Of a stretch of DNA of 49,635 bases, positions 1-49,635 are shown piece by piece. This DNA comes from Candidatus Woesebacteria bacterium GW2011_GWB1_39_12 (GTDB taxonomy: Bacteria > Patescibacteriota > Microgenomatia > UBA8517), in contig LBWB01000014.1 in NCBI GenBank assembly GCA_000993405.1, forward strand, positions 1 to 49,635, read 5' to 3'. The stretch's first letter is position 1. Each line of letters starts with the position of its first letter. Under the pieces are notes generated by a model. It had not been told where the DNA came from, did no database searches, and saw only the letters and a list, made by a program, of their open reading frames with translations. Both the position numbers and the translations under genes were made by a program.

Positions 1-195
1 CCCTTTATTTGTAGCAAAACTCTCACACTCTCGGTATTTAATCAACCAGCTTCCTCCGGACGATATACAGATTTTTCTTAAAGAGTTTCGAGAAAAATAC
101 CCAATCCGGACATAATAACCTGTTGCTCCAATTCCAACAATAACAATTATTAAGATTAGAAAAAGTTGGACAAAGCCTTTTGGATTTTTATTCAC
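1..195 (-). CDS. Prepilin-like, membrane-anchored surface protein (C-terminus outside window)
   Basis: Last gene of a minus-strand operon, cut by the window edge. A GTG start at 195-193 lies 3 nt after the TAA of the upstream gene, and that TAA is in the same frame, so no longer start is possible. The translation begins VNKNPKGFVQLFLILIIVIV: a short basic head ending in KGF, followed by one hydrophobic segment, the same N-terminal layout as its neighbours at 199-1566, 3073-3642 and 4357-5022. A Cys-containing region follows (ICISSGGSWLIKYRECE). I infer a single-pass envelope protein of the same family; no PsbP-like domain is visible in the part present. Confidence 0.75.
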   Translation of the reverse strand, partial: MNKNPKGFVQLFLILIIVIVGIGATGYYVRIGYFSRNSLRKICISSGGSWLIKYRECESFATNKG

Positions 196-198
196 AAG

Positions 199-1566
199 TT
201 ATTGTTGAATCCAAATTTCAACACCTCCAATTGAATGAACTCCTGTGCCAAGAAAAGATCCTAATGTATCCGGGAATTCGTAGCCATTGCCTGGTTCAAT
301 ATCTATTTTATACATGCTTATATCAATTTTTATTGTTGTGTTGGAATTATTGATTATTTTTAATTTTTGACTTGGTAGCGCTTTTGAACATCTTGGAGAG
401 AAGATATTATCAACACCTTTAGTTACTGTAATGATTTCTTCTGGAGTTGATGTACACACTCCTGCTGCTGGAGAATCATAACCCGTAAGTTTAGATTCAG
501 ACTGACTCGCGTCTAAAAAGCGGAAAGTGGAGAGGATTTGAGAATCTGTTTGTTGGTGTGTTCCTGTAAAGGCAATCACAATAAAAAGATTCTTGGTTGG
601 GTGGGCTATTGTTACAATTCTCTTTTTAGAGGAATTATTAACCACAGCGGTTGTTGTAGATAGGCCATTAATTATCGAATTTGTCAAAGAGTATGTAAAA
701 CCGCTATCTGAGATTTCTCTTCCCGCTACAAGTTGTGTTTCTGCATTATCATAGATATCTATATTATATATAGCTCTTACGTTTATACTATAATCAGCGG
801 CGACAAGCTTAGCAATTGTGTCATAAAACTCCTCTTTTTTAGTATCTTTTTCTAACGTCATATCCGACGGATATTGAAAAGTAAAGCCATACTCAGAATT
901 ATTATAAGTAACCCATTGAATATTTTTTTGCACGTCGGGTTGGTTTAAGAAATTAAAAGTGGAGAGGATTTGGTTGAAAAGTATTTTATGAACGCCGTCG
1001 CTTGGGGTTAGGGTACGCAGAGAAACTACCTCGGGCTCTATAAATATGTATGCGCTTGTTTCATTAATTAGTACTTTATGACCATGAATGGTTGTTTCCT
1101 CCATATTATTAAGGTTGTTAATTATTACCTGTCTCCTTTCTTCCGGGTCAAAGGGCACAGGTGATGTGTTAGATAGCTCATCGATGATAGCTTCTCTAAA
1201 CGAAAGATTTTGGTTGTTCGCGAACTCTCTCAGTTCAACATTTCCTGGTTCAGTACTAGTAATTATATTATCTCTTCCCTTGTCTATACCAAATATTATT
1301 AACCATTCTTCCCCTTTGCCTCCATAAGATTGTTTTTGAACCCAGACTTGCGGATACTTAAAAACGAATCCATGCTTTTTATTTCGGTAAGTTTTCCAAT
1401 TTGCAGTCGTTTTTAGTGTTGGAGTGGGTGTTGGAGCAAGTCTTTGTTGAGGAGTTAATCTTATCTGCCCATTTTTATATGCCCAATATCCAATTCCTGT
1501 TATTAATACAAAAGAAAGGATTAGTGAAAGAAGAAATTGTGCATAGCCTTTTGAATTTTTATCCAT
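199..1566 (-). CDS. Membrane-anchored protein with two PsbP-like domains
   Basis: 455 residues. The N-terminus (MDKNSKGYAQF, then a hydrophobic stretch to about residue 30) looks like a signal anchor or prepilin-type leader. A Thr/Pro linker follows, then two PsbP-like repeats: the first opens NWKTYRNKKHGFVFKYP and closes with QILSTFNFL, the second opens WVTYNNSEYGFTFQYP and closes with QILSTFRFLD. The last 85 residues form a separate Cys-containing beta-rich domain (CTSTPEE...SPRCSKALPSQKLKIIN) that resembles a cupredoxin-like fold lacking obvious copper ligands. Function unknown; presumably displayed on the cell surface. It starts 3 nt after the stop of the gene upstream, so it is co-transcribed with it. 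Confidence 0.85.
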   Translation of the reverse strand: MDKNSKGYAQFLLSLILSFVLITGIGYWAYKNGQIRLTPQQRLAPTPTPTLKTTANWKTYRNKKHGFVFKYPQVWVQKQSYGGKGEEWLIIFGIDKGRDNIITSTEPGNVELREFANNQNLSFREAIIDELSNTSPVPFDPEERRQVIINNLNNMEETTIHGHKVLINETSAYIFIEPEVVSLRTLTPSDGVHKILFNQILSTFNFLNQPDVQKNIQWVTYNNSEYGFTFQYPSDMTLEKDTKKEEFYDTIAKLVAADYSINVRAIYNIDIYDNAETQLVAGREISDSGFTYSLTNSIINGLSTTTAVVNNSSKKRIVTIAHPTKNLFIVIAFTGTHQQTDSQILSTFRFLDASQSESKLTGYDSPAAGVCTSTPEEIITVTKGVDNIFSPRCSKALPSQKLKIINNSNTTIKIDISMYKIDIEPGNGYEFPDTLGSFLGTGVHSIGGVEIWIQQ

Positions 1567-1569
1567 TAT

Positions 1570-3072
1570 CTAATATGTGATTCCACGATAATTAGGACAA
1601 TTAGCCTTATACCATTCAATTGCTTCAGGAGATGTGTCTTGTGAACAACCACCATAACGGGTTGGTTTATCTGGCCCAGGCATACAGTCAATCAATCCAT
1701 TTTCAGGGCATTTGTAGATAGATGCAGAAGTGGGGGTTGGTTCTTCTAAAAATTTAAAAGTGGAGAGGATTTGGTCAAGTTCTTTCTGGGTCTCTTCTTG
1801 TTGTGGATAATAATCACTCTCTTTAACGGTGTTCCAATCTCCCGAAACAACAATGGTGGATAATATCTCATAACATATATCATCTTTCATTGTCCTATAA
1901 AGTACTGATTGGTAGCGTGTGCCCAGTGCTGCACCACCGCGGTTTACTGTTCGGAAAATAGTATTATTTATAGTTTTTTCATCTTTCATTTCTGTATTGT
2001 CCCACCATTTTTTGTAGCATTTCCATCTTGGGATCTCCTCGAAATTTACTGTAAGGTATGGAGTGTGATTATAATTTGTTCGCGAAAATGTGGGACCGGA
2101 AAGAGAAACAAGGTTATTAGTAAGGTAAACAGTTCCATCAGCAGGTTTTTCGAGTTTTTTATATGTGGATGGATACTTTATGTTTATGTCGGAAGCGTTG
2201 GGGAGAAATTTAAATGTGGAGAGGATTTGGTCTACACCCTGATTCCCGTCACGGTCCAAGATTTCAATGAATTCTTTCGTTGTTTGTGGAAGGAAGATAT
2301 ACCTTGAATAACTATTAGTCATGAATTCATACCCTGAGTATGCATATCCTTCAATGTTGCCTATTATAATATTGCTTAAATTTTCTGTTACATTAAAACG
2401 GAGATTTTTATTATATCTAACCTGTTCTTCTGCAAATTCTTTCAGGCTTTGATTATCTAATGTTTTGGGAATAAAGATTAAATCAATCTCAATAAATTGT
2501 ACGGGGATGGTGTCAGACTTATCTGGATATTCAAGAAAAACGCTGTTAACTTTTCCCTTACTAATTATTCCACCAGTAGGATATTTGAACTCAAAACCGT
2601 ACTCCTCGTTTCTATATGTTTTCCAGTTTGCCAAGTTACCATCCGGTACCTGGCTTACAGTTTCGCCTATACCTGCAGTTGGAGTAGGACTTCTCGAACC
2701 TGTATTTTGGAAGTTTAGATTGTTGTCGGTTTTAAGTGAAGAAACAATAATTAGAATTAATAAAAGCGTAGGAATAAAAAAGAGCAGTAATATTAATTTT
2801 TTCTTAGGAAATGGTTTTGTTACAAATGTTTTCATTGATAGGAATAAGTTTTTAAAGAAGTTAGACTTGTTTGAAAGTAGAGAAAATATAAGAATTGCAA
2901 TAGGAATCGCCAGAATAACTGCCAATTGGGGAATGAGAAACATTAAACCAAAGCAACCAAATCCCTCACACCCCCAAACTTCCGTAGGAATTCGTAGGAG
3001 AATAAAAAAGGAAATAAAAAGCGACACTGCAAATATTGGGATAAGCAAAAGATATTTAAGGTACTTTTTCAT
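1570..3072 (-). CDS. Multi-TM PsbP-like domain protein with Cys-rich tail
   Basis: 500 residues. Three hydrophobic segments lie near residues 5-27, 43-66 and 92-112. A PsbP-like domain follows (opening NWKTYRNEEYGFEFKYP, closing DQILSTFKFLP), then a second more divergent one that also closes DQILSTFKFLE. The C-terminal ~45 residues hold four cysteines in the pattern KCPENGLIDCMPGPD...CSQDTSPEAIEWYKANCPNY, probably a small disulfide-stabilised module outside the membrane. The ATG directly follows the TAA of the upstream gene, so translation is probably coupled. Function not recognised. Confidence 0.85.
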   Translation of the reverse strand: MKKYLKYLLLIPIFAVSLFISFFILLRIPTEVWGCEGFGCFGLMFLIPQLAVILAIPIAILIFSLLSNKSNFFKNLFLSMKTFVTKPFPKKKLILLLFFIPTLLLILIIVSSLKTDNNLNFQNTGSRSPTPTAGIGETVSQVPDGNLANWKTYRNEEYGFEFKYPTGGIISKGKVNSVFLEYPDKSDTIPVQFIEIDLIFIPKTLDNQSLKEFAEEQVRYNKNLRFNVTENLSNIIIGNIEGYAYSGYEFMTNSYSRYIFLPQTTKEFIEILDRDGNQGVDQILSTFKFLPNASDINIKYPSTYKKLEKPADGTVYLTNNLVSLSGPTFSRTNYNHTPYLTVNFEEIPRWKCYKKWWDNTEMKDEKTINNTIFRTVNRGGAALGTRYQSVLYRTMKDDICYEILSTIVVSGDWNTVKESDYYPQQEETQKELDQILSTFKFLEEPTPTSASIYKCPENGLIDCMPGPDKPTRYGGCSQDTSPEAIEWYKANCPNYRGITY

Positions 3073-3642
3073 TTATCGATTATTTTTGTCTGTTGACGAC
3101 GATTCTAAAAATTTAAAAGTGGAGAGGATTTGGTCGAAATATGGTTCATATTTTTTATCTGTATACATGCTAAAACCGAACGTAAATGTATTGTCACCAT
3201 TTTTCACTTTTGCAATATAGCGGAAGACAGAAGTTCCGCTTTTATACTTCTTAATTTCTATCTCTTGACCACTTACTGTAATGTTTCTTACGGTTTTAAA
3301 ATCAGCTATTACAGAATTGATAGTTGATTTGCTATTGGTAACTGTAATTGATACGGATTGGTCATTATCAGAAACGCCCAGTGGATTGAAGTAGACGTAG
3401 TCTTGGTTAAGTTCTTTGTAAATCCAGTTCTCAGGGTATTTAACAAGATAACTATGTTTCGTATTTATATATTCTATCCAATTTGCAGTTTCATCTGTGG
3501 CTGGAGTAGGAGAAAGATTCCCTTGAGGAATCAATTTTATCTGCCCGTTTTTGTAGGCATAATATCCGATCCCCGCTAAAACAATCAAAGCTAAAATTAA
3601 TGGAACGAGAAGATGCACAAATCCTCGGGCGTTTTGTTTCAT
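3073..3642 (-). CDS. Single-pass PsbP-like domain protein
   Basis: First gene of the 3642-to-1 minus-strand operon. N-terminal anchor MKQNARGFVHL plus a hydrophobic segment, then one PsbP-like domain (opens NWIEYINTKHSYLVKYP, closes DQILSTFKFLE). I chose the ATG at 3642 over a TTG one codon earlier because a TACAAT hexamer (3655-3650) sits exactly 7 nt upstream, matching the leaderless spacing seen throughout the window. About 189 residues. Function unknown. Confidence 0.85.
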   Translation of the reverse strand: MKQNARGFVHLLVPLILALIVLAGIGYYAYKNGQIKLIPQGNLSPTPATDETANWIEYINTKHSYLVKYPENWIYKELNQDYVYFNPLGVSDNDQSVSITVTNSKSTINSVIADFKTVRNITVSGQEIEIKKYKSGTSVFRYIAKVKNGDNTFTFGFSMYTDKKYEPYFDQILSTFKFLESSSTDKNNR

Positions 3643-3674
3643 CAAATTTATTGTATCACTTGCTTGACACGATC

Positions 3675-3701
3675 AACAATCTGTAATAACATTGTTATAA
3701 C
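3675..3701 (+). promoter_or_regulatory. Probable promoter/operator of the AbrB-Doc module
   Basis: An inverted repeat AACAAT (3675-3680) / ATTGTT (3691-3696) overlaps TATAAC (3696-3701), with TTGACA nearby at 3664-3669. Antitoxins of this type usually repress their own promoter, so this is a plausible autoregulatory operator. It lies between the divergent starts at 3642 and 3740. Inferred from position and symmetry only. Confidence 0.4.
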
Positions 3702-3739
3702 CCATGCACCAAAACAGAGTTTGGTACGGGGCTAAAAGT

Positions 3740-3991
3740 ATGCAAATACAGACTGTCTTTAAAGCAGGAAATAGTAATGTTGTTGCAATCCCGAAGGATC
3801 TCTCTAAGGAGTTGGGATTCAAATCCGGACAAAAAGTAGTTGTGGAAAAAACCGATTCTGAAGACCTTTTAGTTAGAAAAGTATCAAAAACTAAGAGTGT
3901 AAAACTTTCTCCCGATTTGGAGTTTAAAAGGTGGTGGAAGGAGTTCTTGAAAGAGAACGCAGAAATCCTAGATGAGCTTGCAATACGTTGA
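3740..3991 (+). CDS. AbrB/MazE-like antitoxin
   Basis: About 83 residues from the internal ATG at 3740. The upstream ATG at 3704 would overlap the likely promoter and add a non-conserved head. The N-terminus MQIQTVFKAGNSNVVAIPKD is a swapped-hairpin AbrB/SpoVT DNA-binding domain (the GNS...IPK core), and the C-terminus (LEFKRWWKEFLKENAEILDE) would wrap and neutralise a toxin. It overlaps the Doc-like gene by 20 nt, the usual antitoxin-first order. It should repress the operon and inhibit the downstream toxin. Confidence 0.85.
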   Translation: MQIQTVFKAGNSNVVAIPKDLSKELGFKSGQKVVVEKTDSEDLLVRKVSKTKSVKLSPDLEFKRWWKEFLKENAEILDELAIR

Positions 3992-4373
3992 CATTGGCCA
4001 AGTCTATCTGATTCATCAGTTAATTATTAAGCGTGCCGGCGCTAAAGCTGGGATTCGTGATTTTACTCTTCTTCACTCTGCGGTTGAACGACCTAAAGCA
4101 ACTTTTCAAGGTAAGGATTTATATCCCGATATTTTTAGTAAAGCTGCGGCATTACTTCAATCTCTTTGTCTAAACCACCCCTTTACTGATGGGAATAAAC
4201 GTACTGCCTGGACTGCAACTCATAAGTTTTTATGGGATAATGGTTATCACTTGAGATCTAAGAAAGAAGAAGCTACTAAATTTGTGATTTGGGTAGATAA
4301 CTCAAAACCTGAACTTCCCAAAATTTCCTCTTGGCTCAAAAAACATTCAGAAAAAATCAATCAAGGAATTTGA
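3972..4373 (+). CDS. doc: Doc/Fic-type toxin (death on curing)
   Basis: 133 residues, close to phage P1 Doc. The Fic-fold active-site motif is intact: HPFTDGNKRTAW near residue 69. Characterised Doc proteins are kinases that phosphorylate EF-Tu and stall translation; this activity is assumed by homology. The start overlaps the antitoxin by 20 nt. The 3' end overlaps the convergent PsbP-like gene (4357-5022) by 17 nt, so the toxin's last codons are antisense to the other gene's FLD-stop. The module sits between two PsbP-like operons and is the only plus-strand block there. Confidence 0.88.
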   Translation: MSLQYVDIGQVYLIHQLIIKRAGAKAGIRDFTLLHSAVERPKATFQGKDLYPDIFSKAAALLQSLCLNHPFTDGNKRTAWTATHKFLWDNGYHLRSKKEEATKFVIWVDNSKPELPKISSWLKKHSEKINQGI

Positions 4374-5022
4374 AAGTGGAGAGGATTTGGTCTATTTCTT
4401 TTCCATATCCTCCTCTGTTCTCATCGGAGTAGTTAGTGATCAATACAAAAAGAAATTTTGCTTCATCTAATGGGAGAAAAATGCACTCTTGTTGCACGAG
4501 GAAAGGGCAGGGATAGGAAAATCCATTTACACCCCCAAGAGTAATAGATTTTATGTCGTTGTAATTTGGAGTTTCCCCCTCGTTTATTTTAGTTGAAGAG
4601 TACTCTTCTTTTACCTGGTCTTGAAGTGATTTTTGTTCTAATTTTCGTATTTTTAAACCTATACTTGTGGGTATTGTTGGTAAATCTGGATCACCACTGT
4701 CTGGTGAAGGAAAGATAAGCCCAAAGTTGTTGACATCACCCGTTAGAGTGTAAGTAGCCGGTACAACAATCTCAAAGTTACCTATTGGGTTTGTTATTTT
4801 TATATCTCCAGTTGGAAGCTCTAAGGTTTGAAGATCATTAATTGTTAGTGTTGGTAGTTGTGTAGGTGGAAGGTTTGAGATCTCGATAGTCTTTTCTGTT
4901 GGTTGGTTTATCTTTATCTGCCCGTTTTTGTATGCATAATACCCAATTCCCACAACTGTAATTAAGACAAGAACCAATATTAGAAAAAGATGGGCAAAAC
5001 CTTTTTGATTTCTGTTCATCAA
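4357..5022 (-). CDS. Single-pass PsbP-like protein
   Basis: 221 residues: head MMNRNQKGFAHLF, one hydrophobic segment (LILVLVLITVVGIGYYAY), a Thr/Pro-rich linker, then one PsbP-like domain closing DQILSTFKFLD. The start codon overlaps the stop of the upstream gene as ATGA (5022-5019), indicating translational coupling. It ends inside the convergent toxin gene. Two cysteines lie close together (PCPFLVQQEC). Function unknown. Confidence 0.85.
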   Translation of the reverse strand: MMNRNQKGFAHLFLILVLVLITVVGIGYYAYKNGQIKINQPTEKTIEISNLPPTQLPTLTINDLQTLELPTGDIKITNPIGNFEIVVPATYTLTGDVNNFGLIFPSPDSGDPDLPTIPTSIGLKIRKLEQKSLQDQVKEEYSSTKINEGETPNYNDIKSITLGGVNGFSYPCPFLVQQECIFLPLDEAKFLFVLITNYSDENRGGYGKEIDQILSTFKFLD

Positions 5023-5972
5023 TTATTCCAAGGTCTATCTGGGTGTTTTTCTAAAATATATTCGTAGCGATCGACTCTTTTCCCTGTCAGTTCGTTAAAT
5101 AATGGTGTGCCACCCGCATATATTGAGTCTTTGGGGTCGCCATATTCATTTAGGTCTTTTTCTTTTATCCAATTATCGATAAGTACCTTTTCTTGTTCCG
5201 TAGCAGGAGTACCTAGAAACTTGAAAGTGGAGAGGATTTGGTTGAAAATTTCAATTTCACTAAGGTTTTCTGATGTAGTTTGAAATTTATATATGAAGCC
5301 GTCCTTTTCAAACATCGCGTTTGAAATGATCTGGGTTTCCGACATTAGAGTTAGTTGGTAAGCTTCGTAACCTGCAATAGAGATTTTATTATATTCGCCT
5401 GACAAACCATCAAATTCTCCCTCGAGAGGTTTGTTGTTTTGAAGCCTATTTTCAACATCGTTTCTGTATGTTAAATATAATTCTTTACTAATTTTATTGT
5501 CAGAGATATCTATTATAATGCTAGTTTCCTTCCCATTTTGGATTTTTTTAAATTCTATTATCTCTTCTTCACCTTTCACTTGTTCGTAGTTATTTATTAT
5601 GAAATCACCGGGGTATTTAGCGGAATAATTGAACTTACTATTGGTATATATTTGCCAGTTGGCCGTTACGTTAGGGGTGGGAGTGGGTTGTTGGGTAATA
5701 GTGGAGGAAGTTTGAGATTGGGCTGGGTCTCTCAGTTTCTGGGTTTTGAAAAGGATAAGTGAAACTGCGATTACTAAAGACATGAACAGCAGTAAAAGAC
5801 CGAGAAGTAAAACTTTTTTATTGAATTTTTGGGGAGGAGGGGTGGGTGGTACAGGAGGTACAGGGGGAGTGGGAAGCGTAGGAGGTTGAGGGGACTGAGT
5901 TAGTGAAGATGGCTGATTAACGGTTTGTCCTTGAGGTTGGAAATTAGAGTCTGGTTGGTTTTCAGGAGGCAT
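5019..5972 (-). CDS. Proline-rich, TM-anchored PsbP-like protein
   Basis: 317 residues. A Gln/Pro-rich cytoplasmic head (about 48 residues, with PPVPPVPPTPPP) precedes one TM segment (VLLLGLLLLFMSLVIAVSL), so it is built differently from the KGF-leader siblings. The PsbP-like domain opens NWQIYTNSKFNYSAKYP and closes QILSTFKFLG. The C-terminus carries a conserved-looking tail (YGDPKDSIYAGGTPLFNE...RYEYILEKHPDRPWNN). A TATAAT box (5985-5980) lies 7 nt before the ATG, so the transcript is probably leaderless. Function unknown. Confidence 0.85.
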   Translation of the reverse strand: MPPENQPDSNFQPQGQTVNQPSSLTQSPQPPTLPTPPVPPVPPTPPPQKFNKKVLLLGLLLLFMSLVIAVSLILFKTQKLRDPAQSQTSSTITQQPTPTPNVTANWQIYTNSKFNYSAKYPGDFIINNYEQVKGEEEIIEFKKIQNGKETSIIIDISDNKISKELYLTYRNDVENRLQNNKPLEGEFDGLSGEYNKISIAGYEAYQLTLMSETQIISNAMFEKDGFIYKFQTTSENLSEIEIFNQILSTFKFLGTPATEQEKVLIDNWIKEKDLNEYGDPKDSIYAGGTPLFNELTGKRVDRYEYILEKHPDRPWNN

Positions 5973-6108
5973 TAATAAGATTATATATTATTCAGAAGCT
6001 TTTCTGATAACGGGGTAGCTTATTTTGGCAGAAGCACTTGCGATTGGACCCCACATAATCTTACTTCTCGCCTTTACAATTCTATTCGAATACGGCTCGA
6101 AGAGCGAT

Positions 6109-8397
6109 TTAGCGGGGCGCAGCAATCAAGGGATAATTTATCTTCGCTGACGCTGAAGCAATAGGGCAGTCTAGGCAGACCAGGGTTCCAAGCGGGTCGA
6201 GCAAAAACGGTCGGTTCTGGGTTTCGATAAGTTCAGGTGGAAGTTCAGGGTAGGCGAGCGCACCATTTGTTTTATCTATCTGCACGTCTTTAGTGCCGGT
6301 TTCAATACCTGCCCCGACTTTGTCTTTCAGAAAATACTCAAATCTGGTCGGACATCCCGGAGAATCAGGGTTGTCGGGAAGATTACCCGTAGTTGCACAA
6401 ACATTTGCGCCAACCACACCTTGTGGTTGCTTCGGCCAGGCGTGACCATCATCCTCGGGATTGTAAAATCCTTCTTCTGCTTTATCTAAAACCTTCCTCA
6501 TAATTGAGTTCCAAATTGGGGATGCGCCGGAAACCCCTGAAACAGCCCCACTCATTTCGGAGTTATCGTTATTTCCGACCCAGGAAAGGGTCAGAGCATA
6601 TTCTGTGTAGCCAATCGTCCAGTTATCACGTCTGTCATTTGTGGTACCGGTTTTTACGGAGACTTCGGGATGGCCTCTTACATTGAGAAATGAACTTTCT
6701 CCAAAGGCGGCACTTCTGGCATTATTGTCGTGAAGTATATGAGAAATAAGAAAAGTCACATCAGAAGTTAAGATCCTATCTCCGGTAAGTTCAATTTCTT
6801 TTGTATTAACTTCTTCCAAAACCTTTCCTTTCCAGTCAGTTACTTTCAAAATTGAAATAAGAGGTTGTTTTATGCCTTGGTTGGCGAAAACTCCAAAAGC
6901 AGTGGCCATATCATATGGCACGACTTCTCCTCCTCCCAGAGTCAGAGAAAGCCCGTAATTTTTGGGGTCGGTAAATGTTGTTATTCCCATCTTAGTTGCA
7001 AAATCAATAAAGTTTTCAAGCCCGTTTAAAGCTAAAACTCTGACAGCCGGAATATTATAAGAGTTTCCCAGGGCAAACCGAGCCTGTTGTGCGCCATGAA
7101 ATGTACCGTCGTAGTTAACGGGGCAATATGCTTTTTGGCCTGTTACCGAGAAACAGCTGGGTACGTCGGCAAGCGGCGTTGAAAGACTGATTTTCTTGTC
7201 TTTAATGGCCAGCGCATAATTAAGGGGTTTTATGGACGAACCCGGCTGTCTTTTGGCAAAAACGATATTTACTTTTCCGTCTTCATCCTCTGCAAAATAG
7301 TCTTTTGAGCCTACCATTGCTAAGATTTCGCCCGTTGCGGGTCTTGTTACAAGTGCCGCTCCGTTTCCAACATTTTGTTTTTTGAGTTTGGCAACTTCTG
7401 TTGCTACAGCGACCTCTGCAAATTCCTGAAGCTCAAGATCAAGCGTGGTTGTTACTCTTAACCCTCCTTTTTCGGTAGTTGCCTCCCCGTACTTTTCGGC
7501 CAGCAAATTTTTTACCCAGAGCGCAAAATGCGGCGCCCGTAACTTTTCCGGTTCGGCATATTTAAGCTCTTCTTCTTTGGCCTTATCGGCGTCTTCTTGG
7601 ATAATATAACCTTCCTCGACCATTTGCATAAGAACAACTTCCTGTCTTCCTTTTGAAAGTTCGGGATGGGCGCCATATGGAGAGTAGTAAGAAGGCGCAG
7701 CAGGAAGTCCTGCCAGAAGAGTTGCTTCAGCCAGTGTTAAATCTTTTGCATTTTTGCCGAAATAAGTTTCAGACGCCGCCCCTATTCCGTAAGAAGTACC
7801 ACCGTATGGGATTTGGTTGAGGTACATTTCCAGTATTTGGTCTTTAGAATAAATTGTTTCGACGACCAAGGTGAGCGCGAACTCCCTAATTTTTCTTTTC
7901 AAAGTTCGCTCGGGAGTAAGTAGTGCATTTTTGATAAGTTGCTGAGTCAGGGTTGATCCTCCTTGGAGTTTTTGTTTGACTAATGTTTTGTATACTGCTC
8001 GCATGACTCCAGTGAATGAAACTCCATAGTGTTTATAAAAGTCCTTATCCTCAATAGCGACTGTCGATTCCCAGATATAATCAGGAAGTTCGTCTAGCTT
8101 AACAGGCGTAGATTTTCTCTCCGCATAGATTTCGTAGATGAGCTTTCCATTCCTGTCGAATAGTTTTGTGGAGACCGGAACTTCCTCCTTACTTAGTTTT
8201 GTCGGAAGCGGTATTCCCCAAAAAAGCCACGAGAATATTGCGGATAAAATTCCTAAGAAGAGTACTTTTTTCCAGAGTCTTACATTTTTGAAGAGACTTC
8301 TTATCTTTGATTTCTTTTCTGATCTTGGCTGATGTTTTTTGTTTCTTGACTCTTTAGTTTTTAAGTTCTTTAGTTTTTTAGTTTTTGTTTTCGCCAT
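6109..8397 (-). CDS. Class A penicillin-binding protein (bifunctional transglycosylase/transpeptidase)
   Basis: 762 residues; polymerises and cross-links peptidoglycan on the outer face of the membrane. A Lys-rich cytoplasmic head and one TM segment (about 43-65) precede the GT51 domain, with EDKDFYKHYG (catalytic Glu near 118), QGGSTLTQQLIKN and the RKIRE and NQIPYGG motifs. The transpeptidase domain has SxxK in PGSSIKP (near 387), SYN (near 447) and KTGTT (near 581), all intact. The C-terminal tail contains CLDC. A TATAAT box (8410-8405) lies 7 nt before the ATG. Only a 136-nt spacer with a weak hairpin (5993-6006) follows it. PBP1a/PBP1b-like, but I cannot assign a specific symbol. Confidence 0.93.
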   Translation of the reverse strand: MAKTKTKKLKNLKTKESRNKKHQPRSEKKSKIRSLFKNVRLWKKVLFLGILSAIFSWLFWGIPLPTKLSKEEVPVSTKLFDRNGKLIYEIYAERKSTPVKLDELPDYIWESTVAIEDKDFYKHYGVSFTGVMRAVYKTLVKQKLQGGSTLTQQLIKNALLTPERTLKRKIREFALTLVVETIYSKDQILEMYLNQIPYGGTSYGIGAASETYFGKNAKDLTLAEATLLAGLPAAPSYYSPYGAHPELSKGRQEVVLMQMVEEGYIIQEDADKAKEEELKYAEPEKLRAPHFALWVKNLLAEKYGEATTEKGGLRVTTTLDLELQEFAEVAVATEVAKLKKQNVGNGAALVTRPATGEILAMVGSKDYFAEDEDGKVNIVFAKRQPGSSIKPLNYALAIKDKKISLSTPLADVPSCFSVTGQKAYCPVNYDGTFHGAQQARFALGNSYNIPAVRVLALNGLENFIDFATKMGITTFTDPKNYGLSLTLGGGEVVPYDMATAFGVFANQGIKQPLISILKVTDWKGKVLEEVNTKEIELTGDRILTSDVTFLISHILHDNNARSAAFGESSFLNVRGHPEVSVKTGTTNDRRDNWTIGYTEYALTLSWVGNNDNSEMSGAVSGVSGASPIWNSIMRKVLDKAEEGFYNPEDDGHAWPKQPQGVVGANVCATTGNLPDNPDSPGCPTRFEYFLKDKVGAGIETGTKDVQIDKTNGALAYPELPPELIETQNRPFLLDPLGTLVCLDCPIASASAKINYPLIAAPR

Positions 8398-8456
8398 GTT
8401 CTCAATTATACCTTTAAAGATTCAAAAGTACGACTAAATTTGATACTATGAGAATT

Positions 8457-8948
8457 ATGAATTCTCTTTTGAATGAAAGGAACTGGTGGAGTTATATTCA
8501 CGAAGATCTGCAGGAGCTTCTTAAGCAAGCTTCGCTTCTTGTTGATAAGGTGGGGTCATGGGATGAAAAATTTCATGATTACGCCTTTATTGTTTTCCCT
8601 GCTGCCAAAGCCTATGAGGGATTCCTGAAGACTTTATTCCATGATTTGGGTTTTATAACAGATGAGGACTTTTTGGGAAAAAGATTTAGAGTTGGGAAAG
8701 CGTTAAATCCCAGTCTTGATTTACATCTTCGGGAGAAAGAGGGAGTTTACGACAGATTGGTCGACTTTTGTCAGGGAAAGACTCTTCCCGACAAGTTATG
8801 GGAAACATGGAGCAGGGGAAGAAATCTTCTTTTCCACTGGTTTCCTAATGAGAGAAATGTAATTACTTATGATGAAGCAAGAGATAGAGTTAATGAAATT
8901 CTCGAAACTATGGATTTCGCATTTAAGGAGTGTAAAATAAATAGGTAA
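8457..8948 (+). CDS. HEPN-like / RnlA-type protein
   Basis: About 163 residues, all-alpha. The sequence EKFHDYAFIVFPAAKAYEGFLK followed much later by WETWSRGRNLLFHWF matches the layout of HEPN proteins; RNLLFH fits the Rx4H (RNxxxH) catalytic motif. It also recalls the DNA-binding part of RnlA/LsoA RNase toxins. I infer a possible RNase or toxin; no antitoxin is identifiable beside it. I chose the ATG at 8457 because TGATACTAT (8441-8449) forms an extended -10 exactly 7 nt upstream; the ATG at 8448 lies inside that box. It is followed 4 nt later by the CPBP gene. Confidence 0.6.
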   Translation: MNSLLNERNWWSYIHEDLQELLKQASLLVDKVGSWDEKFHDYAFIVFPAAKAYEGFLKTLFHDLGFITDEDFLGKRFRVGKALNPSLDLHLREKEGVYDRLVDFCQGKTLPDKLWETWSRGRNLLFHWFPNERNVITYDEARDRVNEILETMDFAFKECKINR

Positions 8949-8952
8949 TAAG

Positions 8953-9600
8953 ATGCCTAAGAAAGAAGTAGTCATTAAGAATGTAACAATTTTGGCCGCG
9001 TACCTTCTGGTAGTCTGGGGATTTTATCGCTTTCTTTTTAAACTACCGGAAGAGGTCGAGGAACTTTTTATTAAACCGCTTCTTTGGCTTACTCCCGTAA
9101 TCTATCTTGTTAGAAAAGAACGTAGCGGAATTTCTTCCTTGGGAATTAGCTCAAAAAATTTATTTCCGTCCTTATATATATCGCTTGCCCTGGGAGCAGT
9201 ATTTGCAATAGAGGGGGTTTTTATAAATCTCATCAAATATGGCGGAGTGGATTTTTCTGCAAATCTTGGAGATAAATCCTTTTTTTGGGCGATAGGCCTT
9301 TCACTTGCAACGGCGGTGACGGAAGAAATTACTTTCAGGGGATATCTTTTCAATAGGGTCTGGAGCGTAATGGGGACAGAATGGAGAGCAAATTTCCTGA
9401 CTAGTTTTGTCTGGGCTTTGGTTCATATTCCGGTTGCTATATTTTGGTGGGACTTGAACCTTCAAGGAACTTTGATCCTTCTTCTTCTAACAACAATTTT
9501 TGGCATAGGATCCGCATTTGTCTTTGCCAGAACGAAAAACGTGGCCTCATCAATCCTCCTTCATTTTCTTTGGGAATGGCCGATTGTGCTTTTTAGATGA
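8953..9600 (+). CDS. CPBP family intramembrane metalloprotease
   Basis: 215 residues with about six TM segments. The CPBP/Abi motifs are present: TEEITFRGYLF (EExxxR) near residue 118, FVWALVHIP (FxxxH) near 151 and a third His in SSILLHFLWEW. Family members (type II CAAX-prenyl-protease-like) cleave membrane substrates, and in bacteria some protect against bacteriocins; the substrate here is unknown. It is the second gene of a pair with the HEPN-like protein (4-nt gap), and the first hairpin repeat begins 3 nt after its stop. Confidence 0.85.
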   Translation: MPKKEVVIKNVTILAAYLLVVWGFYRFLFKLPEEVEELFIKPLLWLTPVIYLVRKERSGISSLGISSKNLFPSLYISLALGAVFAIEGVFINLIKYGGVDFSANLGDKSFFWAIGLSLATAVTEEITFRGYLFNRVWSVMGTEWRANFLTSFVWALVHIPVAIFWWDLNLQGTLILLLLTTIFGIGSAFVFARTKNVASSILLHFLWEWPIVLFR

Positions 9601-9602
9601 CA

Positions 9603-9624
9603 AATAATTTGTCTTCAAATTAGC
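9603..9624 (+). repeat. Cassette-boundary hairpin repeat, copy A (short form)
   Basis: AATAATTTGTCTTCAAATTA plus GC. The 7-bp stem TAATTTG/CAAATTA encloses a TCTT loop. It lies just after the CPBP stop and before the Nudix gene. It shares 19 identical bases with copies B and E. Confidence 0.85.
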
Positions 9625-9644
9625 TTCGGAGTAGAATTTAGACA

Positions 9645-10238
9645 GTGAGGGTCAAAGATCCGCGTTACGATTTCTATATTACAGTTTCAGCCCATATTAT
9701 TATCGTGGATAAAAACAAAAGAATTTTGATGGCAAAACGACCGGAAACTTGGGAGTGGGCACCGGGAAGATGGGGCCTAACCGGAGGAAAGGTTTACCAA
9801 CATGAATCTTTCAGGAACACCATTAGAAGAAAAACAAAGCAAGAGCTTGGTTTTGTACTGTTACCTGAAGGATTATACCAAGTTAAACAATTAATTATAA
9901 AAGACAAACAAGCTTTTATGTTTTTTTTCGTTGCAAAGAGTAAAGGACTAAAATTGACAGGCAAAATGATTGATTACAAGTGGTTCAATGCCAAAGACTT
10001 GAATAAATTACCATCAAATAGATTTGCCGAGTTTTTCTACAAGAAAATGCTAACCGAGTTTTTAGAAAAAGACTCCAAGTTATTACCAATTAATATGGTC
10101 GAGAGTTTAAATTATATAACTTTAGGCGATACGACAAGTTATAAAGATTGGTTTAACGGGATAATAAATAAAAATTACGACCCAAATAAAATCGCAGACT
10201 TTAGAAAGTGGAAAAAGAATAATTTGTCTTCAAATTAG
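9645..10238 (+). CDS. Nudix hydrolase-like protein with degenerate Nudix box
   Basis: 197 residues from a GTG at 9645, which has TAGAAT (9632-9637) exactly 7 nt upstream. The Nudix fold is recognisable: DKNKRILMAKRPETWEWAPGRW, then GGKVYQHESFRNTIRRKTKQELGF. In the box GX5EX7REUXEEXGU the core REUXEE reads RKTKQE, so two metal-binding glutamates are replaced and hydrolase activity is uncertain. A C-terminal extension of about 70 residues is not recognised. The last codons (NNLSSN, TAG) are encoded by hairpin repeat copy B, so the gene and the repeat are fused as in a mobile cassette. Confidence 0.75.
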   Translation: MRVKDPRYDFYITVSAHIIIVDKNKRILMAKRPETWEWAPGRWGLTGGKVYQHESFRNTIRRKTKQELGFVLLPEGLYQVKQLIIKDKQAFMFFFVAKSKGLKLTGKMIDYKWFNAKDLNKLPSNRFAEFFYKKMLTEFLEKDSKLLPINMVESLNYITLGDTTSYKDWFNGIINKNYDPNKIADFRKWKKNNLSSN

Positions 10239-10239
10239 C
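10218..10239 (+). repeat. Cassette-boundary hairpin repeat, copy B (short form, supplies a stop codon)
   Basis: Same 19-nt core as copies A and E (stem TAATTTG/CAAATTA, loop TCTT). It overlaps the 3' end of the Nudix gene and encodes its last six residues and TAG stop. Confidence 0.85.
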
Positions 10240-10290
10240 CCCGGGAAAATTTACCTTTGAACATTTCGCTTTCTGGAATAAAATGAATTG

Positions 10291-10629
10291 ATGAAACAGA
10301 TCTATTTTTACAAAACGACTTCAGGGAGAGAGGTAATAGCTGAATTTATCGATAGATTAGACGAAATTACAAAGAGCAGAGTTAGAAACGGAATTAGAAT
10401 TTTGGAGAAGCACGGTTTGGAACTTTTAAAAAATCGGTCGGTTAAGAAAATTACTACAAGACCTGACATTTTCGAATTAAGGATTGTTGGTAAAAAGCAA
10501 ATAAGAATTTTATTTACTATTTATGACGCGAACACTTACTTATTAATTCACATCTTTGTTAAAAAGACGCAAAAAACTCCAATTGAAGATATTAAACTTG
10601 CTCAAAAAAGAGCGAAAGAGTATATTTGA
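10291..10629 (+). CDS. higB: HigB/Gp49-like RelE-superfamily toxin
   Basis: 112 residues. KQIYFYKTTSGREVIAEFID, then RILEKHG, KKITTRPDIFELRI and KKQIRILFTIYD are typical of phage-derived Gp49-like/HigB mRNA interferases of the RelE fold, which cut mRNA on the ribosome. The ATG at 10291 is preferred over the TTG at 10288 because TAAAAT (10279-10284) lies 6 nt upstream. The XRE antitoxin follows 38 nt downstream, the toxin-first order characteristic of HigBA. Confidence 0.85.
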   Translation: MKQIYFYKTTSGREVIAEFIDRLDEITKSRVRNGIRILEKHGLELLKNRSVKKITTRPDIFELRIVGKKQIRILFTIYDANTYLLIHIFVKKTQKTPIEDIKLAQKRAKEYI

Positions 10630-10632
10630 GTA

Positions 10633-10661
10633 TTGACAGAATATAATAAATTTGATATATT
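10633..10661 (+). promoter_or_regulatory. Consensus promoter for the antitoxin, giving a leaderless mRNA
   Basis: TTGACA (10633-10638), a 17-nt spacer, then TATATT (10656-10661). The higA ATG begins 7 nt after the last base of the -10, so the predicted start of transcription is at or next to the start codon. This gives the antitoxin its own promoter inside the higBA pair. Confidence 0.75.
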
Positions 10662-10667
10662 TCAGGC

Positions 10668-10961
10668 ATGAAAAGAGATATTAAGGAACTAACTAGCTGG
10701 AGAAGTTACGAAAAAGAACTCTTAAAAGATGAGAAGTTTTTAAAAGTGGCTAAGGATTTGGAGTCCGAGTTTGTGTTAGCTGATAGTTTGATAAGAGCTA
10801 GAAAGAAAAAGAGGTTAACACAGGTAGAATTAGCGAAAAAGATTGGGACAAAACAACCAGTAATTTCTAAGCTTGAAACCGCAAGCTCGAAACCCTCCCT
10901 CTCACTATTAAAAAGAATTGCCCAGGCTCTAGATACCAGACTCACTGTGAAGTTTGAGTAA
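10668..10961 (+). CDS. higA: HigA-type XRE antitoxin
   Basis: 97 residues. A short N-terminal region is followed by a helix-turn-helix of the Cro/C1 type: LIRARKKKRLTQVELAKKIG, then TKQPVISKLETASSKPSLSLLKRIAQALD. It should bind and neutralise the HigB-like toxin just upstream and repress the pair. It has its own promoter at 10633-10661. Hairpin repeat copy C begins about 9 nt after its stop. Confidence 0.88.
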   Translation: MKRDIKELTSWRSYEKELLKDEKFLKVAKDLESEFVLADSLIRARKKKRLTQVELAKKIGTKQPVISKLETASSKPSLSLLKRIAQALDTRLTVKFE

Positions 10962-10969
10962 TAATTGAA

Positions 10970-10985
10970 AGTTTGTCTTCAAACT
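10970..10985 (+). repeat. Cassette-boundary hairpin repeat, copy C (compensated variant)
   Basis: AGTTTG TCTT CAAACT. Relative to the other copies (AATTTG/CAAATT) both arms change together (A to G and T to C), so pairing is kept. This paired change supports a structural role. The trailing AGC of the other copies is AGA here. Confidence 0.75.
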
Positions 10986-11048
10986 AGATCCATAAGCAGC
11001 TGTGGTAATATAAACATAACAATGACATCGATTTAAATAGAAAAAAAT

Positions 11049-11360
11049 ATGAGAAAAACAAAAAATAGGGATCCTTTTAAGAACCTCGTCTTGGATGATT
11101 ATGAGAAAGAGATAGAAGAAGCCTTTGAAAAAGGCAAATTTGTTCGTGTTGAAAACTATGAAGAAACAAAAAAAATGTTTCAGGAAGCGGCTAGGAATTA
11201 TAAAGAGTTGCAAAAAACAAAGCGAATCAGTTTAAGAGTAAAAAATGAGGATATTATAAAAGTCAAAGCTAAAGCAAAAAGAGTTAATATTCCTTACCAA
11301 AGACTTTTAAATGCCTTAATACATAAATATGCTGAAGGTAAAACCTCGATAAATATTTAA
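11049..11360 (+). CDS. CopG/BrnA-like antitoxin without an adjacent toxin
   Basis: 103 residues, highly charged. The C-terminal part (KRISLRVKNEDIIKVKAKAK, then INIPYQRLLNALIHKYAEG without a break) looks like a ribbon-helix-helix DNA-binding domain of the CopG/BrnA antitoxin family; the beta-strand is RISLRV and the two helices follow. No BrnT-like toxin is next to it, so it may be a solitary antitoxin or regulator. It sits alone between hairpin copies C and D. Exact family uncertain. Confidence 0.65.
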   Translation: MRKTKNRDPFKNLVLDDYEKEIEEAFEKGKFVRVENYEETKKMFQEAARNYKELQKTKRISLRVKNEDIIKVKAKAKRVNIPYQRLLNALIHKYAEGKTSINI

Positions 11361-11401
11361 AATAATTTGTCCCAGGGACGTTCGACGTCCTTCAAATTAG
11401 C
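11361..11401 (+). repeat. Cassette-boundary hairpin repeat, copy D (long form)
   Basis: Starts directly after the TAA of the antitoxin-like gene. The outer stem AATTTG/CAAATT matches the short copies; the loop is expanded by an inner perfect hairpin GGACGT-TCG-ACGTCC (11376-11390). It ends TTCAAATTAGC. Confidence 0.85.
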
Positions 11402-11409
11402 TTCATGAT

Positions 11410-11826
11410 CTATTGTTTCAGATTGAAAGGATTGAAGTTTTTCTTAAGAAGGTTTTTCAGAGGGATGAACAAGGGTGAGGGGAGTTCTCCCCATTTGTAC
11501 CATTCTACCCTTTCTATATTTTCAGTCTCATTAATTTTTATTTTATCTCCAGAGTAGTCTGCAACAACAAAAATAGTTATATAATGCTTCTTTTCTTTGG
11601 GAAATATATCATTAGTAAAGATAGCGGCAAAAGGATTTTTAATTCTAATGTTTATTTCTTCTAGTACTTCACGCCTTGCACACTCTTCTGGCGATTCGTT
11701 GAATTCCAAATGACCCCCTATAAAGGCCCAAGTTCCATCACCGTGTGCGTTCTTTCTTTTTAAAAGAAGAACTTTGTCTTTGCTTTTAATAATGGTTCCT
11801 ACCCCAACCTTAGGGAATTTTGTCAT
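11410..11826 (-). CDS. Nudix hydrolase (MutT-like)
   Basis: 138 residues. The Nudix box is essentially canonical: [26 protein letters not shown], with the REVLEE metal-binding core intact. It probably hydrolyses a nucleoside diphosphate derivative; substrate unknown. TATAAT (11839-11834) lies 7 nt before the ATG, so it carries its own leaderless promoter although it is antisense to its neighbours. It lies alone between hairpin copies D and E. Confidence 0.88.
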
Positions 11827-11854
11827 TTGCTATATTATAAAACAAAATATAAAA

Positions 11855-11877
11855 AATAAATTTGTCTTCAAATTAGC
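11855..11877 (+). repeat. Cassette-boundary hairpin repeat, copy E (short form)
   Basis: AATTTG TCTT CAAATT AGC core at 11859-11877, identical to copies A and B over 19 nt. It lies between the divergent start of the Nudix gene and the end of the prenyl-synthase-like gene. Confidence 0.85.
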
Positions 11878-11884
11878 GTTTTAA

Positions 11885-12841
11885 TTAAGGATGGTTTATT
11901 AGTACAGGTTCCATCTTTTTAGTAAGTCCTTTAATATAAAATCTTGCTTTCCAATCCAAAGCTCCAGCCTTTTCCGACAAAGCAGCATAGAGTCTAGAAC
12001 AGTCGTGAATTTCTCCTTTTCTCCACTCTTGAATTGTTGGGTTGGTTTCCACCAAAGCCGGGTTGAGCATGAGTTCTTCTAAACCTAAACCGCTTGTTGA
12101 AAGAACTTCGGAGGGAATATAACAAATACCTCTGGGAAAATCCTCGTTGAGACTTGCTGTTTCTGAATTAAACATTCTTCCCAGGATTTGGGAGAGTTCT
12201 GGTATCTGTTCTTCACGAGCTGAGGAGCTGAGTGCAATTAACATGATATTGTGGGGTTTGCCAAAAGAATTTGCGTAGAGGTTGCTCAACTCTTGTTGAG
12301 TCGAAACGGTTTTGTTGACTCGGCGAAGATATTCGGTTTGCATGGCGTCGAGAAAGACAGTTAAATCGTCCCGTATGTTGTCGCTCTGTTTTTGAACCCT
12401 TTCTAATTTTGCGACTACCCGCTTAAGTAAAAATTCTATTGTTAAACCTTTGATTACGTTTCTTCCTCTTGTTTTAATAATTTCTTTTTGAGCTTGGACT
12501 AAATCTACATAACTGGAGTAACCTGTAGGTAAGCGTTCGTGGCCGTCGGCAACATCGTCATTCCAGCGACCCAGGGTGTAGGAGGGTAGGGCTGCGGGAA
12601 AGGAGCCGTGGCCGGATACCGGGCCGATGTAAGCTCTAGTCAGGGGGTTGAAATTGGAAAGAATGTGAAGCGTAGTATGTAAATCTGTATATTTGCCTGG
12701 GGCACGTTGTTCTAATACCCAGTACCGATTTTCTAATAGCAAATATTCGACATATTCATTCGGCAACCGCCTGACTACCCATTCTTGAACTTTAGGGTCA
12801 TTTGCAAAATTTGATAACGAGTTTCTCGCGGCCTCTAGCAT
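11885..12841 (-). CDS. Squalene/phytoene synthase-like (class I isoprenoid synthase fold) protein
   Basis: 318 residues, mostly helical. An aspartate-rich NDDVADGHE near residue 95 (in LGRWNDDVADGHERLP), and a later LNEDFPRGICYIPSEVL that lines up with the (N)EDxxRGRxYLPxexL signature of phytoene/squalene synthases, suggest a head-to-head prenyl transferase fold. The second metal-binding motif (normally DxxED) is only partly kept, so activity is uncertain. It is the only gene between hairpin copies E and F and is antisense to most of the array. No carotenoid or hopanoid gene is nearby. The alternative is an unrelated helical protein. Confidence 0.5.
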   Translation of the reverse strand: MLEAARNSLSNFANDPKVQEWVVRRLPNEYVEYLLLENRYWVLEQRAPGKYTDLHTTLHILSNFNPLTRAYIGPVSGHGSFPAALPSYTLGRWNDDVADGHERLPTGYSSYVDLVQAQKEIIKTRGRNVIKGLTIEFLLKRVVAKLERVQKQSDNIRDDLTVFLDAMQTEYLRRVNKTVSTQQELSNLYANSFGKPHNIMLIALSSSAREEQIPELSQILGRMFNSETASLNEDFPRGICYIPSEVLSTSGLGLEELMLNPALVETNPTIQEWRKGEIHDCSRLYAALSEKAGALDWKARFYIKGLTKKMEPVLINHP

Positions 12842-12904
12842 TTTAAAATAACACTCTATTTTAACTCAAGAGTTTATGAAGTGTTTATAAAAAAACTTGA
12901 GAGA

Positions 12905-12945
12905 AATAATTTGTCCTTGGAACGTTCGACGTCCTTCAAATTAGC
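12905..12945 (+). repeat. Cassette-boundary hairpin repeat, copy F (long form)
   Basis: Outer stem TAATTTG/CAAATTA as in the short copies; the extended loop contains AACGTTCGACGTCC, nearly identical to copy D but with one change (GGAACGT for GGGACGT), so the inner stem is imperfect. It precedes the GNAT gene. Confidence 0.85.
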
Positions 12946-12967
12946 TACGACTTGATATACTTCAATT

Positions 12968-13423
12968 ATGAATATTAGATTGGCTAGAGTTACTGACTAC
13001 GAGACGTTGAAGAAGATTAAACCTTCTATAAGCGATAGAATCATTGAAGAAAGGTTAAGTAGACAGGAGGAAGGAAAAGTGGAATTTATGATTTTGGAAG
13101 ATAATAATGAACCTGTCAGTTTTGTTCTTTTGAAATGGGAAGGTAAGAAAACTCATCCTGAATACCCGGATATGGAAGATCTTTATACAAAGGGAGAATT
13201 CAGAAGGAAAGGTTATGCAACATTACTAATTAAAGAATGCGAGAAAAGGGTGAAAGAAAAAGGTTTAAAAAAAATAGGTATGGCAGTAAATCCAGATAAA
13301 AATTCAAAAGTAAAAGTTTTTTATGAGAAGTTGGGATATAGGCATGATGGAGGCAAACTTTATGTTGACGCTGTTTATAATGGAGTTGAAGATTGGGTAA
13401 TTGATTTAGAAAAAGAAATTTAA
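12968..13423 (+). CDS. GNAT family N-acetyltransferase
   Basis: 151 residues. MNIRLARVTDYETLKKIKPS, a central MEDLYTKGEFRRKGYATLLI (acetyl-CoA-binding R/QxxGxA loop as RRKGYA) and a C-terminal NPDKNSKVKVFYEKLGYR are standard GNAT elements. Substrate unknown. An extended -10 TGATATACT (12953-12961) lies 6 nt before the ATG. It follows hairpin copy F; no further copy follows it, so it may be the end of the array. Confidence 0.85.
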   Translation: MNIRLARVTDYETLKKIKPSISDRIIEERLSRQEEGKVEFMILEDNNEPVSFVLLKWEGKKTHPEYPDMEDLYTKGEFRRKGYATLLIKECEKRVKEKGLKKIGMAVNPDKNSKVKVFYEKLGYRHDGGKLYVDAVYNGVEDWVIDLEKEI

Positions 13424-13546
13424 AGAACTCATTTCCTCCCCCCAGGGGTCATACGTCGCCAAGGTTTTGTAGACGGCGCGCAAACAAGCGCGGTTGTATA
13501 TTTTCTTGAATCCGAATCAAAGTTGCGATACTATACAGATACTTCT

Positions 13547-14176
13547 ATGTTTCGAAAAATTGTAGTTTCGTCTCTAGTACTTGCCTTTGCTTTTGGTATA
13601 CTCCTAATTTCTATTTTTAGAACTGCGTCCGTAAAATATCAATTTAACAATACTGGAAAGCAAATAAACGCCAAAGTTTTAGAGGGGGTAACCGAGCTTG
13701 TCGATTATAACCTTCCTTTCCCGGGCAAAGTCCTTCCCGATAGTCCTTTATGGTCTTTGAAAGCCCTTCGGGATCGAATATGGCTTTTGGTGACGACAAA
13801 TCCGTCAAGAAAAGCTGAACTAAAACTTCTTTTTGCGGACAAAAGACTTGGAAGTGCAATAGTTTTGTTTGACAAAGAGAAATTTGAGGAGGGGCTGACA
13901 ACGTTGACGAAAGCCGAGAAGTATCTTGAGGAAGCGGGGTGGCAGGAAGAGGAGAATAGGAAAAAGGGTATTGAAACCTCAGACTTCTTGCAAATTTTAG
14001 CCAAGGCGTCCCTCAAGCATTACGAAGTGATGCAAAACATTCTTACTATAGCTCCTGAAGAGGCAAGGCCTACAATTATACAAACTCAGGATTATTCTAA
14101 AAAAGCTTTCGAAAATTCCAGAAATGCTCTTTTGGAAAAGGGTAAGAGCGCTCCAGAAAACCCATTTGATTGGTAA
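13547..14176 (+). CDS. DUF5667-like membrane-anchored protein
   Basis: About 209 residues from the ATG at 13547; a TTG at 13523 would place eight polar residues before the signal anchor. One hydrophobic segment (IVVSSLVLAFAFGILLISIF), then LPFPGKVLPDSPLWSLKALRDRIW and FADKRLGSAIVLFDKEKFEEGL, the hallmark of the DUF5667 region found in many CPR and actinobacterial envelope proteins. Probably extracytoplasmic and helical; role unknown. Confidence 0.75.
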   Translation: MFRKIVVSSLVLAFAFGILLISIFRTASVKYQFNNTGKQINAKVLEGVTELVDYNLPFPGKVLPDSPLWSLKALRDRIWLLVTTNPSRKAELKLLFADKRLGSAIVLFDKEKFEEGLTTLTKAEKYLEEAGWQEEENRKKGIETSDFLQILAKASLKHYEVMQNILTIAPEEARPTIIQTQDYSKKAFENSRNALLEKGKSAPENPFDW

Positions 14177-14212
14177 AAAACTTAATCTTTGTATACTTTA
14201 TTTGAAGAGTTG

Positions 14213-14264
14213 CCAACAAAAACTTTTCAGAATTTCGTTTCTCTTTAAAAAACCTCTTTGTTGG
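14213..14264 (+). other. Long-loop inverted repeat in the nrdR upstream gap
   Basis: CCAACAAA (14213-14220) pairs with TTTGTTGG (14257-14264) across a ~36-nt loop. The gap 14177-14399 holds this and the palindrome at 14362-14377; no gene or B12-riboswitch box is visible. It could be a terminator for the upstream gene or a leader structure. Confidence 0.3.
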
Positions 14265-14361
14265 TTGAAAAAGCTGGCCTCGCGACGAACCTGAATTGAT
14301 ATATTATGACCCAAATATTAGTAGTTGACTTTCTAGATCTGGGGTTTAAACATGTTTATTG

Positions 14362-14377
14362 TCACTACTGGTAGTGA
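14362..14377 (+). promoter_or_regulatory. Candidate NrdR operator upstream of nrdR-nrdJ
   Basis: Perfect 16-bp palindrome TCACTACTGGTAGTGA, 22 nt before the nrdR ATG. Its arms contain the CACTA/TAGTG core of the NrdR box (acaCwAtATaTwGtgt); the central four bases differ. TTGACT (14325-14330) followed by TAAACA 16 nt later could be the promoter, putting the palindrome near the transcription start. Only one convincing box is seen, whereas NrdR normally binds a pair. Confidence 0.45.
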
Positions 14378-14399
14378 GTTTTGTTTACACGTATGAAAT

Positions 14400-14840
14400 A
14401 TGAAGTGTCCTTTTTGTGCTAACGCAGAAACCGACGTTCTTGAATCAAGGGTAGTCGAGGACGGGAGCATAATAAGAAGAAGAAGAAAGTGCAGTAAATG
14501 CGGTAAAAGATTTACGACCTACGAGAAAGTCAAAGGAAATGCGCTTTGGGTAATGAAAAAGGATGGAAGAAGAGAAGCGTTTGAGAGGGAGAAAGTTAAA
14601 AGAGGAATCTTGAGGGCAGTAGAGAAACGTCCGATTTCGATGGATTTGGTGGACGACATCGTAGAGAGAGTTGAAAGGGAGATGTTAAGGAAAGAAAAAG
14701 AAGAGGTAGGTTCTAAAGCAATCGGTCGGGCAGTTTTAAAAAGACTTAAGAGGGTGGATAAAGTCGCCTGGCTTCGCTTCGCAAGCGTTTATCTGGAATT
14801 TGAAGATCTGGAGGATTTTGCAAGAGCAATTAAAACCTAA
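14400..14840 (+). CDS. nrdR: Transcriptional repressor NrdR
   Basis: 146 residues, the usual length. N-terminal zinc ribbon with CPFC at 3-6 and CSKCG near 31; the signature RRRRKCSKCGKRFTTYE is intact. An ATP-cone domain follows from about residue 48. NrdR senses ATP/dATP and represses ribonucleotide reductase genes. The reductase nrdJ begins 5 nt downstream, so the two form an operon, and the palindrome at 14362 could be its autoregulatory site. Confidence 0.96.
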   Translation: MKCPFCANAETDVLESRVVEDGSIIRRRRKCSKCGKRFTTYEKVKGNALWVMKKDGRREAFEREKVKRGILRAVEKRPISMDLVDDIVERVEREMLRKEKEEVGSKAIGRAVLKRLKRVDKVAWLRFASVYLEFEDLEDFARAIKT

Positions 14841-14845
14841 AAAAT

Positions 14846-17509
14846 ATGACCAGAAAAACAAAAAATCGAAAAAGATCGGTTACAAATGGCCAAGGAAAGC
14901 TAACTCTTGATAATTTTAACCCCCCACCCTACGAGAGGGTTTTGAAAAGCATCTCGGCAAAACTTGGCAAAAGTCCAAAACTTCCTAAAGACCTTCCCAA
15001 GGGAGATTGGACCGAGCAAGCTGTGAGGGTTCTTAAAGAAAGATATTTAAGAAAAGACGAAGAAGGACGTGTGATTGAAACCCCGGATGAGATGTGCTGG
15101 CGGGTTGCCTGGGATATAGCCTCAAGCGAAGTTCTTTGGGGTAAGAATAAAAAAGAGGTTAAAGATATTGCCTCGAAATTTTATAAGCTTCTGGCCTCAC
15201 ACGAATTTTTGCCTAACTCTCCAACTTTGATGAACGCAGGAACAGGAAACGGTCTTCAATATTCAGCATGTTTTGTGCTTCCGGTCGAGGATTCTTTGGT
15301 TGGAATTTTTGATGCCATTAAATATCAAGCATTGATTCATCAAACCGGGGGAGGAACGGGTTTTGCCTTTAGCCGTTTGAGACCAAATGGAGCAATGGTT
15401 AAATCCAGTCGCGGCATCGCCTCAGGACCTGTATCTTTTATGAAAATTTTTGATGCGGCGACAAATGAGATTAAACAAGGCGGAAAAAGAAGAGGTGCCA
15501 ATATGGGAATTTTGCGAGTAGACCATCCTGATATTCTGGAATTTATCCATTGTAAAGAGGAAGGTGGAATTACCAATTTTAATATTTCGGTAACAATAAC
15601 AGATGAGTTTATGAAGGCTTATGAAAAAGACGGCGAATATAATCTGATTGACCCCAGAAATAAAGAGGTTGTCGGAAGGCTTTCTGCACGCAAAGTTTTC
15701 GATGAAATAGCTGAAGGTGCTTGGAGGACAGGGGATCCCGGCCTTGTCTTTATCGACAGAATCAATAGAGGGACAGCCAATCCTGTTCCTTCCTTAGGTC
15801 CTGTTGAATCAACGAATCCATGTGGTGAACAGCCTTTATATCCTTACGACTCTTGCAACTTAGGAAGCATCTTTTTGAATAATTTTGTTACAAGTAAAAA
15901 TGAGGTTGACTGGGACAAACTTAAAAGAGTTACACGCTTAAGCGTCAGGTTTTTAGATAGCGTGATAGAAATGAATCCATACCCCCTTGATGATATCCGG
16001 AGAGTATCTCTCGCGATCCGAAGAATCGGGCTTGGAGTAGGCGGATGGGCGGATATGCTTGTCGAACTGGGAATTCCTTATGATTCCGATGAGGCGCTTG
16101 AATTGGGAGAAAAAATTATGAAGATTATTCAAGACGAGGCAGTTTTAGCGAGTCAGGAACTCACAAAGGAAAGGGGACCTTTTCCGATGTTTCCTGTGAG
16201 TATATATAAAGATGAGAAATTTAGGAGAAATTCTACGGTTACAACGATTGCTCCGACAGGTTCAATCTCGATTATTGCAGGTGCTTCGTCCGGAATCGAG
16301 CCTTTGTTTGCAATTGCATATCAGCATATAGTTCGCGATAAACACCTGGACAGAACTCTTACTTTTGTCAATCCAAAATTTGAGAAAGTGGCAAAGGATG
16401 GTGGCTTTTGGACGGATGGGGTAAGAGAAAATGTTGGGGAACACGGTGTCATCCAAGATATAAAAGAAATTCCTTCCGACATACGAAAGATTTTTAGAAC
16501 GGCGCATGAGATTCATCATGACTGGCACATAAAACACCAGGCAGTGTTTCAGAAATACACAGAAAATGCCGTAAGTAAAACTATCAACATGGCCAATAGT
16601 GTTACAGTTAATGACATAAAAGAAGCATACCTTTTAGCTTGGAAAACCGATTGCAAAGGGATAACAGTCTTTCGGGATGGTTGCAAGGATGCACAGGTTC
16701 TTAATTTAGGAGTAAACGGTAAAAAGATAATAGAGGAAAAATTTGAACAAAAACCTGCAGGCATTGCTTTCAGCGAAGTTGATCTAGATGGAGAGACTGT
16801 CCAGGAGCGACCGTTTGTGATAACGGGTTCAACATATAGGCTCGCAACACCGGTTGGGACGGCATTTGTAACCATAAATCAGGATGAGAAGGGCGAGCCT
16901 TTAGAACTTTTTGTTAATGTAGGCAAAGCAGGAAGTGATGTGACCGCCATGGCGGAAGCGCTTGGTCGTACTATTTCTACCTCCTTGAGATTCAGGGGGA
17001 ACCTGAGCAGGCTTGAGCGTGCCAAAGAAATAGCACTTCAACTGGCAGGAATTGGTGGAAGGCGCTCGGTTGGGTTCGGTCCTAATAAAATACTCTCCCT
17101 GCCCGATGCGGTTTCCTATGCTTTATCAAAGCACTTCAACTTTAAGGTCAATGGATTTATATTGGATGAGAAGACTTACACGAATGGCCAAGGGGTTTAT
17201 TTAGATGGGGAGACGAAAAATGTTGATGCTAAAGCTGGGATCCAGTCGGACTTAGCTGGAGCTGTTATGTCGGCACAAAATCCTGCTCGCCAGGTCCCGC
17301 CTCCGGCGGGAGATGACCACACAACGGCTTCGGCTGAGTTCAACTTGACCCCAGCAGAGTCGGGCTCGGCACCAGCTGATCAGCTTCCTTTGGATTCTCC
17401 CCAGGCTGGGGTGGGCGGGAGAGATATCTGTCCTTCTTGCGGGGCAAGCGCCTACGTTTATGAAGAAGGTTGTGCCAAATGCTTCTCCTGTGGATACTCT
17501 GAGTGTTAA
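14846..17509 (+). CDS. nrdJ: Adenosylcobalamin-dependent ribonucleotide reductase (class II)
   Basis: 887 residues; reduces ribonucleotides to deoxyribonucleotides using AdoCbl instead of a diiron subunit. Visible are SACFVLPVEDS (redox Cys near 141), the catalytic NPCGEQPLYPYDSCNLGS near 325, TGGGTGFAFSRLRP, and APTGSISIIAG. A C-terminal zinc-ribbon-like tail has CPSCG...CAKCFSCGYSEC. The linker before it (about residues 795-855) is unusually GC-rich, Ala/Pro-rich and contains a perfect palindrome (17295-17311), which suggests inserted repeat DNA. No SD is visible. Downstream pduO would supply the cofactor form. Confidence 0.95.
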   Translation: MTRKTKNRKRSVTNGQGKLTLDNFNPPPYERVLKSISAKLGKSPKLPKDLPKGDWTEQAVRVLKERYLRKDEEGRVIETPDEMCWRVAWDIASSEVLWGKNKKEVKDIASKFYKLLASHEFLPNSPTLMNAGTGNGLQYSACFVLPVEDSLVGIFDAIKYQALIHQTGGGTGFAFSRLRPNGAMVKSSRGIASGPVSFMKIFDAATNEIKQGGKRRGANMGILRVDHPDILEFIHCKEEGGITNFNISVTITDEFMKAYEKDGEYNLIDPRNKEVVGRLSARKVFDEIAEGAWRTGDPGLVFIDRINRGTANPVPSLGPVESTNPCGEQPLYPYDSCNLGSIFLNNFVTSKNEVDWDKLKRVTRLSVRFLDSVIEMNPYPLDDIRRVSLAIRRIGLGVGGWADMLVELGIPYDSDEALELGEKIMKIIQDEAVLASQELTKERGPFPMFPVSIYKDEKFRRNSTVTTIAPTGSISIIAGASSGIEPLFAIAYQHIVRDKHLDRTLTFVNPKFEKVAKDGGFWTDGVRENVGEHGVIQDIKEIPSDIRKIFRTAHEIHHDWHIKHQAVFQKYTENAVSKTINMANSVTVNDIKEAYLLAWKTDCKGITVFRDGCKDAQVLNLGVNGKKIIEEKFEQKPAGIAFSEVDLDGETVQERPFVITGSTYRLATPVGTAFVTINQDEKGEPLELFVNVGKAGSDVTAMAEALGRTISTSLRFRGNLSRLERAKEIALQLAGIGGRRSVGFGPNKILSLPDAVSYALSKHFNFKVNGFILDEKTYTNGQGVYLDGETKNVDAKAGIQSDLAGAVMSAQNPARQVPPPAGDDHTTASAEFNLTPAESGSAPADQLPLDSPQAGVGGRDICPSCGASAYVYEEGCAKCFSCGYSEC
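17295..17311 (+). repeat. In-frame palindrome in the nrdJ linker
   Basis: TCCCGCC-TCC-GGCGGGA, a perfect 7-bp stem encoding part of RQVPPPAGDD. It is far richer in GC than the surrounding gene. It lies in a variable linker before the C-terminal Cys tail, so the insertion would be tolerated. Confidence 0.6.
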
Positions 17510-17564
17510 ATTTTAGTTTTTATGGTCTGAAATAATTAAATAAAACAAAAGACTTGCCTGCCCA

Positions 17565-17620
17565 CTTGTCTGTGAGGCAGACAAGATAGAAAGGAGGCAG
17601 CTGAAAGGCTGCCTGTTTTG
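17565..17620 (+). terminator. Two hairpins after nrdJ, the second terminator-like
   Basis: Hairpin 1: CTTGTCTG (17565-17572) / CAGACAAG (17578-17585), loop TGAGG. Hairpin 2: AGGCAGC (17595-17601) / GCTGCCT (17608-17614), followed by GTTTTG, which resembles an intrinsic terminator. The second ends 8 nt before the next start codon. Both are GC-rich like the palindromic elements elsewhere and could be repeat copies instead. Confidence 0.5.
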
Positions 17621-17622
17621 TA

Positions 17623-18534
17623 ATGAAAAATAGAAACATCGACCCAGAGGAACTTTATAAGGATACGAAGAAGAAGTTGATATGGGCTCCCGTCTATCCT
17701 ATTTTAGTGAGACTTAGTAAAAAGGGACAGACTATATTTATGATTGTCGTGATTATTTTTGTATTTTTTATTATAGCAACTTGGCTTTTGTTTGATGATC
17801 AAATTAAGAAAAAGGCAAATGCCGTCCTAGGAGTGGATACGGGTGAAAAAATCCTAGAGAAAGGTGATGAGTCTCATAGCGATAATAACCTAGCTAAAGA
17901 TAATATAGAGAAAGATCGGATAGATAATAAATGTAAAGGTGCGCAATTCGGCATATTCAGCGACTATTTCGAACCAGTTGGAAATGAAAGATTTTACAAG
18001 GAAGAAGTGGGAGTTTCGGCTCGAAACACAGAATATTATCAGGCTTCGTACAAAAGTAACTGGGCCTGTAATATACCTTTTGTTGCGCAGGTAGTTGCGA
18101 TTCCTTTATCGGGCCAGTCTTTTGGATTGTTTTTTGAGTACGAAGACGTTTTTAGGGTCTTGGTGGGAGATGGAGACAGGGTTACATTAAAGGTGGAGCA
18201 GAATAAACTGAAGGATAGAAAAAGTGAATGGCAACCAGTTCTTGATAAAGATGGCAAAGAAAGGCAAAAACTGGGAAACCAGATCGCGGATGGAGAAGAA
18301 GTTACACTCGAAATTAAAGTAAAAGAGAGCGACGGGAAGATTGTTTTACACATAAATGTTTACCACTCAAAGTTTCAAAATGTGGAACCATTTGACTACG
18401 TTTTTACCCCTAACGCAATTAATATCCAAGCCCCACAGCCGAGGAATTTTAGAGTTGGTCTTAATGATTTTAGATTTAAGGGAACAGGATCTGTTTTAGA
18501 CTTAAAGACTTTATCTGTTGATGAGAGGGAATGA
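17623..18534 (+). CDS. Membrane-anchored protein with a beta-rich extracytoplasmic domain
   Basis: 303 residues. A cytoplasmic head, one TM segment (about 38-60: TIFMIVVIIFVFFIIATWLLF), a charged linker, then a ~190-residue beta-rich domain (FSDYFEPVGNERFYKEEVG, SFGLFFEYEDVFRVLVGDGD, FRVGLNDFRF near the end). The pattern recalls concanavalin/LamG-like lectin folds, but I cannot assign a family. It lies between nrdJ and pduO. Function unknown. Confidence 0.7.
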   Translation: MKNRNIDPEELYKDTKKKLIWAPVYPILVRLSKKGQTIFMIVVIIFVFFIIATWLLFDDQIKKKANAVLGVDTGEKILEKGDESHSDNNLAKDNIEKDRIDNKCKGAQFGIFSDYFEPVGNERFYKEEVGVSARNTEYYQASYKSNWACNIPFVAQVVAIPLSGQSFGLFFEYEDVFRVLVGDGDRVTLKVEQNKLKDRKSEWQPVLDKDGKERQKLGNQIADGEEVTLEIKVKESDGKIVLHINVYHSKFQNVEPFDYVFTPNAINIQAPQPRNFRVGLNDFRFKGTGSVLDLKTLSVDERE

Positions 18535-18545
18535 TAGAATAGCCT

Positions 18546-19097
18546 ATGGTTATTTATACAAAACGTGGTGATAAAGGAGAGACGAGTATATTTGACGAGA
18601 ATTCAGCTCAAAGAACTAGAATTTCCAAAGATTCTTTAAAAGTTGAAGCTCTCGGTGCAATTGACGAATTAAATAGTTTTTTGGGAGTAGTGAAATCGAA
18701 TACTGGTGATAAAAAATTACAAAGGACACTCGGCGAAATTCAAAGAAATCTTTTTACGATAGGTTCAATTACCGCTGGCTCAAAGTTGAAATTTTCCTCA
18801 GCTCAAACTAAAAAGCTGGAAAAAATGATTGATAATCTTGAAGGGAAATTACCTGTCTTAAAGAACTTTGTAGTTCCGGGAGGGACGGTTATTGCAAGTA
18901 ATCTTCAATATGCCCGCGCTCTGTCTCGTCGTGCAGAACGCCGCGTAGTTGCCTTGGATAGATTGGAGAAAGTTCGACCCCAAATCTTGACATTTCTGAA
19001 TCGTCTTTCGGATGCGTTTTTTATGCTAGCAAGGCAGGAAAACTATAAAGTCGGGGTGAAGGATGAAGTGTGGGTGGGAAGAAAAGGGAGTAACTAA
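18546..19097 (+). CDS. pduO: PduO-type ATP:cob(I)alamin adenosyltransferase
   Basis: 183 residues. Contains the family signatures TKRGDKGETSIFDENSAQRT (ATP-binding N-terminus), KVEALGAIDELNSFLG, VPGGT, ARALSRRAERRVVALD and FLNRLSDAFFMLARQENY. It transfers the adenosyl group of ATP to cob(I)alamin, making coenzyme B12. No corrin biosynthesis gene is in the window, so it most likely salvages imported cobalamin for NrdJ 1 kb upstream. An extended -10 TGATAGAAT (18532-18540) lies 5 nt before the ATG. Confidence 0.95.
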   Translation: MVIYTKRGDKGETSIFDENSAQRTRISKDSLKVEALGAIDELNSFLGVVKSNTGDKKLQRTLGEIQRNLFTIGSITAGSKLKFSSAQTKKLEKMIDNLEGKLPVLKNFVVPGGTVIASNLQYARALSRRAERRVVALDRLEKVRPQILTFLNRLSDAFFMLARQENYKVGVKDEVWVGRKGSN

Positions 19098-19128
19098 TTT
19101 TACTAATCGGGTGTTACAATAAATTTAT

Positions 19129-19509
19129 ATGAGCGCCGTTGAAACTAAAGATCAGTTGCCGCAAATACCAATTCCAAAAGATATAGAAACACGTGCAGAG
19201 GAGCTTCCGGAGGAAGTTGAGGCGATAGAACGTGGAGTCAGTAGAACTCAAGTTCAAGCAAATGTGAAAATGCCGACTGATGATATAGCTAAAGTGTTGA
19301 CACAGACTCCACCAACCCAAACGGCCATGGTAACCATTCCTGCTAGCCCTCAGCAACTCACAGACTGGTCTAAAGGCTCTCCGACTAGCGCTCTAACCTG
19401 GCTTGCTTACTTTTGGCTGAGAATTATTAAAAAAGCGCTTCATTTTGGCTGGAGAATTGTTGAAAGAGTGAAGGGGGGAGGCGAGATAGATGCTAACAAG
19501 CCAGTTTGA
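19129..19509 (+). CDS. Small protein paired with the VirD4-like ATPase
   Basis: 126 residues: an acidic, Pro/Thr-rich N-terminus and one short hydrophobic amphipathic stretch (LTWLAYFWLRIIKKALHFGW) near the end. It overlaps the ATPase gene by 20 nt, implying coupled translation and a shared function, perhaps a membrane partner. An extended -10 (TGTTACAAT, 19112-19120) precedes it by 8 nt. No known family recognised. Confidence 0.65.
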   Translation: MSAVETKDQLPQIPIPKDIETRAEELPEEVEAIERGVSRTQVQANVKMPTDDIAKVLTQTPPTQTAMVTIPASPQQLTDWSKGSPTSALTWLAYFWLRIIKKALHFGWRIVERVKGGGEIDANKPV

Positions 19510-21823
19510 TCTAACTTTCTTTTTCATAACACTATTTTTGTCAGGAGTTTTTATCTTTGCTCTGACAATCGCAGCAATTTTTCTTATGACTCTTTTGAAA
19601 GGCAGGGGACGAGAGGAGCGATCAGTTGACTCGGTTCTTCTACAGGTTGCTGTTCCAAAAGGAAATGAAGTAAAGATCGACGCCATTGAACAGATGTTTA
19701 GTTCTTTATATTCTGTTAAAAAAGGCGGCTGGAAGCAAAAATACTCGACCCAACCTACAATCTCTTTCGAGGTTGTTGCCAGACTAGAAGATATAAGATT
19801 TTACGTTTGGACGCCAAAACCTTTTCAGGATTTAATTGAAAAGCAGATTAATGGTGCTTATCCTGACGCAGAAATAACAGAAGTTGATGAGTATAATATT
19901 TTTCCGGAAAATGCAAAAGTTGCCTATAAATCCCTTCAACTGAAGAAGGATAATTTCTATCCTTTAAAAACTTTTCGTGATTTACCGACAGATCCTTTGG
20001 CGGCTCTTACATCGGCTCTGGCCAAAATGGGGAGTGATGAGGCGGCGGCAATACAGATACTTATTTCACCGGCGGAGAGTGATTGGCAGAAAGCCGGAAG
20101 CGGCTTTGTTTCATCAACCAAAAAACAAGAATCAGATCCTGAAAAAGCAAAATTTGCAGTGCCTGCGAAAACCCTGGAAGGAGTAGAGAATAAAGTTTCA
20201 AAGCCGGGTTTCGAAACTTCAATTAGGATTATTTGTGTTTCCCCAGACGAAGCGTCAGCAAATGCCCACCTAACAAATATTATGAGTGGATTTCAGCAGT
20301 TTTCAGGAGACCTTAACGGGTTTACGAGTCGTAAGATTCGAAGAAAGGGAGCATTTATTGAAGATTTTCTTTATCGTTATCAGCCTCTATACCACCTTTG
20401 GGGGAATAGAGTTTCAATTCTTAATTCAGAGGAGCTCGCCACAATTTTTCATTTTCCGAATAAGCTTATTACGACTCCACACATCCATTGGTTATATGCC
20501 AAGCGTGCTCCCGCTCCCCAAGAGATTCCTACAGAAGGTACTTTTTTGGGTACAAGTACATACCGCGGGATTAAAAGACCTGTATATATATCTGATTTAG
20601 ATAGAATGCAGCATATGTATGTCATAGGAAAAACAGGGACGGGAAAATCCGAGTTTCTCAAAGACCTAGTAATGCAAGATATCAAAAAAGGAGCCGGAGT
20701 CTGCTTCATTGATCCGCACGGAGACGCGGTAGAGGAGCTTTTACTGCTTATTCCGCCGGAACGAGCCGAAGACGTCATTTATTTTAACCCTTCTGATTCG
20801 GAGAGACCCATGGGTCTTAATCTTTTAGAAGCTAAGACAGAAGACGAAAAGCACTTCGCGGCAACGGCCGTAATAAACATGATGTATAAACTTTTTGACC
20901 CTTATAAAACCGGAATAGTTGGCCCGAGATTCGAACACGCGGTCAGAAACGCAATGCTTACCGCAATGAGCGAGGACGGTTCAACTTTTGTCGAGGTGAT
21001 GAGAATTTTGACCGACTCCCGCTTTGTCCAGGAACTTTTACCAAAAGTAACAGACCCGATTGTCAGGCGTTATTGGACCGATCAAATTGCCCAAACTGCA
21101 GACTTTCACAAGTCAGAGGTACTCGATTATATTACTTCAAAATTCGGGAGATTCGTAACCAATAAGATGATCAGAAATATAATTGGCCAGTCTCAGTCCT
21201 CATTTTCTTTCAGAGACGTTATGGATTCAGGGAAAATTCTTTTTATAAATCTTTCTAAAGGAACGATTGGAGAGGAAAATTCAAGCTTTTTAGGACTGGT
21301 ACTCGTGCCAAGAATCTTGATGGCAGCAATGAGCAGAACCGATATTCCAAAGGAGGAAAGACGGCCGTTTTATCTTTATGTCGACGAGTTTCAGAATTTT
21401 GCAACTCCTGATTTTGCGGTCATTCTATCCGAGGCCAGAAAGTATTCTCTGGCGCTTTGTGTTGCAAATCAATTTATAGGTCAGGTCGAAGAGGAGGTTA
21501 AGAATGCAGTCTTTGGTAACGTCGGGACAATAATTTCATATAGAATTGGTGTAACCGACGCAAACTACCTTCAACACGAGTTTACCCCTGTTTTTGGAGA
21601 AGATGATCTTCTGAATGTTGAAAAATACCATGTTTTTATTAAGACGATTGTCAGGAACGAACCCGTTCCTCCATTTTCTATGGATCTTTTAAAAGACATT
21701 CAAAAGATTAAAGCTATGGAAAACCCCAAAATTGCAGGGATCATTAAAGAGATGAGCAGGTTAAAATACGGCCGCGACGCAAAGTTGGTTGAGAGCGAAA
21801 TTACACGAAGAGCAAAACTCTAG
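19490..21823 (+). CDS. VirD4/TraG-like conjugation-type ATPase
   Basis: 777 residues. An N-terminal TM segment (LTFFFITLFLSGVFIFALTIA), then a ~330-residue region unlike classical VirD4, then a RecA-like ATPase: Walker A GKTGTGKS near residue 380, FIDPHGD, Walker B LYVDEFQNFATPDF near 628, and an arginine-finger/QFIGQ region. It belongs with type IV secretion coupling-protein/TraM-like ATPases (hexameric DNA or protein pumps at the membrane). No relaxase or VirB genes are nearby, so a substrate other than a conjugative plasmid, such as a DNA-uptake or pilus role, is possible. Confidence 0.85.
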   Translation: MLTSQFDLTFFFITLFLSGVFIFALTIAAIFLMTLLKGRGREERSVDSVLLQVAVPKGNEVKIDAIEQMFSSLYSVKKGGWKQKYSTQPTISFEVVARLEDIRFYVWTPKPFQDLIEKQINGAYPDAEITEVDEYNIFPENAKVAYKSLQLKKDNFYPLKTFRDLPTDPLAALTSALAKMGSDEAAAIQILISPAESDWQKAGSGFVSSTKKQESDPEKAKFAVPAKTLEGVENKVSKPGFETSIRIICVSPDEASANAHLTNIMSGFQQFSGDLNGFTSRKIRRKGAFIEDFLYRYQPLYHLWGNRVSILNSEELATIFHFPNKLITTPHIHWLYAKRAPAPQEIPTEGTFLGTSTYRGIKRPVYISDLDRMQHMYVIGKTGTGKSEFLKDLVMQDIKKGAGVCFIDPHGDAVEELLLLIPPERAEDVIYFNPSDSERPMGLNLLEAKTEDEKHFAATAVINMMYKLFDPYKTGIVGPRFEHAVRNAMLTAMSEDGSTFVEVMRILTDSRFVQELLPKVTDPIVRRYWTDQIAQTADFHKSEVLDYITSKFGRFVTNKMIRNIIGQSQSSFSFRDVMDSGKILFINLSKGTIGEENSSFLGLVLVPRILMAAMSRTDIPKEERRPFYLYVDEFQNFATPDFAVILSEARKYSLALCVANQFIGQVEEEVKNAVFGNVGTIISYRIGVTDANYLQHEFTPVFGEDDLLNVEKYHVFIKTIVRNEPVPPFSMDLLKDIQKIKAMENPKIAGIIKEMSRLKYGRDAKLVESEITRRAKL

Positions 21824-21827
21824 GGTC

Positions 21828-21860
21828 AAGTAGTTAGTAGTTGGTAGTAAGTAGTTAGCA
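21828..21860 (+). repeat. Word-like short repeat (TAGT-type)
   Basis: Imperfect tandem of AGTAGTTAGTAGTTGGTAGT and so on, directly after the ATPase stop. It is one of many low-complexity repeats of 6-12-nt words in the window, both intergenic and coding. Confidence 0.7.
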
Positions 21861-21885
21861 AGAAAGCATTAAAATTCAAATTTCT

Positions 21886-21915
21886 TTGATACTTCAACTT
21901 AAGCTTTGCTATAAT
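21886..21915 (+). promoter_or_regulatory. Promoter of the nested tRNA locus
   Basis: TTGATA (21886-21891), 18-nt spacer, TATAAT (21910-21915). Transcription would start near 21922, just before the 5' half of the outer tRNA, so the whole nested locus would be one transcript. Confidence 0.65.
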
Positions 21916-21925
21916 AGCTCCACAA

Positions 21926-22113
21926 GTGCCTGTAGTTCACTGGCAGAACGCGATCCTTATGACAAAAATCTGGGCGTGTAGCTCAGTGGTAGAGCGCTAC
22001 TCTTATAAAGTAGATGTCCATGGTTCGAATCCATGCACGCCCACAGATTTTTGACATGTCAAACTGCGTTTGTCATAAGATCGATGTACTTGGTTCGACT
22101 CCAAGCAGGCGCA
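21926..22113 (+). tRNA. Interrupted tRNA (CAU anticodon if rejoined) with another tRNA inside its anticodon loop
   Basis: The 5' half (21926-21957) gives acceptor GTGCCTG, D-arm GTTC/GAAC, anticodon 5' stem CGATC and loop bases CT. The 3' half (22074-22113) gives CATAA, GATCG, variable ATGTA, T-arm CTTGG/CCAAG around TTCGACT, acceptor CAGGCGC and discriminator A. Rejoined they form a 72-nt cloverleaf with all stems paired and loop CTCATAA (anticodon CAU; Met, or Ile decoded via lysidine). The 116-nt insert is bounded by CTTATGACAAA (21956-21966) and its exact reverse complement (22069-22079), and holds a complete tRNA-Ile. Base pair 15-48 (C-A) is unusual. Whether the halves are spliced is unknown. 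Confidence 0.7.
21972..22043 (+). tRNA. tRNA-Ile(UAU), nested inside the outer tRNA
   Basis: A complete 72-nt cloverleaf: acceptor GGGCGTG/CACGCCC, D-arm GCTC/GAGC, anticodon stem CTACT/AGTAG with loop CTTATAA (anticodon UAU at 22004-22006), T-arm CATGG/CCATG around TTCGAAT, discriminator A. CCA is not encoded. The acceptor helix is continued by CAAAAATCT (21963-21971) pairing with AGATTTTTG (22045-22053). UAU reads AUA directly; most bacteria use a lysidine-modified CAU tRNA for AUA. Confidence 0.93.
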
Positions 22114-22126
22114 CTAGAGGATAAAC

Positions 22127-22363
22127 ATGTTTGGAAGACGAAGAACAGTTGAAGAAAGAGTTGAGAGAAATAATGAGGGTGTTGGGGGGGAACAAATAGG
22201 TACCCAAATTCCTCTGAAGACTCTTCAAAGATTACGTGATATGGGACTAAAAGCTGAAGGGATACTTCCAAAAGACCATCCATTCTATGAGGAACTTCAC
22301 GGTGATCTCGAAGAGTTTGATGAAGATTTAAACGTCCTAATTCGTAAACGAAAAGAAGGTTAA
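22127..22363 (+). CDS. Small hypothetical protein
   Basis: 78 residues, charged, no TM segment: MFGRRRTVEERVERNNEG, then LKTLQRLRDMGLKAEGILPK and an acidic EELHGDLEEFDEDLN. It starts 14 nt after the end of the outer tRNA and may share its transcript. It looks coding from its amphipathic pattern, but no family is recognised. Confidence 0.55.
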   Translation: MFGRRRTVEERVERNNEGVGGEQIGTQIPLKTLQRLRDMGLKAEGILPKDHPFYEELHGDLEEFDEDLNVLIRKRKEG

Positions 22364-22380
22364 AATTTCTCCAAAACCAC

Positions 22381-22512
22381 ACAAAATACAGTATATATTT
22401 AGATGGTTTTCAAAAAAATAAGTTTATCGACACCCCTGAAGATATTCTTAAGTATATTGCGACTCTTCGCGAGAAAAAATACAAAGGTGAAGAAATTCTA
22501 CGAATCATTTAA
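22381..22512 (+). pseudogene. ORF remnant without a start codon
   Basis: An open frame ending in TAA at 22510-22512 translates as YSIYLDGFQKNKFIDTPEDI followed by LKYIATLREKKYKGEEILRII. It reads like a real helical protein tail but has no ATG/GTG/TTG upstream in frame before the preceding gene. Together with 22525-22668 it fills the 300-nt gap between 22363 and the recombinase. Likely a decayed gene or one with an unusual start. Confidence 0.35.
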
Positions 22513-22524
22513 AGGGCAATTGAT

Positions 22525-22668
22525 ATGACCCACGACTATATAGTCAACCTTTATTTTGAAAGAGCTCATATATTTCAGCTTATCTATATGACCGAGCGGG
22601 ATAAGCTTAAAAAGGGGAATAACAAGAAAAAGATAGATGCATTGAAGAAGTCGTTAGAAAGAGTTTAA
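22525..22668 (+). CDS. 47-residue hypothetical protein
   Basis: ATG at 22525, stop TAA at 22666-22668. The translation MTHDYIVNLYFERAHIFQLI continues into a Lys-rich tail (RDKLKKGNNKKKIDALKKSL). It is amphipathic and helical. It overlaps the 3' end of the convergent recombinase gene by 4 nt. It may be a detached part of the upstream remnant. Function unknown. Confidence 0.4.
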   Translation: MTHDYIVNLYFERAHIFQLIYMTERDKLKKGNNKKKIDALKKSLERV

Positions 22669-23528
22669 AGCTCGGCAAGGGTTTGTTTTTTGCCTGATTC
22701 TTTGACTTGAGCGAGTTGTAAGTACCGCTCGGTTGTCGAAAGACGCTTGTGACCCGCCGCCTGAGAAAGAAGAACAAGATCAACCTCGTCTTTAAGGTTC
22801 TCGATGATAAATGTTGTCCTTAAGTCATTTACCGAATACTGGGGAATTTCGGCCTTTTGCATGTACCTGTCAATTGCACTCCTTATATTTCTTATTGCAA
22901 GTGGCTTTCCGTTTTTACTAATAAATACGTAGGAAGAATTGGTGTTTCCCCTTGAGTTCATATACTCATCAAGGGCGTCTTTTGCCGGTTTATTCAGGGG
23001 GACTGTTCTTTGGGGTTGTGTTGCGTGGGGTTCGACAATAAGACTGTCTTCTTTTAAATCCTCGACCTTTAAGTTGGCAATTTCCGAGATGCGCATTCCG
23101 GTTTGAAGAACTATTTCGACAATAGTTGCAATTCTAATATCGTCTCTGACGACGTCTCTTAGGGCTCTATATTCTAAGGGTGAAAGAAATTTGGGCATGG
23201 CTGCTTCTATTTTTGGATGGGAAACAAATTCAGTCGGATTTGAATTTGAATATTTTTCTGAAATAAGCCACCTGAAGAAGGTTTTTACAGCGTTTAGTTT
23301 TCTTGAAACAGACTTGGCGGTGTATTTTTGTGTCAAAAGGGTATCGCGGAAAGTTTCAATGTCTACCTCAACTATCTGGTCGGGATTAACCTTATTTTTT
23401 TCTGTGAGAAATTTCAGGAGTTGCTCAAGATCAGCCCTATAGGCTAGAATTGTTGAGGGAGAACGCTTCTTATTTTCCAAATCCTGAATAAATTTAGGAA
23501 GAAGGGTGGTCAAAGTTTCTGGTATCAT
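22665..23528 (-). CDS. Xer-like tyrosine recombinase with altered catalytic residues
   Basis: About 287 residues from the ATG at 23528. An N-terminal SAM-like core-binding domain (KRSPSTILAYRADLEQLLKF) precedes a C-terminal catalytic domain. Arg I is present (QTGMRISEIANL), as are the second Arg (NDLRTTF), the GHKRLSTTERYL His and the nucleophile Tyr. However, the box-II His is Asn (NDLR instead of HxLR), and the beta-hairpin Lys expected before RTVPL is missing (EPHATQPQRTVPL). It resembles XerC/D-type chromosome-dimer recombinases rather than IntI, since no integron-specific insert is seen. It lies about 550 nt from the nested tRNA. Confidence 0.8.
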   Translation of the reverse strand: MIPETLTTLLPKFIQDLENKKRSPSTILAYRADLEQLLKFLTEKNKVNPDQIVEVDIETFRDTLLTQKYTAKSVSRKLNAVKTFFRWLISEKYSNSNPTEFVSHPKIEAAMPKFLSPLEYRALRDVVRDDIRIATIVEIVLQTGMRISEIANLKVEDLKEDSLIVEPHATQPQRTVPLNKPAKDALDEYMNSRGNTNSSYVFISKNGKPLAIRNIRSAIDRYMQKAEIPQYSVNDLRTTFIIENLKDEVDLVLLSQAAGHKRLSTTERYLQLAQVKESGKKQTLAEL

Positions 23529-23626
23529 AATTAATATGCGAACGTTGATCAATCAAAACAGGTGACATCACACCTATTCGTGTACCGTATGATAACATAG
23601 TTTTAAAAAAAAGGTCAATAAGATGT

Positions 23627-24028
23627 ATGTTTATGAGAAATAGTTTTATCGATAGGTTTAAAAATGTCCATAAAAAGATTGTCAACTTTTTGCTCATTTT
23701 TCTGGTCTTTGTCCTCTTTCTTTCTTTATTTCGAAACATATCGAAAATGAGGCAAAATACTTTATTAATTACAAAAGAAAAAGACAGGATTGAAGCTCTT
23801 AATGAAGAAAAGCAAAGGTTGGAGGGAGAGCTTCAAAAAGTTCAGTCCGAGGAATATATAGAGAAACAACTAAGGGATAAATTAGGACTGGCCAAAGAGG
23901 GTGAAATAATAGTTATTCTGCCCGAGCCGGAAGTTGTAAGAAAGTTTGCCCCAAAGCACAAAGAGGAAGAGGAAATCCTCCCTGATCCTAATTGGAAGAA
24001 ATGGGCTAAACTATTTGGATTAATATAG
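23627..24028 (+). CDS. FtsL/DivIC-like septum formation initiator
   Basis: 133 residues. A short cytoplasmic head, one TM segment (IVNFLLIFLVFVLFLSLF), then a coiled coil (TKEKDRIEALNEEKQRLEGE) and YIEKQLRDKLGLAKEGEIIV, which is the DivIC/FtsB signature. It would link early and late divisome parts in the periplasmic/wall space. A Glu/Pro-rich tail ends the protein. Divergent from the recombinase; the 98-nt gap between them holds both promoters. Confidence 0.8.
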   Translation: MFMRNSFIDRFKNVHKKIVNFLLIFLVFVLFLSLFRNISKMRQNTLLITKEKDRIEALNEEKQRLEGELQKVQSEEYIEKQLRDKLGLAKEGEIIVILPEPEVVRKFAPKHKEEEEILPDPNWKKWAKLFGLI

Positions 24029-24064
24029 ATAGCTTCTGGTATAATATGGAGGCTCTTTTATTCG

Positions 24065-24134
24065 CGCGGGGTAGTGTACGGCTGCACGGAAGGCTCATAA
24101 TCTTCCAGATAAGGTTCGACTCCTTACCCCGCAA
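24065..24134 (+). tRNA. tRNA-Met(CAU), probably initiator
   Basis: Best fold: acceptor CGCGGGG/CCCCGCA with a C1xA72 mismatch, the hallmark of bacterial initiator tRNA. D-arm GTGT/GCAC with a short loop, anticodon stem GAAGG/TCTTC with loop CTCATAA, T-arm TAAGG/CCTTA around TTCGACT, discriminator A. The anticodon stem lacks the usual three G-C pairs next to the loop (it has A-U, G-C, G-U). CCA is not encoded. Confidence 0.8.
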
Positions 24135-24163
24135 CACGTTCGACAGGCTCAGTGCGAGCACGA
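24135..24163 (+). repeat. GC-rich palindromic spacer between the two tRNAs
   Basis: The spacer contains GTTCGACAGGCTCAGTGCGA and GCACGAG, with GCTC/GAGC pairing. The GTTCGACAGGCTC word is of the same style as the other GC-rich palindromic insertions in this window. Confidence 0.45.
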
Positions 24164-24235
24164 GCCAGCGTAGCTCAATGGCGGAGCAAGGATTTCATAA
24201 GTCCGAGGTTAGAGGTTCGATCCCTCTCGCTGGCA
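24164..24235 (+). tRNA. tRNA-Met(CAU), probably elongator
   Basis: Acceptor GCCAGCG/CGCTGGC, D-arm GCTC/GAGC, anticodon stem AGGAT/GTCCG (one A-G mismatch at 27-43) with loop TTCATAA, T-arm AGAGG/CCTCT around TTCGATC, discriminator A. Anticodon CAU at 24196-24198. An Ile2 (lysidine) tRNA cannot be excluded by eye. It is 29 nt after the preceding tRNA and probably co-transcribed. Confidence 0.88.
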
Positions 24236-24272
24236 CAAACGGATTACACACTTGTACTGTAAACATAAAAAT

Positions 24273-24506
24273 ATGGAAAATCCAAGATATCCGAGAACAC
24301 TTACGGATAGTGTAGTTGAAGAAGAGATTCCTAAGGGCGGAACATTTAGAATAGTTAGGGATCAACACTCGCACACTCAGGGCGCGGGAGGGGTAGATGT
24401 TGTTAGTAGAGTGAGTGGAGGAGTGGAGCATAATACGATAGTTCCTCGAACGGATTCAATACCTCCAACAGAAGGTGCGGAAATGACTATTTGGCGTAGA
24501 CGTTGA
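24273..24506 (+). CDS. Small hypothetical protein
   Basis: About 77 residues from the ATG at 24273: MENPRYPRTLTDSVVEEEIP, then GGTFRIVRDQHSHTQGAGGV. It has no TM segment and no recognised family. The longer reading from 24252 would start at TTG and include rare, low-complexity codons. The downstream gap to trpS contains TAAAAT 9 nt before the trpS ATG. Moderate coding confidence. Confidence 0.45.
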   Translation: MENPRYPRTLTDSVVEEEIPKGGTFRIVRDQHSHTQGAGGVDVVSRVSGGVEHNTIVPRTDSIPPTEGAEMTIWRRR

Positions 24507-24585
24507 TACTATTTACTTCATTCAAGCTCCTCCGAACTTATATTTCCTTCATCTTTTTCCATATTTAATGTAAAATCAGCGTATC

Positions 24586-25494
24586 ATGACTAAAAAACGC
24601 GTTTTGTCGGGTATTAGAGCGACAGGGAGACTTCACCTTGGGAACTATCTGGGTGCGGTCAAGGGGATGTTGGCTTTACAAAACAATCCTTCCTATGAAA
24701 CTTTATATATGGTTGCGGATTTGCATTCTATTAATACTCCTTATGACACAAAATCGTTCCAAGATTCGGTACGAGGGGTTGTACTAGATTATCTTTCTGC
24801 AGGACTCGATCCTGAGAAATCAATAATTTTCGTTCAATCCCACGTTCCGGAACACGTTGAGCTTTCTTATTTATTCTCGACGGTTCTTACTGTTGCCAGA
24901 ATGCTTCACTTGCCGACTTATAAAGACAAGTTAAAAGAAAATTCAGAAAATGCAAACATGGCAATGCTTTATTATCCTGTTTTGATGGCTTCGGATATTT
25001 TAATTTATGAAAAGTATGATACTGATTTTCCCGAACCTGGACAGTTTAAGACTGAAGGTCACCATGTACCGTCGCTTACAGGAGAGGGAAAAATGAGCAA
25101 AAGCGTAGAGGGAAGTTATATTAATTTAACAGATAATTTGGAAACTATTAAAGACAAATTAGCCAGAGTTCCAACCGATACTGGGTGTGGTACGTCAGTT
25201 CCTGAAGAGGGAGGAGTTGCAGCTCTATTAACCTTTGTTGAACTTTTCCAAGGGTCGAATAAAAGAAAGGAATATGAAAATTTATATCTTGGCGATGGAG
25301 TGAAGTATTCCGAATTAAAAGAAAATCTTGCGGAGTTAATATTTAAAGAGATCGAACCCATCCAAAAAAGAAGAAGAGAATTGGAATCAAAACCGGAATA
25401 TGTTGATAAAGTAATAAAAGAAGGAGCTGGAAAGGCCACGAAGATTGCCAGTGAAACACTCAGAGAAGTTAAACAAAAAATGGGATTTATTTGA
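24586..25494 (+). CDS. trpS: Tryptophanyl-tRNA synthetase with an internal deletion
   Basis: 302 residues; bacterial TrpRS is usually about 330. HIGH-type motif GRLHLGNYLGA, MVADLHSINTPYD, YYPVLMASDILIY and KMSKS (GEGKMSKSVEG) are all present. But DILIY runs straight into EKYDTDFPEPG, so the 20-25-residue segment with the GEDQxQHxELxRDIAxRFN motif, which lines the tryptophan/ATP pocket, is absent. The junction is near residue 141 (about nt 25005-25010) and in frame. It is either a genuine deletion variant that is inactive or altered, or an assembly collapse. Confidence 0.9.
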   Translation: MTKKRVLSGIRATGRLHLGNYLGAVKGMLALQNNPSYETLYMVADLHSINTPYDTKSFQDSVRGVVLDYLSAGLDPEKSIIFVQSHVPEHVELSYLFSTVLTVARMLHLPTYKDKLKENSENANMAMLYYPVLMASDILIYEKYDTDFPEPGQFKTEGHHVPSLTGEGKMSKSVEGSYINLTDNLETIKDKLARVPTDTGCGTSVPEEGGVAALLTFVELFQGSNKRKEYENLYLGDGVKYSELKENLAELIFKEIEPIQKRRRELESKPEYVDKVIKEGAGKATKIASETLREVKQKMGFI

Positions 25495-25531
25495 GTATTT
25501 AGTATTTTGTATTTTGTATTAAGTGTTATGT

Positions 25532-26953
25532 ATGAGGAAAAAGATTCTACTTTTTTTATTCCTATCTGTTTTAATATTTACCCGTTTTTATAATGTAGAA
25601 AATACTGCTCGCTTCACAAGGGACGAAAGCTACGACATCGTCAAACTTCATCAATACTGGATTGAGAAAAAAGTGACTTTAGTTGGGGCGATTGACTATA
25701 CAGGAAGCATTGTTTATAGCTCGTTTTTTTATTACACAATAATGCCTTTTGCGGTAATAGGTAATTTTGAGCCGCAAAGTACGGTTTACGGCGTTGCCTT
25801 TTACGGAATTATAACAGCAATTATTATTCTTCTCATTACGTCCAAGGTGAACAAAAAGTATCTATTCTGGGCGGCAATTTTGAGTATTGTCTGGTTTCCG
25901 CTCGTTCAGTCAAGCCGTTGGTCTTGGAATCCGCACGTAGTACCTTTATGGATGAGTTTAGGTATCTTATCGTATTTCAAGAAGAAAAATATTTTTTTAT
26001 TTTTATCAGGAGTATTTTTCGGATTAGCATTCCACATTCACTATATAAGTTTTATTTCTACTGCTACATTTCTGGCTCTGGTAACTCTAATTAATCTTTG
26101 GAAAAGAAAATATTGGCAGGCGAGTTTACCGATTTTGGGCTTTGTCCTTCTTATAATCCCTTATGCGATATTTGATCTTAGGCACCCTCCGGGACTGTTT
26201 TTTACAGGTTACCTAAAGAGAAATTTGGTATCACAAGGGGCATCGAATGAGCTTACTAATTTTTTCACAAGCTTTATAACTAATATTCAGAATTCCTCTT
26301 TCTATTTAACACAATCTCAAATTCTTTCTAAACTGACTTTGGTATTACTGACAGCATTGGTTTATTTGGATTTCCGAAAGAAAGCATATTCGAATTTTAT
26401 TTATTTTCTTCCCGCTATAACCCAAACTATGATAATTTCTTTTCTTCCCTCATTTGAAAACCGCTATTTCCTACCATCACTAATATTTCTTTTTATCTAT
26501 TTAATCTTGCCAAGAAAGAACTTCGGAAGAATAGCTGCAAAGGGAGTTATATTGGTATTTATTCTAGGGGGATTTCTTTCAATTAAATCTGTTCTGACCA
26601 AGCCGATTTTGGAACCCGGTCCAAGGGTCATAACTGACGCGACAAATCAAATCAAAGATATTGTTTCCCAAAATGAGCTTAAAAATATAAACGTTGCTGT
26701 ACTTGCGAGTCCTGATCCCGATCCGATCGGGTTGACTTATCGTGACATTCTTCTGACGAAAGATGTTGAGGTTCTTCCTGCTAGTCAATATTCTTTAACC
26801 GATAATCTTTTTGTGATGACAACTTCAGACGAGGAGGATGTAAGAAAAGATGCAGCAAATATAATGGATCGGTTCCGAAAAGGAAAATTGTCGAGTGAAT
26901 ATGATATTAATAAATCCAAATGGAGGGTATATCTTTTTGAGAGGGGCATTTAG
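25532..26953 (+). CDS. GT-C fold (family 39-like) membrane glycosyltransferase
   Basis: About 473 residues with around ten TM segments. The first loop carries TARFTRDESYDIVK, the acidic D/E pair typical of GT-C enzymes (ArnT/PMT-like) that use polyprenyl-phosphate sugars outside the membrane; a soluble C-terminal domain follows. The ATG at 25532 is preferred to the GTG at 25523. The leader is made of repeated GTATTTTGTATT words. Acceptor unknown. Confidence 0.75.
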   Translation: MRKKILLFLFLSVLIFTRFYNVENTARFTRDESYDIVKLHQYWIEKKVTLVGAIDYTGSIVYSSFFYYTIMPFAVIGNFEPQSTVYGVAFYGIITAIIILLITSKVNKKYLFWAAILSIVWFPLVQSSRWSWNPHVVPLWMSLGILSYFKKKNIFLFLSGVFFGLAFHIHYISFISTATFLALVTLINLWKRKYWQASLPILGFVLLIIPYAIFDLRHPPGLFFTGYLKRNLVSQGASNELTNFFTSFITNIQNSSFYLTQSQILSKLTLVLLTALVYLDFRKKAYSNFIYFLPAITQTMIISFLPSFENRYFLPSLIFLFIYLILPRKNFGRIAAKGVILVFILGGFLSIKSVLTKPILEPGPRVITDATNQIKDIVSQNELKNINVAVLASPDPDPIGLTYRDILLTKDVEVLPASQYSLTDNLFVMTTSDEEDVRKDAANIMDRFRKGKLSSEYDINKSKWRVYLFERGI

Positions 26954-27006
26954 CCGGAAATTTACTACTTTGTGTTTTTGAAAATTAAGTATTAATATTT
27001 GGTATT

Positions 27007-27369
27007 ATGTCGGTTGTTAAGATCGATGATTTTCAGAAGATGGATATCAGAATTGGGACTGTTGTCAAGGCAGAAGTACCAAAATGGTCACACTGGGTAA
27101 TAAGACTTATTGTCGATTTCGGATCCGAAATAGGTGAAAGAGCGATATTTGCCGGGATGATGAAGTTTTACAAGCCCGAAGATTTGGAAAGCAAACAATT
27201 TCCATTTATAGTTAACTTGGAACCAAAAAAAATCGGTCCTGAAGGAGACTACTCGCAAGGAATGATGCTGGCCGCTGATTTAATATTAGATCCTGAAAAG
27301 TTGGATGAAGGAAAACCTGTTTTATTTCAGCTCCAAGAGAAGGTTCCAAATGGAACAAAGGTTAGGTAG
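27007..27369 (+). CDS. tRNA-binding (EMAPII/CsaA-like) OB-fold protein
   Basis: 120 residues. VKIDDFQKMDIRIGTVVKAE and a C-terminal YSQGMMLAADLI match the tRNA-binding OB domain found at the C-terminus of MetRS, in CsaA and in Arc1p. As a stand-alone protein it may bind tRNA for an aminoacyl-tRNA synthetase or act as a CsaA-like chaperone. TAATAT (26993-26998) lies 8 nt before the ATG. Confidence 0.85.
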   Translation: MSVVKIDDFQKMDIRIGTVVKAEVPKWSHWVIRLIVDFGSEIGERAIFAGMMKFYKPEDLESKQFPFIVNLEPKKIGPEGDYSQGMMLAADLILDPEKLDEGKPVLFQLQEKVPNGTKVR

Positions 27370-27465
27370 CAATCCAGCAATATAGCCATATAGCAATCTT
27401 AATTCTTTTCTGCTAATATTGCTTCGTAACTAATTACCAATAACCAACCACTAACAACTAATTCC
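27370..27465 (+). repeat. Word-like repeats in the tRNA-binding/ftsH gap
   Basis: Two low-complexity stretches: AGCAATATAGCCATATAGCA-type, then AACTAATTACCAATAACCAA-type words. No gene or promoter is clear here. Confidence 0.55.
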
Positions 27466-29142
27466 ATGGATCCTATTAAAGACATTAAAAAATTAGCTAA
27501 GAAAGGTCTCCGACCCGGAGGGTCTCCGACTCGAAGGGGTAAAAAGCGTGTTGAATTCAGGTTAAGAATTAATCTCTGGAAAGTTTTGATTGCCTTTTTT
27601 CTGATACTTTTTTTTGCACCTTTCCTGGTTTCTGTTCTCGAATTTCAGCGGACCGAGACGAAACTTGATACTTCTCAAGCGCTTTTGGATATAAAAGAAG
27701 GTAAAGTAAAAGAAGTTTTGGTTCAGGACAGCAAACTCATTTTGACCTACAAGGATGATGCTACAAAAGTAACCACAAAAGAAGGAAGCGAGAGTTTTGC
27801 CGAGCTTCTTGAAAAATCTGAAATAAGTCCAACATCTATTACTTACACTGTGGCTGATCAGTCTTTAACGAAGGCGGTCGGAGAAGTTTTGGGAATATTG
27901 TTACCTCTTATTCTAATGGCGGTTTTCTTCTTTTTTATAATTCGAGCTCAGACAAAAGGAGCTCAGGACATCTTTTCGTTTGGCCGGTCCCGAGCCAAGC
28001 TTTTTGCCAAGGGCAAGCAGGATGTTACTTTCGATGATGTTGCCGGGGTTGATGATGCCAAAAAAGAGCTGGAAGAAATCGTTGATTTTTTGAAAAATCC
28101 GGCAAAGTACAGAAAAATTGGAGCAAGAACGCCCAAGGGAGTAATTCTTTTCGGCCCGGCCGGAGTCGGAAAAACGCTTCTTGCACGCGCTGTTGCCGGA
28201 CAAGCCGGTGTGCCCTTTTTCTCAATGGCAGGAAGTGAGTTCATGGAAATGTTGGTCGGCGTTGGGGCTTCAAGGGTCAGAGATCTATTTCAAAACGCAA
28301 AAACTTCAGCCCCTTCAATTATTTTTATTGACGAGATAGACGCGATAGGGAGGCAGCGTGGACGAGGATTTGTCGGCGGACACGACGAAAGGGAACAAAC
28401 ATTGAATCAGATTTTGGTCGAGATGGATGGATTTACTCCAAACGATAATGTGGTGGTTATTGCCGCAACAAATAGAGGAGATTTACTCGACCCCGCGCTT
28501 TTAAGACCCGGTAGATTTGACAGAAGAGTTCTTTTAGACATGCCGGATAAGGAAGGTAGGGTTGCAATACTAAAGATTCACGCAAGGGGCAAGAAATTTG
28601 GCAAAGGCATTGATTGGGAGAGAGTTGCGGATAGGACGGTCGGATTTTCAGGGGCTGATATTGAAAATATGCTAAATGAAGCCGCAATTTATGCCGCAAG
28701 GCAGGATAAATCAGAAATTAATATGAGTGATGTAGAGGAGGCAGCAACAAAAGTTAAGCTCGGTCCTGCCAAGAGAAAACTTCAAAGTAGAGAGGACAAA
28801 AAAATAACAGCCTATCACGAAGCCGGACATGCAGTAGTTACACACGCCTTGCCCATGATGGACCCTGTTCATAGAATTTCAATTGTTGCCAGGGGTATGA
28901 GCCTTGGACATACTCTTATTCCTCCTGCTGCAGATAGGACCCATGAAACCAGGAGTAGAATGCTTCAGCAAATCACGGCAATGCTTGGTGGACGTGCGGC
29001 TGAAAAAATAGTTTTTGACGAAATGACCTCAGGTGCCTCAAATGATATTGAAATGGCGACCCGCTTGGCACGGGCAATGGTGGTCGACTTTGGGATGAGC
29101 TCCCTAGGCACAAATTTCTCCGGCCATGCAGGAGAAAGTTGA
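27466..29142 (+). CDS. ftsH: ATP-dependent zinc metalloprotease FtsH, prematurely stopped
   Basis: 558 residues read in frame. TM1 ([19 protein letters not shown]), an extracytoplasmic domain, TM2 ([19 protein letters not shown]), AAA+ Walker A GPAGVGKT near 230, Walker [32 protein letters not shown], zinc site HEAGH near 451 and the distal Asp in SGASNDIEM are intact. FtsH hexamers extract and degrade membrane proteins. The frame ends NFSGHAGES-stop, but the normal C-terminal helix continues one frame over (29126-29305). The core is complete; the tail is lost unless a frameshift occurs or the base is a sequencing error. Confidence 0.93.
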
Positions 29143-29305
29143 TAAGGAAATCAGTAAAATTTTAGAGACGGCTTACAGCGAAGCATTGGTAATTGTTAGA
29201 AAAGAGAAAAAGGTGATGGATAAAGTGGTTGAAGCTCTTTTGAAAAAAGAAACTCTAGATAAGGATGAATTTGAGAAAATTGTGGGAAAGAAAAATGGTA
29301 GCTAG
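29126..29305 (+). pseudogene. ftsH: C-terminal fragment of FtsH in the +1 frame
   Basis: From ATG 29126 the other frame reads [20 protein letters not shown] and continues to KNGS-stop at 29303-29305. This is the conserved helix that follows the protease domain in FtsH. Removing one base around 29110-29125 would join it to the main frame. It overlaps the end of the main ORF. Confidence 0.85.
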
Positions 29306-29370
29306 TAGCTTGTAGCAAGTAGTATGAAGTTGTCTTCCCATGCTACATTCTACATACTTCATGCTACAAA
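29296..29370 (+). repeat. Word-like repeats upstream of the PolI-nuclease gene
   Basis: GTAGCTAGTAGCTTGTAGCA words, then CATGCTACATTCTACATACT words, which are partly reverse complements of each other. A TAAAAT box (29376-29381) follows and serves the next gene. Confidence 0.55.
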
Positions 29371-29387
29371 TTTAGTAAAATATCCTC

Positions 29388-30305
29388 ATGAGCAAGCTTG
29401 TACTTATTGATGGTAATGCTATTCTTCACCGTGCATATCATGCTTTGCCGCCATTAACTACCAAAAGAGGAGAACCCATAAATGCGGTTTACGGGCTTAT
29501 TAGTATGCTTCTCCGAGTGATACAGGATTTGAAGCCTACACATATCGCTGTTTGCTTTGATCGAAAAGAACCAACATTTAGGCATGAAGCTTTTAAGGAA
29601 TACCAGGCTCAAAGACCAACAATGGATAAAGAGCTTTCGGGCCAATTTGAAAAAGCAAAGGAGACGATTACCGTCATGAATATTCCGATTTTTGAAAAAG
29701 CTGGATATGAAGCGGATGATTTGCTCGGCAGTATTGCGGAGCAAGGACAAAGAGCAAAGGACAAAGAGCAAAGAATTGACGAGACAATTATTGTTACAGG
29801 GGATAGGGATATTTTGCAGCTAGTGAATGCGAAAGTTAAAGTTTTTCTTCCTGTGCGTGGTTTATCGGAAGGAAAGCTGTTCGGGGTAGAGGAGGTTAAA
29901 GAAAAAATGGGAGTGGACCCGAATCAAATTATTGACTACAAAGCCCTAGTGGGGGATCAGTCGGACAATTATAAAGGTGTACCCGGAATCGGTCATAAAA
30001 CAGCAATAAAGCTAATTGGAGAATACGGCAGTTTTGAAAAAATTTACAAGAATTTAGATTCAGTTTCGAAACAAACAAAGGAGAAATTAGAGAAGGGTAA
30101 AACCGACGGTGAGATATCCCTGAAGCTTGCAGGAATTGTCAGGGATGTTCCACTAGATGCAGATTTTGGCAAAATGGCCAAATGGTGCGTCGATAGCCAT
30201 GAAGTTTTAGACCTCTTTGCGGATTTCGGTTTTCGAACTTTAACTAAAAGAGTCAAAGAAGTCGGCAAATCCATTGTTTCAGAAAATCAAATGAAGCTTA
30301 TATAA
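29388..30305 (+). CDS. Stand-alone 5'-3' exonuclease (PolI N-terminal/FEN-like)
   Basis: 305 residues, only the 5' nuclease domain of DNA polymerase I. LVLIDGNAILHRAYHALP, FDRKEPTFRHEAF, YEADDLLGSIA, VTGDRDILQLV and ALVGDQSDNYKGVPGIGHKT supply the metal-binding Asp cluster and the helix-3-turn motif. It would remove RNA primers and flaps. A repeat-like segment (RAKDKEQR, 29744-29775) is inserted in a loop. TAAAAT lies 6 nt before the ATG. The GT4 gene starts 1 nt after its stop. Confidence 0.92.
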   Translation: MSKLVLIDGNAILHRAYHALPPLTTKRGEPINAVYGLISMLLRVIQDLKPTHIAVCFDRKEPTFRHEAFKEYQAQRPTMDKELSGQFEKAKETITVMNIPIFEKAGYEADDLLGSIAEQGQRAKDKEQRIDETIIVTGDRDILQLVNAKVKVFLPVRGLSEGKLFGVEEVKEKMGVDPNQIIDYKALVGDQSDNYKGVPGIGHKTAIKLIGEYGSFEKIYKNLDSVSKQTKEKLEKGKTDGEISLKLAGIVRDVPLDADFGKMAKWCVDSHEVLDLFADFGFRTLTKRVKEVGKSIVSENQMKLI

Positions 30306-30306
30306 A

Positions 30307-31512
30307 ATGAAAATTGCGTTGGTTCATGATTACATAAAGGAATATGGTGGGGCGGAGAGAGTTTTGAAAGTCCTATCAGAAATGTACCCAAAGGCGCCAA
30401 TTTATACCGCGTTTTCGGTGAAAGGAAGTAGTGCAGAAAGAGAGTTTAGAGGCAAGGAAATACATGAAAGTTGGCTCGCTCCATTACTCAAGATTTGGAA
30501 GCTTTACAGCCCCTTGAGGTTTCTAACACCGCTTGTTTGGGGAACAATGGACCTGTCAAATTACGATTTGGTTATCACTTCCTGCAGTTGGTATATAACC
30601 CGCGGATTTTCCACCAAAGGTGGATCGGCCTCTGGCCGAAAAGTAAGGAACACAAAAGTAATCGCTTACTGTCATACTCCCCCAAGATGGCTTTATGGCT
30701 ATGAAACTTCAGTCGGGTTCACGAAATATTGGCCCGTAAAAGTTTACTCTGCAATTGTCGGTCATTTTATGCGTATATATGATTTCAAGACTGCTCAACC
30801 GATAAAATACTGGATTGCCAATTCGAAAAATGTTCAGGAAAGAATTAAAAAGTTTTACAGAAAAGATTCAGTTGTGATTTACCCGCCAGTGGAGGTTGAG
30901 AAGATAATAAAAGCGACCGAAAACATCTATAATCGTCATGCTGAATTTAGTTCAGCATCCAAAAAGATCCTGAAACAAGTTCAGGATGACAGTGTTCTCT
31001 ATTTTTTGATTGTGTCCAGATTGGTGGGCGCGAAGGGGTTGGAGGAGGCGATTAAAGCATTTCAGTCTAAGTCTATGTCTAATTTTAAGTTAAAGATTGT
31101 GGGCGAAGCCCACGGCTTTTCAAATATCCAATCACTAATCACAAATCACAAATCACCCAATGTGGAACTTTTGGGTAGAGTTTCTGATCGGGAGCTGTAC
31201 GAGCTTTATGCAGGGGCAAAAGGGTTTATCGCCCTTGCGAGGGATGAGGACTTTGGTATCACACCTGTAGAAGCTATGGCGGCGGGAACTCCCGTAATTG
31301 CTTTTAACGGCGGAGGGTTTAGAGAATCAATTGTCGACGGCGTGACTGGGATATTAATAGATGATACCCATGAAAAAACTATTAAAGAAGCGATTAGGAG
31401 ATTTAATAAAATCAAATGGGACAAAGAGAAACTTCAAAATCACGCTAAAAGGTTTTCGAAAGAAAGATTTAATAAAGAAATGCTAAAATTTGTCCATGCC
31501 AGAACTTCCTGA
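30307..31512 (+). CDS. GT4-family glycosyltransferase with inserted repeats
   Basis: 401 residues. N-terminal GT-B domain KIALVHDYIKEYGGAERVLK, and C-terminal FIALARDEDFGITPVEAMAA with GTPVIAFNGGGFRESIVDGV, which is the E-x7-E donor-binding region of GT4 enzymes. It likely builds a cell-surface polysaccharide. Three foreign-looking in-frame segments are visible: FSTKGGSASGRK (30609-30642), RHAEFSSASKKILKQVQDD (30935-30990) and NIQSLITNHKSP (31125-31160), all in surface loops of the fold. The mutM start lies inside its last codons. Confidence 0.9.
   Translation: MKIALVHDYIKEYGGAERVLKVLSEMYPKAPIYTAFSVKGSSAEREFRGKEIHESWLAPLLKIWKLYSPLRFLTPLVWGTMDLSNYDLVITSCSWYITRGFSTKGGSASGRKVRNTKVIAYCHTPPRWLYGYETSVGFTKYWPVKVYSAIVGHFMRIYDFKTAQPIKYWIANSKNVQERIKKFYRKDSVVIYPPVEVEKIIKATENIYNRHAEFSSASKKILKQVQDDSVLYFLIVSRLVGAKGLEEAIKAFQSKSMSNFKLKIVGEAHGFSNIQSLITNHKSPNVELLGRVSDRELYELYAGAKGFIALARDEDFGITPVEAMAAGTPVIAFNGGGFRESIVDGVTGILIDDTHEKTIKEAIRRFNKIKWDKEKLQNHAKRFSKERFNKEMLKFVHARTS
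30609..30642 (+). repeat. In-frame double palindrome in the GT4 gene
   Basis: CCACC-AAA-GGTGG (30611-30623) followed by TCGGCC-TCT-GGCCGA (30625-30639). GC-rich; encodes FSTKGGSASGRK. Confidence 0.7.
30935..30990 (+). repeat. In-frame palindromic element (HAEFSSASKKILKQVQDD type)
   Basis: Two hairpins, ATGCTGAA-TTTAG-TTCAGCAT (30938-30958) and ATCCTGAA-ACAAG-TTCAGGAT (30967-30987). The second is nearly identical to one in the DNA ligase gene (38289-38309). It is translated within the glycosyltransferase. Confidence 0.85.
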
Positions 31513-32359
31513 AGTAGAAACAATCAGATTACAGCTTGAGAAATACTTGAAGGGACACAAAATTGAAAATGTTCAAGTAAATGTACCTAAGATTTTTAGT
31601 GGAAATCCTAAAGACTTGGTTGGTGCAAAGATCAAGGATGTAAGGCGGTTTGCAAAAGTTTTGTCGATCGATCTTTCTAATGGCTTTTCAATTGTCATTC
31701 ATATAAAACTTACTGGGCAGTTGATTTATAGGGGGCCGAATTTACCTCACTCCGCACAAGGCTCCGCGGGGCTTTCCAAGAAAGTGGTTGGAGGCATTCC
31801 TGGACCCCACACTCACGTAATTTTTAAACTCGATAAGGGTGGATTTCTTTACTATAACGATGTGAGACGATTTGGTTGGATTAAAGTTATTAAAACAGAT
31901 GAAGTAGAGAAAACTGGTTTTATTGGCAAGCTTGGCCCCGAACCTTTCAAAGACTTAACTTTAAATATTTTTGAAAGTGTGCTTTCGAAAACCTCACGGG
32001 CCGTAAAAGTAGTTCTGATGGATCAAGCCAAAATTGGGGGAGTAGGGAATATTTATGCAAATGATGCATTATGGCTCGCCGGGGTAAACCCGTCGAAGCA
32101 GGCTAAGAAATTAAGAAATGAAGAAATTAAGAGTTTATATGATGCAATCCATAAAGTTCTGAAAGATGGATTGAAATACGGTGGGGCATCGGAACTTGCT
32201 TTTGTTACCCCAGACGGTAAAGAAGGAGAATACCAGGAACACACATTGGTTTACGGACATGAAGGTGAACCCTGCGACCGTTGTCATAAGTCAAAAATCC
32301 AAAAATATTTTCTCTCCGGACGCGGTACTTATTTTTGCCCAAATTGTCAAAAGACTTAA
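31496..32359 (+). CDS. mutM: Formamidopyrimidine-DNA glycosylase
   Basis: 287 residues from the ATG at 31496, which gives the obligatory MPELPEVE start (Pro2 nucleophile, Glu3). IHIKLTGQL carries the conserved Lys; PHTHVIF, YNDVRRFGW, the helix-two-turn-helix GGVGNIYANDALW and a C-terminal zinc finger (CDRC...CPNC) follow. It excises oxidised purines. Between GQLIYRG and PHTHVIF lies a ~20-residue extra loop with GC-rich codons (NLPHSAQGSAGLS). A -10 TGCTAAAAT (31481-31489) inside the upstream gene lies 6 nt before the ATG. Confidence 0.95.
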   Translation: MPELPEVETIRLQLEKYLKGHKIENVQVNVPKIFSGNPKDLVGAKIKDVRRFAKVLSIDLSNGFSIVIHIKLTGQLIYRGPNLPHSAQGSAGLSKKVVGGIPGPHTHVIFKLDKGGFLYYNDVRRFGWIKVIKTDEVEKTGFIGKLGPEPFKDLTLNIFESVLSKTSRAVKVVLMDQAKIGGVGNIYANDALWLAGVNPSKQAKKLRNEEIKSLYDAIHKVLKDGLKYGGASELAFVTPDGKEGEYQEHTLVYGHEGEPCDRCHKSKIQKYFLSGRGTYFCPNCQKT

Positions 32360-32385
32360 GTAAGGTATAATTGCTTCAAACGAGA

Positions 32386-33582
32386 ATGTTAATTCGTAAA
32401 ATTCAGTTAACAAATTTTAGAAGTTTTAAGACTAAACTTTTGGAGTTTTCACCAAAAACAACGGTTATTATTGGCCCCAATGCTTCGGGTAAAACTAACA
32501 TTATTGAGTCAATATTTTTACTATCCACAGGAAAAAGTTTCCATGCAAGGGTAGAGGAAGAAATGATTTCTTATAGTGAGGAAATTGCAAGAGTTAAGGG
32601 GGCTATAGTTGATAAAAGTGACGGAGAACGATCGGGGACTAATTTGGAGGTTGTTTTAACTCGGGGCGAAATAACAATTGGGAGATCTCCTGAAAAAGTG
32701 GAGAAGGTGGCGAGGAAAAAACTTTTGATAAACGGTGTTAGTAAAAGGTTAATTGATTTTGCGGGAACTTTTAAAACAGTATTGTTTGGCCCGTGGGATA
32801 TGGGGTTGGTGACCGAAGCGCCAAGTACAAGAAGAAAATTTTTGGATACTGTATTAGCACAGGTAGACAGGGAGTATAGACGGGCGAGTATGTCTTATGA
32901 GAAAGGATTAAGGCAGAGAAATAAGATACTTTGGAGTTTAAGGGAAAACCCCTCGACTCCTTTCAGTCACTCGGGACGATCCCAATTAATCTTTTGGGAC
33001 CGTCTTCTTATAAAAAACGGTGATTATATTTCGACAAAACGCATGGAGTTTATTGAGTTTGTAAATTCAAGAGAAGGACTTAATGATCAGATTTTCAGCC
33101 TTGAATACGACAGGAGCGCAATATCTGAAGCCAGGCTTGAGCAATATGCTGACGAAGAAATCGCAGCTGCAAGCACTTTGGTCGGACCCCATAGAGATGA
33201 CTTTATATTCAAGGTAAAAGGTAAAAGCCTGCCTGCCGGCAAGGCAGGGCAAGGGGTGAAAGATAGGGAGCTTGCGCGGTATGGTTCGCGTGGTGAGCAG
33301 AGGATGGGAATTTTGTGGCTGAAGCTGTCTGAGCTTGCATTTATTGAACAGATGTCGGGTGAAAAGCCGACATTACTTCTGGATGATATCTTTTCCGAAC
33401 TTGACCATGAGCATAGAAATATCGTTTTTGAGGTTGTGAAGGGCCACCGGCTCGGAGGAGCCTCTGGCTCGGAGAGCCAACAATCCCACCTTCACCAAGG
33501 CTTCGGCGGGCAAGCAATAATAACAACCGCCGATCCGCATTATATTGAAGGACTGGAAAAAGTGGAAAAAATTAAGCTATGA
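32386..33582 (+). CDS. recF: DNA replication and repair protein RecF
   Basis: About 398 residues from the ATG at 32386 (MLIRKIQLTNFRSF); the TTG at 32371 lies inside the TATAAT box. Walker A GPNASGKT, FGPWDMGLVTEAPSTRRKFLD, VGPHRDDF, signature SRGEQRMGILWLKL and Walker B LLLDDIFSELD are present. RecF loads RecA at ssDNA gaps. Two repeat-derived insertions are in frame: LPAGKAG (33228-33248), and about 20 residues (RLGGASGSESQQSHLHQGFG, 33446-33515) between KGH and QAIITTADPHY, a place where RecF is normally continuous. Confidence 0.95.
   Translation: MLIRKIQLTNFRSFKTKLLEFSPKTTVIIGPNASGKTNIIESIFLLSTGKSFHARVEEEMISYSEEIARVKGAIVDKSDGERSGTNLEVVLTRGEITIGRSPEKVEKVARKKLLINGVSKRLIDFAGTFKTVLFGPWDMGLVTEAPSTRRKFLDTVLAQVDREYRRASMSYEKGLRQRNKILWSLRENPSTPFSHSGRSQLIFWDRLLIKNGDYISTKRMEFIEFVNSREGLNDQIFSLEYDRSAISEARLEQYADEEIAAASTLVGPHRDDFIFKVKGKSLPAGKAGQGVKDRELARYGSRGEQRMGILWLKLSELAFIEQMSGEKPTLLLDDIFSELDHEHRNIVFEVVKGHRLGGASGSESQQSHLHQGFGGQAIITTADPHYIEGLEKVEKIKL
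33228..33248 (+). repeat. In-frame GC-rich palindrome in recF (LPAGKAG type)
   Basis: CCTGCCT (33228-33234) / AGGCAGG (33242-33248) around GCCGGCA, itself palindromic. Encodes SLPAGKAGQ. Confidence 0.75.
33446..33515 (+). repeat. In-frame compound palindromic insertion near the recF C-terminus
   Basis: GGCTC-GGAG-GAGCC (33449-33462), then TGGCTC-GGA-GAGCCA (33465-33479), then CACCTTCACCAAGGCTTCGG. It interrupts the conserved KxHQ(A/V)IITTxDP segment without changing frame. Confidence 0.75.
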
Positions 33583-33599
33583 GGCTATAATTACTCGTT

Positions 33600-33812
33600 A
33601 TGAATGAAAGAAGAAGAAGAGGTACAATAAATCGGCTAACAAATTGGGTACATGCGACATTAGGAGTGAGTAACCCACAAGGAGCAGAATATCTGAGGGG
33701 TATGCAAGAAAAATATGGATCTGGAGGTACCGAACCACCTGAAGCAACTTTGGTTTATAGGTCAGAGATAGAGTCTGTTCATTTGGAACCAGATAAACCC
33801 TCAGGAACTTAA
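33600..33812 (+). CDS. Small hypothetical protein
   Basis: 70 residues: MNERRRRGTINRLTNWVHAT, then SNPQGAEYLRGMQEKYGSGG. TATAAT (33586-33591) lies 8 nt before the ATG, which supports expression. No TM segment and no known family. It follows recF by 17 nt. Confidence 0.5.
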   Translation: MNERRRRGTINRLTNWVHATLGVSNPQGAEYLRGMQEKYGSGGTEPPEATLVYRSEIESVHLEPDKPSGT

Positions 33813-33829
33813 AGAAGCTCTGGGAATCA

Positions 33830-34123
33830 TCATTCTTCTTTCTCTTTCCTCGCGATTTTACTTAGTTGGTAAGTAACAAAAACTGCCAGGAGGGTTACAA
33901 AAAGGGCATAAATTAAGAGTGAGACAAAGCCTGAACTTTGGCCGAAGAAGGGTTGAATATAGATTTTAATAAACTCCTTTATGAGTTCATTCCAAGCTAG
34001 TGCCGCCACGAGTCCAAACCCGCTGGTAACGAGTTTCAAAAGCTGGGAAGAAAACTGTTTTTTGAACTTCTGTGCCTCTTTTTTAATTTTATTGTGCACT
34101 CCTTTAGTTTTTTCTTTGGCCAT
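33830..34123 (-). CDS. DUF5654-like two-TM membrane protein
   Basis: About 97 residues from the internal ATG at 34123 (MAKEKTKGVHNKIKKEAQKF); the longer frame to 34213 starts in non-conserved sequence. Two TM segments: LVTSGFGLVAALAWNELI and FVSLLIYALFVTLLAVFVTY, with WNELI between them. The C-terminus is charged. This layout matches DUF5654 proteins, small membrane proteins of unknown role. Confidence 0.7.
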   Translation of the reverse strand: MAKEKTKGVHNKIKKEAQKFKKQFSSQLLKLVTSGFGLVAALAWNELIKEFIKIYIQPFFGQSSGFVSLLIYALFVTLLAVFVTYQLSKIARKEKEE

Positions 34124-34167
34124 GTTAATGATAGTATATGCTAAGAATTTCCAAATTCCAATTTCCA

Positions 34168-34329
34168 ATGAAAATTTTTGACCCATCCGAATTAGACAAG
34201 CTTTATAAACCACACCAAAATTCCTCAGGAGAAGACAATGGTTCCCAGCACTATACTTACTTGCTCCCGAGGTCTACGTCCTCGCGTCGCAATTGCGTAA
34301 GTGCGGGACTAATCCATTTTCTTATTTAA
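34168..34329 (+). pseudogene. Truncated duplicate of the nnrD N-terminus
   Basis: From ATG 34168 the frame reads MKIFDPSELDKLYKPHQNSS then GEDNGSQ, parallel to the real nnrD start MRAFDPKEILNLYQPKDKSS then GEENGQ. Similarity stops after about 27 codons and the frame then runs into unrelated sequence to a stop 3 nt before the nnrD ATG. The two copies share protein but little nucleotide identity, so this is an old tandem duplication remnant or a divergent copy. Confidence 0.7.
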
Positions 34330-34332
34330 ACT

Positions 34333-35220
34333 ATGCGTGCATTTGATCCTAAAGAAATTTTGAATTTATACCAACCGAAGGATAAAAGCTCAGGGGAAGA
34401 AAATGGGCAAGTTACCATTATTGGCGGTTCTAAACTTTTCCACGGGGCACCTCTTTTTGCGCTGAAAGTGGCTTCAAGAATTGTTGACATGGTTTTCTTC
34501 ACATCCCCAGAATCGTCAGTCGGACGCATTGCCGAGATAGTGAAATCGAAACTTATGTCCTTTATCTGGGTTCCATGGGAGGATGTTGAGGCATATATAC
34601 AAAAATCCGATGCCGTGTTGGTCGGACCGGGATTCATGCGTTTTAAAAGCGAATCACAAATCACTAATCACAAATCACTCTCTGGGTACGATGGTGCTGC
34701 CAGAGTGACCAGAGATATTACTAAAAGGTTGCTGCTGAAGTTTTCAAATAAGAAGTGGGTAATTGATGCAGGGAGTTTGCAAGTAATGGATGCGGAGTGG
34801 ATACCGAAAGGAGCAGTATTGACACCGAACAGGAAGGAATTTGAACTGCTTTTTAATATCAAATATCAAAAATCAAAAATCAAAGATACAAATCAAAAAT
34901 TAAAAATTGTTTTTGAGAAAGCTAGGGAATATAAATGCATAATAGTACTAAAAGGTCCAGAGACAGTTATTTGTTCGCCCGAGGAGTGCGTCTTGGTAAA
35001 AGGTGGAAATCCGGGTATGACAAAAGGGGGAACCGGGGATGTTTTGGCGGGATTGACTGTTGCGCTCTTAGCCAAAAACAATTCCTTTTTAGCCGCAGCC
35101 TCGGCTTCCTATATTGCAAAAAAAGCAGCAGATGAGCTTTTTGAAAAAGTAGGAGTGAACTACAATGCAGATGATTTGGCGGATAAGATTCCTGAGGTTT
35201 TAGGAAAATACCTTCGATAA
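34333..35220 (+). CDS. nnrD: ADP-dependent NAD(P)H-hydrate dehydratase
   Basis: 295 residues, ribokinase-like fold. GQVTIIGGSKLFHGAPLFAL, LVGPGFMR, WVIDAGSL, LTPNRKEFELLF and the signature GMTKGGTGDVLAGLTVALL are diagnostic of NnrD/CARKD, which repairs hydrated NAD(P)H. Two low-complexity in-frame segments, SQITNHKSL (34648-34682) and YQKSKIKDTNQKLKI (34855-34915), lie in loops. The 3' end overlaps the convergent hydrolase gene by 21 nt. Confidence 0.93.
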   Translation: MRAFDPKEILNLYQPKDKSSGEENGQVTIIGGSKLFHGAPLFALKVASRIVDMVFFTSPESSVGRIAEIVKSKLMSFIWVPWEDVEAYIQKSDAVLVGPGFMRFKSESQITNHKSLSGYDGAARVTRDITKRLLLKFSNKKWVIDAGSLQVMDAEWIPKGAVLTPNRKEFELLFNIKYQKSKIKDTNQKLKIVFEKAREYKCIIVLKGPETVICSPEECVLVKGGNPGMTKGGTGDVLAGLTVALLAKNNSFLAAASASYIAKKAADELFEKVGVNYNADDLADKIPEVLGKYLR

Positions 35221-36111
35221 AATTAATTTTCGTATTTCATCAGCTTTTATAAATATTGTGTTGTGGCCGACGTTAAAATTAGTTACCTCATAACCTTTCC
35301 AGAATTCGGATGCCTTTTCAAAGTTAATTAGTTCATCTGAGTCGGCCAGAACAGGAAAAATTTTACCTTTTGGTCTATTAGTGAGTCTTTTTGGTATGGA
35401 GAATGACTTTGGTATACTTTTATTTTTGGAGAGCATTTCGTAATTAACCACAAACTCTTTAATGTTTCTATCGACAAGTATTTCTCCGAAATTTGGATAT
35501 GAAACGATAGGAAAATAAAAGTCGGCGCTGTCAAAATAGAAATAATGAAGGGCAGTAACTGTTCCACCAAGAGAAACGCCGGCCACTATAACCTTTTGAT
35601 CCGAATTGTTCCTATGCGTATCGACGATTTCATCAATTGCCAGGGTAGATGAACAAATAGCCGCCAGCATGTTTGTGAAATTGTTTAAGAATTTCTTACG
35701 AACGTCGTCTATTGAATCGTGGTGTGCGGCCTTAACGGAAAATACGTTAAATTTTTCCATTAATACTTTATTTGCAAAGACTTTTAAGTGAAGAGGATTT
35801 AGTCGGCCAAGACCGTGATGAAATATTATTGAAGGTCTTTGTGTCAGAAAATCGTTGTGAAGATAAATTTTAGTTATTCCTTCAGATTTTTTAAATGAAT
35901 ACCTGATTTCCCAGTGCTTCCCGGGGAGTTTAACTACCGAATAATTTATTGAATTTAGTACTCTGGTAAAGGTTGTAACTTTTTCGTTTGGGTCCTGTTC
36001 AGATAGAATTTGGACGGCGTATTTGTTTGCGAACTTGATGATATTTTCGCTCTTGAGAGTACTAATTACTCTCTTTTCAATTTTTGCAACGGGAATGATG
36101 TCCAGTTTCAT
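35200..36111 (-). CDS. Alpha/beta hydrolase
   Basis: About 303 residues from the ATG at 36111 (MKLDIIPVAKIEKRV); the TTG at 36132 is less likely. The catalytic triad is visible: nucleophile elbow GVSLGG, acid in LADSDELI, His in NVGHNTIF; the oxyanion segment is IIFHHGLGR. TACAAT (36126-36121) lies 9 nt upstream of the start. Esterase or lipase-like, substrate unknown. Its end is convergent with nnrD (21-nt overlap). Confidence 0.82.
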   Translation of the reverse strand: MKLDIIPVAKIEKRVISTLKSENIIKFANKYAVQILSEQDPNEKVTTFTRVLNSINYSVVKLPGKHWEIRYSFKKSEGITKIYLHNDFLTQRPSIIFHHGLGRLNPLHLKVFANKVLMEKFNVFSVKAAHHDSIDDVRKKFLNNFTNMLAAICSSTLAIDEIVDTHRNNSDQKVIVAGVSLGGTVTALHYFYFDSADFYFPIVSYPNFGEILVDRNIKEFVVNYEMLSKNKSIPKSFSIPKRLTNRPKGKIFPVLADSDELINFEKASEFWKGYEVTNFNVGHNTIFIKADEIRKLILSKVFS

Positions 36112-36175
36112 ACAACAGTTATTGTAGTACAAATCGTGGCTGTTATTTCCGCAAGATATGCGGTAATATTAGATA

Positions 36176-37243
36176 ATGTATTCACCTAAATTTGAAATCA
36201 CGAATAAAATCCTGAAGAATATCGGTCAGATTGAGGCTGCAAAGGAGGTAATCGAGAATGCTCCTTTGGTTCCTTACTACGAAAAACAGTTTGCATCAGA
36301 CGCCCTTGCGAGAACAGTTCACCACGGTACGCATATTGAAGGGGTTGGTTTATCTACACTGGACTTGGTCAAGAAAGTCCTTGAGGGCGAGGAAGTTGTT
36401 GCCCACGATAGAGACATTCAGGAAATAATAAATTATAGAAATGTGATGAAACTTTTGGACGAACTGGCGGTTAAAAGGGGAGGTTATGATATTGAGAGTT
36501 TAACGGATATTCACCGCGAAACCGTGCAAAAGATTGTTGCTGAAGATAAGGTAGGGATTTTAAGAAAATCTCAAGTGGTTATCAAAGAAGAAGAGAGTGG
36601 TCAGGTGATTCTTGAGCCACCGCCCGCAGTTGAGGTGCCGTATCTATTGGAGGATTTTTTTGAATGGTTAAATTCGGCTGATGCGCGAGACCTTCACCCT
36701 GTTTTAAGAGCCGGAATTGCACACTACATTCTTGTTACAATTCATCCTTTTGTCGAGGGAAACGGTCGTACAGTCAGAGCCTTTGCAAATCTTATTTTAA
36801 TGCGGGAAGGGTACAATATTAAACGTTTTTTTGCCCTTGAAGAGCATTTTGACGATGATCCGGCAGCTTATTATGATGCTTTTGCAAAAGTCGATAAACA
36901 GTCAAAAAATATTGCCGCAAGAGATATGACCACCTGGCTCGAATATTTTACAGAAGTTGTTTCGGTCGAACTTAATAAGGTAAAGGAGAAAGTCAGAAAG
37001 ATTTCTATAGACACAAAACTTAAAGGTAAAATTGGTGAACAGGTAGCTCTGACTCAAAGGCAGATGAAGCTCATCGAGCATCTTTCTGAGGTAGGATCGG
37101 TCGTTACACAGGATCTGCGTTCTACTTTTCCGATGGTTTCCGACGATACAATTTTGCGGGATCTGAGCGATTTAATGGATAAAGGTATAATTAAAAAGGA
37201 AGGCAAAACTAAAGCATCTCGTTATATAATTGCGAGTAGATAG
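36176..37243 (+). CDS. Fic family protein (AMP-transferase type) with winged helix
   Basis: 355 residues. An N-terminal inhibitory helix with HGTHIEGVGL (variant of S/TxxxEG/N), the Fic core HPFVEGNGRTVRAFANLIL near residue 185, and a C-terminal winged-helix region (LTQRQMKLIEHLSEVGSVVT). Fic enzymes usually AMPylate target proteins; the N-terminal Glu blocks ATP binding in the resting state. TAATAT (36164-36169) lies 6 nt before the ATG. A small membrane protein follows 4 nt after its stop. Confidence 0.92.
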   Translation: MYSPKFEITNKILKNIGQIEAAKEVIENAPLVPYYEKQFASDALARTVHHGTHIEGVGLSTLDLVKKVLEGEEVVAHDRDIQEIINYRNVMKLLDELAVKRGGYDIESLTDIHRETVQKIVAEDKVGILRKSQVVIKEEESGQVILEPPPAVEVPYLLEDFFEWLNSADARDLHPVLRAGIAHYILVTIHPFVEGNGRTVRAFANLILMREGYNIKRFFALEEHFDDDPAAYYDAFAKVDKQSKNIAARDMTTWLEYFTEVVSVELNKVKEKVRKISIDTKLKGKIGEQVALTQRQMKLIEHLSEVGSVVTQDLRSTFPMVSDDTILRDLSDLMDKGIIKKEGKTKASRYIIASR

Positions 37244-37247
37244 AAAA

Positions 37248-37451
37248 ATGTCATCAAACGACCCACAATTTTTATACATGATTTTGGTACTTCCGAGCTT
37301 ATTCGGATTGACCCTTGTGGGAGATGGATTAAATAAGTTAATGCATGAAGAGTCGGGTGGAATAATTTCAATCATGTTCGGCTTGATATTTATAGGAGTC
37401 GTAGTTTTTGCCTATATTTTCTTCACAACGTACCTGACAAGCCAGGTTTAA
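37248..37451 (+). CDS. Small two-TM membrane protein
   Basis: About 67 residues from the ATG at 37248 (MSSNDPQFLYMILVLPSLFG). Two hydrophobic segments, LYMILVLPSLFGLTLV and IISIMFGLIFIGVVVFAYIF. It lies 4 nt after the Fic gene, so it is probably co-transcribed. The longer reading from 37230 overlaps the Fic C-terminus and is not needed. No family recognised. Confidence 0.6.
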   Translation: MSSNDPQFLYMILVLPSLFGLTLVGDGLNKLMHEESGGIISIMFGLIFIGVVVFAYIFFTTYLTSQV

Positions 37452-37472
37452 TAAGTAGTATAATAAGCCTGT

Positions 37473-39248
37473 ATGAAGTTCAAAATCCTTGCGGAATATC
37501 TTCTTGATTTGGAGAGAACACCTTCACGCATTGAAATTACTAAAATTTTAGCTGAACTTTTTAAAAAAGCTGAAACTTCCGAAATTGAGGAAATTGTAAA
37601 TTTGTCTTTGGGGCAACTTGCACCCAGTTTCAAGTCAATTGTTTTCAATATCGCAGAAAAAATAATGCTGCATTCGATAGCCGACGCCTATGGTAAGGAA
37701 AATGAGAATGTGGCGAAACTTTATAGGAAGGAAGGAGATTTGGGTAATGTTGCCTCCCGTCTTTCGGAAGAAAAAAATAAAATCCAGCCGCGTGGCTTGA
37801 CTGTTAACGAAGTTTATACGGCTTTAAAATCCGCGGCAGAGGAAAGTGGAGAAGGAAGCATTGAACGAAAGATTTCTGGTATTAAATACCTTTTAACCAA
37901 TCTGGATCCACTTAGTGTTAAATTTATTGCGAGAATTCCTGTAGGAAAGCTTCGACTGGGTTTTTCGGACAAGACAATTTTAGACGCTTTAAGTTGGATG
38001 GAGGAAGGGGACAAAAGTAAAAAAGGGAAGCTTGAGAAAGCATATCAGGTGGTTCCTGATGTCGGACTTTTGGCAAAGAAGGTAAAGGAAGTTGGAATTG
38101 ATAAAGCTTCGCAAGGAATCAAGCCCGTGGTCGGAGTTCCGGTTCTTCCAATGCTGCCGCAAAGAATTAAAAGTCCTGCCGAGATGATTGCCAAAATGGG
38201 CAAAGTTTTTGTTGAACCAAAGTTCGACGGGCTTAGGGTATTAATTCATTACAAACGTAGTCATCCCGAATTTATTTCGGGATCTAAGATCCTGAAACGA
38301 GTTCAGGATGACAGAAGTGTGGAATTTATTAGGGCTTTTACCAGGAATCTTAATAACGTTGTCGATATGTTTTCTGAACTTAAAGGAGTTGGAAAGCACA
38401 TAAAGGCAAACGAGGTCATTCTTGATACCGAAGCAATAGGCATGGATCCCGAAATGAAAATGATGGCTAATTTTCAAACAACCATGCAAAGACGCAGGAA
38501 ATACAATATTGAAGAAAAAGCAAAAAGTATTCCTCTGAAGTTTCAGGTTTTTGACATTATTTACAAAGACGGCGAGAGTTTTATGGATATGCCTTATAAT
38601 AAGCGCCGCGAAATCCTCAAAAAAACCATTACTGACGACAAACTTCTTGTTGTAGATGAGGCCATTGTTACCACCGACCCCGAAGTTATAAACCGCGAAT
38701 ATAGGGAAAAGATCAAAATGGGTTTGGAAGGAGTGGTGGTCAAGAAATACGACACCAAGTATATCCCCGGACGAACCGGTTGGCGATGGGTGAAGATGAA
38801 AATGGAAGAAAAATCTGATGCAAAACTTTCTGACACTGTGGACTGTGTGGTGATGGGGTATAGCGCTGGGAAAGGGAAAAGAGTCTCTTTTGGCTTGGGG
38901 CAATTTTTGGTCGGAGTAAGAGATAACGATGAAATAAAAACGGTTACAAAGGTAGGAACGGGGTTAACCGATGATCAATTCAGAGAACTTAAAAAGCGTT
39001 TAACGGGATTGGAAGTAAAGGAAAAGCCCAAAAATTACCTGGTTAATAAGTTACTGGAGCCTGACTATTGGGTTCAACCCGAAATAGTAGTGGAAATTGC
39101 AGCCGATGAGATCACCAAAAGCCCGACCCATACCGCCGGTCTTGCCCTTAGATTCCCTCGATTGGTTAAATTCCGTGATGATAAGGATCCTGAACGAGCA
39201 ACCACAGTCTCCGAAGTCAAAAAGCTATACAAATTACAGAGAGGTTGA
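37473..39248 (+). CDS. lig: ATP-dependent DNA ligase (archaeal/LIG1-like)
   Basis: 591 residues with an N-terminal DNA-binding domain (to ~230), then the adenylation domain with catalytic Lys in VEPKFDGLRV (near 250), LDTEAIG, FQVFDIIY, EGVVVKKYD and WRWVKMK, then an OB domain. This is the archaeal/eukaryal type, not NAD-dependent LigA. Directly after motif I (IHY) an in-frame palindromic element adds RSHPEFISGSKILKRVQDD before VEFIRAFTRN, next to the active site. TATAAT (37459-37464) precedes the ATG by 8 nt. Confidence 0.94.
   Translation: MKFKILAEYLLDLERTPSRIEITKILAELFKKAETSEIEEIVNLSLGQLAPSFKSIVFNIAEKIMLHSIADAYGKENENVAKLYRKEGDLGNVASRLSEEKNKIQPRGLTVNEVYTALKSAAEESGEGSIERKISGIKYLLTNLDPLSVKFIARIPVGKLRLGFSDKTILDALSWMEEGDKSKKGKLEKAYQVVPDVGLLAKKVKEVGIDKASQGIKPVVGVPVLPMLPQRIKSPAEMIAKMGKVFVEPKFDGLRVLIHYKRSHPEFISGSKILKRVQDDRSVEFIRAFTRNLNNVVDMFSELKGVGKHIKANEVILDTEAIGMDPEMKMMANFQTTMQRRRKYNIEEKAKSIPLKFQVFDIIYKDGESFMDMPYNKRREILKKTITDDKLLVVDEAIVTTDPEVINREYREKIKMGLEGVVVKKYDTKYIPGRTGWRWVKMKMEEKSDAKLSDTVDCVVMGYSAGKGKRVSFGLGQFLVGVRDNDEIKTVTKVGTGLTDDQFRELKKRLTGLEVKEKPKNYLVNKLLEPDYWVQPEIVVEIAADEITKSPTHTAGLALRFPRLVKFRDDKDPERATTVSEVKKLYKLQRG
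38260..38312 (+). repeat. In-frame palindromic element (HPEFISGSKILKRVQDD type) in the DNA ligase gene
   Basis: Two hairpins: ATCCCGAA-TTTAT-TTCGGGAT (38263-38283) and ATCCTGAA-ACGAG-TTCAGGAT (38289-38309). It has the same architecture as 30935-30990, and the second hairpin differs by one loop base. Confidence 0.88.
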
Positions 39249-39300
39249 AATACCCAAGGTGTGAAGCTATTTCACCTCTAAGGTGCAAAGTAAAGTGCGT

Positions 39301-39329
39301 TTGCATATACTTTGTCCTTTCCCTATAAT
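39301..39329 (+). promoter_or_regulatory. Promoter with 17-nt spacing, leaderless
   Basis: TTGCAT (39301-39306), 17 nt, TATAAT (39324-39329), then 7 nt to the ATG at 39337. Confidence 0.75.
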
Positions 39330-39336
39330 CGCAAAA

Positions 39337-39861
39337 ATGAGCTTAGCAGAAAATAGTCTAGTTACAGATAGGGGAATCAACGAAAGATTAGATGTAAGTT
39401 TTCAACAAAATGGACTAATTGACGTAATTGTCATTGACCTTATAAGAAATCATTATCAAACACACAAGACAAGTTCTCCTGAAACTTCTTCTTCCGAGGT
39501 TTTCCTCCAAAACTACTTTGAACTGCGTGATTCAGGAATAAATCCTTTTGAAGCTTTATATATTGAAACCGATAATACTCTAAGAAAGTATGTAGAAAAA
39601 AACGGAGTATCTTATTTACAAGCCGGATTTGATTTTTTTTCTTCAGGAATTCGCCGTTCATTAGGCAGCCAGTTTGAAGATACGGGAGATTGGGGTGGAG
39701 AAAACGGTAATGGAGATGACAACGACGATGGAGGAGAACTTTCGTATGATAAGTTACATGACATGGTTTTGAAAGCAGGAGAACGGTTTTCTGGAGGGGA
39801 GCCAGAAATTCTGGAGGAACTTGGGGAGAAATTGGAAGAAATAGTTAGAAAAAATAGTTAA
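39337..39861 (+). CDS. Hypothetical acidic protein
   Basis: About 174 residues from the ATG at 39337, fixed by the promoter just upstream. MSLAENSLVTDRGINERLDV, a helical middle (YFELRDSGINPFEALYIETD), an Asp/Gly/Asn-rich linker (GGENGNGDDNDDGGE) and a charged helical tail. No TM segment. The gene is flanked by short AGGTG-containing sequences (39258-39290 and 39880-39890). No family recognised. Confidence 0.6.
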   Translation: MSLAENSLVTDRGINERLDVSFQQNGLIDVIVIDLIRNHYQTHKTSSPETSSSEVFLQNYFELRDSGINPFEALYIETDNTLRKYVEKNGVSYLQAGFDFFSSGIRRSLGSQFEDTGDWGGENGNGDDNDDGGELSYDKLHDMVLKAGERFSGGEPEILEELGEKLEEIVRKNS

Positions 39862-39976
39862 TATTTTGATTCTGTATCGCCCCTAAGGTGTTAAGCCGAA
39901 GTCGAAAGGCTTTTCAAACTTCAAAAGTTGTAGGTGGTGTCAAAAATATAAGGTCGGGACTATGTTAATATGAAAT

Positions 39977-42454
39977 ATGCCCGAGAATTATTCAGGATTA
40001 ACTTCGAAAGAGGCAGAAAAAAAACTTCAAGAATTTGGGCCGAATGTTTTGCCGGAAAAGCCACCCCCAAGTGATTTAGCAATTCTTGTTTCCCAAGTCA
40101 AAAATCCATTGGTATATGTATTGTTTGCTGCCGGAACCGTAACTTTACTTTTGCAACATTTTGCAGACACGCTTCTTATTTTTTCTGATGTTTTCTTAAA
40201 CTCGATTCTTGGTTTTTTTCAGGAAAGGAAAGCCGATAAAGCATTATACGCACTCAGAAAACTTGTTCACCCCAAGGCTAAGGTTGTCAGGGATGGCGAA
40301 ATAAGAACAATTGATGTTGAAGAGGTGGTTCCGGATGATACCTGTGTTATTACTCAGGGAGATAAGATTCCGGCTGATGGGGAAGTTATTTTTGCAAACA
40401 GACTTTTTGTGAATGAAGCTATTTTGACCGGGGAATCTGTCTCTCTTGCTAAGAAGGAGAATGATAAATTGTTCATGGGGACTATTGTAACTTCAGGACA
40501 GGGAAAGGCTTTGATCAAGACTACAGGGGCAAATACCGAAATCGGGAAAATTGCTCTCTCTATTCAAAAGCCGGAAGAAGAAACACCTTTACGAGAGCAG
40601 CTCACGATTTTTTCTAAACAGTTATCTATTCTTGTCGGGATTTTGATTTTGGTTGTTTTTTTCATTGGTTTGGCAACCGGCAGGGGGATTGTTGAAATTG
40701 TTGTTACTTCAATTGCACTGGCTGTTTCTGCGATTCCTGAGGGACTATTGGTTGCGCTGACAGTGGTTTTGGCGATAGGTATGCAGAGAATTTTAAGACG
40801 ACGCGGCTTGGTTCGAAACTTGGTCTCTGCAGAGACTTTAGGGGGCGTGACGACGATATGTATCGATAAAACAGGGACGTTAACCGAAGGTCATATGCGG
40901 GTAGTCGACGCAATTGGAAATGAGGAAAACTTGACCCTCCAAGCTATTGTCGCAAATGATATGGATGACCCGATTGTTATTGCCGCATATGAATGGGCTT
41001 CTGAAAAAATTCCAAATTCCAAATTCCAAATTCCAAATTTGAAAAAAAGACACGAACGCTTAGATAGTATTCCCTTTACTTCTGAAAATAGGTTCTTTGC
41101 GTCTCTTAATAAGTGGGAGCCTAAAAATAATATGCTTTTTGTGAACGGGGCGCCGGAGTTTTTACTGGAATGGTCTAATTTAAGTAAAAATCAAAAATCA
41201 AATATAAAAGATCAGATAGAAATATTGACATCTGAAGGTAAAAGGCTCGTCGGTATGGCGAGGAAAAAAGTTTCTATCGAGAAAAGTAAACTTGAAGTTG
41301 AAGATATTAAAAAGAATCTTGAATGGCTGGGAATGCTTGCCTTAACCGATCCCGTGAGAGACGGAGTAGAAAGTGCATTAGAAAAAACTAAATTAGCCGG
41401 TATAAAGCTTTTAGTTATAACCGGCGATTATCCTCAGACTGCAATTTCGGTAATGAGAATTCTTGGTATAGAGCCGGATACGGATTCTGTCTTTTTGGGA
41501 AGCGACCTTGAGAAGATGACATCCGGTGACTTATCACAAAAACTTTCTAAATTGACCCATTCAGGGCTTTTTGCCAGAACCACACCTAATCAAAAATACA
41601 AAATAGTTGACGCATTAAAGAAAAACGGCGAGGTGGTTGCAATGATGGGGGACGGAGTAAATGATGCGCCGGCTTTAAAAGATGCTGATATAGGTATTGT
41701 AGTCGGAGAGGCAAGTGACGTTGCCAAAGAGTCATCTGATTTAGTTTTATTGGATTCAAATTTTGCCACGATAATTGCCGCTATTGAAGAAGGCAGAGGC
41801 ATTTTTGACAACATCAGGAAAATAATACTTTACTTAATGAGCGATGCTTTTGAGGAGATTGTTGCCGTTACCGGCAGTATTATTGTGGGTGTTATCCTTA
41901 GAATACCTTTGCCACTACCGGTGTCAGCGGCTCAGATTCTTTGGATAAACCTTGTTTCCGACGGTTTTCCGGACTTAGCGCTAACTCTTGATCCTAAGGT
42001 CCGTGGAATTATGAAGAAAAAGCCGCGTGCGCCAAGCGAGCGTATAGTTACCAAGTGGATGAAGGCCTTGATTGCAATAGTTTCTTTGGTGGGTGGAATA
42101 ATTGCCTTGGTTCTTTTCATCTATTTCTATAGAAAAACAGGAGATTTATCCCTGGCTCGCTCAATCGCGTTCGCAACCTTAGGAACGAATTCTTTGGTTT
42201 ATGTTTTTTCGATACGAACTTTGCGCGATTCATTCTGGGAGGAAAATCCGTTTGATAATGTTTGGTTAGACTTAGCGGTTGTATCGGGTTTACTTTTTCA
42301 AATTGCACCCTTTTATATAACGCCTTTGCGGCAATTTTTAGGTTTAGTACCACTTAGCCTGATGCATTGGTTGATAATTTTCTCGGTTTCGATTTTGATG
42401 TTTATTATTATAGAAGTGTCAAAAGAAATTTTCAGGATTGAGCATATCGAATAA
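39977..42454 (+). CDS. P-type cation ATPase (Ca2+-type)
   Basis: 825 residues. An N-terminal cation-ATPase domain (YSGLTSKEAEKKLQEFGPNV), actuator motif LTGES, phosphorylation site DKTGTLTEGHM (Asp near 296), ITGDYPQTA and hinge MGDGVNDAPALKDADIGIV, with about ten TM segments; PEGL in TM4 suits a P2A (SERCA/PMCA-like) Ca2+ pump. It would export Ca2+. Simple-repeat inserts (KIPNSKFQIPN at 41008-41040 and SKNQKSNIKDQ at 41185-41215) lie in the nucleotide-binding domain. TAATAT lies 5 nt before the ATG. The CaCA exchanger follows after 2 nt. Confidence 0.93.
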   Translation: MPENYSGLTSKEAEKKLQEFGPNVLPEKPPPSDLAILVSQVKNPLVYVLFAAGTVTLLLQHFADTLLIFSDVFLNSILGFFQERKADKALYALRKLVHPKAKVVRDGEIRTIDVEEVVPDDTCVITQGDKIPADGEVIFANRLFVNEAILTGESVSLAKKENDKLFMGTIVTSGQGKALIKTTGANTEIGKIALSIQKPEEETPLREQLTIFSKQLSILVGILILVVFFIGLATGRGIVEIVVTSIALAVSAIPEGLLVALTVVLAIGMQRILRRRGLVRNLVSAETLGGVTTICIDKTGTLTEGHMRVVDAIGNEENLTLQAIVANDMDDPIVIAAYEWASEKIPNSKFQIPNLKKRHERLDSIPFTSENRFFASLNKWEPKNNMLFVNGAPEFLLEWSNLSKNQKSNIKDQIEILTSEGKRLVGMARKKVSIEKSKLEVEDIKKNLEWLGMLALTDPVRDGVESALEKTKLAGIKLLVITGDYPQTAISVMRILGIEPDTDSVFLGSDLEKMTSGDLSQKLSKLTHSGLFARTTPNQKYKIVDALKKNGEVVAMMGDGVNDAPALKDADIGIVVGEASDVAKESSDLVLLDSNFATIIAAIEEGRGIFDNIRKIILYLMSDAFEEIVAVTGSIIVGVILRIPLPLPVSAAQILWINLVSDGFPDLALTLDPKVRGIMKKKPRAPSERIVTKWMKALIAIVSLVGGIIALVLFIYFYRKTGDLSLARSIAFATLGTNSLVYVFSIRTLRDSFWEENPFDNVWLDLAVVSGLLFQIAPFYITPLRQFLGLVPLSLMHWLIIFSVSILMFIIIEVSKEIFRIEHIE

Positions 42455-42456
42455 AT

Positions 42457-43425
42457 ATGATTCCCGGACTTATTTTTTTAATAATAATATTATCCTTGGT
42501 TCTTATTAAAAGCGCAGAGATGGTGATTGTGGCAATCCGAAGGATTGCAAAGGAGGCTCATGCCGGACTATTTACTATTTCTGCTATAGTCTTAGCCTTG
42601 GGAACGTCACTGCCCGAACTTTTTGTGGGCATTACGTCTTCTTTAGAAAAATCTTCGAGTCTATCTTTGGGTGTCGTTTTGGGTTCAAATATTGCAAATA
42701 TAGCTCTTGTCGCGGGGTTATCTGCCTTTTTTATGGGTAAAGTAAATATCAAAAGTGACTACCTTAAACGCGAGGTTGGAATCGCTTTGGCCGCAGGGAC
42801 TCTGCCTCTGGTCTTAGTGATAGATGGGGTAATAAGTAGGATTGATGGATTTATTCTTATTACTATCTATTTTGCTTACGCTTTCGGTTTTTTCCGCCAC
42901 CGATTTATTCAGATAGGCAAAGAGCAGCAGGAAGAAGGTTTTATTTATCGCTTTTTGAGGGAGTTTAAACACATAGAATCGATTCGGGCTAGAGAATTCG
43001 GAAGACTTTTTTTGGGAGTTGCGTTTTTAATCTTCTCAAGCGATGCAATCGTCAAACTATCTTCGCGCTTAGCGACTGAAGCTCATATACCCATTTTTTT
43101 GGTTGGGCTTTTTATTTTGGCAATCGGAACCTCGCTTCCCGAACTCGCTTTTTCCTTTAGAAGCCTTGAGGATCATGAGCCATCGATGTTTTTTGGAAAC
43201 ATACTGGGGTCAATAATAGTTAATGCGACTTTAATAGTGGGATTATCTGCTCTTATTTATCCCATAAGAATAGAAATAGGAGAATACCTGACGGCAGCTA
43301 CAGCATTTTTTGTAGTATTTGCCAGTTTCTGGCTATTTATTCGTTCAAAACACAGACTTGACAGGTGGGAAGCAGCATCACTTCTTATTTTGTATTTTGT
43401 CTTCATAATAGTAGAATTCGTGTAA
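42457..43425 (+). CDS. CaCA-family Na+(K+)/Ca2+ antiporter
   Basis: 322 residues, about ten TM segments. The two alpha repeats are clear: ALGTSLPELFVGITSSLEKS with GSNIANIALVAGLSA, and AIGTSLPELAFSFRSLEDHE with GNILGSIIVNATLIVGLSA. These form the ion-binding core of YrbG/NCKX-like exchangers. Co-transcribed with the Ca2+ ATPase (2-nt gap) and abutting the EndoQ-like gene (0-nt gap). Probably Ca2+ efflux. Confidence 0.93.
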   Translation: MIPGLIFLIIILSLVLIKSAEMVIVAIRRIAKEAHAGLFTISAIVLALGTSLPELFVGITSSLEKSSSLSLGVVLGSNIANIALVAGLSAFFMGKVNIKSDYLKREVGIALAAGTLPLVLVIDGVISRIDGFILITIYFAYAFGFFRHRFIQIGKEQQEEGFIYRFLREFKHIESIRAREFGRLFLGVAFLIFSSDAIVKLSSRLATEAHIPIFLVGLFILAIGTSLPELAFSFRSLEDHEPSMFFGNILGSIIVNATLIVGLSALIYPIRIEIGEYLTAATAFFVVFASFWLFIRSKHRLDRWEAASLLILYFVFIIVEFV

Positions 43426-44805
43426 ATGAAAGTTATTGCTGATCTTGAAGTTCATTCAAAATATGCTCGTGCAGTTTCTCCCGCAATGAATGTTCCGACA
43501 ATTGCCGAGTGGGCAGGGAAAAAGGGAATTGGACTTGTCGGTAGCGGAGACTTTACCCACCCCATGTGGCTTCGAGAACTTGAAGCGAATTTGGAAGAAA
43601 GTGGAGCCGGTGTTTATCGGCTCAAATCACCAATCACTGATCACCAATCACTTGTCAGCTTTTTACTGACATCAGAGGTGTCGTGTATGTATACCCATGA
43701 GGGAAAGGGTAGGCGGGTTCACATTATGGTTTATCTTCCGAGTTTTGAATCAGTGAAGAAGTTTAATAATGAACTGACTGATATGGGTGCAAATCTTTTT
43801 TCAGACGGGCGTCCGATAGTAGGACTAACATTAGCGCAAATTGCCGAGACGGCTCTTTCTGTTGATAAAAGAGCTATTATTATTCCGGCTCACGTATGGA
43901 CTCCATGGTTTGGATTTTATGGATCACAGAGCGGGTATGACTCATTAAAAGAAGCGTTTGGAGATTTAGAAAAATATATTCCAGCCGTTGAAACAGGACT
44001 TTCGAGTGATCCTGCAATGAACTGGAAAATAGAAGAATTAGAAAATCGTCGGATTGTATCTTTCGGAGATGCACACTCGCCTCAGAAACTTGGTCGCGAG
44101 GCAACTGTCTTTGAGCTACCGGAGATAAGTTACGAGAATGTTTGGAAAGCTATTTGGGGAAATGCTCATAGTCTACAGTCTACAGACTACAGCAATATGC
44201 AAGCTGTAGACCGTAGTCCGTCAGCAGTAAGCAAAGAATCGAAGATTCTTTATACAATTGAATTCTATCCCGAAGAAGGTAAATATCACTATACCGGTCA
44301 TAGAAAGTGTAATGTGGTTTATTCTCCCAAAGATGCCAGGAAAATGGGAATGATTTGTCCCGTCTGCGGAAGAGCTTTAACCATGGGAGTTGCGAGTAGA
44401 GTTGAAACTCTTGCTTCACTTCATATCGAAACAGAGTCTGTGAAGGACGAATTTGGCGTACGTTTTATCCGAGATAAATTCGGAAAAAAGACTTCATATA
44501 TAATGTTGGTCCCTCTTTTAGAAATATTGGCGGAATGTTTGGGATCGGGAGTCGGCTCAAAAGTTGTAGGAAATTCTTACCAACAATTAATAAATCAATT
44601 TGGAAGCGAATTTAAAGTACTTTTGGAGACGCCGATTATGGATATTAGAAAAGCAGTAGGAGAAAAGATCGGAGAAGGCATAAATAAAGTTCGTCTCGGA
44701 GATATTCACATTGAACCTGGATATGACGGAGTCTTCGGGACAGTAAAGATTTGGCAACCGGACAATCAAAAATCAGAGCCTATTGACCAACAGGCACTTT
44801 TCTGA
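43426..44805 (+). CDS. EndoQ-like PHP-domain endonuclease
   Basis: 459 residues. A PHP domain (ADLEVHSKYARAVSPAMN, GSGDFTHPMW, PAHVWTPWFGFYGS, FGDAHSPQKLG) followed by a zinc-finger-like HRKCNVVYSPKDARKMGMIC-PVCG and a helical C-terminus. This is the architecture of endonuclease Q, which nicks DNA 5' of deaminated or abasic sites in some archaea and bacteria. The C-terminus ends DQQALF, matching the QxxLF beta-clamp-binding motif. Two repeat-like segments (KSPITDHQSL; HSLQSTDYSNMQAVDRSPSA) are in frame. The start directly abuts the exchanger stop. Confidence 0.82.
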   Translation: MKVIADLEVHSKYARAVSPAMNVPTIAEWAGKKGIGLVGSGDFTHPMWLRELEANLEESGAGVYRLKSPITDHQSLVSFLLTSEVSCMYTHEGKGRRVHIMVYLPSFESVKKFNNELTDMGANLFSDGRPIVGLTLAQIAETALSVDKRAIIIPAHVWTPWFGFYGSQSGYDSLKEAFGDLEKYIPAVETGLSSDPAMNWKIEELENRRIVSFGDAHSPQKLGREATVFELPEISYENVWKAIWGNAHSLQSTDYSNMQAVDRSPSAVSKESKILYTIEFYPEEGKYHYTGHRKCNVVYSPKDARKMGMICPVCGRALTMGVASRVETLASLHIETESVKDEFGVRFIRDKFGKKTSYIMLVPLLEILAECLGSGVGSKVVGNSYQQLINQFGSEFKVLLETPIMDIRKAVGEKIGEGINKVRLGDIHIEPGYDGVFGTVKIWQPDNQKSEPIDQQALF

Positions 44806-44848
44806 AAAGATTAGATAGCGACACGAATGTGAAAGAAGGTGATAAATT

Positions 44849-45178
44849 ATGGCAGAAGGAAAAGGTACTGGACTTCCTAAAAATACGGCAGCAGCCTTAT
44901 CGTATGTTTTGGGACCTGTAACAGGTGTTATTTTTTATCTATTGGAAAAAGATCCCTTTGTTCGTTTCCACGCAATGCAATCAATTGTAGTTTTTGTTGT
45001 TCTTTTTGTTCTTCAGTGGGTTTTTGGACTTACAATCGTTCTTTTACCGATGGTTCCATTGATTTCAATTTTGGGTTTTGTGCTCTGGTTGTTACTTATC
45101 TACAAAGCATGGCAGGGAGAGGAATGGGAAGTGCCGGTTTTAGGTAAATACGCACGAAAGTTTTTAAAGAAAGTTTAG
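44849..45178 (+). CDS. DUF4870/Tic20-like small membrane protein
   Basis: 109 residues; NTAAALSYVLGPVTGVIFYL, DPFVRFHAMQSIVVFVVLFV and LGFVLWLLLIYKAWQGEEWE give three TM segments and the FHAxQS motif typical of DUF4870. Function unknown. It is one of few genes here with a real Shine-Dalgarno (AGAAGGTGAT ending about 5 nt before the ATG). Confidence 0.82.
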   Translation: MAEGKGTGLPKNTAAALSYVLGPVTGVIFYLLEKDPFVRFHAMQSIVVFVVLFVLQWVFGLTIVLLPMVPLISILGFVLWLLLIYKAWQGEEWEVPVLGKYARKFLKKV

Positions 45179-45180
45179 AT

Positions 45181-45843
45181 GTGAGGCCTGCCCCCAAATT
45201 CATGAAAAATGCTCGGGAGCAGATGGTTTGTGAAATAAAGACTCATTATGGCCTTAACTCTCCTGATGTTTTATCTGTAATGCTTCAAATTCCTCGAGAA
45301 AAATTTGTTCAACCTCAATATAAAAACATTGCTTATCATGACGGTCCAGTATCGATTGGATATGGTCAGACAATGTCACAGCCCTATACAGTTGCTTTTA
45401 TGACGGATTTGCTGGATTTAACAGGCAGGGAAAGGGTGTTAGAAATAGGTACGGGTTCTGGATATCAAGCTGCCGTTTTGTCAAAACTGGCTAGAGAAGT
45501 CTACACGATTGAAGTTATTCCTGAACTTGCCAAGAAAGCTAAAAGCGCACTTAAAAGATTAGGTTATAAAAATGTTTATGTTAGATCTGGAAGCGGGGAA
45601 TGGGGATGGCCAGGGAAGCTTAAGTTTGATGCCATTATCGTTACGGCGGCAATCGAAAAAGATATCCCAGAAATGCTTTTTGAACAATTAAAAGTCGGGG
45701 GAGTATTAGTTGCACCGATTGGCAGAGGAGTGGATAAAGTGATGACTAGGTATACAAAAATAAAGAAACAAGGAAAGGAAGAACTTAAGAAGGAGGAATT
45801 CGGCATTTTCCACTTCGTGCCGTTTGTGGAGAAAAAGAATTAA
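45181..45843 (+). CDS. pcm: Protein-L-isoaspartate O-methyltransferase
   Basis: 220 residues from a GTG start 2 nt after the preceding stop. VPREKFVQ-like IPREKFVQPQYKNIAYHDGP, IGYGQTMSQPYTVAFM and the SAM-binding VLEIGTGSGYQAAVLSKLA are diagnostic. It methylates L-isoaspartyl residues to start repair of damaged proteins. Close to full family length; co-transcribed with the DUF4870-like gene. Confidence 0.95.
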   Translation: MRPAPKFMKNAREQMVCEIKTHYGLNSPDVLSVMLQIPREKFVQPQYKNIAYHDGPVSIGYGQTMSQPYTVAFMTDLLDLTGRERVLEIGTGSGYQAAVLSKLAREVYTIEVIPELAKKAKSALKRLGYKNVYVRSGSGEWGWPGKLKFDAIIVTAAIEKDIPEMLFEQLKVGGVLVAPIGRGVDKVMTRYTKIKKQGKEELKKEEFGIFHFVPFVEKKN

Positions 45844-45859
45844 GTAGTACAATTACCCC

Positions 45860-46630
45860 ATGAGTGAGATGCTTGAGGTTGCGAAAAGGGCTGGTTTAGA
45901 AGCTGGGAAAATTGCGTTAGAACTTAGGGATAAGTTAAAGATAAAACTAAAATCAAACCAAAGCGATATTGTTACACAGGCTGATCTAGCTTCAGAAAAA
46001 GTAATTTTCTCTATTCTTAAAGCCTCGTTTCCCATGCACAATTACATATCGGAGGAAGCCGGAAAAAAAGATAATAATTCTGAATATACTTGGGTTATAG
46101 ACCCCATAGATGGAACTCTGCCATATGCAGCGGGACTACCGTTTTTTGGCATATCAATTGGTTTGCTTAAAAATAATAAGCCATTTATCGGCGTTATAAA
46201 TCTGCCTGCATTGAAAAGTTTGTATTGGGCAGAGAATGGTAAAGGCGCATTTTTAAACGGAAAGAGAATAAAAGTTAGTTCAGTGCAAGATCTTTCAAAA
46301 GCAATAGTATTATTTGATTATCATTATGCTGGTAGGAGAGTAGCGGATATCAAAAAAATCTTATTAAAAATTGTTGACAAAATTCGTTACCCTCCTACTT
46401 TTGCGTCTTCTGTAGTTTCATTAGCTTATGTAGCCAGTGGAATTTGTCACGGTGATATTCATACTGCCTTTCCCTGGGATTTTGTAGCGGGAGCGGCGAT
46501 AATTGAGGAAGCTGGTGGCAAAGTCACAGATTATAAAGGAGGAGATATTGATTGGTCTAAAGATTCTATAGATTTACTTGCAAGTAATGGAAAAATCCAT
46601 GATGAAATTTTATCTTTGATAAGACTATGA
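45860..46630 (+). CDS. Inositol monophosphatase-family phosphatase
   Basis: 256 residues. Metal-binding motifs: EEAGK (near 66), DPIDGTLPYAAGLPFFGISI (DPxDGT) and the C-terminal WDFVAGAAIIEEAGG (WDxxAG). Li+-sensitive Mg2+-dependent phosphatase of the SuhB/CysQ/HisN type; substrate undetermined. TACAAT (45848-45853) lies 6 nt before the ATG, so it has its own leaderless promoter after pcm. It overlaps pth by 4 nt. Confidence 0.92.
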   Translation: MSEMLEVAKRAGLEAGKIALELRDKLKIKLKSNQSDIVTQADLASEKVIFSILKASFPMHNYISEEAGKKDNNSEYTWVIDPIDGTLPYAAGLPFFGISIGLLKNNKPFIGVINLPALKSLYWAENGKGAFLNGKRIKVSSVQDLSKAIVLFDYHYAGRRVADIKKILLKIVDKIRYPPTFASSVVSLAYVASGICHGDIHTAFPWDFVAGAAIIEEAGGKVTDYKGGDIDWSKDSIDLLASNGKIHDEILSLIRL

Positions 46631-47163
46631 AACTAATAATTGGACTCGGAAATCCAGGGGAGAAATACCAAAATACCCGACACAATGTAGGGTTTATGGT
46701 AGTGGAAGCACTAGCTTCCAGAGTGGGTGACAGTCAGTGGGTGGTGAAAAGAAAATTTAGCAGTTCACTGTACACAGTACACAGTTCACTTATTCTTGTA
46801 AAACCACAAACTTCAATGAATTCTTCAGGAGTTGCTGTGAAAATATTAGTTGATCAATATAAAGTTAAACTGGCTGATTTATGGGTAATTCATGATGACC
46901 TGGATTTGCGTTTAGGGGAGTATAAAATCCAATTGGGGGTCGGTCCTAAACTCCATTACGGAGTAAAGTCGATCGAAGAAAAATTAGGAAAAAAGGACTT
47001 TTGGAGAGTCAGAGTTGGAGTCGACAATAGAACAAACGACAAAGAACAAAGAGCAAGGGGAGAAGAATATGTACTTCAAAATTTTACTGACGAAGAGAGG
47101 GGGGAGGTAGAACAAGTAATTGGCCAAGTTGTTATGGAACTTATCCCAAGCATAAATAAATAA
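46627..47163 (+). CDS. pth: Peptidyl-tRNA hydrolase
   Basis: 178 residues. LIIGLGNPGEKYQNTRHNVG (Asn and catalytic His), KPQTSMNSSGVAV and IHDDLDLRLGEYKI are conserved. The later GGSAGHNGLKS-type loop reads GVGPKLHYGVKSI, so the conserved Asn after the His is Tyr. It recycles peptidyl-tRNA released during translation. Two simple-repeat segments are in frame: SSLYTVHSSL (46757-46792) and NDKEQRARGEE (47030-47062). The start overlaps the upstream stop as ATGA. Confidence 0.94.
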   Translation: MKLIIGLGNPGEKYQNTRHNVGFMVVEALASRVGDSQWVVKRKFSSSLYTVHSSLILVKPQTSMNSSGVAVKILVDQYKVKLADLWVIHDDLDLRLGEYKIQLGVGPKLHYGVKSIEEKLGKKDFWRVRVGVDNRTNDKEQRARGEEYVLQNFTDEERGEVEQVIGQVVMELIPSINK

Positions 47164-47483
47164 TGATTCAGAAAAAGACTAATATTCAACCGTCGCTCAG
47201 AGGTTTTTCGTCGATAGGCGAGGTCTTATCAAGATTTAAGAAAGACGAGGATAAATATATTTCCCGTGAGTTTCAGAAATACGGTTATGATTTGGCGGAA
47301 GAATTGGGGGATCTAAAAAATAAGTCGTTGTATATTAAACTGGCAAAAGAAACTCCACGAGGTTTTCTTGAGGCCGCGAGGAATTTTGTCAAAGACGCAT
47401 ATCAGGTAAAATCAAAGCCGAAACTATTTATGTGGAAGTTGAGCGAACTAAGACGAGCGAAATTGACACAGAAGAGGAGTTGA
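47163..47483 (+). CDS. Small hypothetical protein after pth
   Basis: 106 residues, basic, helical, no TM: FSSIGEVLSRFKKDEDKYIS, YGYDLAEELGDLKNKSLYIK, then KLFMWKLSELRRAKLTQKRS. It overlaps the pth stop by 1 nt (TAATG), so it is translationally coupled. No known family; possibly an RNA- or ribosome-associated protein by context. Confidence 0.7.
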   Translation: MIQKKTNIQPSLRGFSSIGEVLSRFKKDEDKYISREFQKYGYDLAEELGDLKNKSLYIKLAKETPRGFLEAARNFVKDAYQVKSKPKLFMWKLSELRRAKLTQKRS

Positions 47484-47517
47484 GCAAAACCAGAACTCTT
47501 ACTTCGAACAAAGTGAG

Positions 47518-47559
47518 AAGCAAGCTTTGCTTATGTGGAAACCTCCTGCGAAGCAGGAG
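47518..47559 (+). repeat. Tandem intergenic hairpins
   Basis: AAGCAA-GCT-TTGCTT (47518-47532) and CTCCTGC-GAA-GCAGGAG (47543-47559). Perfect stems without a U-run after the second, so more like palindromic repeats than terminators. Confidence 0.55.
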
Positions 47560-47583
47560 TAAATTAGAATAGATTTAAAGGAT

Positions 47584-48597
47584 ATGTTTTTCAGTCTTTT
47601 AGTTTTTCAGTCTTTTAGTTTATCCGAGCTGTCGCTCGGAGGCAATTGGATTGATTTTTTAATACTCCTGGTCTTGGCTTATTATGTAAGCGAGGCTTGG
47701 AGAATTGGATTTTGGATTATACTGGCTGATTTTCTTGGCTTTCTTTTATCTTTACTCATAGGCCTTTGGGGATATTCGTATGTTGCCGATATATTAAAAA
47801 CCAGTTTTTCTCTGCCTCATTCCGTTTCCAACGCTTTGGGCTTTCTTTTTACTGCAGGAATATCAGAGGCCATTATCGGCTTCATTTTAATAAATTTCAT
47901 TAGAAAAATACCTTATAAATTTTGGAAAAAACCCTGGAACAATATTGCCGCGACATTTCCCGCTCTGGGGCAGGGAATTATTCTTATTTCTTTTATCCTG
48001 ACTCTTATTGTCGGACTTCCTCTTTCTCCGAAGCTAAAAAATGACGTTACCAGTTCACGAATTGGTAGTGTTTTAGTTCGGGAAACAAGCGGTCTTGAAG
48101 CAAAGCTTAATCAGATTTTCGGGGGGTTGGTTGAAGATTCGCTAACTTATCTTACTGTAAAACCCGGTTCAACAGCGGTTGTTCCAATTGAAACAGAGGT
48201 TCAAGAATTAACCGTTGATGAAGCTAGGGAGACTGAAATGTTTAATTTAGTAAATGAAGAACGAAAAAAAAGAGGAATTAATGAACTTAGCTTACGGGTA
48301 GAACTAACTCCCGTTGCCCGGGCGCATGCGAAAGATATGTGGGAGAGACAGTATTTTGGCCACGTCTCTCCGGACGGGGAAGATATAGGAGATAGGCTTG
48401 ATAAAGCTAACGTAGCTTATCATCTGGCGGGCGAAAATCTTGCGCTGGCGCCGACTTTAGCAACTGCCCATAACGGCCTCATGAATTCAGAAGGCCACCG
48501 CCGAAATATTTTGGACCCGGAGTTTAAGAGGCTGGGAATTGGAGTTATTGATAACGGTATATATGGTAAGATGTTTGTTCAAATCTTTACCGACTAA
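47584..48597 (+). CDS. CvpA-CAP (YkwD-like) fusion membrane protein
   Basis: 337 residues. An N-terminal CvpA-like region with four TM segments (ILLVLAYYVSEAWRIGFWII onward), a linker, then a CAP/SCP domain: FNLVNEERKKRGINELSLRV, AHAKDMWERQYFGHVSPDGE, AGENLALAPTLATAHNGLMN and SEGHRRNILDPEFKRLGIGV, with the His/Glu/His set present. CAP domains are secreted; function in bacteria is mostly unknown. The first ~15 codons are made of a repeated TTTTCAGTC/TTTTAGT word, so the true start may lie slightly downstream. Confidence 0.88.
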   Translation: MFFSLLVFQSFSLSELSLGGNWIDFLILLVLAYYVSEAWRIGFWIILADFLGFLLSLLIGLWGYSYVADILKTSFSLPHSVSNALGFLFTAGISEAIIGFILINFIRKIPYKFWKKPWNNIAATFPALGQGIILISFILTLIVGLPLSPKLKNDVTSSRIGSVLVRETSGLEAKLNQIFGGLVEDSLTYLTVKPGSTAVVPIETEVQELTVDEARETEMFNLVNEERKKRGINELSLRVELTPVARAHAKDMWERQYFGHVSPDGEDIGDRLDKANVAYHLAGENLALAPTLATAHNGLMNSEGHRRNILDPEFKRLGIGVIDNGIYGKMFVQIFTD

Positions 48598-48673
48598 AGT
48601 AAGATGCTTTGCTCAGAGCGAAGTCGTAGGATTTGTCCGGATATTCACTGGCTAACAATGATTTATATCTCAA

Positions 48674-49108
48674 ATGTCAAAGTTCAAGGAAAGTGTTATT
48701 AGAATTGTATCTCTGATTCCTCATGGTAAGGTTGTTAGCTACGGTCAAGTTGCTCTTTACGTAGGCATACCAAGAGCAGCAAGGCAAGTTGGGTGGATAT
48801 TAAACCAATTGGAAGAAAAGGTTTCGGTCCCATGGTGGAGAGTTGTAAATAACGAGGGTAGAATAAGTATTAAAGGTTCTATGTATACAGCTGAGGATCA
48901 AAGAAAGCTTTTGAGACGGGAAGGTCTAGAAGTAAAAAAAGATCTCACTTTCGATATTGAAAAATACAGGTTTATACCTAGTGTCGGTTTGTTAGACGAC
49001 CTGGGATTAGATTCAATCTATTTGGGAATAATTTCAAGAAAAATTCCATATAGTAACTATTTCCCAAAAAGAAAGCTTGCTAAATTGGTTAAAAAAGTGC
49101 AAAAATAG
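48674..49108 (+). CDS. Alkyltransferase-like protein (ATL), MGMT-related without the acceptor Cys
   Basis: 144 residues. IPHGKVVSYGQVALYVGIPR and ARQVGWILNQ match the DNA-binding C-domain of O6-alkylguanine-DNA alkyltransferase, but the active-site PCHRV is PWWRVV, so it cannot accept an alkyl group. ATL proteins bind O6-alkylguanine and hand it to nucleotide excision repair. A ~55-residue C-terminal extension (IEKYRFIPSVGLLDDLGLD) is not recognised. TTATAT lies 5 nt before the ATG. Confidence 0.88.
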   Translation: MSKFKESVIRIVSLIPHGKVVSYGQVALYVGIPRAARQVGWILNQLEEKVSVPWWRVVNNEGRISIKGSMYTAEDQRKLLRREGLEVKKDLTFDIEKYRFIPSVGLLDDLGLDSIYLGIISRKIPYSNYFPKRKLAKLVKKVQK

Positions 49109-49118
49109 AATAGATTTA

Positions 49119-49165
49119 ATTATTCGTATTTATTCGCAGCATTCGTATGCATTCGTGTATTAGCA
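49119..49165 (+). repeat. Word-like ATTCGTAT repeat
   Basis: Four to five copies of ATTCGTAT/ATTCGCA-type words (TTATTCGTATTTATTCGCAG and so on) fill the gap before the last gene. Confidence 0.6.
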
Positions 49166-49175
49166 TTGCGTTAAT

Positions 49176-49635
49176 ATGAAAAAGGATCTTCTTATCCACT
49201 TCGTCTATATGATTGCGTTTTTTGTGCTTATTTCTCTTTATAAAGACTGGATTCGCTTGGAGTTTTTACCGTTCTGGTTCGGGGGAATTTTGGGTACTCT
49301 TCTACCCGATATAGATCATCTTATTTACATTTATGTTATAAAGCCGGGCGAGGCAACGAGCCAAAAAGTTACCGATATGCTCTCCAAAAGACAGGTTTTC
49401 AAAAGCTGGGATCTTTTGGCAACAACCCGAGGGGAAAGAAAAGAACTTATTTTCCACTCCGGTTATTTTCAACTCATTTTTATTATTTTTGCTCTTTTGA
49501 TAGTAACGTCATCAGGGTCGCTTCTTGGCCGCGGACTGGTTTTGGCCTTCATGCTCCATCTTCTAATCGATCAAGTAATTGATCTGATGGAAGGCGGAAA
49601 CTTTGATGCCTGGTTTGAAAAACTTCCCTTCGCAC
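49176..49635 (+). CDS. Membrane protein with LPDIDH motif (3' end outside window)
   Basis: 153 residues visible from ATG 49176; open at the window end. TM segments near 7-22, 34-46 and 108-137; the loop GGILGTLLPDIDHLIYIYVI resembles the GxLLPDxDH motif of YdjM/DUF457-type membrane hydrolases, but the match is short. A cytoplasmic-looking segment (VTDMLSKRQVFKSWDLLATT) follows. Function unknown. Confidence 0.7.
   Translation, partial: MKKDLLIHFVYMIAFFVLISLYKDWIRLEFLPFWFGGILGTLLPDIDHLIYIYVIKPGEATSQKVTDMLSKRQVFKSWDLLATTRGERKELIFHSGYFQLIFIIFALLIVTSSGSLLGRGLVLAFMLHLLIDQVIDLMEGGNFDAWFEKLPFA

Follow-up and report, generated by a model that had tools for sequence, protein, structure and literature searches.

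How does a complete tRNA gene come to stand within the anticodon loop of another tRNA gene, and which of the two is the working copy? The question is raised by positions 21926-22113 of the window, the 49,635-nt stretch of Candidatus Woesebacteria DNA analysed here. The initial annotation, made from the letters alone, described the locus as a tRNA nested in a second, fully paired tRNA and proposed that it was either a new type of tRNA intron or the mark of a small element's integration into the anticodon loop. Below, we describe the locus, follow its position and its architecture through related genomes, and weigh the explanations.

Anatomy of the locus and tRNA inventory of the genome

All elements of a tRNA nested in a tRNA are present in the sequence [Table 1]. 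In its overlap/intron mode, ARAGORN returned a tRNA-Ile(UAU) interrupted by 116 nt as the outer gene and a normal tRNA-Ile(UAU) as the inner one, such that outer and inner tRNA share the same identity, and all 21 of the 21 stem pairs of the 72-nt outer tRNA are formed. The outer 5' half reads GTGCCTG TA GTTC ACTGGCA GAAC G CGATC CTTA and the outer 3' half TAA GATCG ATGTA CTTGG TTCGACT CCAAG CAGGCGC A; joined, the outer tRNA would read GTGCCTG...CTTATAA...CAGGCGCA (72 nt). While the length of the insert was correctly given in the initial annotation, its placement of the break after position 33 needs amending: the plain genes of relatives read CGATC-CTTATAA-GATCG, and the insert therefore lies between positions 35 and 36 (CTTA^TAA). 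The exact 11-nt inverted copies reported at its ends, CTTATGACAAA (21956-21966) and TTTGTCATAAG (22069-22079), were found as described; the terminal repeat proper is the 7-nt TGACAAA/TTTGTCA, which appears as 11 nt because the target CTTA/TAAG is itself palindromic. In the predicted fold the anticodon stem continues, past a single bulged C, as a 10-bp helix and the linkers pair, the stability of the RNA fold being 3.5 sd above that of shuffles. Linkers starting with TGACA also occur in relatives (L344, L335), and 3' linkers resembling that of the window, which holds GACATGTCA, stand 3' of tRNA-Ile(UAU) in G014, G028, G009, G005 and, as a variant, G012.

Table 1. Features of the nested locus and its surroundings (window coordinates).
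Feature	Position	Strand	Basis
Outer tRNA-Ile(UAU), both halves	21926-21959 + 22076-22113 (72 nt)	+	
Outer 5' half: acceptor, D arm, anticodon stem, loop CTTA	21926..21959	+	ARAGORN, structure, relatives
116-nt insert, anticodon positions 35/36	21960..22075	+	Empty site CTTATAA of relatives, terminal repeats
5' linker TGACAAAAATCT, starting with terminal inverted repeat TGACAAA	21960..21971	+	Sequence
Inner tRNA-Ile(UAU), copy presumed functional	21972..22043	+	Rfam tRNA (77.4 bits), ARAGORN
3' linker: palindrome TTTGACATGTCAAA and terminal repeat TTTGTCA	22044..22075	+	Sequence
Outer 3' half: loop TAA, anticodon stem, T arm, acceptor, discriminator A	22076..22113	+	Structure, relatives
-10 box TATAAT, ~10 nt 5' of the outer tRNA	21909..21914	+	Sequence, relatives
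TraG/VirD4/HerA-like (TrwB/HerA-like) ATPase gene, upstream gene-order landmark	19490..21823	+	Pfam
XerC/D-like tyrosine recombinase gene	22665..23552	-	Pfam PF00589 (E=9.8e-28)

The same genome holds a second nest on another contig (C6:8535-8723; L031 136-324), in which an outer tRNA-Arg(CCU) with a 116-nt insert encloses a complete inner tRNA-Arg(CCU). No further Ile(UAU) or Arg(CCU) gene was found in the tRNA inventory of the genome (RF00005 matches), and the inner tRNAs are thus the only uninterrupted Ile(UAU) and Arg(CCU) copies found. The intact isoacceptor that the initial annotation had named as evidence against a spliced outer tRNA is present, in the form of the inner tRNA itself. AUA codons may have routes besides UAU decoding, since a TilS match is found in the genome; it lies on a contig (C15), possibly viral or a contaminant, whose tRNAs for Asp and Glu are unusual in having extended acceptors.

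A third candidate, around tRNA-Thr(GGU) at C9:120911-121116, was rejected: a palindrome of the CC type described below is present, but the shell is damaged, with 18 of 21 pairs and an unconvincing anticodon stem. Elsewhere in the genome, a ~25-nt 5' fragment of tRNA-Arg(UCU) is followed by an ORF for a GIY-YIG nuclease (Pfam E=5.9e-15) and then by an intact tRNA-Arg(UCU) that repeats the fragment (C1:70846-71199; L033 ~6947-7300). A layout like that of this tRNA-Arg(UCU), with a palindrome after GGTAGA, is seen at L194 and L201. On the same contig (C1:68476-68853; L033 4577-4954), the tRNA 5' fragment GCCGAGTTAGCCAAGG precedes an 85-aa ORF, which is without Pfam match, and an intact tRNA sharing its 5' end.

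Empty sites, decayed shells and recurrence in Patescibacteria

The ATPase gene upstream of the nest is kept in 49 of the 52 relatives searched, and a tRNA-Ile(UAU) stands beside it at 26 of the 30 loci examined. Sixteen of these 26 are plain, meaning that no half scored above the best of ~500 shuffled controls (the 3' flank being absent or short in G002 and G022); five are fully nested (the window, G008, G011, G021 and G028); and five combine an intact tRNA-Ile(UAU) with one orphan half, the 3' half in G014, G009 and G005 and the 5' half in G012 and G027. The complete tRNA at this locus is always the inner one. Because 16 of the 26 same-position loci lack a detectable shell and five keep one half only, the shell appears dispensable. 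The decayed outer halves that the initial annotation had asked for as a refutation are found in relatives, and its argument that intact stems speak against a dead gene does not hold, as shells have lost one half in the five genomes with an orphan half and several shells at other loci have lost the anticodon.

The identity of the two tRNAs can be traced in the same set. G012 and G002 carry the empty site, with an unbroken loop CTTATAA: their plain tRNA-Ile(UAU) genes are 92% and 88% identical to the window's outer tRNA joined at CTTA^TAA, against 75% only between the outer and inner tRNAs of the window. Where the window's outer tRNA departs from that of G012 it does so mostly in the acceptor stem, by paired changes. 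For the inner tRNA, the plain tRNA-Ile(UAU) of G022 shows 94% identity. The ATPase of G022 is 80% identical to that of the window; that of G014, the closest relative by this protein, is 90% identical, and G014 has a further tRNA type at the locus together with a downstream orphan 3' half of the G012/window-outer type. The outer shells of G008, G028 and G011 match the plain tRNAs of G005, G016 and G014 (93, 88 and 88% identity, respectively), and shells and working tRNAs therefore come from one pool. As judged from these sequence identities, the tRNA type at the locus does not track ATPase relatedness. The insertions in the window and in G014, the 3' linkers of which are alike, may be independent or may represent one shared insert whose inner tRNA was later exchanged.

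We surveyed the class Microgenomatia (Woesebacteria, Levybacteria, Curtissbacteria, Roizmanbacteria and others) as well as other Patescibacteria. A pattern of two D arms less than ~60 nt apart matched in 23 of 142 relatives and in none of the reversed controls, and a looser D-arm pattern matched in 107 of the 374 class genomes, against few matches of its control. As pattern matches include leader hairpins and chance, loci were re-examined by structure; after removal of duplicates and of two chance detections (L124, L264), 66 loci hold both outer halves. Outer and inner anticodons are the same in 44 of the 66, a locus being counted where the outer loop allows the inner anticodon to be reconstituted; 10,000 permutations of the pairs gave a mean of 7.8 and a maximum of 18. 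Several of the non-matching loci have a shifted register or have lost the outer anticodon (L088, L114, L151), the latter shells still enclosing a complete inner tRNA. The discriminator base is equal in 61 of the 66 loci. Perfectly paired shells (21/21) account for 35 of the 66, in a search that is itself biased toward intact, paired shells. Counting duplicate loci, 81 detector matches around 545 tRNAs had shells with 20 or 21 of the 21 pairs; the shuffled-flank control (2,725 trials) yielded six detector matches, none of them with at least 20 of 21 pairs.

The nested isoacceptors comprise Val, Thr, Ile, Met, Arg, Pro, Gly and Ala, and two loci are three deep (L058, Thr; L075, Ile). Where the split site is unique it falls mostly at 35/36, Val and Ala fitting 37/38, and in one case (L085) the break falls in the D stem. 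Insert lengths are mostly 102-134 nt across unrelated tRNAs and genomes. The locus in the window has the features by which a nested same-anticodon tRNA is defined here: a whole inner tRNA, an equal outer anticodon and an empty site in relatives. Nests extend beyond Microgenomatia to Paceibacterota, Portnoybacteria, Wolfebacteria, Giovannonibacteria, Berkelbacteria and Kazan; genome-contig pattern matches outside Patescibacteria (Pseudonocardia, Stappia, Xenophilus and others) mostly held no nested tRNA according to the detector.

Matches of the pattern TAGCTCANNGGTAAGC...GCTTGGCCANTGA (e.g. L065, L067, L073, L074) were set aside as leader hairpins. At L065, L067, L069, L071, L073 and L074, a partial copy of a tRNA 5' end that folds back (TAGCTCAATGGTAAGCAAAGCTTGGCCATTGA) stands 5' of intact tRNAs, and such fold-back leader copies recur in the family of the window. 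Three IMG/VR viral contigs (L366, L367, L372) share a tRNA-like shell CTGGAAG...CTTCCAG without anticodon, around an inner tRNA for His (one contig) or Asn (two contigs). Viruses also hold nested tRNAs, and their cargo is exchangeable.

A proposed self-compensating insertion and its alternatives

In the light of the insertion site, the empty sites, the gene order, the same-anticodon rule, the decay of shells and the recurrence described above, we favor, with a probability of about 85%, a self-compensating insertion, in which a unit carrying a cognate tRNA breaks a tRNA gene and takes over via its promoter while the shell decays. The outer tRNA would be the former working tRNA-Ile(UAU) gene of the locus, the anticodon loop of which (CTTA^TAA) would have been entered by a 116-nt inverted-repeat unit bearing a whole tRNA-Ile(UAU) from another lineage; such an insertion would be tolerated in an essential gene because the replacement is supplied at once. 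Break and replacement would then be a single event in which the outer tRNA loses its function. The inner tRNA would be transcribed from the old promoter and then released by RNase P and the tRNA 3'-end nuclease, leaving the outer halves as by-products that would decay with time. Repeated rounds at one gene would lead to serial tRNA replacement and to nests several deep. With regard to expression, a TATAAT is found in relatives ~10 nt 5' of whichever tRNA or tRNA half stands first and, in G014, which has lost the 5' shell half, it directly precedes the working tRNA; the placement of this motif suggests that the displaced gene's promoter probably drives the inner tRNA. Integration of a small element at the anticodon loop, the second proposal of the initial annotation, is supported and can be extended.

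The commonest insert type in the class has palindromic ends CCYGCCYGCC...GGCRGGCRGG (CC type). A match to a Y1 transposase is found in 30 of 33 genomes with CC-type loci vs 161 of 248 others (p=0.002, with a hand-compiled list of CC-type genomes and without regard to shared ancestry). Copies of the CCYGCCYGCC palindrome without a tRNA also stand outside tRNA genes (L186, L189) and within coding regions (L175, L178), these solo copies forming a REP-like repeat family between and inside Microgenomatia genes. The window insert is of a different type (TGACAAA...TTTGTCA); a Y1 transposase match is present in the genome of the window, and none was found in G008, G011 or G028, all of which have the window's locus nested. 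In G021, the nested tRNA-Ile(UAU) lies in a 241-nt insert (L336) whose linker hairpins, TCCCCGCTCTAAAAGAGCGGGG and TCCCCGCACTGAAGTGCGGGGA, resemble the ends of IS200/IS605-type elements. No dedicated moving enzyme was identified and no insert was caught moving; movement might involve a hairpin-ended element served by a trans-acting protein, or a homing-like recombination between cognate tRNA genes. The same-anticodon rule could follow from selection alone, inserts surviving in an essential gene only when they bring the right tRNA. Alternatively, the unit may find its site via the tRNA sequence or a hairpin. At somewhat less than even odds, we entertain the broader idea that a gene-less homing unit with tRNA cargo spreads in Patescibacteria via cognate anticodon loops, recognizing tRNA or hairpin rather than a fixed DNA site, and that essential tRNA genes may thereby be serially overwritten by foreign versions.

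Other readings leave the outer tRNA a role. In the intron reading of the initial annotation, the inner tRNA would be excised and the outer halves, held by the long helix, trimmed and joined, yielding two tRNA-Ile(UAU) per transcript. The full pairing of the outer tRNA, its intact loop CTTATAA, the pairing of the linkers and the presence of an RtcB gene in the window genome are all in keeping with such a scheme. As had been anticipated, the insert matches neither group I introns nor those of archaea: a gathering-threshold Rfam scan of the window returned three tRNAs only and no group I family, and the predicted fold (general folding only) is without the paired 3-nt bulges of a bulge-helix-bulge. 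RNase P and RNase Z leave 3'-OH and 5'-P ends, which are not substrates of RtcB. Of 281 class genomes, 24 have this ligase, with no enrichment among those bearing nests (2 of 33; Fisher p=0.75), a distribution on which RtcB-dependent splicing was rejected as a general mechanism. Shells, moreover, lose halves or anticodons, L085 is broken within its D stem, and rejoining would be needless since the outer tRNA duplicates the anticodon of the inner one, the product merely doubling it. Taken together, these points make the rejoining of the outer halves as a new intron type improbable, though conceivable at this single locus given the RtcB gene of its genome. We are no more inclined to think that the halves are retained, unjoined, as a structured leader and trailer that aids the processing of the inner tRNA or protects it. 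Many shells are highly paired, including some without anticodon (L088, L151), and the 35 perfectly paired shells could hint at selection, although the search favors intact shells; against such a role, 16 of the 26 loci at the ATPase gene have no detectable shell and five have one half.

It is unlikely, if less so, that the nest is the remnant of a large tyrosine-recombinase element that brought the replacement tRNA and then lost everything else. Integrative elements often make use of tRNA genes, the nest has a recombinase gene 0.55 kb downstream of it, and mobile-element integration has been proposed as the source of disrupted archaeal tRNA genes (PMC3293823). Nothing at the locus, however, ties this XerC/D-like recombinase to moving the insert, which is without genes and ends in inverted repeats rather than in a duplicated tRNA fragment, the outer halves not being duplicated; most insert lengths vary little over unrelated tRNAs and genomes, and no large intermediates were seen in the searches made. 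An assembly or binning artefact might be suspected in a single draft genome (1.51 Mb in 56 contigs, with 3.7% contamination). We regard it as extremely improbable, because dozens of independent assemblies, and the single-contig chromosome CP066686 (G008; L083, L335) as well, show the same architecture, and gene order is conserved across relatives.

Relation to known systems

Self-compensating insertion would offer a concrete route by which essential single-copy tRNA genes are broken and replaced without loss of function, the shells being layers that record the order of replacements. It would also account for the orphan tRNA halves that adjoin tRNA genes in Patescibacteria, and it cautions against taking such loci for introns or split tRNAs. 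The question that it raises is which enzyme targets one place in tRNA genes of differing sequence.

The open-licence papers searched for nested tRNA genes or for tRNA introns of CPR/Patescibacteria do not describe this arrangement. A near comparison is the tRNA-Thr locus of Caldiarchaeum, where a population-level disruption with an orphan tRNA fragment was attributed to a mobile element (PMC3293823). As in the nests, a disrupted tRNA gene stands there with an orphan fragment; unlike them, the locus features introns and a 1.8-kb element, and no same-anticodon tRNA within a tRNA (PMC3293823). The canonical 37/38 introns of archaeal and eukaryotic tRNAs likewise sit in the anticodon loop, but they are removed by a splicing endonuclease and their exons joined, whereas the nest has no bulge-helix-bulge in its predicted fold and its insert holds a whole tRNA. 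Group I introns of bacterial tRNA genes also interrupt the anticodon loop; the nest differs in lacking a group I match in the window and in consisting of 116 nt that are mainly tRNA. REP/REPIN sequences (RAYT, Y1) recall the CC-type inserts, whose palindromic ends are also found tRNA-free in genomes where Y1 is enriched, although the known REPINs lie mostly outside genes and are without tRNA, and the window linkers TGACAAA...TTTGTCA are, in contrast to the REPIN-like CC type, of another type that is also found in genomes without a Y1 match. Finally, integrative elements (phages, ICEs and archaeal plasmids, with their tyrosine recombinases) resemble the nest in targeting tRNA genes, including the anticodon loop region, and in sparing the host by restoring the tRNA. 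They do so, however, by rebuilding the broken gene from a matching tRNA fragment that they carry, whereas in the nest a complete second tRNA lies inside, the old gene stays split and the insert is gene-less. The nests are best placed among tRNA-gene-targeted insertions, as a variant with a real chance of being a separate kind.
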